From positions 1 through 59,291 of the forward strand of contig NZ_JAUNLM010000009.1 of NCBI RefSeq assembly GCF_030532265.1: a DNA stretch of 59,291 nt. Reading direction: 5' to 3'. Position numbers and translations under genes: made by a program. Source of the stretch: Clostridium sp. (GTDB lineage: Bacteria; Bacillota; Clostridia; Clostridiales; Clostridiaceae). Every line of letters starts with the position of its first letter. The stretch's first letter is position 1. The notes beneath the pieces were generated by a model that searched no databases, was not told where the DNA came from, and saw only the letters and a list, made by a program, of their open reading frames with translations. Positions 1-59,291 of this stretch are shown here, in pieces.

Positions 1-298
1 TATAATCTTTATAATTTAGACTATTTTCTAAAATAATTAAATGCTTTCTACTCTCTATACATTTTATTAAATTATCTAAAGTTAAAATACTTTCCTCTAA
101 ATACACAACTAAATTTATGTCATCATCTTTTAGTATTTCATTTATATTTGTAATTAAAATATCTTCTAATAAACTAATATCATACTCCTTTATTGAATTA
201 ATATTTTTAACTAAAATTTTTGATATTTCTATATTTTTATTAGATAAAAGCTTTTTTGTAATATTATTAAAACCTATTAATGCAATTTTATTCCCCAT
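1..298 (-). CDS. Homoserine dehydrogenase-like protein, N-terminal part (cut by window edge)
   Basis: An ATG at 298 follows AGGGGG by about seven bases. The frame then stays open for 99 codons to the left edge, so the C-terminus is outside the window. The start MGNKIALIGFNNI reads like a Rossmann strand-loop-helix. A later stretch, about residues 60-90 (DINLVVYLEE, then a helix and KHLIILEN), resembles the homoserine dehydrogenase pattern D-I-V-VE followed by AGKHVVTANK. The glycine-rich loop is poor (GFNNITKK instead of GxGxVG), so cofactor binding is uncertain and this may be a divergent or regulatory relative. The family assignment is an inference from a fragment. Confidence 0.5.
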   Translation of the reverse strand, partial: MGNKIALIGFNNITKKLLSNKNIEISKILVKNINSIKEYDISLLEDILITNINEILKDDDINLVVYLEESILTLDNLIKCIESRKHLIILENSLNYKDY

Positions 299-378
299 AT
301 TTATCCCCCTTAATTTAAAAACATTCCCTTACACAATATTATATATTCTAATGTAATTTTTTTCCATATTTATATATG

Positions 379-414
379 AAAAAAGCTTAGTTTTTTATTT
401 ACAAAACTAAGCTT
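379..414 (-). terminator. Rho-independent terminator of the SH3b/P60 gene
   Basis: A perfect 12-bp stem (AAGCTTAGTTTT with its complement) and an 8-base loop end in six T on the minus strand. It lies directly after the stop of the peptidase gene. Confidence 0.85.
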
Positions 415-420
415 AATATT

Positions 421-2160
421 TTAATTTAATATTCTTCTTGCTCTACCTATACGGCTCCAAGGAACACTTGCTATTTTAACATAATCATGTGATTTTGGAG
501 CTTCAATCCATTGACCATTTCCTATATACATACCAACATGTTGAAGATTTCCATAAAATAATAAATCACCTGGTCTTACATCATTTAATGATACTTCTCT
601 ACCAGCATTTATTTGTGAATATGTTGATCCTCCAATATTTATTCCAATTTGTCTAAATCCCCAATATAATAATCCTGAACAATCAAATGCTCTATATCCA
701 TTATTTATATATTTAGAAGGTATATTATATTTTCCAGCAGCTGCTGCATCAGGGAACATATTTTTAAACATTTTCAAACTGTCATGTGTTATTATTTCCC
801 CTTTACCTCCCCATATATATGGAGATCCTATCTGTTGTTTTAATATATTAAACACAGTTTCAAAAGATGCTGATGTTGATGTAGATCCTGAACTATTAAC
901 TTCATTTTTATCAATTATTTTTATATATTCTGAACTTGCATAACCAACTTTTCCATTTGCATTTACTTTATACCAGCTTCCACTTCTTGCTGTAATTTTA
1001 AAAGTTTCTCCTGGGAATAAGTATCCAACAACAGAACTACTTGTACTTGGTGACTGTCTAAGTCTTAAACTTGTTGATACATTTACTACTTTTCCATATT
1101 CACCTAAAGCTTCACTGCTACTATTATTACTTGAATTACTATCTACTGTTGAATTTCCAACTATTTTTACATAATCTTGATGAACATATCCAGTTGTTCC
1201 GTTATGTTTTATTTTATACCATGAACCACTTTTTCCTAATATATCAAAAGTTTGTCCTGATAAAAGATACGCAACAACAGAGCTACTTGTACTTGGTGCA
1301 TTTCTAACTCTTAAGTTAGATGAAATATTTATAACTTGTCCTCTTTTTCCAGCTACATTGCTATTGCTTTCACTACTATTATTACTTGATGAATTATCTT
1401 CTCCTTGGCCTACTATTTTTACATAATCACTATGAATATAACCACTTGTACCTCTTGAATTTATTTTATACCAAGCACCACTTTTTCCTGTAATATTAAA
1501 CTTATCTCCGTTATATAAATATCCAATAACAGAAGTATTAGTTCCAGCACCACTTCTTATTCTAAGACTTGATGATACATTAACTACTTGTCCAACTTTT
1601 CCACCTAAAGATTCATTACTTGAACTATTACTACTATTATTGCTTCCTGATACTTTACTTACATAATCTTCATGAACATATCCAGTTATTCCATTATGCT
1701 TTATTTTATACCATGAACCACTTTTTCCTAATATATCAAAAGTATTTCCTTCATATAAATATCCAACTATTGAATTATTAGTTCCAGCACCACTTCTTAT
1801 TCTAAGGCTTGATGATACATTAACCACTTTTCCTTTTCCTGATTGTGATGATTCTGGACTTGAATTATTTGAACCTTCTTTTATATAATCTCCATGTGCA
1901 TAAGCTTTCTGACCTCTAAAGTCAATTTCATACCATGCTCCTACTTTTTTAATAATATTTACTTTTTCTCCATTACGTAAATATCCTAATATATTTGAAT
2001 CTGTATTTGGTTTAGATCTTACTCTAAGATTAGTTTCAACATTTACAACATAACCTACTTTATGTTCATCTGCATGAGCAGTAACTCCATCATGAAGTAA
2101 AATAGTTCCAGCACTAGCTGATGTTGCAAGCATTAATGCCACAATTTTTTTCTTATCCAT
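421..2160 (-). CDS. Secreted NlpC/P60 cell-wall peptidase with five SH3b repeats
   Basis: A 579-aa exported enzyme expected to cut peptidoglycan stem peptides (gamma-D-Glu-diamino acid endopeptidase family). Residues 1-30 are a signal peptide with a likely AHA/D cut. Five bacterial SH3 repeats follow at about 36-94, 108-171, 189-252, 273-336 and 359-422. Each opens with V-V-N-V...LR-x-R and is separated by Ser/Asn-rich linkers. The C-terminal domain, about 455-579, carries the catalytic Cys494 in DCSG and His541 in QHVG; EAP follows at 553-555. SH3b domains bind the wall, so five copies suggest tight surface retention. GGGAGTG precedes the ATG. The repeats are partly near-identical in DNA, for example 1205-1250 against 1705-1750. 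Confidence 0.93.
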   Translation of the reverse strand: MDKKKIVALMLATSASAGTILLHDGVTAHADEHKVGYVVNVETNLRVRSKPNTDSNILGYLRNGEKVNIIKKVGAWYEIDFRGQKAYAHGDYIKEGSNNSSPESSQSGKGKVVNVSSSLRIRSGAGTNNSIVGYLYEGNTFDILGKSGSWYKIKHNGITGYVHEDYVSKVSGSNNSSNSSSNESLGGKVGQVVNVSSSLRIRSGAGTNTSVIGYLYNGDKFNITGKSGAWYKINSRGTSGYIHSDYVKIVGQGEDNSSSNNSSESNSNVAGKRGQVINISSNLRVRNAPSTSSSVVAYLLSGQTFDILGKSGSWYKIKHNGTTGYVHQDYVKIVGNSTVDSNSSNNSSSEALGEYGKVVNVSTSLRLRQSPSTSSSVVGYLFPGETFKITARSGSWYKVNANGKVGYASSEYIKIIDKNEVNSSGSTSTSASFETVFNILKQQIGSPYIWGGKGEIITHDSLKMFKNMFPDAAAAGKYNIPSKYINNGYRAFDCSGLLYWGFRQIGINIGGSTYSQINAGREVSLNDVRPGDLLFYGNLQHVGMYIGNGQWIEAPKSHDYVKIASVPWSRIGRARRILN

Positions 2161-2304
2161 TATATCACTCCCATATAACCAAGTATAACACCTTACAAAT
2201 TAATTCTACTTTATTTTAACATATTTTTAAAGAAATTTTTATTTCTTTTTCCAATTTAAAACATTTTGTTAACTTATTAACCTAAATTACTTATTTTTTG
2301 TAAA

Positions 2305-3087
2305 TTAAAGTCTCATTGGTAATGTACTACAGCAAACACTCCCACCTAATTTAACTATTTCATCATATTCACAAAATATAACTTTATAACCTGCTTTTCT
2401 TAATATTCTTGTAACTTCTATATCTGTAGCTATTATTCTCTTTTTATCTAAAACTACAAAATTAGGCCCTAAGTTATCTACACTCTCTTTTGATATATAA
2501 TATAAATTTTTTATTCTACTTTTTATTTCATCAATATCATATACATAATCACTTACTACTGCTGACTTTCTATCTATAGAATTAAATACACAATCTAAAT
2601 GTAAGTTATTTTCACTATCAAATCTTATTGGAACTATTTCATATTTTAAATTTTTTTCTTCTACATAGTCTCTTAATTCATAAACTGCAGCTTCTGTTGT
2701 TCTTTGACTTATTCCAACAAAAACTGTATTACCACATATAATAATATCCCCGCCCTCTATATTATTTTCAAATATATAGTAATTTGTTCTATTTCTTTCT
2801 ATATAATTTACTAATTTTTTAGTTTCACTTTTTCTAGATGCATTTCTTAAATTGCATATAAACATAATATTACCTAAAGAAAATCCTAAATCTCTAGTAA
2901 ATAACTCACTAATACATCTTTCTGTATTTAAAAACTTAAATTTAATATTTTCTTCAGTTAATATATTAAGTAAATTATTATAGTTATCTAATGCCCTTTC
3001 TTTACTAAAATTATTTCTATATCTATTATTTTTATCTATATCTATAAAACTTGGATATCTCATTAAAATATAATCTATTTCTCTCAT
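2305..3087 (-). CDS. DDAH-like amidinotransferase-superfamily hydrolase
   Basis: A 260-aa protein of the guanidino-modifying superfamily (dimethylarginine dimethylaminohydrolase / arginine deiminase fold). Visible landmarks are FTRD at 63-66, EGGDI at about 111-115, the likely catalytic His163 in NLHLDCVFN, and a C-terminal GGSVCCSTLPM with the nucleophile at Cys252 or Cys253. The family acts on arginine or related guanidino compounds; the substrate cannot be read from sequence. I placed the start at ATG 3087 because GAGGAAGG lies five bases upstream. A longer frame from 3150 would overlap the PHP gene. It follows the PHP gene by 40 bp, so the two are probably co-transcribed. Confidence 0.8.
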   Translation of the reverse strand: MREIDYILMRYPSFIDIDKNNRYRNNFSKERALDNYNNLLNILTEENIKFKFLNTERCISELFTRDLGFSLGNIMFICNLRNASRKSETKKLVNYIERNRTNYYIFENNIEGGDIIICGNTVFVGISQRTTEAAVYELRDYVEEKNLKYEIVPIRFDSENNLHLDCVFNSIDRKSAVVSDYVYDIDEIKSRIKNLYYISKESVDNLGPNFVVLDKKRIIATDIEVTRILRKAGYKVIFCEYDEIVKLGGSVCCSTLPMRL

Positions 3088-3127
3088 TTTTACCTTCCTC
3101 TTCTGTCTAGTATTACTAATTATTCTT

Positions 3128-3796
3128 TCAAAAACCAAATAATTTGTCAATATTTTTTAATTCTAAATAAACGTTTCCTATCATCCCATGCTTCTCATGA
3201 CTATCAAATAATTTATGAAAATCTGAACCTGCTGTATATATATACCCATTTTCCTCTGCCAAATTCAAAAAGTATTTTGTATCTTTAATAGTATTTCTAG
3301 AGTGTATTGCTTCTATTCCATCAAAGTCAAACTTTAAAACTTCATTTAATATTCTTTTTCTCAAACATACAGGATGAGCTAATATAACTTTACCATTAAA
3401 CATTTTTAAAAACTTAATTCCATCCTCTAAAGAAATTTTACTCTTTTTCTTAGAAGTGACTTTTTCATCAAAAATTTTATTTTTAAATTCATTTATTTTT
3501 TTAAGCTTTAAAAGTTTTAATCCATCTAGGAACTTTTTATTTTTATATATTTTTGAATTAAAATATCCAAGTATATGAACCCTATTCCCTTTATATCTAG
3601 TAGATAACTCTATAGCTGGAACAACTTTAATATTTACTTTTTTAGATTCCTTAATAGCTTCCTCTACTCCATCTACAGTATTATGATCAGATATTGATAT
3701 TACATCTAAACCAACTCTTTTAGCTAATATAACTATTTCTTTTGGAGATAATTCTCCATCTGAATAACTAGAATGTATGTGAAAATCTCCTTTCAA
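3128..3796 (-). CDS. PHP-domain metal-dependent phosphoesterase
   Basis: A 222-aa protein filling a single PHP domain, a cytosolic metal-dependent phosphoesterase fold. Metal ligands can be followed in order: HIHSSYSDG (His6, His8, Asp13), SDHN (Asp37, His38), PAIE (Glu63), the HILGYF strand (His74), ILAHPV near 139, and GSDFH near 192. Relatives include nucleoside 3',5'-bisphosphate phosphatases and 5'-3' nucleases, but the substrate here is not determined. Translation probably starts at TTG 3796, eight bases after AAGGAG; no ATG gives the HIHSSYSDG motif intact. It is the first gene of a pair with the DDAH-like hydrolase. Confidence 0.88.
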   Translation of the reverse strand: MKGDFHIHSSYSDGELSPKEIVILAKRVGLDVISISDHNTVDGVEEAIKESKKVNIKVVPAIELSTRYKGNRVHILGYFNSKIYKNKKFLDGLKLLKLKKINEFKNKIFDEKVTSKKKSKISLEDGIKFLKMFNGKVILAHPVCLRKRILNEVLKFDFDGIEAIHSRNTIKDTKYFLNLAEENGYIYTAGSDFHKLFDSHEKHGMIGNVYLELKNIDKLFGF

Positions 3797-3863
3797 AACA
3801 ATTTCTCCTTATAAAATTACATATACAATTAATTTATTCATCTATATATAAAATTGTACATAT

Positions 3864-3902
3864 AAAAAAGCTATAAAGAAACATCTTCCTTCTAGCTTTT
3901 TT
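3864..3902 (-). terminator. Probable terminator after the small secreted protein gene
   Basis: AAAAAAGCTA and TAGCTTTTTT flank an imperfect stem, with a T run on both strands. It lies just downstream of the 3912-4358 gene. Confidence 0.55.
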
Positions 3903-3911
3903 GTTAATTTT

Positions 3912-4358
3912 TTATTTTTCTATTTTATTTATATCTTTTTCATCTATATCCTCTTTACTATCTGTTTCCTTTTCTAAATTTATATTACTTTTTGATATAT
4001 AAATCTTCTTTGCATTTACTTGAGGTGGATTTGATTTAGTCATCTTTTCATCTAATGAAGCACATATATAGTCTCCAACTTCGCACTTTACAGAATCACA
4101 CTTTGTATGTTTATTGCACTCTGTATAAATTTTAGTATCTTTATTTATTAAAAGAATAACCTTTCCTTTATATATATTGCATCCTTTTAAATATCCATCA
4201 ATAAGTACTCTAACATTTTTAGTATCTTTACATTCTTCTACCTGTTTAACTTCTCCTATAATAATAGGATTTTTAAGTTGGTTAGCAGATGCAGAAATAC
4301 TAAACATACTTAAAAATAAGGCTATAAATACTATGTATTTTTTTAACTGTTTTCTCAT
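3912..4358 (-). CDS. Small secreted cysteine-rich protein, function unknown
   Basis: I do not recognise a family. The 148-aa product has a clear signal peptide (KKYIVFIALFLSMF, likely cut after SASA near residue 25). The mature part carries six cysteines (VEEC, LKGC, YTEC, HTKC, SVKC, YICA), an even number that would suit disulfides outside the cell. The tail from about residue 125 is rich in Lys, Glu and Asp. AGGAGG lies seven bases before ATG 4358. It is transcribed alone, divergent from the gene at 4497. Confidence 0.75.
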   Translation of the reverse strand: MRKQLKKYIVFIALFLSMFSISASANQLKNPIIIGEVKQVEECKDTKNVRVLIDGYLKGCNIYKGKVILLINKDTKIYTECNKHTKCDSVKCEVGDYICASLDEKMTKSNPPQVNAKKIYISKSNINLEKETDSKEDIDEKDINKIEK

Positions 4359-4496
4359 ATATTTTCCTCCTAACTTAATAATACAAAAGTTATTTTTACC
4401 TTAAGTTTATTTTAATATTCATCCCTATCATAGGAAACGTTTACTTACCAAATGTATATAATATACTAATATTACTTTTATGGAGAATAATTTAAT

Positions 4497-4871
4497 ATGC
4501 AAAAATATGAAATATTTCAAAGAGGTAAATGTTTAATTTTATACTCTTTAATTTTAATTTTTTTAGCATTTTTTATATCAATCATTTCTAATTTTGTATA
4601 TTCTGATGTACTTCTTATATTAGGAATTATTTTCTCTATAATTGGTGGTTTTTCTATTTCTGGTGGATTTCATATTGGAAACGGTATTAACACTTTAGGT
4701 CAAAGCAATTCTCAATACGTATCTAAAACTAATTTAGAAATGGTTCACCATGAAAAAGAATCACTTGATAGGGCAAATAATGCTCTAAGAACTACTATAT
4801 TTGATGTTAAATTCCATAGTGCTGAATTAATGCTTAGTGGAATACTATGTATTATAATAAGTTTAAGTTAA
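4497..4871 (+). CDS. Small membrane protein, function unknown
   Basis: A 124-aa protein with hydrophobic segments at about 12-32, 37-58 and 108-124, separated by a polar stretch (about 70-100) containing HHEKESLDRANN. No family is recognised. GGAGAA sits eight bases before the ATG, and a strong terminator follows the stop. The polar loop and paired N-terminal helices suggest a small inner-membrane protein; nothing points to a specific role. The spacer to the divergent gene contains an AAACGTTT palindrome near 4434. Confidence 0.65.
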   Translation: MQKYEIFQRGKCLILYSLILIFLAFFISIISNFVYSDVLLILGIIFSIIGGFSISGGFHIGNGINTLGQSNSQYVSKTNLEMVHHEKESLDRANNALRTTIFDVKFHSAELMLSGILCIIISLS

Positions 4872-4874
4872 TAT

Positions 4875-4912
4875 AAAAACACCCAGAAAATTAATATTTT
4901 CTGGGTGTGATT
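4875..4912. terminator. Bidirectional terminator between the small membrane gene and aspS
   Basis: A 13-bp perfect stem (ACACCCAGAAAAT with its complement) and a 4-base loop. T-rich tracts follow on both strands, serving convergent genes. Confidence 0.88.
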
Positions 4913-4916
4913 TTAA

Positions 4917-6710
4917 TTATTCTTCATTCTCTTCTTTTAAATTTATTGATATTCCAAGCTCATTTAATTGCTTTTCATCTACAATGTTTGGAGCTTCACT
5001 TAAATAACAATATGCATTTTGGTTTTTAGGGAATGCTATAACATCTTTTATATTATCAGTTCCTGCTAAGAACATTATCATTCTATCTAATCCAAATGCT
5101 AATCCGCCATGTGGTGGTGGACCAAATTTGAATGCTTCTAGTAAGAAACCAAATCTCTTCCAAGCTTCTTCCATTGTAAATCCTAAAGCTTTAAACATTC
5201 TTTCTTGAAGTTCAGTGTCATGAATTCTTATTGATCCTCCACCTAACTCTTCTCCATTTAAAACTAAGTCATATGCAATTGATCTTACTTTTCCTGGTTC
5301 AGTTTCTAAATACTTTAAGTCTTCTTCCATTGGTGCTGTGAATGGATGGTGACATGCAGTGTATCTTTCTTCTTCTTCACTATATTCAAATAATGGGAAC
5401 TCTGTAATCCAAGTGAAATTAAATTCATTTTTATCTTTTATTAAATCAAGCTTTTTAGCAAGTTCTAATCTTAATGCTCCTAAGCTTTGGAATACTACTG
5501 AATTTTTGTCTGCAACTATTAAAACTAAATCGTTAGTGTTAGCTGAAACTTTTTCTAAAAGATTAGTCATTTGTTCTTCTGTTAAGAACTTAGCTATTGG
5601 AGATTGTATTCCATCTTCTTTAACTTTAATCCATGCAAGTCCCTTAGCTTTATAAGTTTTTACAAATTCACCAAGTCTATCAATATCTTTTCTTCCCATA
5701 GAAGCTCCACCTTCTACACAAAGACATCTAACTGACCCACCATTTTCTAAAGGTTCTTTAAATACTTTAAAATCAACATCTTTAACTACTTCTGATATAT
5801 CTTGTATCTTCATTCCAAATCTTAAATCTGGTTTATCTGATCCGTAGCTTTCCATTGCTTCTTTAAAAGTCATTCTCTTAATTGGAAGTTTAACTTCATG
5901 ACCTAAAACTTCTTTAAATACATGAGCTATTAATCCTTCATTTAAAGCCATTACATCTTCTTGCTCAACAAAACTCATTTCTAAGTCAACTTGAGTAAAC
6001 TCTGGTTGTCTATTTGCTCTTAAATCTTCATCTCTAAAACATTTAGTTATTTGATAATATTTATCAAATCCTGAAACCATTAATAATTGCTTAAATATTT
6101 GAGGTGATTGTGGAAGTGCATAAAACATTCCTGGATAATTTCTTGAAGGAACTAAGTAATCTCTTGCACCTTCTGGAGTACTTTTTGTAAGTACTGGAGT
6201 TTCAACTTCTAAAAATCCACAATTATCTAAATAATCTCTTATTGCCTTAGTAGTCCTATTTCTTATCATAAATATTTTTTGCATATCTGGTCTTCTAAGG
6301 TCTAAATATCTATACTTTAATCTTATATTCTCAGCTGCATCTAGTCCTTCTTTTATATATATTGGAGGTGTTTCTGATTCTGAAAGAATTCTTATATCCT
6401 CACATTTTAATTCTACAAGTCCTGTAGGTAATTCTTTATTTGGAGCTTCTCTAAGTACTACCTCACCAGTAACTGCTATACAATATTCTGGTCTAACTCC
6501 TTTTGCTTTTTCGAAAACTTCTTCAGTAACATCATCTCCAAATACTACTTGCATTATTCCAGTTCTATCTCTTAAATCTATAAACTGTAAGCCTCCAAGT
6601 TTTCTATTTCTTTGAACCCATCCCATTAAGGTAATTTTCTTACCTACATGCTCTTCTCTAGGTTCACCACACATCATTGTTCTCTTTAATCCACTAAGTG
6701 ATTCTGCCAT
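4917..6710 (-). CDS. aspS: Aspartyl-tRNA synthetase
   Basis: A cytosolic class II synthetase that charges tRNA-Asp with aspartate. It has the OB-fold anticodon-binding domain (about 1-110), class II motif 2 (FRDEDLRANRQPEFTQ), a bacterial GAD insertion in the middle, and motif 3 (GLAFGLDRM) near the C-terminus. I chose ATG 6710 (MAESLSGLKR, 597 aa), because GGAGG is nine bases upstream. An in-frame ATG at 6749 would add 13 residues without a comparable site. It is the last gene of the dtd-MBL-hemZ-hisS-aspS run, 52 bp after hisS. Bacteria that make Asn-tRNA indirectly use a relaxed enzyme; I could not decide which type this is. Confidence 0.97.
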   Translation of the reverse strand: MAESLSGLKRTMMCGEPREEHVGKKITLMGWVQRNRKLGGLQFIDLRDRTGIMQVVFGDDVTEEVFEKAKGVRPEYCIAVTGEVVLREAPNKELPTGLVELKCEDIRILSESETPPIYIKEGLDAAENIRLKYRYLDLRRPDMQKIFMIRNRTTKAIRDYLDNCGFLEVETPVLTKSTPEGARDYLVPSRNYPGMFYALPQSPQIFKQLLMVSGFDKYYQITKCFRDEDLRANRQPEFTQVDLEMSFVEQEDVMALNEGLIAHVFKEVLGHEVKLPIKRMTFKEAMESYGSDKPDLRFGMKIQDISEVVKDVDFKVFKEPLENGGSVRCLCVEGGASMGRKDIDRLGEFVKTYKAKGLAWIKVKEDGIQSPIAKFLTEEQMTNLLEKVSANTNDLVLIVADKNSVVFQSLGALRLELAKKLDLIKDKNEFNFTWITEFPLFEYSEEEERYTACHHPFTAPMEEDLKYLETEPGKVRSIAYDLVLNGEELGGGSIRIHDTELQERMFKALGFTMEEAWKRFGFLLEAFKFGPPPHGGLAFGLDRMIMFLAGTDNIKDVIAFPKNQNAYCYLSEAPNIVDEKQLNELGISINLKEENEE

Positions 6711-6762
6711 ATGTGATTCCTCCATATCTATATTATTTTTTCTCTGCAAGCTAAAACAAATT

Positions 6763-8013
6763 TTAAGCTTTAATAAGCTCTTTTATTTTTTCTAAATCAT
6801 CTAAGCTTAATTCAAATTGTTCTCCATCACTCATTCTCTTAAATTTAGCTTTTCTATTTTGAAGTTCATCATCACCTAAAACAACATTGAATTTTGCCCC
6901 TATTTTATTCGCATATTTCATTTCTGCTTTAAAGCTTCTTCCTGCATGATTTATTTCTGAACTTACTCCAATTTCTCTTAAAGCATGAGCTAGCCTAAAT
7001 GCTTCCTTAGCCCCTTCTTCTCCCCTAGCTGCTAAATAAAGTTCTACTGTTGGATCCTCATTTATAACTATACCTTCTTTTTCAATAGCAAGTATAAGTC
7101 TTTCTATTCCCATACCAAATCCAACTGCTGGTGTTTCTGGTCCACCAATTTCTTCTATTAGCTTATCATATCTTCCCCCTCCACATACTGTGAAGTCTGA
7201 ATTTAATATTTCAAATATTGTTTTTGTATAATAATCAAGTCCTCTAACAATTCCTGGATCAACTGTATAAGGTATACCTAAAATATCTAAATATTCCTTT
7301 ACCTTATCAAAATGATCACTACATTCATCACAAATATAATCCAATATTATTGGAGCACTTTTAGTTATTTCTTTACACTTATGTTCTTTACAATCTAATA
7401 TTCTCATTGGATTTTTGTTAAATCTTGTTTTACAAGTTGGACATAAGTTATCATAATTTTCTTCTAAAAATTTCTTTAATGCATCATTATATTTAGGTCT
7501 ACAATTTGGACATCCTAAATTATTTATATTAAGACTTAATCCTTTAAGCCCTATCTTTTTTAATATAGTCATAGCAAGAGCCATAACTTCTGCATCTATT
7601 GAAGGCTTTTCACTTCCAAACATTTCAATTCCATATTGATGGAATTGTCTATATCTTCCTTTTTGCGCTTTCTCATATCTAAAACATGGTGTTATATAGA
7701 AAAGTTTTGTTGGTTGTGCTTCATTAAATAATCTATTTTCAATAAAAGCTCTAACAGCTGGAGCTGTTCCTTCAGGTTTTAAAGTAATACTTCTACCACC
7801 TTTATCTTCAAAAGTATACATTTCCTTTTGAACTATATCAGTTGTTTCTCCAACACCTCTTAAAAATAACTCAGTATGTTCAAACATTGGAGTTCTAATT
7901 TCTCTTATACCAAAATTTTTTGATATTTCTCTAAATATATTTTCAACGTAATGCCATTTATAAGCATCAACTGGTAACATATCTTTAGTACCTTTAGGTG
8001 CCTGTATTTCCAT
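6763..8013 (-). CDS. hisS: Histidyl-tRNA synthetase
   Basis: A 416-aa cytosolic class II enzyme that charges tRNA-His. The N-terminus [10 protein letters not shown]-like start, motif 2 ([18 protein letters not shown]), the histidine-specific loops including [11 protein letters not shown], and motif 3 (GFGMGIERL) are all visible. A C-terminal anticodon-binding domain covers about 325-416. A four-cysteine cluster at about 165-213 (CPNC, CPTC, CKEHKC) resembles zinc-type insertions seen in some clostridial HisRS. TAGGAGGAAAG precedes the ATG. It is followed by aspS, the arrangement common in Firmicutes. I see no T-box leader in the short upstream gap. Confidence 0.97.
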
Positions 8014-8024
8014 TATCTTTCCTC

Positions 8025-9452
8025 CTACTTATACAACGTATTTAGTAAATCTATTTTACCTTCAATCATTTCATCTATTCTATTTATATATTCTCTAACA
8101 TCTTTAACATTTGGAAATCTTTCAATTCTATTTTCTTCTCTAAATACAACTTTAGATACAGCATCAGCTCCAAGTGCTATTATACTTTGAGTATCTTCAA
8201 TCATTTGCATATTATATATACATTCTTTTCCCGCTTTAGAATATCCTATATTCTCCATATTTCCAACCATATTTTTTTGTCTATACATATAGTAAGGTAT
8301 AAGTTCTAAATCATTTGCTAGCTTTCTGCTTTCTTCATACATTTTTGAAATTTCATCTTGTGGTTTAATTCCAAGTCCTTTTTTAAGTATGAAATTTTCA
8401 TAAAGTCTAGAGCCTCTTTTTAATGAAAGTCCATGAACTGTTAAACTATCTGGATTAAGTTCTTTTATTTCATTTGCAGTTTTTATAGCTTCTTTAATAC
8501 CTTCTCCTGGAAGTCCTATTATCATATCCATATTAATATCTTTAAAACCTAATTCTCTTGCAATTTTAAATTTTTCTTTTACATCTTCTGAATTATGATT
8601 TCTTCCAATTAACTTTAATGTTTCATCATTCATAGTTTGAGGATTTATACTTATTCTAGAAACATTATATTTTTTCATAGTTTTAAGTTTTTCTAAAGTT
8701 ATTGAATCAGGTCTTCCACATTCAACAGTAAATTCTAATATACCTCTATTTACCACAAATGCATTATAAACCTTATTCATTATTTCTTCAAACTCTTCAT
8801 TAGATACTGATGTAGGAGTTCCTCCACCAAAATATACTGTTTCTATCTCTAACCCTTTTTTATCTACATATTCTTTAATTTTCTCTATTTCATAAGAAAG
8901 TGCATCTAAATATGGTTTTACAAGTTTTTTATTTCCTGATATAGGATTTGATGCAAAAGAACAATATAGACATCTAGTAGGGCAAAATGCCATTCCTATA
9001 TATATAGCTATTTTTTTATTATTTATATCTAAAAACTTTTCTTCTACCTTTGCAATATCAATGCAAAGTTTTGCTTTTTCTTCTAAAGCCATATGTTTTT
9101 CATAAAAATATTTTATTATTTCTTCTTCGCTTTTTCCTTCATTTAATAGTTTTAATGCAATTTTAGAAGGTCTTATTCCAACTAAAGTTCCCCATGGATA
9201 AATATCTCCCGTTAAACTTTTAAGTCCTTTAAAAATAGTTTTCTTTATTGTATCTTTTATATTTTCTTCTATTTTATCTTTTTCTTCAAAATTACCACTT
9301 TTAAAAACAACTTCATCTTTATTAATATCTACAGTGTAATCAAATTCATTTTCATTTTCAAATTTTATTTCATCTAAAGGAAAATATAAATTAAACATTT
9401 GATATACATCATATCTGTATTTTAAATCATTCAATCCTATATTAATTTTCAT
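8025..9452 (-). CDS. hemZ: HemZ-type radical SAM coproporphyrinogen dehydrogenase-like protein
   Basis: A 475-aa radical SAM enzyme of the HemN/HemZ family, which in B. subtilis is linked to oxygen-independent coproporphyrinogen III oxidation. The 4Fe-4S motif CPTRCLYC lies near residue 157, followed by YFGGGTPTS, the SAM-binding motif. The N-terminal 150 residues contain [11 protein letters not shown], a HemZ signature, and the C-terminal HemN-like domain follows. HemZ proteins sit at this locus in many clostridia even where a heme pathway is partial, so the true substrate is open. AAGGAG lies before ATG 9452. It is separated from hisS by 11 bp and from the MBL gene by 9. Confidence 0.88.
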
Positions 9453-9461
9453 ATTTTCTCC

Positions 9462-10061
9462 TTACTTTAAAAATGGATTGTTTTTCTTTTCAAATCCTAT
9501 AGTTGTTTTTGGTCCATGTCCTGGATATACAGTTATATAATCTCCAAGTGGCAATAATTTAACCCTTATACTATTAATTATTTTTCCAAAATCTCCACCT
9601 GAAAAATCAGTTCTTCCTATTGACCCTTGAAACAATGTATCTCCTGAAAACAAATCATCTCCAATTAGAAAACAAACTCCACCTTCTGTATGGCCTGGAG
9701 TACATATAACATTAACTTTAGTTTTCCCTATATAAAGATTAGAATCTTCTGTTAAGAATCCATCTGGTTTTCTTATATTTCCAAATACATAATTATCATT
9801 TTCTACATATTTCATTTCTGCTTCATTTACATAGAATGGAATATTAAATGATTGACTTAAGTATTCAACAGCTCCAACATGATCTAAATGAGCATGTGTT
9901 AATAATATAAATTTTGGATTTATATTAAGTCCTTCTATTATTTGTTTTAACTTTAGTTCATCTCCACCTGGATCTATAATTCCTGCTTCTTTAGTATCAT
10001 TATCTATTATTAAATAACAATTTGCATCATATATACCTGCTGGTATTGTTTTAACTATCAT
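9462..10061 (-). CDS. MBL-fold metallo-hydrolase (YqgX/glyoxalase II-like)
   Basis: A 199-aa metallo-beta-lactamase-fold hydrolase. The zinc motif THAHLDH is at about 57-63, then CTPGHTEGG, FSGDTLF and YPGHGPKT supply the remaining ligands. It is shorter than true glyoxalase II because it lacks the C-terminal substrate domain, so the activity may be thioester hydrolysis or something else. ATG 10061 and TTG 10064 are both possible starts after AAGGAG; I chose ATG. It lies between dtd and hemZ in the same tight run. Confidence 0.87.
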   Translation of the reverse strand: MIVKTIPAGIYDANCYLIIDNDTKEAGIIDPGGDELKLKQIIEGLNINPKFILLTHAHLDHVGAVEYLSQSFNIPFYVNEAEMKYVENDNYVFGNIRKPDGFLTEDSNLYIGKTKVNVICTPGHTEGGVCFLIGDDLFSGDTLFQGSIGRTDFSGGDFGKIINSIRVKLLPLGDYITVYPGHGPKTTIGFEKKNNPFLK

Positions 10062-10081
10062 CAAAAATCATCTCCTTATTA

Positions 10082-10531
10082 TTAAAATTGTTTGAAACTA
10101 TCTAAAAGTATTGTTACAGGTCCATCATTTTGTATATCAACTTTCATATCCGCTCCAAATTCTCCAGTTTCTACTTTTAATCCTGTTTCTTTTAACATAT
10201 TTACAAACTCATTGTAAAGAATTTTAGCTTCTTCTCCACCTTTAGCATTCATAAAATTAGGTCTTCTACCTTTTCTACAATCACCATAAAGTGTAAATTG
10301 TGATATAACTAAAATTTCTCCTTTTATATCTAATAAAGATTGATTCATTTTATAGTTTTCATCTTCAAAAATTCTAAGATTAACTACTTTATCTTTTATA
10401 TATTTTAAATCCTCTATAGTATCTTCTTTTGATATTCCAATAAGAATATTTAATCCTTCATTTATTTTTCCTACTACTTCACCATCTACTTTTACACTAG
10501 ATGAAGAAACTCTCTGTACTACAGCTCTCAA
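10082..10531 (-). CDS. dtd: D-aminoacyl-tRNA deacylase
   Basis: A 149-aa cytosolic proofreading enzyme that removes D-amino acids and glycine mischarged on tRNA. The opening [17 protein letters not shown], the [17 protein letters not shown] motif and the C-terminal [11 protein letters not shown] (Gly-cisPro region) are all typical. I took TTG 10531 as start because it gives the family's usual MRAVVQRV opening and lies nine bases after GAAGGA. A GTG nine bases earlier is too close to the ribosome-binding site. It is 17 bp from relA, as in other Firmicutes. Confidence 0.95.
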
Positions 10532-10548
10532 AATGAACACGTCCTTCT

Positions 10549-12732
10549 TTAATTATTAACTCTATATATATCAATTACCCCTCTAATTTTTCTAATAACC
10601 TTCATAAACTCCTTTAATTGCTCTATTGAGTTTATTTTTATTTTTATATTTATAGTTGCAACATTTCCTTTAGATGAATTCGCATTTAATGAATTTAAAG
10701 GTAATCCTTTTTCACTAATAACACTCATTATTTCAGCTAATATTCCAGTTCTATCTTCTGTTCTTATTTGAACCTCTGCTATATAAGCTGAGCCCTTTGC
10801 CTTTCCAAAGCTAGCTTCAACTATTTTTTCAGGTTCATTTTTAATTAATGATTTTACATTATTACAATCTTTTCTATGAACAGATACTCCTCGCCCTTTT
10901 GTAATATATCCAACTATATCATCACCCGGCACTGGATTACAACATTTTGCAAATCTAACCATTATATTACTAAGACCTTTTACAGTAACACCATAAGTTT
11001 TTTGGTTATCTTTTTCATGTTTCTTTTCTTGCTTTTGTATTTGTTCTTCAATATTTTTTTCTAAAGCTTCTTTAGCTGCTTTATCATCTATATTATCTTC
11101 TTTAAGCCTTGATACAAACGATGATGCTGTTATTACTCCAACTCCTATATTAGCATATAAATCCTCTAAATTATGTATATTGTATCTCTTAAGAAGTTTG
11201 TTATAAACATCTCCCTTTGCAATATCATTAAATACAACACTTTGTTTCTTAAGTTCTTTTTCTAGGATTTCTTTTCCTTTTTCTATATTTTCTTCTTTTT
11301 TTATCTTTTTAAACCATTGTCTAATTTTACTCTTAGCTTGATTACTCTTTACAATATTTAACCAATCCATCTTAGGACCTTTTGTACTTTTAGAAGTAAT
11401 TATTTCAACTATCTCTCCAGTCTTTAACTTATAATCTAAAGGTACTATTTTACCATTAACTTTTGCACCAACACATTTATTTCCTATATCAGTATGTATT
11501 CTATAAGCAAAATCTATTGGTGTAGAACCACTTGCTAAATTTATTACTACACCTTTTGGAGTAAATACAAATACTTCATCAGAAAATAAATCTATTTTAA
11601 ATCCTTCTATAAATTCCTCAGCATCTGATGTTTCTTTTTGCCATTCTAACATATCTCTAAGCCATGCAAGCTTCATTTCAAAGTCAGCACCTTTATCATC
11701 TTCGCTTCCTTCTTTGTATTTCCAGTGAGCTGCTATACCATATTCTGCTGTTTTATGCATTTCAAAGGTTCTTATTTGAATTTCAAAAGTTTTACCTTGC
11801 GGTCCTATAACGGTTGTATGCAGTGATTGATACATATTAGGCTTTGGCATAGCTATATAGTCCTTAAATCTTCCTGGTATTGGTTTATAAATAGTATGAA
11901 CTATACCAAGTACTCCATAACAATCTTTTACTGAATCAACTAAAATTCTTATTGCAGTTAAGTCAAATATTTGTTCTATATCTTTATGTTTTTTTACCAT
12001 TTTTCTATATATACTATAAAAATGTTTTGGCCTTCCTTCTATATCAGCATCAATTCCTGCATCATCTAATTTTCCTTTAAGATCCTCTATAACAGAATCA
12101 ATGTAAGCTTCTCTCTCTACTCTCTTTTCAGCAATTTTATGTACTAAATCATAATATTCTTCTTCATGCAAATATCTAAAACTTAAATCTTCAAGTTCCC
12201 ACTTAATTTTAGACATACCAAGTCTATGAGCAAGAGGTGCATAAATATCTAAAGTTTCTTTTGCTTTTTGTTTTTGCTTCTCTTTTTTCATATATTTAAG
12301 AGTTCTCATATTATGAAGTCTATCTGCTAATTTTATTATAATTACTCTTATATCTTTAGCCATAGCTAAAAGCATTTTCCTTACGTTATCAGCTTGCTGT
12401 TCTTCTTTTGTCTTATATTCTATTTTGCCAAGTTTTGTTACACCTTCAACAAGATTTGCTATTTCTTCATTAAATTCATTAGCCATATCTTCATATCTAT
12501 AATCTGTATCTTCTATAACGTCATGTAAAAGACCTGCAGCAATAGTGCTAGTATCCATACCAAGTTCAGCTAATATACATGCTACGTCTATTGGATGTAT
12601 TATGTAAGGTTCACCTGATTCTCTACTTTGATCTTTATGAGCTTCATTAGCTAAGTTATAGGCTTTTTTTATCGTTTCAATGTCAACATTATTGCAATTT
12701 TTTTCTATATAATTAACTAAATTCTCTATCAT
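10549..12732 (-). CDS. relA: Bifunctional (p)ppGpp synthetase/hydrolase (RelA/SpoT family)
   Basis: A 727-aa Rel enzyme that makes and degrades (p)ppGpp in the stringent response. The hydrolase HD domain covers about 25-180 with [10 protein letters not shown] intact, and the synthetase domain about 215-345 with HFYSIYRKM and YQSLHTT. A TGS domain follows near 390-450 ([10 protein letters not shown]), then a zinc-finger/helical region with [12 protein letters not shown], and a C-terminal ACT domain (about 650-727). Both catalytic halves look complete, so it should be bifunctional. It lies between apt and dtd, a common Firmicutes order linking purine salvage and stringent signalling. Confidence 0.96.
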
Positions 12733-12780
12733 TAGGAATACGCCCCTTAAAATAGTATTAAACTATAATTATTTAAAATC

Positions 12781-12803
12781 AAAGGCTGGTTTTTTAACCA
12801 GCC
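12781..12803 (-). terminator. Terminator-like hairpin between apt and relA
   Basis: An 8-bp GGCTGGTT stem with a 4-base loop. The minus-strand tract after it (TTTGATTTT) is only moderately T-rich, so read-through from apt into relA is likely. Confidence 0.55.
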
Positions 12804-12847
12804 ATTATCTATTATTATATAATACCGTCAAAACATTTTCAATGATT

Positions 12848-13366
12848 TTAAACATCATACTGTGTTAATGACATTACATCGTAACCTTTAAGTTTATCTC
12901 TTCCTTTTAATTCTGTAAGTTCTATTACAAAATCTAATGAAACAACTTCTCCACCAGCAAGTTCTACAAGTTTTGCTACTGCTTCTATTGTTCCTCCAGT
13001 TGCTAATAAATCGTCAACTATTGCAACTCTTTGTCCTTTCTTTATAGAACCTTTGTGTAATTCTAAATTATCTGTACCATATTCTAAATCATATGCTATT
13101 GATATAGTTTCTCCTGGTAGCTTACCAGGTTTTCTAACTGGAATAAATCCAACACCTAATGCATAAGCAACAGGAACTCCAAATATAAACCCTCTAGCTT
13201 CTGGACCTACAACTACATCTATCTTTTTGTCTTTTAAATGCTCAACTATCTTATTAACAGATTCTCTTAATCCTTCTCCATCTGAAATTAATGTAGTTAC
13301 ATCTTTAAAACTTATTCCCTCTTTAGGAAAATCTTCAACTATTCTTATTTTTTCTTTTAAATCCAT
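12848..13366 (-). CDS. apt: Adenine phosphoribosyltransferase
   Basis: A 172-aa cytosolic enzyme that joins adenine to PRPP to make AMP. The PRPP-binding motif [13 protein letters not shown] is at about 115-127. The ARGFIFG and RKPGKLPGE segments are typical of Apt and separate it from the hypoxanthine enzyme at 37459. GGAGG is six bases before ATG 13366. With the adenosine deaminase and hpt genes elsewhere in the window it forms part of purine salvage. Confidence 0.96.
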
Positions 13367-13420
13367 TTTGATTCCTCCAATATTTTAAGAATTACATCCT
13401 AACAATACATTATAATGCAT

Positions 13421-14278
13421 TTAAAACTGCCTTATTCTTGTATTATATAAATATTTTGCTATTTGCTCTGCTCTATCTTCATCATCAGTCGTAATTAGTT
13501 CTAGAACTATTCTAGCATTATTTAATTTTCCAACAGCACTTGTAGTTGGAGTTATTAAATTTATAATTTTCTCTATATTCTCGTCATCAAGTTCTTCTAT
13601 ATTATTAAAGTTAATTATAGCTCTTAATCCAATGTTATTTGTATTGTCTAAAAATTTCTTACCTTCTTTTAGAAAAATAGCATTTTCTCCACTACCTTTA
13701 GAACCTGCCCACTTTGTACCAATTAAAATCAAATCCAAATATTTATTAATACTTTTCATATTGTAATAAATGGCTATAGCTTGCATTAATTTAAATGTTA
13801 AAGCACTTAATGATAAATTTTTATATCTATATTGACAACATTTTTGATTAGGATTTATATAAATATAATCTTTCTTTTCATTAATAATTTTATTCTCTAT
13901 AACTATTAAATCTATTCCAAGCCTATCACAAAGTTCAACCTCTTCTTGTGATGCTAAATCCACTCCTAATGTAATTAGTAATTCTCCCCCTAAAAAATCT
14001 ATTTTTGTTTTTATATCAAAAGAATCTACCTTTTTACATTCGTCTCCACCATCATGTATTAAATATTCTACATCTGCATTTAAGTATCTTAAAACTAAGC
14101 TTAAGGAAGCAATTGCACAAATACCATCAACAGTGTTTATTCCATATATAATGATCTTTTCCCTATTATTAATTGCTGTAACAAGACGTTCTATTGACTT
14201 GTTCATATCTTTCATAATAAAGGGATTATATCCTTTTATGTAATTAGGGCAATATATACTCTCCCAAAACTTACGCAT
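13421..14278 (-). CDS. RecJ-like DHH-domain protein with lost catalytic motifs
   Basis: A 285-aa protein at the usual recJ position between secF and apt. It aligns by eye with the RecJ DHH domain only. YGINTVDGI stands where RecJ has YGDYDVDG. TLGVDLASQEEVE stands for TVDCGIASHEEVE, VIENK for DHH, and GTKWAGSKGSGEN for GTIADVVPLLGEN. Later GKLNNA matches the GRLGDA segment. Every motif that binds metal in RecJ is therefore altered, and the DHHA1 and OB domains are missing. The reading frame is nevertheless intact. A 5'-3' exonuclease is unlikely; a structural or regulatory role, or slow decay, is possible. GGAGGAG precedes ATG 14278; GTG 14281 is an alternative. Confidence 0.8.
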   Translation of the reverse strand: MRKFWESIYCPNYIKGYNPFIMKDMNKSIERLVTAINNREKIIIYGINTVDGICAIASLSLVLRYLNADVEYLIHDGGDECKKVDSFDIKTKIDFLGGELLITLGVDLASQEEVELCDRLGIDLIVIENKIINEKKDYIYINPNQKCCQYRYKNLSLSALTFKLMQAIAIYYNMKSINKYLDLILIGTKWAGSKGSGENAIFLKEGKKFLDNTNNIGLRAIINFNNIEELDDENIEKIINLITPTTSAVGKLNNARIVLELITTDDEDRAEQIAKYLYNTRIRQF

Positions 14279-14364
14279 CACTTACTATCTCCTCCACAAA
14301 ATTAGAAAACAATAATATTATAATTTAAAACAGAGCATTTGACAAATATTTATGTAAAAAAGTT

Positions 14365-14396
14365 AAAAAACCTTCAAATTTATTTTGAAGGCTTTT
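14365..14396 (-). terminator. Terminator downstream of secF
   Basis: GCCTTCAAA and TTTGAAGG form the stem, followed by six T on the minus strand. It separates secDF from the recJ-like/apt genes. Confidence 0.85.
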
Positions 14397-14412
14397 ATAT
14401 TTAGACATAATT

Positions 14413-15288
14413 TTATAAGTTATGCTTTTGTTTTTTATTATTATTTCTTCTTTTTTGAAGAGCAACCCATAAAGGTGATGCTATAAATATTGATGAATAA
14501 GCTCCTGTAGCTATACCAATTATAAGTGGAAGAGAAAATTCTCTAACAGTTGGCACAAAAATATTAACTGCTACAATTGTTATAAGAGTTGTAATTGTTG
14601 TATTAATTGATCTTGACATAGTTTGTGTTAAACTCTTATCAGCTATTTCAGTTGGAGAACTTCTTCTCATAATCTTTGAATTCTCTCTTATTCTATCAAA
14701 AATAACTATAGTATCATTTATTGAATAACCTACAACAGTTAATATAGCCGCTATAAATGGTGAGTTAACTGTTATATTAAATATAGCATAAAAACTAAGA
14801 GTTACTAATATATCATGAATTAGGGCTACTAAAGCCGCAATTCCAAATCTTATTTCAAATCTTATTGCTATATATATAAGCATGCACACAAATGCTATAC
14901 CAATTGCTATAATAGCTTTATCTGTTAATTCTTTACCAACTGATGCACCTATTTCATTTTGAGAAACTAATGCTTTATCACCAATTTTAAAATCTTTCTT
15001 AAATTGATCATAAATTTCATTAACTTCTTTTGATGGTAAATTAGGTGATTTTATTTCATATTGTGTTGAATTTACAGTATTAGTTATTGCATCTTTATCA
15101 TATTTTTTAACAATTTCATCTGCCTTTTGTTTATCAAATTCTTTACCAAAATCAAATACAACTTGTGTACCACCTTTAAAATCTATACCAAAATTAAGAC
15201 CTCTTGTGAACATAAAGCCTAATCCCACAACTATAAAAATAAGGGATAAAGTAATCCATATTTTTGCATGTTCTATTATTTTCAACAT
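14413..15288 (-). CDS. secF: Protein translocase subunit SecF
   Basis: A 291-aa inner-membrane partner of SecD that uses the proton-motive force to help export through SecYEG. It has an N-terminal helix with the FTRGLNFGIDFKGGTQ signature (about 28-43), one extracytoplasmic domain, then five helices typical of the RND fold with VGYSINDTIVIFDRIRE at about 190. The ribosome-binding site lies at the end of secD and only four bases separate the genes, so they are probably translationally coupled. The C-terminus is basic (KKRRNNNKKQKH). Confidence 0.95.
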   Translation of the reverse strand: MLKIIEHAKIWITLSLIFIVVGLGFMFTRGLNFGIDFKGGTQVVFDFGKEFDKQKADEIVKKYDKDAITNTVNSTQYEIKSPNLPSKEVNEIYDQFKKDFKIGDKALVSQNEIGASVGKELTDKAIIAIGIAFVCMLIYIAIRFEIRFGIAALVALIHDILVTLSFYAIFNITVNSPFIAAILTVVGYSINDTIVIFDRIRENSKIMRRSSPTEIADKSLTQTMSRSINTTITTLITIVAVNIFVPTVREFSLPLIIGIATGAYSSIFIASPLWVALQKRRNNNKKQKHNL

Positions 15289-15292
15289 AGCT

Positions 15293-16543
15293 CTACCCCC
15301 TTTTCACTTTCACTCTAAACAGAGATGGTTTGCTTAAGAAGCCAGCAGCTAACGCTTGATTCATTAAGAATTTTGTTACTATAAGAGCCGTAAATAAACT
15401 TACAACTATACCTATCATTAATGTTATAGCAAATCCTTTAACTGATCCAGACCCTACAAAATAAAGAACCAATGCAGCTATTATTGTTGTTACATTTGAA
15501 TCAACTATTGATGAAAGTGCATTATCAAAGCCTTTCTTAACTGCTGATTTTGGTGAAATACCATTTCTAAGTTCTTCCCTTATTCTTTCAAATATAAGTA
15601 CATTGGCATCTACTGCCATACCTATAGTAAGTAAGAATCCAGCTATACCTGGAAGTGTAAGTGTTGCTCCAATTTCAACAAACACTAGAAGAACTAATGT
15701 AACATATAATGTTAAAGCAATTGATGCTATTATACCTGGAACTCTATAATATAAAATCATAAATATGAATATTAAACTTATTCCAATCACTCCTGCTTTA
15801 ACGGCATTTGGTAATGCTGTTTCACCAAGTTGTGCTCCAACAGTTTGTTGTGATAAAGCTTTTATACTAACAGGTAATGCTCCTGAATTTATAAGTCCTG
15901 CTAAATTTTTAGCTTCTTCAACACTACTCATACCAGTAATTACAGCTTCACCATTTGTTATTTGGCTTTGAACTGTAGGATTTGTAAGTTGTTGATCATC
16001 CATATTAATTGATATTTGTTTTCCTAAATATTTTTGAGTAGCCTCTGAAAATAATTTAGTTCCTTCATTATTTAATTCAAGTGAAACAACAGGCTTTCCA
16101 TTTTGTTGATCAAGCATAGATGTAGCTTTTTTTACATCCTTACCAGTTAAAATTACCTTTCCATCTGGCGCCTTAAAAGTAAGCTCTCCTGTTTTACTTA
16201 AAGCATCTACTATACCTTGTGAATTATATTCTCCAGGTATATCAACTCTTATTTTATTATCACCTTCTGTAGTAACTACAGTCTCAGCTACTCCAAGCTT
16301 ATCAACTCTTAATTTTATTAAATCTTTTGTTTTCTGTAAATCTTCATGACTTACATTTTCATCTTGAATTCCTAAAAGCACAGAAACTCCACCTTGTAAA
16401 TCCAACCCTTTAGTTATAGCTTGATTGAAAGATTTTATCTCCCAGCCTCCAATTTTAACTCCTCTGAAGCAAACTATTGCTAAAACTATTATAACTAGGG
16501 TACAAAGCGTAAAAATAAATGTACTTTTTCCTTTTCCTTTCAT
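15293..16543 (-). CDS. secD: Protein translocase subunit SecD
   Basis: A 416-aa inner-membrane RND-fold protein. The ITKGLDLQGGVSVLL signature follows the first helix, the P1 extracytoplasmic domain spans about 60-235, and the membrane domain contains GMAVDANVLIFERIREE. It works with SecF and YajC as the SecDF-YajC accessory complex. ATG 16543 has AGGGGG seven bases upstream; a longer frame from 16573 lacks such a site. It is separate from secF, unlike the fused SecDF of B. subtilis. Confidence 0.95.
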   Translation of the reverse strand: MKGKGKSTFIFTLCTLVIIVLAIVCFRGVKIGGWEIKSFNQAITKGLDLQGGVSVLLGIQDENVSHEDLQKTKDLIKLRVDKLGVAETVVTTEGDNKIRVDIPGEYNSQGIVDALSKTGELTFKAPDGKVILTGKDVKKATSMLDQQNGKPVVSLELNNEGTKLFSEATQKYLGKQISINMDDQQLTNPTVQSQITNGEAVITGMSSVEEAKNLAGLINSGALPVSIKALSQQTVGAQLGETALPNAVKAGVIGISLIFIFMILYYRVPGIIASIALTLYVTLVLLVFVEIGATLTLPGIAGFLLTIGMAVDANVLIFERIREELRNGISPKSAVKKGFDNALSSIVDSNVTTIIAALVLYFVGSGSVKGFAITLMIGIVVSLFTALIVTKFLMNQALAAGFLSKPSLFRVKVKRG

Positions 16544-16733
16544 TTTTATCCCCCTTCGGTTCAGTATAAACACTATTGTATAGTGCCCAAACTAATACTT
16601 AAATATTCTTTTTATAATTTTACATTTATTGGTATAAATTTCTATAAATCGCTTTTAATTATACCATAATATAATATCATAATAAAGTATTATGTAAACA
16701 TTTCACTTTGTGATTAATTCAATCTTATTAAAT

Positions 16734-16760
16734 AAAAAACACCACTTTTGTGGTGTTTTT
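16734..16760. terminator. Terminator after yajC
   Basis: AACACCAC and GTGGTGTT form the stem around TTTT, with T runs on both strands. It lies between the yajC stop and the secD promoter region. Confidence 0.87.
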
Positions 16761-16776
16761 ACTTTTTAAATTATTT

Positions 16777-17058
16777 TTATTTAACTTCAGCTTCCTCTTT
16801 ATTTAACTTAGTTGCAATTGAATTTTTAACTAATTTTATTTTTGTTCTATCTGAGCTTGTTTCTATTACTACATGCTCATCTGACATTTTAACTATTTTA
16901 CCAACGATTCCGCCTCTTGTCATTATTTCATCATTAACTTTTAATGAATCCATCATTTGTCCATATTGCTTCTTTCTCTTCTTTTCTGGAAGAATTATCA
17001 TAAAGAAGAAAAGACCAAATATTAAAACCAATGGTAGTATTTGATATAAAATTGGCAT
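16777..17058 (-). CDS. yajC: Preprotein translocase subunit YajC
   Basis: A 93-aa protein with one N-terminal membrane helix (LPLVLIFGLFFFMIILP) and the YajC signature RKKQYGQMMDSLKVNDEIMT followed by a small cytosolic beta domain. It associates with SecDF at the inner membrane. ATG 17058 is preferred to GTG 17067, which overlaps the ribosome-binding site AAGGAAAGGG. It sits between tgt and secD as in many bacteria. Confidence 0.94.
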   Translation of the reverse strand: MPILYQILPLVLIFGLFFFMIILPEKKRKKQYGQMMDSLKVNDEIMTRGGIVGKIVKMSDEHVVIETSSDRTKIKLVKNSIATKLNKEEAEVK

Positions 17059-17171
17059 TTTGTACACCCTTTCCTTGTTTAAGTATCATTTGGAACTTAT
17101 ATCCCTAAAATGAGTTTACATTTATTTCATTTTGTTGTCAACAAAACATTTAAAACTATTATTAAATACTA

Positions 17172-18350
<1,179 letters not shown>

Positions 18351-19376
18351 TTATTTAATAAACATAGCATCTCCAAATGAGAAGAATCTATATTTTTCTT
18401 TAACTGCTTCATTATATGCATTTAATACATTATCTCTTCCTGCTAATGCTGAAACAAGCATTATTAATGTTGATTCTGGTAAATGAAAATTAGTTATTAA
18501 ATTATCTACCACTTTATATTTATATCCTGGATATATAAATATATCTGTCCAACCACTTGCTTCCTTAACTGTACCATCATCTCCTGCTATAGTTTCTAAT
18601 GTTCTTGTTGATGTAGTACCTACTGCTATAACTCTCTTGCCATTTTTCTTCGTATTATTTATTATATCAGCTGATTCTTTTGATAATTGATAAAATTCTG
18701 AATGCATAATATGATCATTTATATCATCAACTTGAACTGGTCTAAATGTTCCAAGACCAACATGTAAAGTTAAATAAACTATATTTACTCCTTTTTCCTT
18801 TATTTCTTTAAGTAATTCTTCTGTAAAGTGAAGTCCTGCAGTTGGTGCAGCGGCTGAACCTTTTTCTTTAGAATATACAGTTTGATATCTTTCTCTATCT
18901 TCTAATCTTTCATGTATGTATGGAGGAAGTGGCATTTCTCCTAATGAATCTAGAACTTCTTCAAATATTCCATCATATTCAAATTCTATAATTCTATTAC
19001 CTGTATCTAATACTTCTAAAACTTCACATTTAAGTTTTCCATCTCCAAACTCAAATCTTCTTCCAGGTTTTGCGCTTTTTCCAGGCTTAGCTAAACATTC
19101 CCACTTATCTCCCTCAAGTCTTTTAAGAAGTAAAAATTCTATTTTACCACCAGTACCTTCTTTAGCACCTATAAGTCTTGCTGGCATTACTCTAGTATTG
19201 TTTAAAACAAGAGTATCACCTTCATTTAAATATTCTATTATATGCTTAAAAACTTTATGTTCTATATCACCTGTTTTCTTGTCAAGAACCATAAGTCTTG
19301 AAGTATCTCTTTTTTCTAATGGATGTTGTGCTATTAATTCTTCTGGTAAATAAAAATCAAAATCGCTTACTTTCAT
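18351..19376 (-). CDS. queA: S-adenosylmethionine:tRNA ribosyltransferase-isomerase
   Basis: A 341-aa cytosolic enzyme that transfers the ribosyl part of SAM to preQ1-tRNA, making epoxyqueuosine. The start [19 protein letters not shown] and the motifs [19 protein letters not shown] and THHVGLGTF-like segments are diagnostic. ATG 19376 follows AAGGAG by eight bases; a frame from 19436 overlaps ruvB and lacks a site. It precedes tgt in the same direction, and the pair forms the late part of queuosine insertion. Confidence 0.96.
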
Positions 19377-19398
19377 TTGTTTCGTCTCCTTACTATAT

Positions 19399-20421
19399 TT
19401 AAAAAAACTTTTTTTGTTCTCCTTTATTATGAGCACTAATACTTCTTCCTAAGTGCTTATATGCTTTTTCAGTTGCTACTCTTCCTCTTGGTGTTCTTAC
19501 TATAAATCCTTTTTGTAACAGATAAGGTTCATATACATCTTCTAATGTTCCAAGTTCTTCTCCTATAAAATAAGATAAAGTTTCTATACCAACAGGTCCA
19601 CCTTTAAAATTATCTATTATAGCTTCTAATATTTTATTATCAACTCTATCAAATCCTTGACTATCTACTTCTAAAAGTTTAAGAGCTTCTCTTGCTTCTT
19701 TATAACTTATTAAATTATCAGATTTAACTTCAGAATAATCTCTAACTCTTTTTAATAATCTATTAGCTATTCTTGGCGTACCTCTTGATCTTCTAGCTAT
19801 TTCAAAAGCACCTTCCTCTGTTATAGAACAACCAAAAACTAAAGCACTTCTAACTATTATATCCTTTAGTTGTTCATCTGTATAATATTCCATAGAGCAT
19901 AAAACCCCAAATCTATCTCTAAGAGGTGATGTTAACATTCCTATTCTTGTAGTTGCACCTATAAGAGTAAATTGTGGCAAATCAAGTCTAATAGATTTAG
20001 CAGCTGCTCCTTTTCCTATAACTATATCAAGAGCATAATCTTCCATGGCAGGATAAAGAATTTCCTCAACATTTCTATTTAATCTATGAATCTCATCAAT
20101 AAATAAAACATCATTATCTTGAAGAGTAGTTAATATTGCAGCTAAATCACCAGCTCTTTCAATTGCTGGACCAGATGTAACCTTAAGATTTCCACCCATT
20201 TCTTTAGCTATAATGTTAGCTAATGTAGTTTTTCCAAGTCCTGGGGGGCCATATAATAAAACATGGTCTAATGCTTCATTTCTATTTCTAGCTGCTTTTA
20301 TAAATATATCTAATCTTTCTTTAACTTTATCTTGACCTATATATTCATTTATTTTTTGAGGTCTTAAACTTAATTCTCCAAAATCTTCATTAAGTTCATT
20401 AGGTGTAATAATTCTTTCCAA
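19399..20421 (-). CDS. ruvB: Holliday junction helicase motor RuvB
   Basis: A 340-aa AAA+ ATPase that drives branch migration with RuvA. Walker A is GPPGLGKT, Walker B is LFIDEIHR, sensor 1 lies in LIGATTR, the arginine finger region is LRDRFG, and the C-terminal winged helix includes [12 protein letters not shown] 20421 ([10 protein letters not shown]) follows AGGTGA by five bases. GTG 20430, which gives a nine-base longer gene abutting ruvA, is the alternative. It is directly downstream of ruvA. Confidence 0.95.
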
Positions 20422-20430
20422 AAATCTCAC

Positions 20431-21036
20431 CTACCCCATTAAAACTTTTAAGCAATCTTTTATCATTATTTCTACAGTATTTTCTTTACTTATATTTTTA
20501 ATAGCCATATTTGCTTCTTTTTCACTGTATCCTAATGCTAAAAGTGCTCCTAAAACTTCTGAAACTTTAAATGCATAATCATCATCTACTGAAGGTATAT
20601 TTTCATTTATATCTCCATCTTCAAATAATTCATCTGGTTTTAACTTATCTTTAAGTTCTAATATTATTCTTGAAGCAGTCTTTTTACCTATTCCAGGAGC
20701 TCTACAAAGATGTTTATCATCTTCAGTCATTATTGCATACTTCAAATTATTTATTCTACTAATTGATAAAAGTGAAAGTGCAGCCTTTGAACCAACTCCA
20801 TTTATTCCAAGTAATAATTTAAACATATTTAATTCTTCTTTTGATAAAAATCCATATAATCCAATAAAATCTTCTCTAACTATTTGTTCTAAATAAAGCA
20901 TAACTTCTTCACCAATAGATGGCATTTCTGACATAGTTATTCCTGAAGAAAATATTTTATATCCTATACCATTATTTTCAATGATTAAATAATCTTTTAT
21001 TATTCCTATATATTTTCCTTTTATATATTCATACAT
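20431..21036 (-). CDS. ruvA: Holliday junction DNA-binding protein RuvA
   Basis: A 201-aa DNA-binding subunit that forms a tetramer on the four-way junction and loads RuvB. It has the N-terminal OB fold (YIKGKYIGI, LYGF), two helix-hairpin-helix motifs (LGINGVGSKAALSLL and APGIGKKTASRIILELKDKL), and the mobile C-terminal domain that contacts RuvB (about 150-201). AAAGGGGGAG precedes ATG 21036. The next gene, ruvB, begins at or next to its stop. Confidence 0.95.
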   Translation of the reverse strand: MYEYIKGKYIGIIKDYLIIENNGIGYKIFSSGITMSEMPSIGEEVMLYLEQIVREDFIGLYGFLSKEELNMFKLLLGINGVGSKAALSLLSISRINNLKYAIMTEDDKHLCRAPGIGKKTASRIILELKDKLKPDELFEDGDINENIPSVDDDYAFKVSEVLGALLALGYSEKEANMAIKNISKENTVEIMIKDCLKVLMG

Positions 21037-21139
21037 TTATACTCCCCCTTTCCAATATGCTGGATGAAAGTATGTTCCCATACAAGTCTACTTATTACTT
21101 TATCATTTTAATTAAAATCTTTCAAGAAATGATAACAAT

Positions 21140-21167
21140 AAAAAAAGGACTATATAATTAGTCCTAA
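21140..21167 (-). terminator. Terminator after the BofC-like gene
   Basis: AGGAC and GTCC(T) stem with TATATAATTA between; seven T follow on the minus strand. It separates the BofC-like gene from ruvA. Confidence 0.83.
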
Positions 21168-21170
21168 TTT

Positions 21171-21773
21171 TTACGTAATAAGTTCCATTATTTTATTTTC
21201 TACTTCTTCTATATTTTTGCTACTAAAATATTTAAAATTTTTAATTTTTTCAGCATCAGTATCTCTAAACATATCTATAGACATTTCATCTGAATAAACT
21301 TTTTCTTTTTTAAGTTCCCCATTATTATCAGCTTTATATATAGCTAAATATCCATCACTTTCACCAATATAATAAGTATCTTTCTCAAAATCACTACTAA
21401 CTTTATCTTGACTATTTCTTCTATATATAAATCTATCATTTGATTTTTCTACTAATTCATATCCGTCTTTCAATGCTTGTTTTGTTAGTAATTCTTCTGT
21501 TAATCCATCCTTCAAATTATTAATTTTTATTAATTCTTTAACAGTTGTTGTTTTATCTCTCTTTTCATTAGTATAGAAAGAAATAATCAAATCATCTCTA
21601 AGTGTTCTTCCTTTTGCTATACTAGATGAATTAACTTCTTCTACCTGCATACTATTTTGCTTTTCAAGTTCTCTATTCTTAATACTTTTTGATGTTAAAT
21701 AATATGTTCCACTAAAAAGAATTATAATACCTAAAAACACTATACTTAAATAAATTTTTCTTTTATGTTTCAT
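21171..21773 (-). CDS. BofC-like membrane-anchored protein (putative sporulation checkpoint factor)
   Basis: A 200-aa protein with one N-terminal membrane anchor (about 7-27) and an extracytoplasmic part. The C-terminal 75 residues, from YYIGESDGYLAIYK to the end, read like the BofC C-terminal domain (IYKFKDxxGxL...). In B. subtilis bofC sits directly upstream of ruvA and delays activation of the SpoIVB protease in the forespore-mother cell dialogue. The same position here supports orthology. ATG 21773 has AAGGAGTGAT upstream. A TGAATA element at 21818-21823 (minus strand) suits a SigF/SigG -35 box, but the -10 is poor. Confidence 0.65.
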   Translation of the reverse strand: MKHKRKIYLSIVFLGIIILFSGTYYLTSKSIKNRELEKQNSMQVEEVNSSSIAKGRTLRDDLIISFYTNEKRDKTTTVKELIKINNLKDGLTEELLTKQALKDGYELVEKSNDRFIYRRNSQDKVSSDFEKDTYYIGESDGYLAIYKADNNGELKKEKVYSDEMSIDMFRDTDAEKIKNFKYFSSKNIEEVENKIMELIT

Positions 21774-21843
21774 TCTTATCACTCCTTATTGGGTATTTTT
21801 ACCACAATAAAGAGTTTTATTCATTTTTTATAAAAATTTATTT

Positions 21844-22854
21844 TTATTTATACATATAAAAATCTTTTAATTCTTCCAAATCAAAAGAAGTTAGTCCATA
21901 CTCTTTTTCAAAGTAATTCTCATAAGTTTCATATTTATCTTTTATGGAATTTAAACTTAATTGTATAAACGACCTATTAACCCCTAAAATTTCTTCTATT
22001 AACTTCTTTGTTTTTTCATCTTTAATATAATTACTACACATATTAATTACTTTTTTATTAAATTGCTCTCTATTCTCATTACTTTGTAAATAATCTTCTA
22101 TTACTGTTTCTTCATCTATTCCTAATGCTAATAATAAAAGAGCAGATCCTATTCCTGTCCTATCCTTTCCTGCAGTACAATGCTGTAATATAGCTGTATT
22201 TTTTGGGTTTTTAAAAAGCTCAAATAATTCTTTGTATGCAGGATTATTAATTGGCATATTTTTATAAGCATCTTTAAGTAACTGTTCTGGAGTTATTGTA
22301 ATTTCTTTTCCTTTTAATATTTCGGAAATATAACTTATCATATCTAAATTTTCACTTTTGCTAATTTTTTCTTCAATATTCATTCCAGATATATTTATAT
22401 TCTTAACTCCTTTTACTTGTATATCTGGATTTTCAAGTACTTCCTCTTTTGATCTATAATCCAATACATATTTTATTCCTAAAGTCTCAAAATATTTTAA
22501 ATCATCATTTTTTAAATTTGAAAGATCTTCTGAACGATAAAATAATCCCCATTTAATCATTCTTCCTTTTTTATCTATATATCCTCCTAAATCTCTAAAA
22601 TTACTAAATTTTTCAAGAGGTAATATTCTTTCTGCAAGAATAAGTTCTCCACTTTTGCATACAATTTTATAAAAAGTTCTATTTAAAGGTTTTGGATCTT
22701 TAAATTTTATTGTATTTTTATTATAAAAATCCATTAAAAATATTTCTTTTTCTTCTAATTTATTTTTATAAAATATTTTTCCACTTTCTGTTTTATTCAG
22801 TTTAATTTGTATATAATCTTCTTTTCTAATTAAAATTCCACTTATATTATTCAT
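21844..22854 (-). CDS. Tyrosine/dual-specificity protein phosphatase
   Basis: A 336-aa phosphatase of the bacterial IphP/LipA-like family. The signature HCTAGKDRTG (C-x5-R P-loop; nucleophile in the HC pair, about residue 225) is complete, and FRDLGGYIDKKGRMIKWG earlier matches the family's N-terminal FRDxGG motif. The catalytic domain covers about 85-300. There is no signal peptide, so action inside the cell is likely; relatives dephosphorylate proteins or phosphoinositides. AGGGTAGG lies before ATG 22854. It is divergent from the amino-acid transporter operon and has no partner kinase nearby. Confidence 0.87.
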   Translation of the reverse strand: MNNISGILIRKEDYIQIKLNKTESGKIFYKNKLEEKEIFLMDFYNKNTIKFKDPKPLNRTFYKIVCKSGELILAERILPLEKFSNFRDLGGYIDKKGRMIKWGLFYRSEDLSNLKNDDLKYFETLGIKYVLDYRSKEEVLENPDIQVKGVKNINISGMNIEEKISKSENLDMISYISEILKGKEITITPEQLLKDAYKNMPINNPAYKELFELFKNPKNTAILQHCTAGKDRTGIGSALLLLALGIDEETVIEDYLQSNENREQFNKKVINMCSNYIKDEKTKKLIEEILGVNRSFIQLSLNSIKDKYETYENYFEKEYGLTSFDLEELKDFYMYK

Positions 22855-23010
22855 ACGTACCTACCCTCTTAAATTTTTCCTATATATACCTAATATAATT
22901 ATATATCTAATAATTTATTATATTTATGTTTACTAATTATTTTATTGAAAAATAATTATTTATTAATATTCTTCACATAATAATCCTATGTTTTTATAAA
23001 AGTATTAATC

Positions 23011-23039
23011 TTGACAATTCAGATAGGAATTCTTATAAT
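23011..23039 (+). promoter_or_regulatory. SigA promoter of the amino-acid ABC operon
   Basis: TTGACA at 23011-23016, a 17-bp spacer, and TATAAT at 23034-23039, a perfect consensus match. The spacer contains ATAGGAATT, which resembles the ATTNGGAAT half of the CymR operator (weak). Confidence 0.9.
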
Positions 23040-23076
23040 TTTAAAAAAGAATTTATTTATAGGAAGAGGATTTCAA

Positions 23077-24582
23077 ATGAAAAAACGTTTTACATTGCTT
23101 ATATTATCATTGCTAATTATAGTAATATCATTAGTATCATGTAGTAATTTAAATAATAAAACTAATTCTACAGATTTAAATAAAAAAACTATTACTATAG
23201 GTACATCAGGTACATATTATCCTTTTACATATTCAAATAACGGAAACCTTGAAGGATTTGAAATTGACATATGGAATGAAATAGGGAAAAAATTAAATTA
23301 CAATATAAAATTTAAGACCGCTTCATTTAGTGGGCTTTTTGGTATGCTTGAAAGTGGAAAAGTTGATACTTTAGCTAATCAAATAACTTTAACTAACGAA
23401 CGAAAAGAAAAATACTTTTTTACTGATCCTACTGTATATAGTGGTGCACAAATAATTGTAAAACAAGATAATAATTCAATTAAATCATTTGATGATTTAA
23501 TTGGTAAAAAAGTAGGTGTGGACCTTGGAAGTAATTATGAGCAAATAGTCAAAGATAAAGATAAAAATGGTAATATAAAAATTATAACTTATCAAAATAC
23601 TGATGCTGCTTTTAATGAGCTTTTACTTGGTAGAATTGATGCTGTTGTTATAGACAAAGTTTCAGCAATAGCTGCAATTAAAGAAAAAAATTTAAATTTA
23701 CAGCTTGCAGGTAAGCCTATTGATAAAATAGAAAATGCTTATCCATTTTTAAAAACAAAAGAAAATGAAAATCTAATAAAAGATATAAATTCAGCTTTAT
23801 TAGATATGAAAAATGATGGATCTTTAAAAGCAATTTCAGAAAAGTGGCTTGGAACTAATGTTACAACTCCAAATAATAACGAATCTGATACAGAATCTTT
23901 AAAAAGCTCTAAAGGAACATTATCCTTTGACTTTATGTATTCATTAAAATTAATTCCTATGCTAATTAAAGCTATGAAAACTACTATTTCATTATCAGTA
24001 TTTGGTATGATTTTAGGACTTATTATTGGAATAGCACTTGCAATAATAAGAATTTACAAAATCCCAATAATTAAACAGTTAGCCGAAATATATATTTCAT
24101 TTTTTAGAGGTACTCCTCTTTTAGTTCAATTATTTTTATTATATTTTGGTATTCCACAAGTTATACCACCCCTTCAAAATATGACAGCTTATACAGCAGC
24201 TCTTATTGGGCTTGGATTAAATGCATCTGCATATATTGCCGAAATATTAAGATCTTCAATAAATGCAATAGATAAAGGACAAATGGAAGCATGTTTATCA
24301 GTGGGAATGACAAAAGGAGAAGGACTTAAAAGAATAATACTTCCACAAGCATTCAGAATAGCTATCCCACCTCTTGGTAATATATTTGTTGATACTGTAA
24401 AGGGATCTTCACTTGCTTTCACTTTAGGTGTTGTAGAACTATTAGCAAAAGCTCAAATGGCTGCATCATCTAGTTACAAATTTTTCGAAAGTTATATTGT
24501 AGTAGCAATAATGTACTGGATAATCATAGAGTTCTTCAGTTATTTACAAAAAGTTTTAGAAAGAAAGATTTCAGTATATTAG
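23077..24582 (+). CDS. Amino-acid ABC transporter: fused substrate-binding protein and permease
   Basis: A 501-aa fusion. The N-terminus is a lipoprotein signal ([13 protein letters not shown]; lipid-modified Cys), then a polar-amino-acid binding domain at about 35-270 ([22 protein letters not shown]). The permease at about 290-501 has the LysP/GlnP-type helices and the EAA loop ([22 protein letters not shown]). Such fusions occur in Firmicutes and leave the binding domain tethered outside. The substrate is probably a polar amino acid (glutamine, cystine or similar) and not resolved. ATG 23077 follows GAGG by seven bases. The ATPase gene follows 10 bp later. Confidence 0.9.
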
Positions 24583-24592
24583 AGGTGATATT

Positions 24593-25330
24593 ATGATAAA
24601 AATAGAAGGCTTAAAAAAGAAATTTAATAATATAGAAGTTTTAAAAAATATAAATTTAAATGTTAAAACAGGAGAAGTTGTAGTAATTCTTGGACCATCT
24701 GGTTCTGGTAAATCAACCTTTCTAAGATGCTTAAATTATCTTGAATCTCCAGATGAAGGTAAAATAACAATTGGTGATATTTCTTTAGATACAAATAAAA
24801 TAAATAAAAAGCAAATTCATTTATTAAGAAAACAATCTGCTATGGTTTTTCAGCATTATAATCTTTTTAATAACAAAACTGTATTAGAAAATGTAACAGA
24901 AGCATTAATAGTTGTAAAAAAAATAGACAAAACCAAAGCTTCAGAATTAGCTTTAGATGCACTAAGAAAAGTTGGAATGGAAAATAAAAAAGATGTATAT
25001 CCAAATACTTTATCAGGTGGGCAAAAACAAAGAGTTAGTATAGCACGTGCTATGGCTATAAATCCAAATGTTATACTTTTTGATGAGCCAACGTCAGCAT
25101 TAGATCCAGAACTTGTTGATGAAGTTTTATTAGTAATAAAAAATTTAGCAAAGGAACATAGAACTATGATAATTGTCACTCATGAAATGTCATTTGCTAA
25201 AGATGTTGGTGATAGAATTATCTTTATGTCAGATGGTTTAGTTGTTGAAGAAGGTACACCAGATGAAATATTTAATAATCCTAAAAATGATAGAACAAAA
25301 CAGTTTTTAAAAAGATACATTAATTCTTAA
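24593..25330 (+). CDS. Amino-acid ABC transporter ATP-binding protein (GlnQ/ArtM-like)
   Basis: A 245-aa cytosolic ATPase of the polar amino-acid uptake class. Walker [11 protein letters not shown]-loop MVFQHYNLF, signature LSGGQKQR, Walker [16 protein letters not shown] and the H-switch VTHEM are complete. It energises the fused receptor-permease encoded just upstream, with which it shares the promoter at 23011. AGAGGTGAT precedes the ATG. A strong terminator follows the stop. Confidence 0.95.
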
Positions 25331-25340
25331 AATAAAACTA

Positions 25341-25374
25341 AAAACCGATATAAAAATTTATATCGGTTTTTTTT
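25341..25374. terminator. Bidirectional terminator of the ABC operon and MerR gene
   Basis: AAACCGATATAAA and its complement form a 13-bp stem. T runs on both strands serve the convergent genes. Confidence 0.92.
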
Positions 25375-26188
25375 ATTCCTTTTCTATTTTAATAGATATT
25401 TTTGTAATGTAATTATTTGGATTTTTACTTGTTAGACTATCTAATACACAATATTCATAAGAATGACTTTTTATAATATATCCCATTCTATTTATCTCAT
25501 TTAATAATTTTTTATAGCTTGTACCTATATCTTCATATCTACCTTGATGATAGATAATTGCATATAAACCTTCAGGTTTTATTATAACGTTTTTATCAGA
25601 TATCTTATTATTTAAAGGTACAAAAGCATAATCTGCCGTAGTATAGTTTCCCTTTTTTAAATTTTTAGCTGAAATCATAACTCCTATTTGATAATTATAT
25701 ACATAACAATTTAAAGTCGCCTTTTTTAATAATGTCTTTATAGCTATATTAGTTTTTATTAAATCGTATGGACTTTCTACCTCTTGTACTGCTAAAAATT
25801 CTTCTTTTAAGTATTTAAAATAAACTTTTTCTTCAAATTCACTTATATGCTCTATAGTTTCTATCTTTTTTTCAATTCTTTTAATTATTAAATTTAAATG
25901 TTCTTTTTGTTTTTCTAACTCTCTCTTTTGTTCAACCATCAAATTTAAAGTTGAATTTAAACTACGATGTCCTAAAAACTCTTTTATTTTTTTTAAAGGT
26001 ACACCTATTTCCTTAAGTATTAAAATACTATCTAAAACTTCTAATTGTTCTGCAGTGTAATATCTATAATTATTAGAAGCATCAACTATTTTAGGTTTAA
26101 ATAGACCTATTTTATCATAAAATATCAAAGTTTGTTTTGATAAATTATGAAACTTCGCCACTTCACCAATAGTAAATTTTATATCCAT
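25373..26188 (-). CDS. MerR-family multidrug-type transcription regulator
   Basis: A 271-aa regulator. Residues 4-72 form the MerR winged helix (FTIGEVAKFHNLSKQTLIFYDKIGLFKP), about 80-115 a dimerisation coiled coil (KKIKEFLG to KKIETIEH), and about 120-271 an effector domain reminiscent of GyrI-like BmrR/BltR ligand modules. The likely role is drug- or metabolite-responsive control of the divergent MATE exporter. The intergenic promoter has the 19-bp spacer typical of MerR-controlled promoters. GGAGG is four bases before the ATG. Confidence 0.88.
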   Translation of the reverse strand: MDIKFTIGEVAKFHNLSKQTLIFYDKIGLFKPKIVDASNNYRYYTAEQLEVLDSILILKEIGVPLKKIKEFLGHRSLNSTLNLMVEQKRELEKQKEHLNLIIKRIEKKIETIEHISEFEEKVYFKYLKEEFLAVQEVESPYDLIKTNIAIKTLLKKATLNCYVYNYQIGVMISAKNLKKGNYTTADYAFVPLNNKISDKNVIIKPEGLYAIIYHQGRYEDIGTSYKKLLNEINRMGYIIKSHSYEYCVLDSLTSKNPNNYITKISIKIEKE

Positions 26189-26217
26189 ATTTCCTCCATA
26201 AAACTTTTAATATTCTC

Positions 26218-26248
26218 TTGACCATATAGTTACTATATCCTTTAAACT
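26218..26248 (+). promoter_or_regulatory. MerR-type promoter/operator of the MATE gene
   Basis: TTGACC at 26218-26223 and TAAACT at 26243-26248 are 19 bp apart. The palindrome ATATAGTTACTATAT lies in the spacer at 26224-26238. Long spacers with an internal dyad are the known MerR-family arrangement. Confidence 0.8.
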
Positions 26249-26288
26249 AATTATTGTAAATAATTATGTTAGATAAGGAGTACTATAT

Positions 26289-27632
26289 ATGAACAGCAAT
26301 TTTACTAAACACCAAACTTATTTACAATTTATTAAGTATATTCTCCCTTCTGTTGTAGCTATGGTATTTTTATCATTTTATACTACTATAGATGGATTTT
26401 TTGTTTCAAGATTTGTAGGATCTGATGCATTAGCATCAATAAATATTATTATTCCAATAACCTGTGTAATATTTGGGATAGCAGTAATGCTTGCAACTGG
26501 ATCTGGCGCCTTAGTTTCTATAAAACTCGGTGAAGGTAAAAAAGATGATGCTAATAAGCTATTTTCTTTCATAACATTAACTCTACTTGTAATTTCTTTA
26601 ATTTTAACTTTTATTGGATTAATTTTTTTAAAACCAATTCTATCATTACTTGGTGCAACTAAAGTTCTTATGCCCTACGCACTAAAGTATGGATTTATAA
26701 CAATTTTAATGACTATACCTATGATGTTTAAATTGTATTTTGAGTATTATGCTCGTATAGATGGAAAGCCAAAGCTATCACTTCTAATGTCATCAGTTGG
26801 CTTAATTTTAAATATAATATTAGATTATATTTTTATAGTAATTTTAAATCTAGGTATTTTAGGAGCTGCTTTTGGAACATTTTTATCAATAACTATATCT
26901 GCATTTATTGGATTATTTCATTTTTTAAGCAACGATTCTCTTTTATCATTTAAAAAACCTAACATTTATTTAAGGGATTTATGGAATTCTTGTTTTAATG
27001 GAAGTTCTGAAATGTTTACTGAATTTTCAACTGGAATAACTACATTCTTATTTAATGTAAGTATACTTAAATTCCATGGTGAAAATGGTATCGCTGCTAT
27101 GTCTATAATAACTTACATTTATTATTTTTTTATAGCCATGTTTTTTGGAATTTCAGTTGGAGTATCTCCTATTATAAGTTATAATTTTGGAGCAAAAAAT
27201 AAAAATAAAATAAAAGAAAGCTTAAATTATAGTTTTATAACTATAGCTTGGTCATCGATTTTTATCTTTTTAGTTTCTTTTTTTCTTGGAAAATATATAA
27301 TTTTATTCTTTACTAATGATTTAAATGTATATAATATAGCATACTTTGGTCTTAAATTGTTTTCTTTTGGATTCTTAATTATAGGTGTTAATATATTTAT
27401 GTCAAATCTATTCACTTCAATAGGAAACGGAAAAATATCAGCCATAATATCTATAAGTAGATCATTAGTGTTTGTTAGTATTTGTATAATAATATTACCT
27501 TATTTTATTGGTGTAAATGGAATTTGGCTTGCTATACCAATTGCAGAAGCTATAACTATTATATTTTCTTTAGCTTATTACTTTAAATATAAACAATATA
27601 TATTATTAGAAAATTATAAATTAAAAACATGA
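26289..27632 (+). CDS. MATE-family multidrug/metabolite exporter
   Basis: A 447-aa integral membrane protein with about 12 hydrophobic segments in two related halves. It has typical MATE features such as the GxxxxAS motif (FVGSDALASINIIIP) and ATGSGALVSIKLGEG after helix 2. These exporters use sodium or proton gradients to expel drugs or metabolites. AAGGAG lies before the ATG, and the divergent MerR regulator shares the 100-bp promoter region. No substrate can be named. Confidence 0.92.
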   Translation: MNSNFTKHQTYLQFIKYILPSVVAMVFLSFYTTIDGFFVSRFVGSDALASINIIIPITCVIFGIAVMLATGSGALVSIKLGEGKKDDANKLFSFITLTLLVISLILTFIGLIFLKPILSLLGATKVLMPYALKYGFITILMTIPMMFKLYFEYYARIDGKPKLSLLMSSVGLILNIILDYIFIVILNLGILGAAFGTFLSITISAFIGLFHFLSNDSLLSFKKPNIYLRDLWNSCFNGSSEMFTEFSTGITTFLFNVSILKFHGENGIAAMSIITYIYYFFIAMFFGISVGVSPIISYNFGAKNKNKIKESLNYSFITIAWSSIFIFLVSFFLGKYIILFFTNDLNVYNIAYFGLKLFSFGFLIIGVNIFMSNLFTSIGNGKISAIISISRSLVFVSICIIILPYFIGVNGIWLAIPIAEAITIIFSLAYYFKYKQYILLENYKLKT

Positions 27633-27680
27633 AAGAAAATTTAAATTTATTAAAATATATGTTTTAATAAAAACATTTTA

Positions 27681-27720
27681 AAATACTATATTAGAAGTTA
27701 AATCTAATATAGTATTTTTT
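27681..27720. terminator. Bidirectional terminator between the MATE gene and add
   Basis: AATACTATATTAGA and its complement pair around a 7-base loop, with T runs on both sides. Confidence 0.9.
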
Positions 27721-27726
27721 ATAAAA

Positions 27727-28725
27727 TTAACATTCAATAAATGTCTTTAACCACTCTTTTGTTTCCTTATCACAAAAAGCACCTTTTATACTATTTGTAT
27801 ATATTTTTTTACCATCATTTATACTTAATATATGATTTTCATCTACAGCATTAAGTTCTTCTGTAAGTGTTACATTAGATACTGTTCTATTATCTGTACT
27901 TAAATTTACTAAAAGGTTATCTTCTAAAAATCTTTTTATCGGATGTTTTTTATAATTTTCTACTGCTTTTGTTTGTACATTACTCTTTGGACACATTTCA
28001 AGTATTACTTCTTTTTCTTTAACTAAATTATATATATTAATATCCTTTTCTATTGCAACAGCATGTCCAATTCTTTCTGCTCCTAATAATTCTATCGCTT
28101 CTTTAACATTAATTGAATGCCCTGTCTCTCCAGCATGAATTGTAATTTTATATCCATATTCCCTAGCTAAATTAAATGCATCTTTAAACTTTTTACAAAA
28201 ACCTTTTTCTTCATTTCCCGCTAAATCTACTGCTACAACCCCATTTCCTATAAATTCTTTTCCACTTTCAATTACTTCATAAGCAGTTTTAATATCCATA
28301 TTTCTTAAAATACTAAGGATTAAATTGCTTTTAACACCAAAATCCTTTTCCCCTTCTTTTAGTCCTATTAAAACACTTTCAATTATTTCTTTAATCTCAA
28401 GACCTTTTTCTTTATGTAAAAGTGGTGCGAATCTTATTTCTATATATTTAACATTTTCTTTACTAACATCTTCTATAAGTTCATATGATATTCTTCTCAA
28501 ATTTTCTTTACTTTGCATAACCTTTACTGGAATATCAAATCTTTTTAAATATACATTTAAGGATGAACAATTATCTGGAACTATTAACTCATTTTCTATA
28601 TTATTAATATCATATAAATCTAAATTTAAATTTTCTTTAACTATTAATTCCTTTACTGTTTCTGGCCTTAAGCATCCATCTAAATGACAATGCAATTCTA
28701 TTTTAGGTAAATTTTCAAATTTCAT
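27727..28725 (-). CDS. add: Adenosine deaminase
   Basis: A 332-aa cytosolic enzyme that converts adenosine to inosine. The zinc ligands HCHLDG, the acid THAGETGHS with the catalytic Glu, GHA(VA), and the later STDN motif are present. The substrate class is supported by length and by the upstream adenine riboswitch. It works with apt and hpt in purine salvage. The ribosome-binding site is GGAGG, and transcription enters through the adenine switch at 28840-28907. Confidence 0.94.
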   Translation of the reverse strand: MKFENLPKIELHCHLDGCLRPETVKELIVKENLNLDLYDINNIENELIVPDNCSSLNVYLKRFDIPVKVMQSKENLRRISYELIEDVSKENVKYIEIRFAPLLHKEKGLEIKEIIESVLIGLKEGEKDFGVKSNLILSILRNMDIKTAYEVIESGKEFIGNGVVAVDLAGNEEKGFCKKFKDAFNLAREYGYKITIHAGETGHSINVKEAIELLGAERIGHAVAIEKDINIYNLVKEKEVILEMCPKSNVQTKAVENYKKHPIKRFLEDNLLVNLSTDNRTVSNVTLTEELNAVDENHILSINDGKKIYTNSIKGAFCDKETKEWLKTFIEC

Positions 28726-28800
28726 AACGTCCTCCTGTAATAAAAATTTTAAATTTTTAAATTTTCTACCTATAAAAAGATTTATTATAAAAAATTATAA

Positions 28801-28855
28801 AAAAAATTCTTGGTTACGAAGAAAATAATTAAATATCTTCTCCGTAATCAAGAAT
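28801..28855 (-). terminator. Riboswitch-controlled terminator before add
   Basis: TTCTTGATTACGGAGAAGA pairs with TCTTCGTAACCAAGAA, followed by seven T on the minus strand. The upstream arm overlaps the riboswitch 3' strand, so ligand binding should prevent it and turn add on. Confidence 0.9.
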
Positions 28856-28907
28856 TATTGGTTCTTGGTAGAAACTCCTTAACCGTATTTTAAGGATTAT
28901 ACGAATT
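28840..28907 (-). promoter_or_regulatory. Adenine riboswitch (purine class) of add
   Basis: The minus strand reads TTCGTATAATCC, a P2 hairpin with TTAAGGAG nearby, TTTCTACC, AAGAACC and TTCTTGATTACG. These are the conserved core of purine riboswitches. The base at the ligand-pairing position is T (GATTACG), which pairs with adenine; the guanine class has C there. The 3' strand overlaps the terminator arm, the usual ON-switch design. Confidence 0.95.
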
Positions 28908-28964
28908 GTTTTTATTAAATTAAATATATTTTATCATAAAAATTTAATAAATTAATTATTATTT

Positions 28965-29081
28965 TTATTTATTATCTAATCTTCTAATTTTTCTATTAAC
29001 CTTTGCTATTAATGCTGAATTATGGTTACCTTTGTTAATTAACGCTTCTTTTCTAGCTTCTAATTCTATTCTCTTATTCAT
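28965..29081 (-). CDS. Small basic protein, 38 aa
   Basis: A short frame not covered by larger genes. ATG 29081 follows GAGGGG by seven bases, and the frame ends at TAA 28965. The product opens MNKRIELEARKEALINK and ends KVNRKIRRLDNK. It is highly charged and looks helical. No family is recognised. It lies upstream of the adenine riboswitch and is read in the same direction, so it could be transcribed with add through the switch. Codons look ordinary for the region. Confidence 0.6.
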   Translation of the reverse strand: MNKRIELEARKEALINKGNHNSALIAKVNRKIRRLDNK

Positions 29082-29178
29082 TTTTAAACCCCTCTCACCC
29101 TTTATAATAAAAATATTTTCTCCTATATTTTAACATATTATTTATTTTTTTCAATAATATTTTATTATAAAACAACAA

Positions 29179-29207
29179 AAAACTACACTATAAAATTAGT
29201 GTAGTTT
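29179..29207 (-). terminator. Terminator after the 55-aa small gene
   Basis: AAACTACACTA and its complement around ATTTTA, then six T on the minus strand, directly after the TAA at 29214. Confidence 0.85.
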
Positions 29208-29213
29208 TACTAA

Positions 29214-29381
29214 TTATTTTTTATGAGGAGAATTTCTTTCTTTGTCTTTTCCAAGTTTTCTTGATTCTTTTGAATATCCAACTTCATTTGCAGTTTCAAT
29301 TTTCATTTTTTGAACTTCTTTTTTAGTTTTTTGTGAAACTTTTTTATTGTCTTTACTATTTTTGTTATTTTTATGAGACAT
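29214..29381 (-). CDS. Small Lys-rich protein, 55 aa; weak SASP-like helix
   Basis: ATG 29381 follows GGAGAGG by five bases, and the gene has its own terminator. The 55-aa product starts MSHKNNKNSKDNKK and is very rich in Lys, Asn and Ser. The middle segment VQKMKIETANEVGYS resembles helix 1 of alpha/beta small acid-soluble spore proteins (KxExAxExG). The usual second helix and protease site are absent, so it may be a truncated SASP-like or other DNA-binding small protein. The resemblance is weak and inferred by eye. Confidence 0.6.
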   Translation of the reverse strand: MSHKNNKNSKDNKKVSQKTKKEVQKMKIETANEVGYSKESRKLGKDKERNSPHKK

Positions 29382-29464
29382 TAAAACCTCTCCTTTTCTT
29401 TAAAATATCAATAATAGTATTAGACTTAATTAAAGTATGTATACTGTAAAATACTTACTATAAA

Positions 29465-29498
29465 AATAAAACCTTAGAAGAATTCTTCTAAGGTTTTA
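29465..29498. terminator. Terminator after the ECF S-component gene
   Basis: AAAACCTTAGAAG and its complement form a near-perfect palindrome with T runs on both strands, just downstream of the stop at 29501. Confidence 0.88.
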
Positions 29499-29500
29499 TT

Positions 29501-29995
29501 TTACATAATAACTCTATTTAAAACTTTGCTCATAGTTTTATATAAAAATAAAGTAGCTATAAATGTACAGATAGCATTTCCTATTGAAACTTGAAATCCT
29601 AAAAGTAAAGTAATCCAAAGAGATTTTGCTCCAAGTCCAGCTGTTAAAAGATATGGAAGATCTATAATAGTTCCCATACAAAAAGATAAGATAGCTCCTA
29701 CTATTCCATATATATACTCAGATTTTGTCACTCTTGATAAAAGATTATATATAAGTGCATACTGAGGAAGTACTAATAAATACATTATACTCCACGGAGC
29801 AATTCCTTTAGTTAACATTACTAAAATACAAAACACAACTATAGAAAACCATGATATTTTTTTAGGAAGTGTAGTTCCATATAATAAAATTACAAAACTT
29901 ACAAGTTCAAAATACGTTACAAAAGAACCCATAAAGTAAACTATATATAATATAGCCGCTAGCAACGCACATTGAGTTAATTTTCTAGCATTCAT
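29501..29995 (-). CDS. ECF transporter S-component-like membrane protein
   Basis: A 164-aa hydrophobic protein with about five to six membrane helices. The opening MNARKLTQCALLAAI fits the A-x-x-A-L-L helix of ECF-type vitamin S-components, and its length is typical. Such proteins bind a vitamin and join a shared EcfAAT module encoded elsewhere. Its start shares one base with the stop of the DUF4430 gene (TAATG), so the two are translationally coupled. The ligand is not established. Confidence 0.75.
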   Translation of the reverse strand: MNARKLTQCALLAAILYIVYFMGSFVTYFELVSFVILLYGTTLPKKISWFSIVVFCILVMLTKGIAPWSIMYLLVLPQYALIYNLLSRVTKSEYIYGIVGAILSFCMGTIIDLPYLLTAGLGAKSLWITLLLGFQVSIGNAICTFIATLFLYKTMSKVLNRVIM

Positions 29996-30438
29996 TAAAA
30001 TGTATTAGTAAATACAAATTCTACACTATCTCCATCATGCACATTTATTTTGTCCATAACAGGTGCACTACCTACTTTATAGTCTAAATTTTGTGATGGT
30101 GATTTATATCCATAAGTCCACCATGGTCCTTTATTTTTATCTTTTGTTTCTAAACCTTTAAGAGCTAATAAAAATGATCCATATTTACCATTTTCCATCT
30201 TTACTCCTAAAGTTTTTGTATTTTCATTTAAAAAATCAGCTAATGTATTTGCATCAGTTTTAAACTTTTCATTTTCAATAATAGTTTTATTATCTACTGC
30301 ATCTTTTATTGTTACTGTTAAAGTTTTATTTCCTACAGAAGAATTATTTGTAGTTTTATTTATATAACTATAAGCAAATAAACCTACAACAACAATTGCT
30401 ATAGCAATTATAACTTTTGTCCAAAATGATTTTTTCAC
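29995..30438 (-). CDS. Membrane-anchored DUF4430 protein (transcobalamin C-domain-like)
   Basis: A 147-aa protein with an N-terminal uncleaved anchor or signal (about 8-26) and one DUF4430 domain. TLADFLNENTK, MENGKYGSFLLALKGL, GPWWTYGYKSPSQ and VHDGDSVEFVFT follow the family pattern. DUF4430 resembles the C-terminal beta domain of intrinsic factor and transcobalamin. In bacteria it commonly appears beside ECF S-components, suggesting extracellular ligand capture. GTG 30438 follows AGGTGAG. I saw no cobalamin riboswitch in the 270 bases upstream, so cobalamin as ligand remains a guess. Confidence 0.8.
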   Translation of the reverse strand: MKKSFWTKVIIAIAIVVVGLFAYSYINKTTNNSSVGNKTLTVTIKDAVDNKTIIENEKFKTDANTLADFLNENTKTLGVKMENGKYGSFLLALKGLETKDKNKGPWWTYGYKSPSQNLDYKVGSAPVMDKINVHDGDSVEFVFTNTF

Positions 30439-30710
30439 CTTAAACTCACCTTTCTTTTTTATATTGTAATTTTAAATTTAGTACAAACTTAATTATAATA
30501 ATTTTCATACTATATGTAAAATGTTTTTACTTTATTAAATTAAATTTAAATTATATATTATAAATTTAATCAATAAATACTTATATTTTATATTTAAGTT
30601 TAATAGCTAAATTTTATATAAATTATATTTTAAAAAATACTATTTAAGAGTATTTTTAAATTTATATTATAATTGATCTAAATTAAGAATAAACTATATT
30701 CTTTAAAGAT

Positions 30711-31190
30711 TTATTTAATATTTTTAACTATTCCAAAATAACACCCTACAAAAACTCCCATTGAATAAAGATAAAAAATATGGTCACTTTCTAGTGATTT
30801 AAGCTTAACAAGATTTAATATAAAAAACTCCATTAATGCAAAAACTACTGTAAATAAAATTATTTTAAATATATTGTTTACCTCTTTTTGTTCATCTTCT
30901 TCATATTCTTCATAAATAATCTCAATTAAAATTGCTTTTAAAATATTTATAACATAACTCGACAAACATCCAATCCATAATATAGACATACATACTAACC
31001 AAAATAAACCGTTAATAATGATTCTATTAAAATCTAATATTTTGTTTATATTATAATGTCCAAAGTAGCATATAACTCCTATATATATTAATATTACTAA
31101 ATTGAACAAAAGAAAATATTTTTTAAATATCTTATTTCCAAATTTAATCATATTTCTAAAGGATAGTTTGTATTTTCTATTTGACTCCAA
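30711..31190 (-). CDS. Small integral membrane protein, function unknown
   Basis: A 159-aa protein with four predicted helices at about 27-45, 58-85, 108-128 and 138-155. Between helices 2 and 3 is an acidic loop (YEEYEEDEQKE). No family is recognised. The start is probably TTG 31190, five bases after AGGGGGAG. It is transcribed alone. A TATAAT-like box lies upstream on the minus strand near 31222-31227. Confidence 0.6.
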   Translation of the reverse strand: MESNRKYKLSFRNMIKFGNKIFKKYFLLFNLVILIYIGVICYFGHYNINKILDFNRIIINGLFWLVCMSILWIGCLSSYVINILKAILIEIIYEEYEEDEQKEVNNIFKIILFTVVFALMEFFILNLVKLKSLESDHIFYLYSMGVFVGCYFGIVKNIK

Positions 31191-31537
31191 GACTTCTCCC
31201 CCTTAATCTATATGCCTAATTATAACATTTATTTTACATATTTTTTTCAATATAATAATAATTTATAGTGAAATTAAGTATATTTTTAACAAACTCACTT
31301 TCAAATTTTATTTTTATAACATTTTAATTCTCTTTTAATAAATTTTTCTATTTATAATTTTAATAAAATCACTTAATACTTTTTTAAAATAAAAAAGCTA
31401 CTTCCTATCTTAAATAGAAAATAGCCTTTTCTTCTATACACCATTAACAAAAACTTAATTGATGTATATCATAATAAATATTTTATTTTAACAAAAATTT
31501 AATTCATTCAATCTGTTGATATTACTGGCCTTATGCC
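31191..31537. other. 347-bp gap between yebC and the small membrane protein gene
   Basis: It holds the yebC terminator (31391-31426) and, on the minus strand, a TATAAT box near 31222-31227 with TTGAAA about 20 bp upstream. No convincing gene is visible. Confidence 0.6.
31391..31426 (-). terminator. Terminator after yebC
   Basis: GGCTATTTTCTAT pairs (with G-U pairs) with ATAGGAAGTAGC, then six T follow on the minus strand. Confidence 0.75.
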
Positions 31538-32275
31538 CTATTCTTCCCATCCTTCAGGGAATTCAGCATTGTGGTAAACTTCTTGAACATCATCATCATC
31601 CTCAAGTAAGTCAAGCATTTTTTGGAATTTTTTAGCATTATCTTCATCTAATTCTGAAGTTGTATCTGGAATCATTTTAACTCCTGCTTCTAAAAATTCT
31701 ATTCCATTTCCTTCTAAGGCTTCTCTTACTAATCCGAAGTCTTCTGGAGTTGTATAAACTACAAATACTTCATCTTCAGCTTGGAAATCTTCAGCACCAG
31801 CATCTAATGCCATCATCATAACTTCTTCTTCATCTAAATCGCCTTTTTCAATAACGATTTCTCCTTTTTCTTGGAACATGAATCCAACACAGCCTGATGT
31901 ACCCATGTTACCTCCACCTTTAGTAAATGCACTTCTTACATTACCTGCTGATCTATTTTTATTATCTGTTAATGTTTCAACAATTACAGCAACTCCTGAT
32001 GGACCATATCCTTCGTAGACTATTTTTTCAAAATCTACTGATCCTGATTCACCTGATGCTTTTTTTATTGATCTTTGTATAGTATCATTAGGCATATTTG
32101 CTGCCTTTGCTTTTGCTATTACGTCTCTAAGTTTTGCATTAGACTCAGGACTTGGACCACCGCTTTTTACTGCAACCATAATTTCTTTACCGATTTTTGT
32201 GAAAATCTTTCCTCTTTTTGCATCCATTTTGCCCTTTTTAGCTTGGATGTTATGCCATTTTGAGTGTCCTGACAT
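31538..32275 (-). CDS. YebC/PmpR family protein
   Basis: A 245-aa cytosolic protein with the family's [16 protein letters not shown] start, full length and three-domain layout (acidic C-terminus). Some members are DNA-binding regulators; YebC-type proteins have also been implicated in translation of proline-rich stretches. The sequence does not say which applies. The many acidic residues near the end ([14 protein letters not shown]) match family habit. TAAGGAGGAA precedes the ATG. Confidence 0.94.
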
Positions 32276-32402
32276 GTCTATTCCTCCTTACATTGTGTTA
32301 AACTATAAATTTATAAATTATACTTTAAAATTATATCATACTAAATTAGTTTTATTCAATATAGTAACCATTTTATAATGCTTATTTATATTTTCTTTAC
32401 AA

Positions 32403-33050
32403 TTAAATAACTTTAAACAATCTATTATTTTCTTTAAAATATATTCCTTCTTCTGCTTTTGATATAATAGCTTTACCATTAGTAGCTTCTGTAACTTCTT
32501 TTTCTATTAAAGGAATTATACTATTTTCTGCATATATATGTAAAATAACTTTATCTGTATATTCTGAGTCCTCTATATACCAGTTATTTTGTCCACAAAG
32601 ATACTGTATTTTTCCTATTAAATCATAATCTATTTCAATAGAAATTTTAAATCCATGTACCTTTTCAACAACTCCAGCTGCAGTAACTGCAATACTTGCC
32701 CCTTTAGTATATGCACGAGTTAATCCCCCTGCACCTAAAAGTATTCCTCCAAAATATCTAGTTACAACTACAGCACAATCTGTTATTCCTTGTTTTTTCA
32801 TAACTTCAAGTATAGGAATTCCAGCTGTTCCTTGTGGCTCTCCATCATCTGAGTATCTTTGTATTCCATAATTTTCTCCAATAACATATGCCCAACAATT
32901 ATGTCTAGCTTGTTTATGCATACTTTTTATTTCATTTACAAAGGCTTTAGCTTCTTCTTCATTTTCTACTCTTTTAGCATATCCTATAAACTCAGACTTT
33001 TTTTCTTCAAATCTATCTTCTCCTCTATCTCTAATAGTTATATATGCCAT
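32403..33050 (-). CDS. YigZ/IMPACT-family protein
   Basis: A 215-aa protein. The N-terminal UPF0029/IMPACT domain, about 1-125, shows ARHNCWAYVIGE, SDDGEPQGTAGIP and VTRYFGGILLGAGGL; a small ferredoxin-like DUF1949 domain covers about 135-200. Eukaryotic IMPACT regulates GCN2; the bacterial function is not settled. Its start overlaps the MocR-type regulator by 13 bases, with AAGGAGG inside that gene, so translation is coupled. It ends a three-gene run with the nucleotidyltransferase and the regulator. Confidence 0.92.
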   Translation of the reverse strand: MAYITIRDRGEDRFEEKKSEFIGYAKRVENEEEAKAFVNEIKSMHKQARHNCWAYVIGENYGIQRYSDDGEPQGTAGIPILEVMKKQGITDCAVVVTRYFGGILLGAGGLTRAYTKGASIAVTAAGVVEKVHGFKISIEIDYDLIGKIQYLCGQNNWYIEDSEYTDKVILHIYAENSIIPLIEKEVTEATNGKAIISKAEEGIYFKENNRLFKVI

Positions 33051-34453
33051 AACCTTAATTCCTCCTTAATTGCTTTAATTCCTTCTTCTATAGATTCACA
33101 ATTTGTCTGTGAAAAGCCTATTCTAAAAAATCCGTCTCCCTCTCTACTATTTCTAAAAAACAAAACCCCAGGAGTAATATAAACATTTTTCTTTTTTAAT
33201 TTTAAAAATAACTCTCTAGAAGAAATTTTCTTATTCTTAATTTCTAAATAATAATTAAGTCCACCTTTAGGTTTATTACAATAAACGTAATCTGAAAGTT
33301 CTTCTTCTATAAGCTTACCCATAATATCATATCTCTTTTTATATTCATTAGATAATTTTTTAATATTTTCTTTCCAATTTTTATTTGCAATATAATATTC
33401 TAAAGCTCTTTGCATTAAAGTTGAAGTTGTAATATCAGTATTTAATTTAGTACTTAAAAACCTCTCCCTAAATCTTTCAGGAACTACCATGTATCCTAGT
33501 CTTATACCAGGTATAAATATTTTTGAGAAACTTTTAATGTATATTACTCTATCATCTTTATCTAAACTTTTAAATGGTGTATATTCAATATCTTCTTCAT
33601 AAACAAGTTCTGATAAATAATCATCTTCTATTATATAGAAATCATATTTTTTAGATAATTCTATTAAACGCTTCTTTTTTTCTAAGCTATATGAAATTCC
33701 TGTTGGATTTTGAAAATAACTCATTGCATAAAATAAAGTTATTTTATTCTTTTTTAAAATTTCCTCAAACAATTCCATATTTATTCCATCTTTTTCTATT
33801 GGAACTTCAAATATATTAGCTCTTCTCCATTTAAAAACTGAAAGAGCACCACCATAAGTTGGTTTTTCAACTATAACATTGTCATTTATATTTATCATTG
33901 CTTTAGATGCTATATCAATTCCCTGTTGTGCACCTGAAACAATTATTATATCTTCAACATTTAACCTATTATTCCAAAATTCTTTATTTATTGTTTCTCT
34001 TAAAGGGTTATACCCTAATGTATTTTGAGAAAGCAAAACTTCTTCTCCGTCTCTATCTAAAACAGTTGTTATTATATCTTTAAAATCTTTTATTGGGAAA
34101 AATACTTCCCTAGTTGTTTCACCAGAGAAATCAACATAATTATCTAAATTACAATTTTTAAGAAATTTAAAAGTATTAGAATAAATTTTCATGAAATTAG
34201 AGTGTAACTCTTTTTTCTTAGCAAAAGTTCCACTCCCTATTTTTTGATATGCAAACCCTTCATTATTTAATTTTTTATATGCATTTACTACGGTAATTTT
34301 ATTTACATTAAGTATTTTTGTAAGTTCTCTAATTGGAGGTAATTTTTCGCCGTCCTTTATATTTCCACTATCTATAAGTTCTTTAAATTTATCTGCTATT
34401 TGAATATACTTAGGTTTATCTTCTAAATAAACTATATCTTTTATGTTTTCCAA
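33038..34453 (-). CDS. MocR-type GntR/aminotransferase transcription regulator
   Basis: A 471-aa fusion of an N-terminal GntR winged helix (about 12-80; KYIQIADKFKELIDSG, KLPPIRELTKILNVNKITVV) and a fold-type I aminotransferase domain (about 110-470). The PLP lysine lies in YIKSFSKIFIPGIRLGY, with earlier DDYLSELVY. MocR proteins use PLP or amino-acid ligands as signals, for example PdxR for pyridoxal synthesis and GabR for GABA. No such pathway gene lies nearby, so the target is unknown. It is 15 bp after the nucleotidyltransferase gene. Confidence 0.9.
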   Translation of the reverse strand: MENIKDIVYLEDKPKYIQIADKFKELIDSGNIKDGEKLPPIRELTKILNVNKITVVNAYKKLNNEGFAYQKIGSGTFAKKKELHSNFMKIYSNTFKFLKNCNLDNYVDFSGETTREVFFPIKDFKDIITTVLDRDGEEVLLSQNTLGYNPLRETINKEFWNNRLNVEDIIIVSGAQQGIDIASKAMININDNVIVEKPTYGGALSVFKWRRANIFEVPIEKDGINMELFEEILKKNKITLFYAMSYFQNPTGISYSLEKKKRLIELSKKYDFYIIEDDYLSELVYEEDIEYTPFKSLDKDDRVIYIKSFSKIFIPGIRLGYMVVPERFRERFLSTKLNTDITTSTLMQRALEYYIANKNWKENIKKLSNEYKKRYDIMGKLIEEELSDYVYCNKPKGGLNYYLEIKNKKISSRELFLKLKKKNVYITPGVLFFRNSREGDGFFRIGFSQTNCESIEEGIKAIKEELRLWHI

Positions 34454-34468
34454 AAAATATCATCACCT

Positions 34469-35365
34469 TTATAAAATACCATAAACATTTTGAGTAAGTA
34501 TTAAATTACCTTTTTTATCATAAACGTTTCTTTTTTTATGTTTTATTATTCCTTGTTCTAAAAGCTTTTTAAGTATTTGTTCAACCTTTATATTATATCC
34601 TACAAGCATTTCATCTTTTTTAATTTCCGTTGAACTTAAATAATCTTTATTACTCTTTAATATATCAATTATAACTTTTGCTGATATAGCTATATGTTTA
34701 TCTATAAAATTTTCTATATAGTTTATTATATAAGATATATCTTCTTTATTCATTTTACCAAATAACTTCTCATCAATAATTCTTTTAAATGAATCATCTA
34801 AATTTATAACCATTCTAATTGCATCTTTACTAACTGTATATCCATTTAAACTTAAATAAAGTTTTGAAAAACTATCTAAACTTCTAACCATAACTTCATA
34901 TGCTGTATACATTCTTCCTAAATTTATATATTTTTTTGCTATCTTTACATCTTTAATTACTTTACTTAAATATTCTAACTTTCCTATTCCTGCATACTCA
35001 TCAATTCCATATATAATTTTATTATATATAACATTTATATCCTTATCTCTTGAAAATACTAACTTTGAAAAACTAAGTATACTTTTTACTATGCCCCTTT
35101 TGCCCTCATTTTCATATGAATACACAAAACTATCTTTGCTTAATAACTTAGTATGCACTGGAATATTATTCACCTCAGAATATACATCTCTCACCTTATT
35201 AAACTCATCTTTATATATAACAAAAAAATCTATATCTGATTCATTCCATATATCTCCTGAAACCATACTTCCAAAAGTAAAAACTGCTATAACATTTTCA
35301 TTACTTTCAAAAGTCTCCATCATAATATTAAATGCTTTTTGATATTCTATTATTATATCTTTCAT
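34469..35365 (-). CDS. Nucleotidyltransferase-domain protein
   Basis: A 298-aa protein with an N-terminal polymerase-beta-like nucleotidyltransferase domain (FTFGSMVSGDIWNESDIDFF; GS-x9-D-x-D, about 28-47). A helical middle and a C-terminal segment that could be a winged helix (VEQILKKLLEQGIIKHKK) follow. The layout recalls aminoglycoside adenylyltransferases and regulatory NTases, but no antibiotic-binding residues are evident. ATG 35365 with GGGGGCGAAG upstream is preferred to an earlier frame from 35422. It is the first gene in the run with the MocR-type regulator. Confidence 0.82.
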   Translation of the reverse strand: MKDIIIEYQKAFNIMMETFESNENVIAVFTFGSMVSGDIWNESDIDFFVIYKDEFNKVRDVYSEVNNIPVHTKLLSKDSFVYSYENEGKRGIVKSILSFSKLVFSRDKDINVIYNKIIYGIDEYAGIGKLEYLSKVIKDVKIAKKYINLGRMYTAYEVMVRSLDSFSKLYLSLNGYTVSKDAIRMVINLDDSFKRIIDEKLFGKMNKEDISYIINYIENFIDKHIAISAKVIIDILKSNKDYLSSTEIKKDEMLVGYNIKVEQILKKLLEQGIIKHKKRNVYDKKGNLILTQNVYGIL

Positions 35366-35448
35366 AAAACTTCGCCCCCACAATTTTATATTGCTATTTT
35401 TATTATAACAAAACTGTTTCATATGTTAAAATATTATTTATAATAAAT

Positions 35449-35485
35449 AAAAATTCCTAGAACAAAAGCTATTCTAGGAATTTTA
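35449..35485 (-). terminator. Terminator after hflX
   Basis: AATTCCTAGAA and its complement around a 9-base loop, with a T run on both strands, directly after the hflX stop. Confidence 0.82.
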
Positions 35486-35491
35486 AAATAA

Positions 35492-37291
35492 TTATTGTAA
35501 TATATTTATCATATAATCTTTAGTTCTATTAAAACTTTCATCATCTACTTCAACTATCATTCTAGTACCTGTTTCTACATATTCTTCTTCTAAAACTCTA
35601 CCACTTCTATGAAGTAACGATTGAATATCTCCTCTATTATAAGGTACTATATACTCTACTTTCTTTAATTTATATGGAAGTTTTTCTTCTATTTCTTCTA
35701 ATAAATTATCTAAATTTATTTCTTCTTTAGCTGAAACTTTTATAATGTGGTCATAATAAGAAATTTTTTCTTCTATATTAGCTATTTGTTCTTCTGTTGC
35801 TTTATCTATTTTATTTAAAACTAATATTGTATCTTTATCTATAGATCCAAGTTCTGACAACACTTCTTCAACAGCTTTTATTTGCTCTAAAGCATCATCA
35901 CTTGAAGCATCTACAACATGACATAAAAGATCTGAGTAAATAACTTCTTCTAAGGTTGACTTAAATGCTTCTACTAAATCATGAGGAAGCTTTCTTACAA
36001 ATCCTACTGTATCAGTTAAAGTTATAAGACCTTTATTTTTAAGTATAATTGCTCTAGTTGTTATATCTAAAGTAGCAAAAAGCATATCTGCTTCAAAAAC
36101 CTCTTCTTTATTTCTATTATCTTTTGATGCAGCTATTTTACATAGAGCATTTCTAAGTGTTGACTTACCTGCATTTGTATAACCAACTAAAGATACTTTA
36201 GGTATGCTTTCTTTATTTCTTTTCTCTCTTTGAACTTCTCTTGTTTTCTTTATTTTTTTAAGTTCTCTATTTAAGTCATATATAGTTTCTCTTATATGTC
36301 TTCTATCTGTTTCTAATTTCTTTTCTCCAGGTCCCCTAGTACCAATACCACCACCTGTTCTTGAAAGAACTGTACCAAGACCTTGAAGTCTTCCTAATCT
36401 GTATTTAAGCTGAGCAAGCTCTACTTGTATTTTAGCTTCTTTACTTTTTGCTCTTCTTGCAAATATTTCAAGTATTAATGTAGTTCTATCAATTACCTTA
36501 GCCCCAATTGCATTTTCAAGATTTCTAACTTGTGAACCTGATAATTCATCATCAAATATAATAACATTAGCTCTTTCTGTTTGTCTTAAATGAGCAATTT
36601 CAAGAACTTTTCCTCTACCTATAAAAAATGCTGGATCTATTTTATTTCTACCTTGATATACTTTTGTAAGAACTGGTATGTCACAAGCTTTAGTAAGTTC
36701 TGCTAATTCATCTAAGCTTTCTCTAGTATCTGATCCTACTAATATAGCTTTTTCTTCATCATTTTCTATAACATCATTTTCTTTTATAAGTTTTTCAACA
36801 TATCTTATTTTATCTAATATATCTATTCTCATTAACTCTTCAATGTTAAGATTATTTTTTTCTTCATATACTAAATCTTTATCTAATACCATTAAATTTG
36901 CTATTGAAAAATCAACAATTTCACCATTATTTATTCCAATTGCAACTATTGCATCTAATTTAAGCTTTATAAGAGCCGTTAAATCAAGTGCTGATAAATT
37001 GCTGTATCCATTTGGATGTGTGTGAATAACTCTAACTCCTGAAAGTCTTTTTTCATATATATCTAAAATAGGAAGTTCTACTGATGTTGAATCGCCTATT
37101 GCTACAGATGTAACTTTTCCTTTTCTATCAATAGCAACACTTACTTCTCTCTCTATTTTTGAAGAAACATTAGTAATTATATCTATAATTTCTACATTAC
37201 ATACTTCTTGTTTTTGAGTTTTTATATTATATAAACTGTCTAATTCTGAAAGAATAGAATTCCTTATTCCTTCTGTATTTCCATGTATCAT
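35492..37291 (-). CDS. hflX: GTPase HflX with extra N-terminal JAMM-like domain
   Basis: A 599-aa ribosome-associated GTPase, about 170 residues longer than the usual HflX of about 420. From about 180 on it is ordinary HflX: N-domain with GRGKVLEIA, the TRGPGEKKLE linker, and the GTPase domain with P-loop GYTNAGKST at 370-378, DTVGF at 427-431, NKID and SAKE. HflX splits stalled or hibernating ribosomes. The N-terminal part carries HTHPNGYSNLSALD at 90-103 (His90, His92, Ser100, Asp103) with Glu49 upstream. These are the complete JAMM/MPN+ metal-site residues, as in RadC or JAB proteases. The combined role is unknown. It is transcribed alone. Confidence 0.93.
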   Translation of the reverse strand: MIHGNTEGIRNSILSELDSLYNIKTQKQEVCNVEIIDIITNVSSKIEREVSVAIDRKGKVTSVAIGDSTSVELPILDIYEKRLSGVRVIHTHPNGYSNLSALDLTALIKLKLDAIVAIGINNGEIVDFSIANLMVLDKDLVYEEKNNLNIEELMRIDILDKIRYVEKLIKENDVIENDEEKAILVGSDTRESLDELAELTKACDIPVLTKVYQGRNKIDPAFFIGRGKVLEIAHLRQTERANVIIFDDELSGSQVRNLENAIGAKVIDRTTLILEIFARRAKSKEAKIQVELAQLKYRLGRLQGLGTVLSRTGGGIGTRGPGEKKLETDRRHIRETIYDLNRELKKIKKTREVQREKRNKESIPKVSLVGYTNAGKSTLRNALCKIAASKDNRNKEEVFEADMLFATLDITTRAIILKNKGLITLTDTVGFVRKLPHDLVEAFKSTLEEVIYSDLLCHVVDASSDDALEQIKAVEEVLSELGSIDKDTILVLNKIDKATEEQIANIEEKISYYDHIIKVSAKEEINLDNLLEEIEEKLPYKLKKVEYIVPYNRGDIQSLLHRSGRVLEEEYVETGTRMIVEVDDESFNRTKDYMINILQ

Positions 37292-37458
37292 TAAATCACC
37301 CTTTTTATTATCTATATAATTAATTTTGAATATAATTCTATACTAATAAATACTTATTGTAAACTAAATCAATTAAATTTGCACTTGATTTTTCTTCTAT
37401 AATAAAGTATTTTATTTATTAAGAAATTGATATTTAAAAATACTTGGAGGTTTTATTA

Positions 37459-37986
37459 ATGGATGATAAGAAACGTAATATTTTATTTTCAGAAGAGCAG
37501 ATTCAAAAAAGAATAGCTGAGCTTGGAAAGGTTATAACAGAAGATTATAAAGATAAAAATCTTTATGTTTTATCTTTATTAAGAGGAAGCTTTATATATG
37601 CAGCTGATTTAGTTAGATACATAGATACAAAAGCTAAAATAGGATTTATGACAACTTCAAGCTATGGACATGAAGAAACAAGTTCTGGAACAGTTAAAGT
37701 TGTAAATGATATTCCAGATAATATAGAAGGTTATGATGTTTTAATAGTTGATGATATAGTTGACAGTGGTATAACAATGGATTTCGTTGTAAATCACGCA
37801 AAAAAACTAGGAGCTAAATCAGTTAAAACTTGTGTTCTTCTAGATAAACCTTCAAGAAGAAAAGTTGATATAACTCCTGATTATTGTTGTTTTGAAATAG
37901 AAGATTTATTCGTTGTAGGTTATGGCTTAAATTATGGAGATCATTACAGAAACGTACCTTATGTTTTCAATTGGGAAACTAACTAA
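37459..37986 (+). CDS. hpt: Hypoxanthine phosphoribosyltransferase
   Basis: A 175-aa cytosolic salvage enzyme that converts hypoxanthine (and guanine) plus PRPP to IMP/GMP. The PRPP motif VLIVDDIVDSGITMD is at about 95-109, and the LLRGSFIYAADL and SSYGHEET segments match the family. ATG 37459 lies eight bases after TTGGAGG. The earlier in-frame TTG at 37444 coincides with the ribosome-binding site. It is divergent from hflX. Confidence 0.95.
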   Translation: MDDKKRNILFSEEQIQKRIAELGKVITEDYKDKNLYVLSLLRGSFIYAADLVRYIDTKAKIGFMTTSSYGHEETSSGTVKVVNDIPDNIEGYDVLIVDDIVDSGITMDFVVNHAKKLGAKSVKTCVLLDKPSRRKVDITPDYCCFEIEDLFVVGYGLNYGDHYRNVPYVFNWETN

Positions 37987-37999
37987 AACTATTTTCACT

Positions 38000-38032
38000 A
38001 AAAAGAGACAAGTCAGACTTGTCTCTTTTTTT
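38000..38032. terminator. Bidirectional terminator of hpt and yunB
   Basis: AAAAAGAGACAAGT and its complement form a strong stem around CAG. Seven T follow on the plus strand and a shorter run on the minus. Confidence 0.92.
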
Positions 38033-38672
38033 AATCATTTAATTCTATTGCTGTATCTGGAATTTCACCAACTAATATAGATTCAGATAATGGTATTTGC
38101 GCATCGACATTCATTTCTTTGCTATACATAGGTATTATTATTTTTATTCTTGCTTTTACATTTAAATATATTTTATGTCTAGTTTGATTTATTCCAGCAC
38201 TTTCAAATATAGAATCATAAGATGTTTCTATATTACCAAGTGGTTCCATTTGTATAGTTATCTTAGGGCCTAAATTATAATATATACTTTTATCAGTCAT
38301 CCATCCAAGAGGAACTTCAATTCCTTTAACACCTAGTTGTTCTAATTTTTCATTACATCTAATTGCAATTTTCCCAGATACTTTATTTATAAGCTGAGTA
38401 TTAGATTTAATTAGATTTATTCTATTTTTATCGTCCCTTTCTATAATTACTATATCTTCTGATCCAACTATTTCATCAAAAACGTCCATGCTAACTTCAT
38501 TTATAGCTCTAACAGCTTCTGCTCTCATTAAAGTTTCTGAAATAGCTAATACAGAAGGCATGACTTTTTTATCAAATACTATAACCATAAGATTAAAAAA
38601 TATAAAAATGGTGATACTAACTGCTATAACTGATTTACGCTTGTTTTTTCGTGTTCTTGTATAATATTTCAT
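38031..38672 (-). CDS. yunB: Sporulation protein YunB
   Basis: A 213-aa protein with one N-terminal membrane helix (about 14-33) and the YunB domain. MPSVLAISETLMRAEAVRAINE, GKIAIRCNEKLEQLGV and VPLGWMTDKSIYYNLGPKI match the family. In B. subtilis yunB is a SigE-dependent mother-cell gene needed for normal spores. A matching SigE-like promoter lies upstream at 38712-38739. AAAGGTG precedes ATG 38672. It is divergent from a class A penicillin-binding protein. Confidence 0.9.
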   Translation of the reverse strand: MKYYTRTRKNKRKSVIAVSITIFIFFNLMVIVFDKKVMPSVLAISETLMRAEAVRAINEVSMDVFDEIVGSEDIVIIERDDKNRINLIKSNTQLINKVSGKIAIRCNEKLEQLGVKGIEVPLGWMTDKSIYYNLGPKITIQMEPLGNIETSYDSIFESAGINQTRHKIYLNVKARIKIIIPMYSKEMNVDAQIPLSESILVGEIPDTAIELND

Positions 38673-38711
38673 AAAACACCTTTTTATTGAGTTATTGGTT
38701 TAATAATATTA

Positions 38712-38739
38712 TAATTATGCTATAATGGATAAGAATATT
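38712..38739 (-). promoter_or_regulatory. Candidate SigE promoter of yunB
   Basis: On the minus strand AATATT (38734-38739), 14 bp, then CATAATTA (38712-38719). This fits the SigE pattern KMATATT-N14-15-CATACANT fairly well and agrees with yunB regulation in B. subtilis. It overlaps the plus-strand TATAAT (38721-38726) toward the PBP gene. Confidence 0.55.
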
Positions 38740-38772
38740 ATTTATTAATTTTAAAATAATTGGGAGGATGAG

Positions 38773-41286
38773 ATGGCAAATAAAAAAGACTTAAAAAAAG
38801 ATAAAGATAATACTAATAGCCAAGCTCCACAAAAGAAAAAATCTACTAAAAAGAACATTTTTAAATGGGTAGGGCTTAGCATATTATTTTTAATATTAGC
38901 CGTAGCCGTAATAGGAGTTGGATATGTTGTAGCTGTTGTGAAAAACACTCCACCTATAGATATTAATAAAGTTGTTAATGTCGACCAAACCCTACAAGCA
39001 TATGATAATAACGGAAAATTTATGGCCTCTTTACATGGAAAAGAAGATTATCAAAAAATAGAATCAAAAAATATACCTAAAAATCTTAAAAATGCATTAG
39101 TTGCTATAGAAGATGAAAGGTTTTATGAACATGATGGTATAGATGTTAAAAGAATACTTGGTGCTGCTGTTAATGACGTTGTTTATATAGTTACAGGAAA
39201 AGGCGGAATTCAAGGAGCATCTACTTTAACTCAACAATTAGTTAAAAATACTCTTTTGACCAACGAAAGATCAATTGAAAGAAAAGTTCGTGAAATTTAT
39301 CTTTCACTTCAAATCGAAAAAATGCTATCAAAGGATGAAATACTAACAGCATATCTTAATCATTTCCCCGTAGGTGGTGTAGCATACGGCGCTCAAGCTG
39401 GTGCTAAAATGTATTTCAATAAAAATGCTAAAGATTTAAATCTTATAGAATGTGCTTACTTAGCTGGTGTTACTCAAGCACCAACAACTTACAGTGGTTA
39501 TACACAAAAAAATCCTTCTGTTTATATTAACAGAACAAAACTTGTGTTATCTAAAATGCTTGAGCATAAATATATAACTCAACAAGAATATGATAAAGCA
39601 ATAAAGGATTTAGATAATGGAAAACTTAAATTTAAGAAATCTAAAGTAGACTACAGATTACCATATGAAGATTTTATTTATGCTTCTGTAGATCAAGTAA
39701 AAAAAGATTTAAAGAAAAAATATAAATATAGTGATGAGCAAGTTGAAAGCTTAATTCAAGCTGGTGGACTTAAGGTTTATACAACAATGGATAGAAGCTT
39801 ACAAGATTATACTCAAAAAGTACTAGATAATTATAATAATTACAATATTCCAGGTTATGATAAATTAAATAAAGATGGTGTTCCACTACTTCAATCATCT
39901 GCTACTATAACTGATTATAAAAATGGTGAAGTATTAGTTTTAGTTGGTGGAAGAGGTAGTCAAAGTGCTCGTTCATTAAATAGAGCTTATAGTTCATTAA
40001 GATCAATAGGTTCTACTACAAAACCATTTACTGTATATGGACCTGCAATTGACACAAAAAAAGCAACTGCTGCTACTACAATTGATGATTCACCAATTCC
40101 TGAATCAGTATCATCATATAGACCTAGTAATGCAGGTAAAACCTATAAAGGATTAATTCCTTTAAGAGAATCTTTAAGAATTTCAAGTAATGTAGGTTCT
40201 GCTTTAACTCAAAAAATGGTTGGAGATGAAACTTCACTTTCATATGGAGAAAAATTCGGAATTAAATATTCAAATGGTTCAAAATTCCCTTCCACTTATG
40301 CTTTAGGACAATTTGATAATAGTTCTACTGACCCAGATGGAGCCAACACATTTATAATGGCATCTGCTGTTGGAACTTTTGGTAATGATGGAGTATATGT
40401 TGAACCTAGACTTTATACTAAAGTTGTTGATTCTAATGGAAATGTATTATTAGAAAGCAAAAAAGAAGATAAAAGAATATTATCCTCTCAAGCTGCCTAT
40501 ATAATCTATGATATGATGAAAGGACCTTTAACTTACAATGCTACATATGCTCAACTTGGAGCTATGCCTGCTGCTGGTAAGACTGGTACTACTACTGATA
40601 ATAAAGATTATTGGTTTGTTGGATTAACTCCTCATCTTAGTGGTGCAGTTTGGGTTGGTTATGATAATCAAGCTTCCATAAAAGGTGGTGGATCTGGTGC
40701 TACTGCATCAAATCTTTGGGGAAAAATTATGAGAAAAGCAAATGAAGGTTTAAGTACAAAAGATATTGATAAACCATCTGGAATTGTAGAAGTTTCTGTA
40801 TGTAAAGATTCTGGATTACTTCCTACTGATCTTTGTAAAAATGATCCTAGAGGAAATCAAGTTTATACTGAATTATTTATTGAAGGAACTCAACCTTCAA
40901 GTTACTGTGAAACTCATGTAAGTGCTCAAATTAATAGTGCTAGTGGTTTATTAGCTACAAATAACACCCCTGCTGGTTTAGCAGCAACTAGAATTTTTAT
41001 AACAAAAGATTATAAAAATCCAGTTACTGCCGATTATAAATATATACTTCCAACTTCTTATGATAATTCAACCTATACACCTACGGAAGATAAAAAGGAT
41101 AAAGATAAGAAAGACAAGGAAGACGAAAAAGATAAAAAACCAAATGAAAATAAAAAGCCTGATTCAAATGAAAATAATAATGAAACCACTAAACCAAATG
41201 AAGGAACTACTCCTGAGCAAAACAATAATCAAAATAATAATAAACCATCAAATACTCAAAATAACTCTAATAAACCTAACAATTAA
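38773..41286 (+). CDS. Class A penicillin-binding protein (PBP1A-type)
   Basis: An 837-aa bifunctional peptidoglycan synthase. A Lys-rich cytosolic tail, a membrane anchor (about 32-56) and a GT51 glycosyltransferase domain (EDERFYEHDGID, GASTLTQQLVKN, about 80-250) come first. The transpeptidase domain (about 330-680) has the three active-site motifs: SxxK in STTKPF, SxN in RISSNVG, and AGKTGTTTD. The final 70 residues or so are low complexity: a Lys/Asp-rich segment then an Asn/Pro/Thr-rich tail outside the cell. GGGAGGATG precedes the ATG, and TGCTATAAT at 38718-38726 is a likely extended -10. Confidence 0.95.
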   Translation: MANKKDLKKDKDNTNSQAPQKKKSTKKNIFKWVGLSILFLILAVAVIGVGYVVAVVKNTPPIDINKVVNVDQTLQAYDNNGKFMASLHGKEDYQKIESKNIPKNLKNALVAIEDERFYEHDGIDVKRILGAAVNDVVYIVTGKGGIQGASTLTQQLVKNTLLTNERSIERKVREIYLSLQIEKMLSKDEILTAYLNHFPVGGVAYGAQAGAKMYFNKNAKDLNLIECAYLAGVTQAPTTYSGYTQKNPSVYINRTKLVLSKMLEHKYITQQEYDKAIKDLDNGKLKFKKSKVDYRLPYEDFIYASVDQVKKDLKKKYKYSDEQVESLIQAGGLKVYTTMDRSLQDYTQKVLDNYNNYNIPGYDKLNKDGVPLLQSSATITDYKNGEVLVLVGGRGSQSARSLNRAYSSLRSIGSTTKPFTVYGPAIDTKKATAATTIDDSPIPESVSSYRPSNAGKTYKGLIPLRESLRISSNVGSALTQKMVGDETSLSYGEKFGIKYSNGSKFPSTYALGQFDNSSTDPDGANTFIMASAVGTFGNDGVYVEPRLYTKVVDSNGNVLLESKKEDKRILSSQAAYIIYDMMKGPLTYNATYAQLGAMPAAGKTGTTTDNKDYWFVGLTPHLSGAVWVGYDNQASIKGGGSGATASNLWGKIMRKANEGLSTKDIDKPSGIVEVSVCKDSGLLPTDLCKNDPRGNQVYTELFIEGTQPSSYCETHVSAQINSASGLLATNNTPAGLAATRIFITKDYKNPVTADYKYILPTSYDNSTYTPTEDKKDKDKKDKEDEKDKKPNENKKPDSNENNNETTKPNEGTTPEQNNNQNNNKPSNTQNNSNKPNN

Positions 41287-41293
41287 CAGTTTA

Positions 41294-41325
41294 AATAAGC
41301 ATCTTTTTAAAGATGCTTATTTTTT
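41294..41325 (+). terminator. Terminator of the PBP gene
   Basis: AAATAAGCATCTTT and its complement followed by six T on the plus strand, directly after the PBP stop. Confidence 0.9.
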
Positions 41326-41512
41326 ATATACATATGAATAAAACATCTCTTTTTCTTGCAATACTGTTGTATTTTCAATGATTTTTACTTATTTTTACTG
41401 ATTATTTTAATCTATATGAAATTTAGTTAATCACTTCTTGCATTTTATGTTTTTTTATTATATACTATAATCAATAATTATTTAGAATATTATTTTAGAA
41501 GGGAGATTTTTA

Positions 41513-42916
41513 ATGAATTTACTTAATGATTTCATATTAAAATTCAATGATATTTTGTGGACATATATTTTAATAGCTATGCTATTAATTTTAGGTATTT
41601 ATTTTTCTTTTAAAACAAAATTTGTACAATTTAGATATATAAAAGAAATGTTTAGACTTCTTGGAGATGGATTTTCAGCAGATAAAAAAAATGGAAGTAT
41701 ATCATCATTCCAAGCATTTTGTATAAGTACGGCTTCAAGAGTTGGTACTGGAAACTTAGCTGGTATCGCTATTGCAATTTCTGTTGGAGGTCCTGGAGCT
41801 ATATTCTGGATGTGGCTTATAGCACTTATAGGTGCAGCATCAAGCTTTGTTGAATCTACTCTAGCACAAATATATAAAGAAAAAGCTGAAGATGGCTCTT
41901 TTAGAGGTGGACCAGCATATTATATGCAAAAAGGTTTAAATAAAAGATGGATGGGTGTTATATTCTCAATACTTATAACTATAGCTTTTGGTTTAATATT
42001 TAACTCAGTTCAATCTAATACTATAACATTAGCATTTAAAGATGCCTTTGGCGTAGATAGATTAATTGTTGGTATTATACTAACTTTAATAACACTATTT
42101 GTAATATTTGGTGGTGTTCACAGAGTTGCAAAGGTATCAGAAGTTATTGTTCCTATAATGGCTTTAGCATACATTGCAGTTGCTTTATTTATATTAATAA
42201 TAAATATAACTGAAGTTCCTTCTATATTAAAATTAATAATAGAGAATGCTTTTGGATTTAAAGAATTTGTTGGTGGTACACTTGGTGGAGCGTTGCTTAT
42301 GGGTATTAAAAGAGGACTTTTCTCAAATGAAGCTGGTATGGGTAGTGCACCAAATGCAGCTGCAACAGCAGATGTAAGCCATCCTGTAAAACAAGGTCTT
42401 ATCCAAACATTAGGAGTATTTACAGATACAATTATAATTTGTAGTTGTACTGCATTTATAATTCTTTTATCAGGTGTTAATTATTTAGATAAATCAGTTA
42501 CTGGAATTCAACTTACTCAAAGAGCTTTAAGTACACAAGTAGGCCCTTGGGGTAATACATTTATAGCAATATGTATACTACTTTTTGCCTTCAGTTCAAT
42601 TGTAGGTAATTATTACTATGGTGAATCTAATATAGAATTCCTAAGTAAAAATAGAGTTATATTATATGTATATAGATTTTTAGTTGTTGGAATGGTATTC
42701 TTTGGATCAATAGCAGAAATAAATATAGTTTGGAATTTAGCGGATGTATTTATGGGACTTATGGCTGTAACAAATCTAATAGCAATTACCCTTCTTAGCA
42801 AACAAGCCTTCTTAGCATTAAAGGATTATCAAGACCAAAAGAGATCTGGTATAAAAGAACCATTATTTAAAGCATCTAATATACCTGGTTTAAAAAATGT
42901 TACTGAATGGAAATAG
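41513..42916 (+). CDS. Alanine/glycine:cation symporter (AgcS), first copy
   Basis: A 467-aa inner-membrane symporter of the sodium:alanine/glycine family with about 11 helices. The early FQAFCISTASRVGTGNLAGIA and the SNEAGMGSAPNAAATA motifs are the family's substrate/sodium loops. Unlike the second copy at 50985-52307 it has no glycine riboswitch upstream, so it is under different control. AAGGGAGA precedes the ATG. The 180 bases upstream are AT-rich and lack a recognised motif. Confidence 0.92.
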   Translation: MNLLNDFILKFNDILWTYILIAMLLILGIYFSFKTKFVQFRYIKEMFRLLGDGFSADKKNGSISSFQAFCISTASRVGTGNLAGIAIAISVGGPGAIFWMWLIALIGAASSFVESTLAQIYKEKAEDGSFRGGPAYYMQKGLNKRWMGVIFSILITIAFGLIFNSVQSNTITLAFKDAFGVDRLIVGIILTLITLFVIFGGVHRVAKVSEVIVPIMALAYIAVALFILIINITEVPSILKLIIENAFGFKEFVGGTLGGALLMGIKRGLFSNEAGMGSAPNAAATADVSHPVKQGLIQTLGVFTDTIIICSCTAFIILLSGVNYLDKSVTGIQLTQRALSTQVGPWGNTFIAICILLFAFSSIVGNYYYGESNIEFLSKNRVILYVYRFLVVGMVFFGSIAEINIVWNLADVFMGLMAVTNLIAITLLSKQAFLALKDYQDQKRSGIKEPLFKASNIPGLKNVTEWK

Positions 42917-42946
42917 AAAAAGCAGATCATTTGATCTGCTTTTTAT
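42917..42946. terminator. Bidirectional terminator between the first agcS and the PepSY gene
   Basis: AAAAGCAGATCA and its complement followed by T runs; convergent genes end on each side. Confidence 0.87.
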
Positions 42947-43764
42947 TTAACTTCTATTTTATCTATAACATTACTAATAATATTTATTATTTTACCTGAT
43001 TTTGCTGATATAAAAAATATTTTATCAGTTTTTTCATTTGAAACTTCTACAACATAAGCCAATTCTAATCTTTCATTTTGTGCGCTATTACAAAAAGCTA
43101 AATATGAATTTGTCTTTACATGCCCTTCTTTTTGTACTTTATTAAAAAAGTTTAAAGCGATTTTTTCAGCATTATCTTTTGATATATTTATTTTTATACT
43201 TTCATGATCACTATTCTTAGTCTTATTTATATATCCTTGTAATTTTCCAGTATTTTTATTTATATTCAAAATTACCTCTTGCGAAAAATATGGGTATCCT
43301 TCTTCATATTTTAAAAATATAACAGAATAAAAATTAGAATCTTTATTTGTATCATTTTTATCTATTTCTTTTAATTTATAATTGATTCCATCTATTTTAT
43401 TTATATATTTTTTAGCAATTTTTACACTTTCATCTAATGTTATATTAATTTTATTATCAGTTTTTCTCTTATCAACAAAACTTATAATTTTATTATCTTT
43501 ATTTATTTCTATCATATAAAACTTGCTTTTTAATAAATAAATCTCTTCATCACTTTTTTCTAAATTTCTTTTCTCTATATTAAATCTTATGTTTTTCTTT
43601 TCCTCTTTAATAATATTATTTTCCTTTAATGTATTAATAAACTCATTTCCAAATTCTATTTTTTCATTTCCCTGTCCATGAAAAATGTGTAAAATTAATG
43701 GAATAATTAATAACAACAAAAATATTATAAATAAATAAACCCATTTACCCTTAATATACCTCAT
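42943..43764 (-). CDS. Membrane-anchored PepSY-like protein
   Basis: A 273-aa protein with one N-terminal helix (about 8-25) and an extracytoplasmic part. Two PepSY-like repeats are visible: ITLDESVKIAKKYINKI...INKNTGKLQGY (about 110-190), and ISKDNAEKIALNFFNKV...ISAKSGKIINI (about 195-265). PepSY domains are thought to inhibit or chaperone peptidases or act in the cell envelope. The ATG 43764 is preferred to 43776 because GGTGG lies just upstream, but the site is weak. It is divergent from the YtxH gene. Confidence 0.75.
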   Translation of the reverse strand: MRYIKGKWVYLFIIFLLLLIIPLILHIFHGQGNEKIEFGNEFINTLKENNIIKEEKKNIRFNIEKRNLEKSDEEIYLLKSKFYMIEINKDNKIISFVDKRKTDNKINITLDESVKIAKKYINKIDGINYKLKEIDKNDTNKDSNFYSVIFLKYEEGYPYFSQEVILNINKNTGKLQGYINKTKNSDHESIKINISKDNAEKIALNFFNKVQKEGHVKTNSYLAFCNSAQNERLELAYVVEVSNEKTDKIFFISAKSGKIINIISNVIDKIEVK

Positions 43765-43943
43765 CTTACCACCCATACAAAATATTACTTTGTATAATTA
43801 TTTTACACTATAGTTCACTTTTTGAAAATATAATTTAAACCTTTATGAACATTGTTATAATTATGGTTAAATTCTATATTACATAATATTTTTTATAGTA
43901 TAATTAAGATAATAAAACTATCAAATTTTAGGAGGGTATATAT

Positions 43944-44318
43944 ATGAGCTTATCAAAATTAATTGAACAAAAAAGAAAAGAAAAAATTAGACAATCTCAA
44001 AAGAAAACAGCTAAAACTTTAGTAACTGGAGTTGCTTTTGGTGCATTAGCTGGAGCTTTAAGCGGTGTATTATTTGCTCCAAAATCAGGTAAGGAAACAA
44101 GAAACAATTTAAAGGATACTGCTAAAGATGTTAATGAAAAAGTAAAAATAGCAGCTAACAAAGCATCTAATACTTGTAAAGAAAATGTACTAGAAGCTAA
44201 AGCCAAAATAAAAGATTATTTAAATAATAAAAATATTCAAGATTTATCAACTAAAGAAAATGAAGAACATCTAATAGATGAAGTTAAAGAAGAAACAAAT
44301 TCAGAGGTTAATAACTAA
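43944..44318 (+). CDS. YtxH-domain membrane protein
   Basis: A 124-aa protein. After a basic start, a glycine/alanine-rich membrane segment (GVAFGALAGALSGVLFAPKSGKETR, about 30-50) is the YtxH hallmark. A long, charged helical tail follows (about 55-124), suggesting a coiled structure. YtxH-type proteins are general-stress envelope proteins in Bacillus; the biochemical role is unknown. GGAGGG precedes the ATG. The stop and the next start share one base (TAATG). Confidence 0.85.
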   Translation: MSLSKLIEQKRKEKIRQSQKKTAKTLVTGVAFGALAGALSGVLFAPKSGKETRNNLKDTAKDVNEKVKIAANKASNTCKENVLEAKAKIKDYLNNKNIQDLSTKENEEHLIDEVKEETNSEVNN

Positions 44319-44638
44319 TGTATATTAATTTACTTGATTTATTTTGGATAGTTATTGGTATTTTAGGTATAGTTGCATTAGTTTTCTTAATAATTTGTCT
44401 AATAAAATTATCTACTATTTTAACTAATGTAGATACTATTTTGACTAATAATAAAAAAAATATAGATACTACACTTAATAATGTAAAAGATTTTTCTGAT
44501 AATGCAAAAGATATTTCAGATGTTGCAACTGAAGCAACTGCTGATGTTATTGTAGCAAAAGAAAATTTACAAGGACATTTAGAAACAGTAAGAGATATTG
44601 CAAACATTGTTTCAGGAGTATTTTTAAAAAATAAGTAG
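44318..44638 (+). CDS. DUF948-like membrane/coiled-coil protein
   Basis: A 106-aa protein with one N-terminal helix (LLDLFWIVIGILGIVALVFLIICLIKL) followed by an amphipathic helix rich in Asn/Asp/Thr (LTNVDTILTNNKKNIDTTLNN). It resembles DUF948 proteins, which often sit beside YtxH genes. Its start overlaps the YtxH stop by one base, so the two are translationally coupled and probably act together at the envelope. Confidence 0.75.
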   Translation: MYINLLDLFWIVIGILGIVALVFLIICLIKLSTILTNVDTILTNNKKNIDTTLNNVKDFSDNAKDISDVATEATADVIVAKENLQGHLETVRDIANIVSGVFLKNK

Positions 44639-44664
44639 GAAAAATACTTTCCTACTTATTTTTT
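44628..44664. terminator. Terminator overlapping the ends of the DUF948 and GNAT genes
   Basis: AAATAAGTAGGAAA and its complement, then six T on the plus strand. The stem includes the DUF948 stop codon and overlaps the last codons of the minus-strand gene. Confidence 0.85.
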
Positions 44665-45737
44665 AGTCCTATATTATAAGCTAATTTTTCTTCTAAATCA
44701 TTTCCGCCTATTTTTTTAATTAAGTTTAAATATAACTCTATATTTCCCATTACATTTTTACTCAACATTATTTTCCCATTATCTGTATAATTTCTTTTTA
44801 CTAATCTAAAATCATTTTTTTCTATATCTAGTCCATCTATCCAATCTCCATAAGGAACTAAAACGCCTTTTAGCTCATTACAATTTGCTAAATAATATAT
44901 TCCTTCATTAATAGCACATATAAAATCACATTCTTTATAATACTTTAATATATAATTTATTATCTTTCCTTTACTACTTTCATCTATTATTTTATTTCCA
45001 CCTGGTATTATAATTATATTAGGTTTAATGTCATTTTCAGTTATACTTAAATTAATATTTTTACTAATATTTATATTATTATCAATTGCTATACCATATA
45101 CATTAAACATTTTTCTTCCAAGTATAGTATTAGCTTTTGAAAACAATTCCTCTGCCATAGTATAATCTAACATATTCATATTCTTAATCATTAATACTCC
45201 TATGTTAGTATTTTTGCTTTTATCAAAATTCAAAAATCCTGATTTACTAATTCTTATAATTGTAGTGTTTCCAAATTTTTTAACTTCCTCAAACCCTATT
45301 TTTTGAGCTACCCTTTCCCCTTCTAATGTTGATACTTTATCCATAAGCATGTCCCCACCAAATTCGGTAAAATAATATTCTAGAAGTAATCTAACAGCTT
45401 CTTCTCCATATCCATTATTTCTATAATTATAATGTATTTTCACATTAAACCTTGCAATTTTTGTTGCAGAATCATATCCGTGAAAACTAACTTCTCCTAT
45501 TGGAGTATCGTTATTATCATATACTAAACAATAAAAATTCTTTCCATCAGTTGGGTTAACCATTTTTTTATAAAACATATCCCACTTTTCTTCTGTAAAA
45601 TAAAAAACTCCTCCAATATCTTTCATAGTTTGTTTATGAGCCCAAAGCTCTTTAACAAACGATAATTCATTATACTCAGGTTGTTTTATATATACCTTTT
45701 TACCATTCCTTCTATATAATCCGTCTCTCAGTTTCAT
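44652..45737 (-). CDS. Fused GNAT acetyltransferase and DJ-1/PfpI-like domain
   Basis: A 361-aa two-domain protein. Residues about 1-165 are a GNAT N-acetyltransferase (NNGYGEEAVRLLLEYYF as the acetyl-CoA pyrophosphate loop). Residues about 175-361 resemble the glutamine-amidotransferase-like DJ-1/PfpI fold of AraC-type sensors: PNIIIIPGGN, then INEGIYYLA where family members have xCxGxxxLA. The nucleophile cysteine is therefore replaced by Asn, and the domain is probably a ligand sensor. A protein with a fused acetyltransferase and sensor half is unusual. ATG 45737 follows AGGTGAT by five bases. Confidence 0.75.
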   Translation of the reverse strand: MKLRDGLYRRNGKKVYIKQPEYNELSFVKELWAHKQTMKDIGGVFYFTEEKWDMFYKKMVNPTDGKNFYCLVYDNNDTPIGEVSFHGYDSATKIARFNVKIHYNYRNNGYGEEAVRLLLEYYFTEFGGDMLMDKVSTLEGERVAQKIGFEEVKKFGNTTIIRISKSGFLNFDKSKNTNIGVLMIKNMNMLDYTMAEELFSKANTILGRKMFNVYGIAIDNNINISKNINLSITENDIKPNIIIIPGGNKIIDESSKGKIINYILKYYKECDFICAINEGIYYLANCNELKGVLVPYGDWIDGLDIEKNDFRLVKRNYTDNGKIMLSKNVMGNIELYLNLIKKIGGNDLEEKLAYNIGLKNK

Positions 45738-46051
45738 TATAATCACCTTTATCTAAAAATTCACCCTTCTCAATTTATAGAACAATACTTATTTTATATT
45801 AATTATATCAAACTTTTAATGTTTTTTTGTATATTAATAAATTTTTTATTATTTTAGAAATTGTATTAATTTATTATTATTTTTTAAAGTGACACTATAT
45901 CAAGTTTTTAATATACAAAGTTAAATGTTTTATCTTAGTATTACTAAACTTTATTTACGTTTTTATTAAACTTATTTTTACAGTAAATGCTGTATCCTTT
46001 TATTATCAATGAATCTAAAGAAAAAATTTTTTTATTTTTTTATTAAATATA

Positions 46052-46080
46052 TTGATTTTTAAACATATAATAATTATAAT
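46052..46080 (+). promoter_or_regulatory. Promoter of the XRE-potABCD operon
   Basis: TTGATT at 46052-46057, a 17-bp spacer, and TATAAT at 46075-46080. It is the best SigA match before the regulator gene. Confidence 0.7.
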
Positions 46081-46091
46081 TATTCTTGTTT

Positions 46092-46122
46092 GTTTAGTAA
46101 TCTTAAACTTTATGTTTAGTAA
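46092..46122 (+). repeat. Paired GTTTAGTAA operator-like repeats
   Basis: Two identical 9-mers at 46092-46100 and 46114-46122, 22 bp apart (about two helical turns), just after the likely transcription start. An inverted copy (TTACTAAAC) lies at 45941-45949. They are candidates for the binding site of the XRE-cupin regulator; this is an inference. Confidence 0.55.
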
Positions 46123-46157
46123 AAGTTATATTTAAAAACAGAAATGTGGTGTGAAAA

Positions 46158-46697
46158 ATGGAAATAGGCGATAAAATCAGAAGTCTTAGAATTGCTAAAG
46201 GTCTCACACAAGAAGAATTAGCTAATAGATGTGAATTATCTAAAGGATTTATATCTCAAGTTGAAAATGATTTAACTTCACCATCTATTGCTACATTAGT
46301 TGATATTTTAGAAATCCTTGGAACTAATTTAACCGAGTTTTTTAGTGAAAAAGGAGAAGAAAGAATAACATATAAAAGTGATGACATGTTTGAAACTGAA
46401 GATGAAGACTTAAAGTACAGCTTAAAATGGTTAGTTCCTAGTGCTCAAAAAAATGATATGGAGCCTATTATGCTAACTTTAGAGCCTAATGGCAGATATA
46501 TAGAGGAAGAACCTCATGAAGGGGAAGAATTTGGATTTGTCTTAAATGGAAGTATAATTTTACACTTAGGCGAAAAAAGATATAAGGTAAAAAAAGGAGA
46601 AAGCTTTTATTTTAAACCTAAATTAAATCATTATCTTTCAAATCCAGGTAAAACTACTGCAAAAGTTATTTGGATAAGTACTCCCCCATCATTTTAG
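46158..46697 (+). CDS. XRE-cupin transcription regulator of polyamine uptake
   Basis: A 179-aa regulator. An N-terminal helix-turn-helix (about 5-60; IRSLRIAKGLTQEELANRCELSKGFISQVEND) is joined to a C-terminal cupin (about 105-175; HEGEEFGFVLNGSI, KKGESFYFKPKLNH). This layout is that of PuuR-type regulators, which sense polyamines. It is the first gene of the potABCD operon and separated by only 37 bp, so it is expected to control that transporter. The ribosome-binding site GGTGTG is weak. Confidence 0.9.
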   Translation: MEIGDKIRSLRIAKGLTQEELANRCELSKGFISQVENDLTSPSIATLVDILEILGTNLTEFFSEKGEERITYKSDDMFETEDEDLKYSLKWLVPSAQKNDMEPIMLTLEPNGRYIEEEPHEGEEFGFVLNGSIILHLGEKRYKVKKGESFYFKPKLNHYLSNPGKTTAKVIWISTPPSF

Positions 46698-46734
46698 ATT
46701 ATTTATTAAGACTATATAGAAAGAGGTGTTTATT

Positions 46735-47790
46735 GTGAAAGATAACATTCTAGAATTAAAAGGTATAAGTAAAAAATATGAAGATAACGAGGTTCTAAAG
46801 AAACTTGATCTTAATATAAAGAAAAATGAATTTTTAACACTTTTAGGTCCTAGCGGTTGTGGTAAAACTACTACCCTAAAAATAATTGCAGGATTTGAAA
46901 CAGCAGATAGTGGTAAAGTTATTTTTGATGATAAAGATATGGCAAGCCTTCCATCTTATAAAAGACCTGTAAATACAGTGTTCCAAAAATATGCTTTATT
47001 TCCTCATATGAATGTGTTTGATAATATAGCCTTTGGTTTAAAAATAAAAAAATTACCAAAGGATGAAATAAAAGAAAAAGTTACTGAAATGCTTAAATTA
47101 GTTGCTCTTAGTGGTTTTGAAAATAGAAAAATAGACTCTTTAAGTGGTGGACAACAGCAAAGAGTAGCAATTGCAAGAGCATTAGTTAATGAACCTGAAG
47201 TTTTACTTCTTGATGAGCCTTTAGGTGCATTAGACTTAAAACTTAGAAAAGAAATGCAAATAGAGCTTAAAAAAATTCAACAAAGACTTGGTATTACATT
47301 TATATTTGTAACTCATGACCAAGAAGAAGCTCTTACAATGTCAGATACTATAGTTGTAATGAATAAAGGTGTTATTCAACAAATGGGAACACCTCAAGAT
47401 ATATATAATGAACCTGCTAATGCATTTGTTGCTGATTTCATAGGTGAAAGTAATATAGTTGATGGTGTTATGCTTTGTGACTATAAAACTGAATTTTTAG
47501 GAAAAATATTTGAAAGTGTTGATTTTGGATTTGATAAAAATGAAGAAGTTGATATAGTTATAAGACCTGAAGATATTAAAATGGTTAAAGCTTCAGAAGG
47601 TATGCTTAAAGCAAAAGTTATATCTGTTATTTTTAAAGGAGTTCATTACGAAATAGAAATAGAAGTTGAAAATTGTAATGATAAATGGATTATTCATAAT
47701 ACAAAATCAGCTGAAGTTGGATCAACTATTGGAATAGATATATATCCAGAAGATATTCATGTAATGAAAAAGGTGAGAGAATATGAATAA
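46735..47790 (+). CDS. potA: Spermidine/putrescine ABC transporter ATP-binding protein PotA
   Basis: A 351-aa ATPase. Walker [11 protein letters not shown]-loop, signature LSGGQQQR, Walker [12 protein letters not shown] and the H-switch VTHDQ are present. The C-terminal TOBE-like regulatory domain (about 250-351; [10 protein letters not shown]) fits PotA. GTG 46735 is preferred because AGAGGTG lies six bases upstream; GTG 46726 overlaps that site. Its end overlaps potB by 8 bases. Confidence 0.95.
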
Positions 47791-48619
47791 AAGAAGTAGA
47801 TTAGCAGCTTATCCTTACATAGTATGGAGCGTATTATTTATTGTTGTTCCTTTAATTATGATTTTATTTTTTAGTTTTACTATAGATACAGGTTCTGGCT
47901 ATAAATTTTCACTTGAAAATTTTGAGAGGCTTATGAATCCTATATATATTAGAATATTTGGTCGTTCAATGTATTTGGCATTTATTTCTACTGTATTATG
48001 TTTAGTTATAGGTTATCCTGTTGCTTATATAATATCAAAAATGCCTGAATCAAAGAGAAACCTAGTAATAATGTTATTTATTCTTCCTATGTGGATGAAT
48101 TTCTTACTTAGAACTTATGCTTGGATGCCTATATTAAGCAGAAATGGTATAGTAAATAACTTTTTAGGGTTATTTGGAATTGAACCAATTCAATTTTTAT
48201 ATACTAATGGTGCTATTTTACTTGGTATGGTTTATAACTTCTTACCATTTATGATATTACCAATATATACAGTATTATCTAAGCTTGATCAAAATTTAAT
48301 AAATGCTGCATATGACCTTGGAGCAAACAAAAAGCAAATCTTTACTAAAGTAATATTGCCTTTAAGTATGCCAGGAATTATTTCTGGAATAACTATGGTA
48401 TTTATGCCGGCTGTATCAACTTTTGTTATTCCAAGACTACTTGGTGGTGGAAAAGATATGTTAATTGGTAATGTTATAGAACAACAATTTACAACATTAA
48501 GCGATTGGCACTTTGGATCAGCACTTGCAATTATACTTATGATTCTAATATTAATATCAATGGCTTTAATGTCTAAATTTGATAGTGAAGAAGCTGAAGG
48601 CGGTGGTCGTTTATGGTAA
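47783..48619 (+). CDS. potB: Spermidine/putrescine ABC transporter permease PotB
   Basis: A 278-aa inner-membrane permease with about six helices and the EAA loop ([26 protein letters not shown]), the site that contacts PotA. The start overlaps the potA stop and the end overlaps potC by 7 bases, so translation is coupled along the operon. Confidence 0.94.
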
Positions 48620-49395
48620 ATAGATTACACAATTTTATAAAAAGATTTTATTTGATTATAATTTTTATATTTTTATATGCTCCAATAGTTACTTTAATGG
48701 TGTTCTCATTTAATGATTCTAAATCAATGGGACATTGGAGTGGTTTTACATTAAAGTGGTATAAATCACTTTTTCAAAATGATGCATTAATGGAAGCTTT
48801 ATACTATACAGTTTTAATTGCTTTAATTGCCTCTATTATTGCTACTATTGTAGGAACTATAACAGCTATTGGAATTAGTAGAATGCGTGGAAAAAGCAAA
48901 GCTTTATTACTTAATATAAATAACCTTCCTATTATAAATCCAGATATAGTTACTGGTATAGCTTTAATGAGTTTATTTATATTCTTAAAATTTGATTTTG
49001 GATTTAATACAATGCTTCTTGCTCATATATCTTTTGATATACCATTTGTAATATTATCAGTTCTTCCTAAAATAAAACAACTTCCTGATAATACTATAGA
49101 AGCAGCAATGGATCTTGGTGCTACTCCTTGGTATGCACTTAGAAAGGTTATAATACCTCAAATTAAGCCAGGAATATTTGCTGGATTTTTAATGGCATTT
49201 ACTATGTCAATTGATGACTTTGTTATAAGTTTCTTTACAACAGGTCCTGGGGTTACAAATCTTTCAATAGAAATTTACTCTATGGCAAGACGTGGTATTA
49301 AACCAGAAATTAATGCACTTTCTACACTAATGTTTGTTACAGTTCTTATACTACTTCTTATAGTTAATAAAAAGAAAAAAGTAGAGGTGAATTAA
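48613..49395 (+). CDS. potC: Spermidine/putrescine ABC transporter permease PotC
   Basis: A 260-aa permease with about six helices and an EAA motif (EAAMDLGATPWYALRKVIIPQIKPGI). It pairs with PotB as the membrane channel. Its stop is followed directly by the potD ATG, and the potD ribosome-binding site GAGGTGAAT is inside the end of potC. Confidence 0.94.
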   Translation: MVNRLHNFIKRFYLIIIFIFLYAPIVTLMVFSFNDSKSMGHWSGFTLKWYKSLFQNDALMEALYYTVLIALIASIIATIVGTITAIGISRMRGKSKALLLNINNLPIINPDIVTGIALMSLFIFLKFDFGFNTMLLAHISFDIPFVILSVLPKIKQLPDNTIEAAMDLGATPWYALRKVIIPQIKPGIFAGFLMAFTMSIDDFVISFFTTGPGVTNLSIEIYSMARRGIKPEINALSTLMFVTVLILLLIVNKKKKVEVN

Positions 49396-50457
49396 ATGAA
49401 AAGAAAAAAGATTTTATGCACTACTATTGCCCTACTTGGAATAATAGCTACTACTCTTTTTACTGGGTGTAGCAATTCTAGTGCTAGCACTAATTCAGAA
49501 AACTCAAAAATATTAAATATATATAACTGGGGAGATTATATAGACCCTGATTTAGTTGATAAATTCCAAGAAGAAACTGGAATAAAAGTAAACTATAATA
49601 CTTTTGATACAAATGAAACTATGTATTCTAAAATAAAAGATGGATCTAGTAATTATGACCTAATTGTTCCATCTGATTATATGATTGAAAAAATGAGAAA
49701 AGAAAATCTTTTAGAAAAAATTGATTATAAATATATTCCTAATTATAAATATGTAGGTAAACAGTTTAAAGACTTGCCTTATGATCCACACAATGAATAT
49801 TCAGTTCCTTATATGTGGGGTACAGTAGGAATTGCTTATAATAGTAAAATAATAAAAAAACCAGTAGATAGCTGGAATATACTTTGGGATAAAGATTATA
49901 AAAATCAAATTGTTATGGTTGATTCAGTTAGAGATGCTATGGCAGTTGCATTAAAAAAACTAGGATATTCCTTAAATACTACAAATCCAAAGGAAATTGA
50001 TAAAGCAGCTGAAGAACTTAGAAATGAAAAGCCTTTAGTTCAAGCTTATATGGTAGATGAAGTTAAAGATGCTTTAATAAGTGGTGAAGTAGCTGTTGCA
50101 CCAGTTTGGTCTGGAGATGCTATGTATATAATGGATGAAAACCCTGATATTAAATATGTAATTCCAAAAGAGGGTTCTAATCTTTGGTATGATGCTTTAG
50201 CAATTCCAAAAGGAGCTAAGCATAAAAAAGAAGCTGAAGAATTTATAAACTTTTTATGTGAACCTGAAAATGCATTAAAAAATGTTGAATATATTGGATA
50301 CCAAACACCTATTACTAAAGCTTATGAAATGCTTCCTCAAGATGTAAAAGATAAATATCCTACTGAAGAAGAACTTAAAAGATGTGAAGTATTTAATGAT
50401 TTAAGTCCTAAAGCGTTAAGAAATTATAATGATGCATGGATTAAAGTTAGGTCATAA
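49396..50457 (+). CDS. potD: Spermidine/putrescine-binding lipoprotein PotD
   Basis: A 353-aa extracytoplasmic receptor. A lipoprotein signal with lipobox FTGC (about 22-25) precedes a two-lobed binding domain with the PotD opening LNIYNWGDYIDPDLVDKF. Other conserved pieces include YDLIVPSDYM and GTVGIAYNS. The acidic and aromatic residues that hold polyamines in PotD occur in comparable places, but the preferred polyamine is not decided. It is the last gene of the operon and is followed by a strong terminator. Confidence 0.95.
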   Translation: MKRKKILCTTIALLGIIATTLFTGCSNSSASTNSENSKILNIYNWGDYIDPDLVDKFQEETGIKVNYNTFDTNETMYSKIKDGSSNYDLIVPSDYMIEKMRKENLLEKIDYKYIPNYKYVGKQFKDLPYDPHNEYSVPYMWGTVGIAYNSKIIKKPVDSWNILWDKDYKNQIVMVDSVRDAMAVALKKLGYSLNTTNPKEIDKAAEELRNEKPLVQAYMVDEVKDALISGEVAVAPVWSGDAMYIMDENPDIKYVIPKEGSNLWYDALAIPKGAKHKKEAEEFINFLCEPENALKNVEYIGYQTPITKAYEMLPQDVKDKYPTEEELKRCEVFNDLSPKALRNYNDAWIKVRS

Positions 50458-50458
50458 T

Positions 50459-50490
50459 AAAAAAGCAATCAGAAATATGATTGCTTTTTT
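50459..50490 (+). terminator. Terminator of the polyamine operon
   Basis: AAAAAAGCAATCA and its complement followed by six T on the plus strand, straight after the potD stop. Confidence 0.9.
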
Positions 50491-50522
50491 ACAATTATAT
50501 ATTAATTAGGAGGTACTTTATA

Positions 50523-50795
50523 ATGATTAGAATAAAAGTTTTAGTTAGTGGTCATGTTCAAGGTGTAGGCTTTAGATTTTTTACTCAATATGAAGCATCT
50601 TTACTTAATCTAACTGGATTTGTTAAAAACTTATCTGATGGAAATGTTTATTTAGAAGCTCAAGGAGATAAAAATAATATTTTAAAATTCATAAATAAAA
50701 TAAAAAAAGGTAATGGCTTCTGCAAAGTTAAATCTATTTCTATTGATGAATTAACTCCTATTGATTCTGATAAAAAATTTAAAGTCTTATATTAA
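50523..50795 (+). CDS. acyP: Acylphosphatase
   Basis: A 90-aa cytosolic enzyme that hydrolyses acyl phosphates. The phosphate-binding loop with catalytic Arg is VSGHVQGVGFR (about 8-18), and the catalytic Asn is in GFVKNLSDGNV (about 32-42). ATG 50523 follows AGGAGG by nine bases, while an earlier frame from 50481 overlaps the potD terminator. It stands alone. Confidence 0.93.
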   Translation: MIRIKVLVSGHVQGVGFRFFTQYEASLLNLTGFVKNLSDGNVYLEAQGDKNNILKFINKIKKGNGFCKVKSISIDELTPIDSDKKFKVLY

Positions 50796-50952
50796 ATTTT
50801 ATATAGTATTTTCTTTAAATCTATATAAAGGTTAATACATATAATTAATTTTAAATGCTTATTTAATTCTGTTTCTTTTAAATATTTTAATTATAATTTG
50901 AAAACATTATATTCTAATATATTATGTATATAAAATTTATACTTTTATAAAA

Positions 50953-50987
50953 TAAAAAGAGTCAATTTTAAATTGACTCTTTTTTTA
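50953..50987. terminator. Bidirectional terminator between acyP and the second agcS
   Basis: AAAAAGAGTCAATTT and its complement form a long stem with T runs on both strands. Confidence 0.92.
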
Positions 50988-52307
50988 ATCCAAAAATTTA
51001 TTTGTTTCATCAAAAATTACTTTTCTAAGTGCTATTATAGCAATAAGGTTTGGTATTGCCATAAGACCATTTACTATATCTGCTGATATAAATATAATAT
51101 CTAATGATATAAATGCTCCAATAGCAACTAAAATTATGTAAATTATTTTAAATGGAATTATCGCTTTTTCACCTAATAAATACTCTATACATTTTTCACC
51201 ATAATAATTCCATCCAAGTATTGTTGTAAATGCAAAAAATACCAATCCTATATTAACTATATATTTTCCAACATAAGCAATTGGTAACCCAACCTCAAAT
51301 GCAGCAGTAGTTAAACTTGCTCCATCAATTGAAGAATTAAATGTTCCAGTTAATACAATTACAAGTCCTGTCATTGTACATATGATTATTGTATCAAAAA
51401 ATGTTCCTGTCATTGATATTAATCCTTGTCTTGCTGGTGAGTTTGTTTTTGCAGCAGCTGCTGCAATTGGTGCACTTCCAAGTCCAGCCTCATTTGAAAA
51501 TACTCCTCTACTAATGCCTTTTTGCATAACTATAATTATTGATAGTCCAGTTACTCCTCCCATAGCTGCTTTTGGATTAAATGCACTTTCAAATATAATA
51601 TGTAAAGCTTCTGGAATACTTTTAAAATTAAATATTATTACTAATATAACTCCTAAAATATAAAACAATGCCATAAATGGAACAACAGCTTCTGATACTT
51701 TGGATATTCTCTTAATTCCACCTAATGTTACTAAAGTAACAAGAACAGTAACTATAATAGCTGTTATAATAATTGGTACATTAAAACTATTTTTTAATCC
51801 TTCTGATATTGAATTTACTTGAGCAAAAGTCCCTATTCCAAATAAAGCCACTAAAACTCCAAATAAAGCAAAAAGTTTTGCAAGCCACTTTATACCCATA
51901 CCATTTTGTATATAGTACATAGGCCCTCCTTTTACTACTCCATTTTCATCAAATTCCCTATACTTTATAGCAAGCACTCCTTCAGCATATTTAGTAGCCA
52001 TTCCAAAAAATGCTGCAATCCACATCCAAAGTAAAGCTCCAGGTCCTCCTGCCTTTATAGCAGTTGCAACACCAACTATATTTCCTGTTCCAATAGTTGC
52101 TGAAAGTGCTGTACATAAAGCTCCAAAACTAGATACATCACCTTTTGCTCCTTCTTCTTTTTGAAATATAAACTTTATAGCTTGTGGAAGTTTTCTAATT
52201 TGTATAAACTTAAGTTTATATGTTAAATAAATTCCTGTACCTAATAATAACACTAAAAGTGGTGGACCCCATACAATAGAGTCAATTGTTCTTAATATTT
52301 TTTCCAT
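50985..52307 (-). CDS. Alanine/glycine:cation symporter (AgcS), riboswitch-controlled copy
   Basis: A 440-aa sodium symporter of the same family as 41513-42916, with about 11 helices. FGALCTALSATIGTGNIVGVA and SNEAGLGSAPIAAAAA are the conserved loops. It probably moves glycine, because it is preceded by a tandem glycine riboswitch. Translation starts at ATG 52307, 11 bases after AGGGGGATT. That ribosome-binding site is part of an anti-SD hairpin (52316-52347). Confidence 0.94.
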   Translation of the reverse strand: MEKILRTIDSIVWGPPLLVLLLGTGIYLTYKLKFIQIRKLPQAIKFIFQKEEGAKGDVSSFGALCTALSATIGTGNIVGVATAIKAGGPGALLWMWIAAFFGMATKYAEGVLAIKYREFDENGVVKGGPMYYIQNGMGIKWLAKLFALFGVLVALFGIGTFAQVNSISEGLKNSFNVPIIITAIIVTVLVTLVTLGGIKRISKVSEAVVPFMALFYILGVILVIIFNFKSIPEALHIIFESAFNPKAAMGGVTGLSIIIVMQKGISRGVFSNEAGLGSAPIAAAAAKTNSPARQGLISMTGTFFDTIIICTMTGLVIVLTGTFNSSIDGASLTTAAFEVGLPIAYVGKYIVNIGLVFFAFTTILGWNYYGEKCIEYLLGEKAIIPFKIIYIILVAIGAFISLDIIFISADIVNGLMAIPNLIAIIALRKVIFDETNKFLD

Positions 52308-52315
52308 AATAAAAA

Positions 52316-52347
52316 AATCCCCCTAATTTATCATTTTGGAGGAGATT
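52316..52347 (-). promoter_or_regulatory. SD-sequestering hairpin downstream of the glycine riboswitch
   Basis: AATCTCCTCC (52338-52347) can pair with the agcS ribosome-binding site AGGGGGATT (52316-52324). A second SD-like sequence, AGGGGATT (52383-52390), directly after the riboswitch, can pair with the same anti-SD. The hairpin AAGCTAA/TTAGCTT (52353-52377) lies between them. A translation-level switch is inferred. Confidence 0.65.
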
Positions 52348-52389
52348 AAATAAAGCTAAAATATATAAAATTAGCTTCAAAAAATCCCC

Positions 52390-52566
52390 TGTCCTTTTAC
52401 CTGAGAGTTTCAGCATAGAAATTTATGCCTTGCTCCTTCGGTGCTCAAAAGAAACTTTTGAGTCTCTCCAGAGGCTCGTCCAGTAGCGGTCCTACAACCT
52501 GAAAGATTTTTCCTCTTCGGTGGACTAATTAAATCAGTCTCTCTCCCACTACCTTCATCCGAACGT
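52390..52566 (-). promoter_or_regulatory. Tandem glycine riboswitch
   Basis: Two aptamers are read on the minus strand. The first includes GTGGGAGAGAGACTG, CCACCGAAGAGG and TCTTTCAGG. The second includes CTCTGGAGAGACTC, GAGCACCGAAGGAGCAAGG, CTCTCAGG and AAAAGGACAG. The conserved ACCGAAG and CTCAGG blocks and the tandem layout are diagnostic of the glycine class, and the gene downstream is an amino-acid symporter. Confidence 0.96.
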
Positions 52567-52723
52567 ATTTAATTTTATTTAATTATATATATAACTTATA
52601 AATAAATCAAGTTTTTTTAAAATAAATTATCATATTGATATTTATAACAACATCCTACTATTATTAAATAATAATTTATGATATTATAATAATTATTATT
52701 TACATAAAGAAAAGGTGGTATAC

Positions 52724-53518
52724 ATGATAAAATTAATCGCATCTGATATGGATGGAACTTTATTAACTCCAGAAGGAAATGTTCCTAGTGAGTTTTTTGA
52801 TATATTAAAGAAATTAAAAGAAAAAAATATAGAATTTGTTGTAGCTAGCGGAAGACCTTACAAAACTTTATATGAAAATTTTAAACCTATTTCTGATGAA
52901 ATATCCTATGTGTCAGATAATGGTGCAATGGTAGTTGAAAATGGAAAAATTAAATCTATAGAAGTTATGGATAAATCATCTGTAATAAAAATTGTAGATG
53001 CTTGTAAAAAACTTAAAAATTCTGTAGCTATATTTTGTGGCGTTAAAAATTTTTATCATATTGATTGTTCTGAAAAATTTACTGATGAAATAAATAAATA
53101 TTATTTAGATAATACTATAATAGATTCTTATGATTACATAAAAACTGTTGATGATGAAATATTTAAAGTTTCTATATGTGATATGGATAATGCAATGACA
53201 AATTCATTTAAACTAATGAATGATATTTTAGGAAATGAATTTAAAATAGTTGTTGCCGGTAAATATTGGACTGATATAACTAATAAAAATGTTAATAAAG
53301 GCAATGCCATAAAAAAAATTCAATCTATAAATTCTATATCTCCTAAAGAAACCATGGTATTTGGAGATTATTTTAATGATATTGAAATGCTTAAGAGAGC
53401 ACATTATAGTTATGTTATGGAAGACGCTTTAGATGAAGTTAAAAAACATGGTAATTTTATAGCTAAAAGTAATAAAGAAAATGGTGTAATTCAAGTGATT
53501 AATGAACTAATAAATTAA
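52724..53518 (+). CDS. Cof-type HAD-superfamily phosphatase
   Basis: A 264-aa cytosolic hydrolase. HAD motif I is DMDGTLL (Asp8, Asp10), motif II the SGRPY loop, and motifs III and IV the later NKGNAIKKI and FGDYFNDIEML. A type IIB cap lies between. Members act on sugar phosphates, pyridoxal phosphate or FMN; the substrate is not determined. ATG 52724 follows AAAGGTGG by five bases; GTG 52715 overlaps that site. Confidence 0.9.
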   Translation: MIKLIASDMDGTLLTPEGNVPSEFFDILKKLKEKNIEFVVASGRPYKTLYENFKPISDEISYVSDNGAMVVENGKIKSIEVMDKSSVIKIVDACKKLKNSVAIFCGVKNFYHIDCSEKFTDEINKYYLDNTIIDSYDYIKTVDDEIFKVSICDMDNAMTNSFKLMNDILGNEFKIVVAGKYWTDITNKNVNKGNAIKKIQSINSISPKETMVFGDYFNDIEMLKRAHYSYVMEDALDEVKKHGNFIAKSNKENGVIQVINELIN

Positions 53519-53522
53519 ACTT

Positions 53523-53553
53523 AAAAAGGTTGCAATTAAATTGCAACCTTTTT
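53523..53553. terminator. Bidirectional terminator of the HAD and dehydrogenase genes
   Basis: AAAAAGGTTGCAAT and its complement with T runs on both strands; convergent genes. Confidence 0.92.
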
Positions 53554-53555
53554 AT

Positions 53556-54515
53556 TTAAAGTTCTACTCTATTTCTAATTTCACCTTTATTAAAAGCTCT
53601 TATATTTTCTATTAAATCATTAAATAATCTCTCTCTAGCCTCAACACTCGCCCAAGCAATATGTGGTGTTAACACTAATCTATCCTTATTTTTTACTGAT
53701 AATAAAGGATTTTCACTTAATATAGGCTCTACTGAAAATACATCTAATGCAGCTCCTGCAATTTTTTCCTCATCAATTGCTCTTGCTAGATCTTCTTCTA
53801 CAATAATTGGTCCTCTTCCCATATTAACTAGAAAAGCTTCTCTTTTCATTTTTGATATATTTTCATAATTCATTAATCCTTTTGTGTTTTCATTTAATGG
53901 TGCATGTATTGAAATTATATCTGAAGTTTTCAAAAGTTCCTCAAACTCCACTCTTTTATAAGATGAATTATTATTTTTACCTGATGTTGAATAATAAATT
54001 ACATTCATTCCAAAAGCTTCACAAACTTTTGCAACTCCTCTTCCTATTGCTCCAAGCCCTATTATTCCCCATGTCTTTCCTGATAAATCATTATATGGTT
54101 TATCTAGATTTGTAAACATTCCTGAATTTGAGTAATTGCCTGACTTTACAAATTCATCATAATAATTTATTTTATCGTATAAATGCAACAATGTAGCAAA
54201 TGTATGTTGAACAACAGTATTAGTTGAGTAACCAGCTACATTTGTAACCGCTATATTTGTATTTTTAGCATATTCAATATCTATATTATTAAACCCTGTT
54301 GCCATTTCACATATAAGCTCTAAATTTTTACATTCTTTCAAATTATCTTCATTCAAAACTACCTTATTAGTAAGAATTATATTAGCCTCTTTAATTCTTT
54401 CTAATACTTCATCCTCTTTAGTCATTCCATATACTTTAAGGCTACCAAATTCCTCAAGCAAGCTGTAGTTCATATTTCCTAAAGTATTCCCATCTAAAAC
54501 TACTATACTCTTCAA
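53556..54515 (-). CDS. D-isomer 2-hydroxyacid dehydrogenase
   Basis: A 319-aa NAD-dependent oxidoreductase. The NAD motif GLGAIGRGVAKVCEAFG (about 152-168), the Arg in VNMGRGPIIVEE, the Glu in DVFSVEP and the catalytic His in LTPHIAW are all present. It could reduce or oxidise a 2-keto acid such as glycerate or lactate; the substrate is not settled. TTG 54515 is the start, after GGAGTGAT. It is divergent from the DUF1667 gene. Confidence 0.92.
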   Translation of the reverse strand: MKSIVVLDGNTLGNMNYSLLEEFGSLKVYGMTKEDEVLERIKEANIILTNKVVLNEDNLKECKNLELICEMATGFNNIDIEYAKNTNIAVTNVAGYSTNTVVQHTFATLLHLYDKINYYDEFVKSGNYSNSGMFTNLDKPYNDLSGKTWGIIGLGAIGRGVAKVCEAFGMNVIYYSTSGKNNNSSYKRVEFEELLKTSDIISIHAPLNENTKGLMNYENISKMKREAFLVNMGRGPIIVEEDLARAIDEEKIAGAALDVFSVEPILSENPLLSVKNKDRLVLTPHIAWASVEARERLFNDLIENIRAFNKGEIRNRVEL

Positions 54516-54654
54516 AAATTATCACTCCAATTCATTTATGAATTTTAACTTTATTTTACCATATTTTTTTGAATAAATTTCAAACATATGTGTAAAAAAA
54601 TAAATTTTTGACAAAAATCATAATATAAATCAAATAGAAAGGAGCAATATTTTC

Positions 54655-55023
54655 ATGGAAAATAAAGAATTAGTTTGTTTAGCATGTGATTATTCTTGTA
54701 CTCTATTACTAACTTTAGAAAACTCTAAATTAATAGGTATAGAAGGCAATAAATGTAATAAAGGAGTGTTATATGCTAGTAAAAGATGTATAGTTCCCTC
54801 TAGCATAGTAAAAACTATTATTAAAGTTAATAACGGCTCTTCAAAAACATTAACAGTCAAAAGTGAACTAGGAGTTCCAAAATCTCTTATTTTTTCTATT
54901 TTAAATGAATTAAAAGATTTAACTGTAAATGCTCCTATAAATAATGGAGATATAATAAAAGAAAATATTTGTAATACAGGCATAAATATAATAGCCGAAG
55001 GTAATGTAAAATTATATTCATAA
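54655..55023 (+). CDS. DUF1667 protein, cysteine-rich
   Basis: A 122-aa protein that matches DUF1667: CLACDYSCTLLL near the start, GNKCNKGVLYASKRCIVPSSIV, then VKSELGVPKSLIFSIL and the end NICNTGINIIAEG. The four cysteines (CLACDYSC and C33/C44) could hold a metal cluster. DUF1667 proteins usually sit beside an FAD oxidoreductase, such as a glycerol-3-phosphate dehydrogenase-type enzyme. Here the neighbours are a hydroxyacid dehydrogenase and a TraX-like gene, so it is an orphan. AAAGGAG precedes the ATG. Confidence 0.85.
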   Translation: MENKELVCLACDYSCTLLLTLENSKLIGIEGNKCNKGVLYASKRCIVPSSIVKTIIKVNNGSSKTLTVKSELGVPKSLIFSILNELKDLTVNAPINNGDIIKENICNTGINIIAEGNVKLYS

Positions 55024-55105
55024 TTTTAAAGTTTAAACGTATACTTAGTAATAACAATACCTCTCTAAAAAATTATAAAATATTTCTAATAGCTAATGTT
55101 TAATT

Positions 55106-55140
55106 AAAAGCCCAATTAAAATTTTTAATTGGGCTTTTAA
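55106..55140. terminator. Bidirectional terminator of the DUF1667 and TraX-like genes
   Basis: AAAAGCCCAATTAAAA and its complement with T-rich flanks on both strands. Confidence 0.9.
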
Positions 55141-55154
55141 TATTTATTTTAATT

Positions 55155-56015
55155 TTAAATTAATACTGATAATAAATATAGAATCCATAGTTGCAATGGA
55201 TAAAATACGTAAAAAAACCATCTAAAGTCTTTTCCTTTTTTTCCATTATATATGTATATAAACGGTATAGTAAATATAATCATCCACTGAGGATATTTTA
55301 ATAAAGCTTCAATATTAAATCCTGGGAAAAATAATGCCGAAAAAACAAAAATCGCAAGATACATATCTCTTCTATTATTAAAACATTTATAAAAAATGAA
55401 AACAAAAGCAGGTCCTAATATTAAAGACTCAGTAAATATTCCAAGTGATGTACCAACTAAAACTTTTACAAAAGCCTTCTTAAAATCCTTACCTCTAAAT
55501 TCTACTAATCCATTTAACATTATAAATCCAGCTGATAAAGCTAAAAACATATTATTTGGCATAATATATACTTTATTATAGAATGCATACCTTAAAATAT
55601 ATCCTCCACATACTATTAAAAAAATAATTATAGATGCCATTTTATCTGATATTATTTTAGATTTTAAAGTTATTACTAAAATAGTCACCATAAAAATTAA
55701 AACTAATAAACTAACTACATATGATAGTAAATTAAAATTACTATACATTAGATTGTTTCCATCTACCCCTTTTAATATTAAAACAGATAATATTAAATTT
55801 CCTATAAACATTATTTCAGCTGCTACTAATAATCTTTTTTGATAATTATTTTTTGAAGACGTTTTAAAATATCCTTCTACTAAAAGATAGAAAAATATTG
55901 GCATAACAACTCTTCCTACATAAGTGAACCAAAAAGGTGCTCCATCAAAGAAAAATCTTATACTATCCAATACCATAAATAGTACCATTAATAATTTTAG
56001 TTTAAATCTGTCCAT
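55155..56015 (-). CDS. TraX-like integral membrane protein
   Basis: A 286-aa membrane protein with about nine hydrophobic segments. The opening MDRFKLKLLMVLFMVLDSIRFF and GRVVMPIFFYLLVEGYFKTSS match TraX proteins. TraX of F plasmid acetylates pilin, but chromosomal TraX-like proteins in Firmicutes are acyltransferase-like proteins of unknown target. No conjugation gene is nearby. AAAGGAG precedes the ATG. Confidence 0.82.
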   Translation of the reverse strand: MDRFKLKLLMVLFMVLDSIRFFFDGAPFWFTYVGRVVMPIFFYLLVEGYFKTSSKNNYQKRLLVAAEIMFIGNLILSVLILKGVDGNNLMYSNFNLLSYVVSLLVLIFMVTILVITLKSKIISDKMASIIIFLIVCGGYILRYAFYNKVYIMPNNMFLALSAGFIMLNGLVEFRGKDFKKAFVKVLVGTSLGIFTESLILGPAFVFIFYKCFNNRRDMYLAIFVFSALFFPGFNIEALLKYPQWMIIFTIPFIYIYNGKKGKDFRWFFYVFYPLQLWILYLLSVLI

Positions 56016-56126
56016 CTCTTTCTCCTTTGTATTTATTCCACATTAATAAATTATACATCTTTAACCTTTACATTAAAAGTCTTTTGTAATACTATAACTA
56101 ATATATAATATTAAAGAGGTGACATG

Positions 56127-56993
56127 ATGAAAATTTTATCTTATAAAGTTAAATATAATGAGGTAGATGACATAATTACAAAATTACAAATAAACGATAT
56201 TTTTAATGTATTTTATGAAAATCCATTAGAAATAACAACAGATGAATTTGGATATGGTTACATTGAAAAAGATAATGAACCTATAATTTTAAAAGTAGCA
56301 TATGATGAAGAACTTAATAAATTTGATGAATTTTTGAAAAGAATAAATTTAATATTAGATAAAGAACCATCATCAATCGAAGAAGTAAATTATGAATATG
56401 AAGAATTTAGTATACCACCTATTGTTATAAATGATAATTGGGTTTTAGCAAGTCCAGAAGAAGAAGTTCAAGGGAAAAATAAAATAAACTTTATATCTCA
56501 AGGGGCCTTTGGAACAGGACTTCATGAAACAACTCAAGACTTATTATCTGTAATACTTGAGAAAGACTTTTCTAATAAAAGAGTTTTAGATATTGGTACT
56601 GGATCTGGAATTCTTTCTCTAGCAACTGCTATAAAAGGTGCAAGTGAAGTTGTAGCACTAGATATTAGAGATGTTTATGATGAAGTTATGTTAAATGCAT
56701 CATTAAATAATATAAATACTATAAAAGTTTTAGTTGGAGATGCTATATCAAATGAAGTAAAAATTGATGGATTATTTGATTGGATTTATATAAACATAGG
56801 AGGAGCTGAAACCGAAATGTTTATGCCTATTATAAATAAACATTTAAAACCATCAGGTAAACTGTTAGTTTCTGGGCTTGTAGAATGGAGTTTTGACTCT
56901 TTAAAATCTATTGTAGAAGCTAATGGTTTTGTTATGAATGAAAAGTTACAAAGCCAAGAATGGTGTACAGCAATATTTTCAAACATTAGATAA
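56127..56993 (+). CDS. PrmA-like (ribosomal protein L11) methyltransferase
   Basis: A 288-aa class I methyltransferase. SAM motif I is VLDIGTGSGIL (about 152-162), followed by VVALDIRD and WIYINIGG. FISQGAFGTGLHETTQ before it matches the PrmA FGTGxHxTT motif. A long N-terminal domain (about 1-120) suits substrate recognition. The post-I motif (INIGG) differs from the usual ANI-type, so it may be divergent. I used the second of two adjacent ATGs, four bases after AGGTGA. Confidence 0.8.
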   Translation: MKILSYKVKYNEVDDIITKLQINDIFNVFYENPLEITTDEFGYGYIEKDNEPIILKVAYDEELNKFDEFLKRINLILDKEPSSIEEVNYEYEEFSIPPIVINDNWVLASPEEEVQGKNKINFISQGAFGTGLHETTQDLLSVILEKDFSNKRVLDIGTGSGILSLATAIKGASEVVALDIRDVYDEVMLNASLNNINTIKVLVGDAISNEVKIDGLFDWIYINIGGAETEMFMPIINKHLKPSGKLLVSGLVEWSFDSLKSIVEANGFVMNEKLQSQEWCTAIFSNIR

Positions 56994-57027
56994 TAATTGA
57001 AATTAATTTCCTCATTTTTTATTATTG

Positions 57028-57036
57028 TGCTATAAT
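57028..57036 (+). promoter_or_regulatory. Extended -10 promoter candidate of the 3D-domain gene
   Basis: TGCTATAAT, a TG-N-TATAAT extended -10, lies 40 bases before the gene; no good -35 is visible. Confidence 0.45.
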
Positions 57037-57076
57037 ACTACTTAATATCGGGTTTTCTTCTAAAGGAGGTATTCAT

Positions 57077-58261
57077 ATGAAAAAAATATTGATATGTTTT
57101 TTTGCTATGTTAGCTTTAACTATAAATTTGGCACTTCCTGCATTTGCAGATCCAAAAGATAACATAGAAAAAAGTAAAGCTGAGTACAAACAACTAAGTG
57201 AGGAAATTAAAAATTTAGATAATAAAATAGCAAATTTAGATTCAGAAATAAATAAAATAAATACGAGCATTGATAACAATAAAGTAAAAATTAATTCAAT
57301 CGAAAAAGAAATTGATACTACAAAAGGTAAAATAGATGAAACAAAAGAAGATATAGCTAAAGGACAAGCTATCTTATCACAAAGATTGCGTTCCGCTTAT
57401 AAATCTGGTAGCTACTCCATTTCATCATATATTACTTTTCTATTTCAGTCAAAAGGGCTAAGTGATTTAGTTGGTAGAATTGAAGCAGTTGAAAAACTTG
57501 TAAGTGCTGATAATGATACAATTAATGAACTAAAAACTAATGAAAACAACTTACAAAATGATATAAAAAATTTGATAAACCAAAAAAGTGAAATATTAAA
57601 GCTTAATGATGAAAACTCTAAAAATTTAAAAACCGTTGTTTCTAAACAAAGTGAACTTAAAGAAGCTAAGGCTAAATTTGATTCTCAAAAAGCACAAGTT
57701 GAATCAGTTATAAAAGAAAATGAATTAAAACTTATTTCTTATCCAATAAATACTATAAATTCATCTTCTTCATCAATTAACGATTTACAAAATGCAGTTG
57801 AAACATTAAAACAATTATTACCTCAAATATCTACATCATCAGTTATAGATGAAGCTAAATCTTATATTTCAAAAGGAAATGACTTAATTAGTAAAAAGAA
57901 AGAAGCAGAAAAAACACCTGCTACTCCAAATAATAATTCTAATACACCTAGCAAACCATCTAGCGGTAAAAAAACTTTATCAATGGAAGCTACAGCCTAT
58001 TCAGGTCATACTACTACTGCTATGGGGTTAAAGCCAGTTAGAGATCCAAATGGTATAAGTACAGTAGCTGTAGATCCAAATGTTATTCCTTTAGGAAGTA
58101 AAGTTTATGTAAGTGGTTATGGATATGCAATTGCATCAGATACTGGTGGTGCCATTAAAGGAAATATAATTGATTTATTTATGAATTCAGAAGCCGAATG
58201 TACTCAGTTTGGTAGACAACAAGTTACAGTAACTATAATAGCTTATCCAAATGAATGGTAA
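57077..58261 (+). CDS. Secreted coiled-coil protein with 3D domain (cell-wall enzyme)
   Basis: A 394-aa exported protein. A signal peptide (cut near residue 25, AFA/DP) precedes a long coiled coil (about 28-225; CwlO/FtsEX-type peptide-hydrolase coiled-coil look), then a Pro/Thr/Asn linker. The C-terminal 3D domain (about 305-394) has VAVDPNVIPLGSKVYV and SDTGGAIKGNIIDLFM; three Asp give the 3D name. 3D/RpfB-type domains include lytic transglycosylases. The coiled coil suggests regulation by FtsEX-like partners, though none is in the window. AAAGGAGG precedes the ATG. Confidence 0.9.
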   Translation: MKKILICFFAMLALTINLALPAFADPKDNIEKSKAEYKQLSEEIKNLDNKIANLDSEINKINTSIDNNKVKINSIEKEIDTTKGKIDETKEDIAKGQAILSQRLRSAYKSGSYSISSYITFLFQSKGLSDLVGRIEAVEKLVSADNDTINELKTNENNLQNDIKNLINQKSEILKLNDENSKNLKTVVSKQSELKEAKAKFDSQKAQVESVIKENELKLISYPINTINSSSSSINDLQNAVETLKQLLPQISTSSVIDEAKSYISKGNDLISKKKEAEKTPATPNNNSNTPSKPSSGKKTLSMEATAYSGHTTTAMGLKPVRDPNGISTVAVDPNVIPLGSKVYVSGYGYAIASDTGGAIKGNIIDLFMNSEAECTQFGRQQVTVTIIAYPNEW

Positions 58262-58298
58262 AAAAATAGCCAAGCTAATAAAAGCTTGGCTATTTTTT
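58261..58298. terminator. Bidirectional terminator of the 3D and amidase genes
   Basis: AAAAAATAGCCAAGCT and its complement with T runs on both strands; convergent genes. Confidence 0.93.
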
Positions 58299-59196
58299 AT
58301 TTCTTATATAAAGCCTTCCAAGTATTCTTTCCAACTATTCCATCAACTAATAATCCATTATTTTTCTGAAATAATCTTATTTCCCTTTCTGTAACATCTC
58401 CAAAATATCCATCTACCCCATAAGGACTTAAACTATATTTATTAGCTAAAAGCCTTTTTTGAATCAACTTAGTTATATTACCACTGCTATATTTTCTTAA
58501 TATTATACAAGCATCTAATGTTTTCTCTCCAAAATACCCATCTATATTAAGACCCTTATTAAATTGTTTGTTCAACTCTAATTGAAGTTTTTTAACTTCT
58601 TCTCCACTTATAGATTCTTGCCATAAAGGTTTAGTTATACTTATATTAGACTTATTTTCTTCTACTACTATTTCTTTTCCTATTAATCCTTCTGCTATAT
58701 TTTTACCTATTTTATCATAACCTAAAGCTTTATATAGTTGTACATCTTTAACAGCTTCTACAAAACAAACCTCTATTATCATAGCCTTCATAATTGTATG
58801 CTTAAGTTCATAAAGATTTTTATTATTTTTAATTCCTCTATTTTTAAATCCAAGTTTCCCTAAATTATCTACTACTCTTTTTGCCTCTATAAAATTATCA
58901 TTATAAGTGAGCACTTCTGATCCTATAGCACCATCATATTTATTATATGCTTTATTAAAATGACAACTCACAAATAAATCTACTTTTAACTCATTAGCCT
59001 TATTTACTCCATAGGCTAATTCTTCTCCGACAGTTTTATAAGAATCACTTGGAGTTAAATCTACAACATCTATTTTTGCAATTTTTAAATATTTAATAAT
59101 TGAATCTTTTATATTTCTATTTTCTTTTGTTTCATCTAATATTCCTTTAGAACCTGGTACTGAAAAAGTGTGCCCTGCCCTTATTGCTATTTTCAT
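58297..59196 (-). CDS. N-acetylmuramoyl-L-alanine amidase with two peptidoglycan-binding domains
   Basis: A 299-aa enzyme that cuts the MurNAc-L-Ala bond. The Amidase_3 domain (about 1-175) has the zinc ligands His9 in RAGHT and His79 in SCHFN, with the acid in IIEVCFVEA. Two PG-binding repeats follow (about 190-299), each with a DGYFGEKT / DGYFGDVT signature plus a final VDGIVGKNTW. It resembles clostridial phage endolysins and spore or vegetative autolysins, and lacks a signal peptide, the endolysin pattern. No holin or phage genes lie in view; the right edge is only 95 bases away. AAAAAGGAGGG precedes the ATG. Confidence 0.92.
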   Translation of the reverse strand: MKIAIRAGHTFSVPGSKGILDETKENRNIKDSIIKYLKIAKIDVVDLTPSDSYKTVGEELAYGVNKANELKVDLFVSCHFNKAYNKYDGAIGSEVLTYNDNFIEAKRVVDNLGKLGFKNRGIKNNKNLYELKHTIMKAMIIEVCFVEAVKDVQLYKALGYDKIGKNIAEGLIGKEIVVEENKSNISITKPLWQESISGEEVKKLQLELNKQFNKGLNIDGYFGEKTLDACIILRKYSSGNITKLIQKRLLANKYSLSPYGVDGYFGDVTEREIRLFQKNNGLLVDGIVGKNTWKALYKK

Positions 59197-59291
59197 ATAA
59201 ACCCTCCTTTTTAACTTTAGTAAATACTTAAATTAATAAAATATTTATCTATATATAAGATATGCATAGTTTATATTTTTTCAACAAATAA

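Follow-up and report, generated by a model that had tools for sequence, protein, structure and literature searches.

A JAMM-like domain at the N-terminus of the ribosome-splitting GTPase HflX in Clostridium and other bacteria

The window, by which we mean the whole stretch of Clostridium sp. DNA analyzed (59,291 nucleotides of contig NZ_JAUNLM010000009.1), contains an hflX gene on its minus strand. The neighboring genes, named by reading, we take to be hpt, MocR, a nucleotidyltransferase, YigZ, yunB, and PBP1A. The gene and its features are listed below.

35492..37291, minus strand: hflX, encoding 599 residues made up of the JAMM-type domain and the HflX core
35495..36730, minus strand: HflX core, residues 188–599 (N-terminal, middle, GTPase, and C-terminal regions), from Pfam and TIGR03156
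36731..36844, minus strand: helices and linker joining the JAMM fold to the HflX core, residues 150–187, from predicted secondary structure
36776..37291, minus strand: N-terminal domain, residues 1–172, from the AlphaFold2 model, unclaimed by any Pfam or NCBIfam family
36812..37216, minus strand: JAMM/MPN-like fold, residues 26–160, the stretch covered by structural matches
36983..37024, minus strand: HTHPNGYSNLSALD, residues 90–103, with His90, His92, and Asp103 as predicted metal ligands and Ser100 as predicted transition-state stabilizer
37145..37147, minus strand: Glu49, the predicted acid-base residue (from conservation), at the start of strand 49–55 of the AlphaFold2 model
37296..37303, minus strand: ribosome-binding-site-like AAGGGTGA upstream of the ATG, found by eye

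The translated frame (35495–37291, minus strand) yields 599 residues, and the sequence-only reading of this protein as a 599-residue HflX with a full core was borne out. Residues 188–538 match TIGR03156 with 462.4 bits (cut-off 216.75) in the NCBIfam search, and Pfam places the three HflX regions at residues 191–278 (PF13167), 280–358 (PF16360), and 365–494 (PF01926); by score and by regions, the protein is an HflX. It is the sole HflX detected in the source genome (92.7% complete), where 1 of 11 matches exceeds the TIGR03156 cut-off. The start codon is backed by (i) the conserved N-terminus, in which G4 is invariant and M1 is kept in at least 90% of 52 rows, and (ii) the ribosome-binding-site-like sequence immediately upstream. 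Ordinary HflX of the E. coli or B. subtilis type has about 420 residues; it shares the core, which scores above the TIGR03156 cut-off in the fused protein (JAMM-HflX), and is missing the JAMM domain.

Residues 49 and 90–103 read E...HTHP-x6-SxxD (E49, H90, T91, H92, S100, and D103), an exact fit to the JAMM motif EXnHS/THX7SXXD of PMC300881 (excerpt), from which the roles of ligand, acid-base residue, and stabilizer were taken. The motif had been noticed at residues 90–103 from the sequence, together with a suitably placed Glu49 upstream; both stand, Glu49 lying 41 residues before His90, compared with 45 between E22 and H67 of AfJAMM (PMC300881, excerpt). All five catalytic residues are present, and the window protein does not belong to the MPN- class, in which the site is lost. 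In a first set of 104 rows, in which some rows are nearly identical and one (L081) is that of the window, and from which 7 rows cut off or without the domain (L074–L080) had been excluded beforehand, E49, H90, H92, P93, S100, and D103 were each found in 104 of 104, which answers in the affirmative the earlier question of whether the His, Ser, and Asp residues are kept in relatives. In a wider set of 171 rows (L081–L110 excluded, the window present twice), E49 was found in 167, H90 in 161, H92 in 162, S100 in 166, and D103 in 165, with column conservation of 0.977, 0.942, 0.947, 0.971, and 0.965, respectively, and all five rank within the top ten conserved of 183 columns. The five residues are jointly intact in 160 rows and changed in 10, the remaining row (L074) being cut by a contig end. 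The spacing from H to H to S to D is 2, 8, and 3 in each of the 160 intact rows, and the distance from E to H ranges from 33 to 44, most often 41 or 43. A chance motif or artefact was ruled out by this conservation and by the large number of genomes bearing the domain.

The AlphaFold2 model of residues 1–185 (pLDDT 87.2, pTM 0.83) has low confidence at residues 178–185. When it was compared with the PDB by VIA-align rescoring of Foldseek's 1000 best chains, JAMM/MPN entries made up most of the match list; residues 26–160 were covered by matches to PfJAMM1, AMSH/Sst2, RadC, and Rpn11, and the motif lay at the JAMM positions. The predicted structure has the JAMM (JAB1/MPN) fold, the JAB/MPN-like outcome that the sequence-only reading had foreseen, and the N-terminal domain is almost certainly of the JAMM type. 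The full-length model (pLDDT 79.3, pTM 0.58) is too uncertain to show how the domain and the core are arranged. Pyrococcus furiosus JAMM1 (5ld9) and AfJAMM (1r5x and 1oi0) align structurally with the HflX domain at 12–16% identity. AfJAMM consists of a JAMM domain alone (PMC300881, excerpt), whereas that of HflX is fused to a ribosome-splitting GTPase.

Taken alone, residues 1–183 of the window protein matched no Pfam family, and no PDB sequence matched them within an E limit of 10; an NCBIfam match to L-asparaginase 2 (E 0.014; 14 bits, cut-off 506) was taken as chance. To obtain a 91-member set, the 10 changed rows and L074 were dropped, and then four rows that were short or had long inserts (L182, L185, L202, and L203); the invariance of its columns depends on this choice, which carries over to the PDB, Pfam, PHROGs, and profile-profile searches. 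Against all PDB chains, the 91-member profile placed AMSH-like Sst2 on top (E 0.0019), with AMSH-type chains in the first 12 of the best 20 rows and RadC 2qlc at 0.45; chloroplast ribosomal protein S19 (0.049) was taken as chance. In the Pfam scan, Prok-JAB matched 55 of the 91 members (best E 7.5e-5) and RadC 40 (best 0.0017), and the window's own member matched neither. CM_1 in 5 of the 91 (best 4.6e-4) and DUF1846_C in one (3.2e-4) were attributed to chance, as were, in some members, matches to CM_1, DUF3929, and PHROGs (phage tail and unknown); in a Pfam scan of 52 members, the best E overall was that of CM_1 (6e-4), ahead of Prok-JAB (0.0017). Over 146 Clostridia genomes, Prok-JAB matched the HflX N-terminal domains of four (G068, G130, G158, and G237) at E 3.6e-5 to 2.1e-4 and 22.6–24.3 bits, against a cut-off of 25, and its match in the source genome was RadC, not HflX. 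Prok-JAB (PF14464) is the nearest Pfam family, yet the domain, which has no match to it in the window protein and does not reach its gathering score, is no member by Pfam's rule. The PADLOC JAB model matched the domains of the window (E 0.00088) and of L209 (0.0023) and gave no match to that of L072, for which a CARF model match at 0.015 was taken as chance.

In profile-profile comparison, the 91-member profile aligned with RadC at 91.4% and with Prok-JAB at 89.1% probability, compared with 0.2–0.6% when four segments of the HflX core served as controls; these values are partly circular, since the motif was the selection criterion for the 9 Prok-JAB rows (of 17 loci), as HNHPxG was for the 30 RadC rows. 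None of 100 column-shuffled decoys reached the real profile score for either family, a control that does not mend the circular choice of comparison rows. The probabilities fell to 2.3% (RadC) and 0.1% (JAB) on removal of the motif columns, and were 0.3% and 0.1% for a profile of 9 changed members and 39.5% and 69.0% for a narrower 52-row profile. The Prok-JAB search of 146 genomes, the PDB search with the profile, the Pfam scan of 91 members, and the structural alignment are less biased. The likeness to RadC first noted from the sequence held at the profile level, with controls under 1%; JAB and RadC profiles aligned with that of the members, and the window's own domain has no Pfam match.

The hallmarks of RadC are an HNHP loop and a helix-hairpin-helix part. 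In the window protein, the domain has an HTHP loop instead and no match to RadC (PF04002); Pfam detected no helix-hairpin-helix there and gave a weak Topo-V HhH match in 1 of 52 members (E 0.094). The source genome has a separate RadC besides JAMM-HflX, and the HflX domain is not a RadC proper. AMSH and Sst2 are eukaryotic K63-ubiquitin enzymes with ubiquitin-binding insertions; we know of no ubiquitin in these bacteria.

Among relatives, 54 of 59 carry the domain; at class level it was found in 90 of the 291 genomes searched, and at phylum level in 72 of 398. Among the named loci (80 of 93 listed), L001–L074 carry it and are mostly Clostridium, with Eubacterium multiforme, Inconstantimicrobium, Oceanirhabdus, Thermincola, Sporomusa, and MAGs, and L075–L080 are core-only (Kurthia, Bacillus, Chloroflexi, and others). 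It also occurs in another phylum, in Fusobacterium, with an intact motif in the one protein examined. HflX scored above the cut-off in 144 of 195 Clostridia genomes, the best stop-to-stop frame having at least 580 residues in 60, 480–579 in 3, and under 480 in 81. Of those 60 genomes, 56 matched the domain in the class-wide search of 291 genomes; the other four (G724 and G726–G728), absent from its matches, were first met in the 195-genome survey. Three genomes (G175, G222, and G243, group f60) each have two adjoining HflX genes, both with frames under 480 residues. About 120 extra residues without a match to the JAMM domain precede the core in L305 and L306; those of L306 are acidic, and those of L305 are possibly a mere open frame ahead of the true start. 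No stand-alone copies were seen, as all 170 frames from the fetched loci include the HflX core. A search of phage records with the window's domain (E limit 1e-3) gave no match, and a plasmid collection gave two, both from Fusobacterium, the one examined being a full HflX. In Fusobacterium animalis (NZ_CP077186.1; L319:3001-4803), the hflX gene with an intact JAMM domain adjoins a shikimate kinase gene; this record is labeled a 219-kb plasmid yet bears housekeeping genes.

On a tree of 112 rows built by a quick method, with 68 domain-bearing and 44 core-only rows, 7 changes are needed; shuffled labels required 35.0 on average, and 0 of 500 were as low as 7. The starred branches by themselves demand just 3, and the tree has no fixed root. 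It suggests few origins followed by several losses, most simply read as an early fusion that was lost repeatedly. The 10 changed rows are L186–L188 (f115), L189–L192 and L194 (f153), L193 (f159), whose domain match includes a stop codon, and L197 (f33). In most f153 members, F and R replace H90 and H92. Lineages that keep the domain with a changed motif occur at no fewer than three distinct positions in the tree, L188 grouping with L193 and L191 and L197 each lying elsewhere. Since the motif is altered in these ten distant members, catalysis cannot be a general requirement.

The neighboring genes of the window recur in most Clostridium loci. In the distant loci (L063, L064, L066, L069, and L071–L074), with flanks of 3 kb or less and L074 a short contig, the one neighbor match is YigZ in L069; since neighbors are seldom kept there, no functional partner is indicated. 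Ubiquitin-like ThiS/MoaD-type proteins often neighbor bacterial JAB domains (PMC1779556, excerpt, with 0 occurrences of HflX). PF02597 (ThiS/MoaD-like) was found in 68 of 146 Clostridia genomes, including JAMM-HflX genomes such as G221 and G094, and gave no match in the source genome, 92.7% complete, or in the JAMM-HflX genomes G022, G079, G103, G174, and G198. A ThiS/MoaD-like protein was rejected as a general substrate because PF02597 is missing in several JAMM-HflX genomes, unless it is too diverged there for the model.

According to excerpts of PMC12493154, HflX-GTP binds the 70S ribosome, its helical domain extends to the peptidyl-transferase center, and ND1 displaces H69; mycobacterial HflX has a 39–58-residue extension before ND1 that contacts uL16 and H38 and extends to H69–71. 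Mycobacterial HflX likewise has extra sequence preceding ND1, which is short, whereas that of the clostridial protein is a domain of about 180 residues. GTP-bound HflX would dock on the 50S side of ribosomes that are stalled or idle; the JAMM domain, which precedes ND1, may then come to lie at the intersubunit face of the 50S, in the region occupied by the mycobacterial extension. The domain is predicted to bind one zinc via His90, His92, and Asp103 and, with Glu49 as acid-base and Ser100 as stabilizer, to cut peptide or isopeptide bonds.

Because the JAMM site is complete, a zinc peptidase acting on a ribosome-bound protein or peptide tail is our best guess. At a probability of about 0.6, we favor a two-part HflX, in which a short helical linker connects a JAMM/MPN+ metal-peptidase domain (residues about 26–160) with an ordinary splitting GTPase; the domain would clip or free a protein or peptide tail bound to ribosomes due to be split. 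What was observed of this reading is the motif with its conservation, the fold of the model, and a fusion that holds throughout. The domain is probably catalytic; a ribosome-bound substrate has slightly less than even odds. That ten members keep the domain with altered motif residues favors a binding role in addition.

The main alternative is a JAMM-fold docking module that, similar to MPN- proteins, binds the ribosome or a partner and tunes HflX splitting without catalysis, its metal being structural or a leftover. It is consistent with the fusion retained in the 10 of 171 rows with a changed motif and with the report that the short mycobacterial extension alone alters the splitting outcome (PMC12493154, excerpt). 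However, the five catalytic residues are among the most conserved columns, and a docking surface alone is not expected to keep the acid-base Glu and the SxxD Ser so tightly; we consider this explanation unlikely. The ligands, compatible with one zinc, would also suit a sensor in which zinc occupancy of the site switches HflX activity with the zinc supply, and zinc starvation remodels mycobacterial ribosomes (PMC12493154, excerpt), but Glu49 and Ser100, catalytic and not ligands in the published mechanism (PMC300881, excerpt), are conserved like the ligands, making such a sensor distinctly improbable. Least probable by far is an unrelated fold with a motif that arose by chance or convergence, against which stand the JAMM positions of the motif in the model, the dominance of JAMM/MPN entries among structural matches, and the exact spacing in every intact row.

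A 2025 review, in the available part of its text, mentions just an "N-terminal extension" for several Clostridium spp. and gives it no domain name (PMC12493154). The available parts of PMC10502375, PMC6310831, and PMC4342817 give no account of a JAMM domain on HflX. Among the matches listed from openly licensed PMC literature (titles and abstract starts), none describes a JAMM-HflX fusion, and none of those listed from the JAMM, SAMP, and RadC literature in openly licensed PMC contains an HflX fusion.

HflX splits ribosomes under heat and antibiotic stress (PMC6310831, excerpt). The fusion, present in the only HflX detected in the source genome, in about one-third of the Clostridia genomes searched, and beyond, suggests a second, probably proteolytic step that accompanies splitting, in a domain left blank by Pfam and NCBIfam. 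JAMM domains include zinc enzymes of de-ubiquitination. More tentatively still than a ribosome-bound substrate, JAMM-HflX may be an old, widespread rescue enzyme, shared by many Clostridia with some Negativicutes and Fusobacteria, in which a working protease cleaves a particular protein, tag, or nascent peptide during ribosome splitting. A single residue, Glu49, offers a handle on whether bacteria process a ribosome-bound protein during splitting; if they do, JAMM chemistry, known from de-ubiquitination, would be tied directly to bacterial ribosome rescue or awakening.
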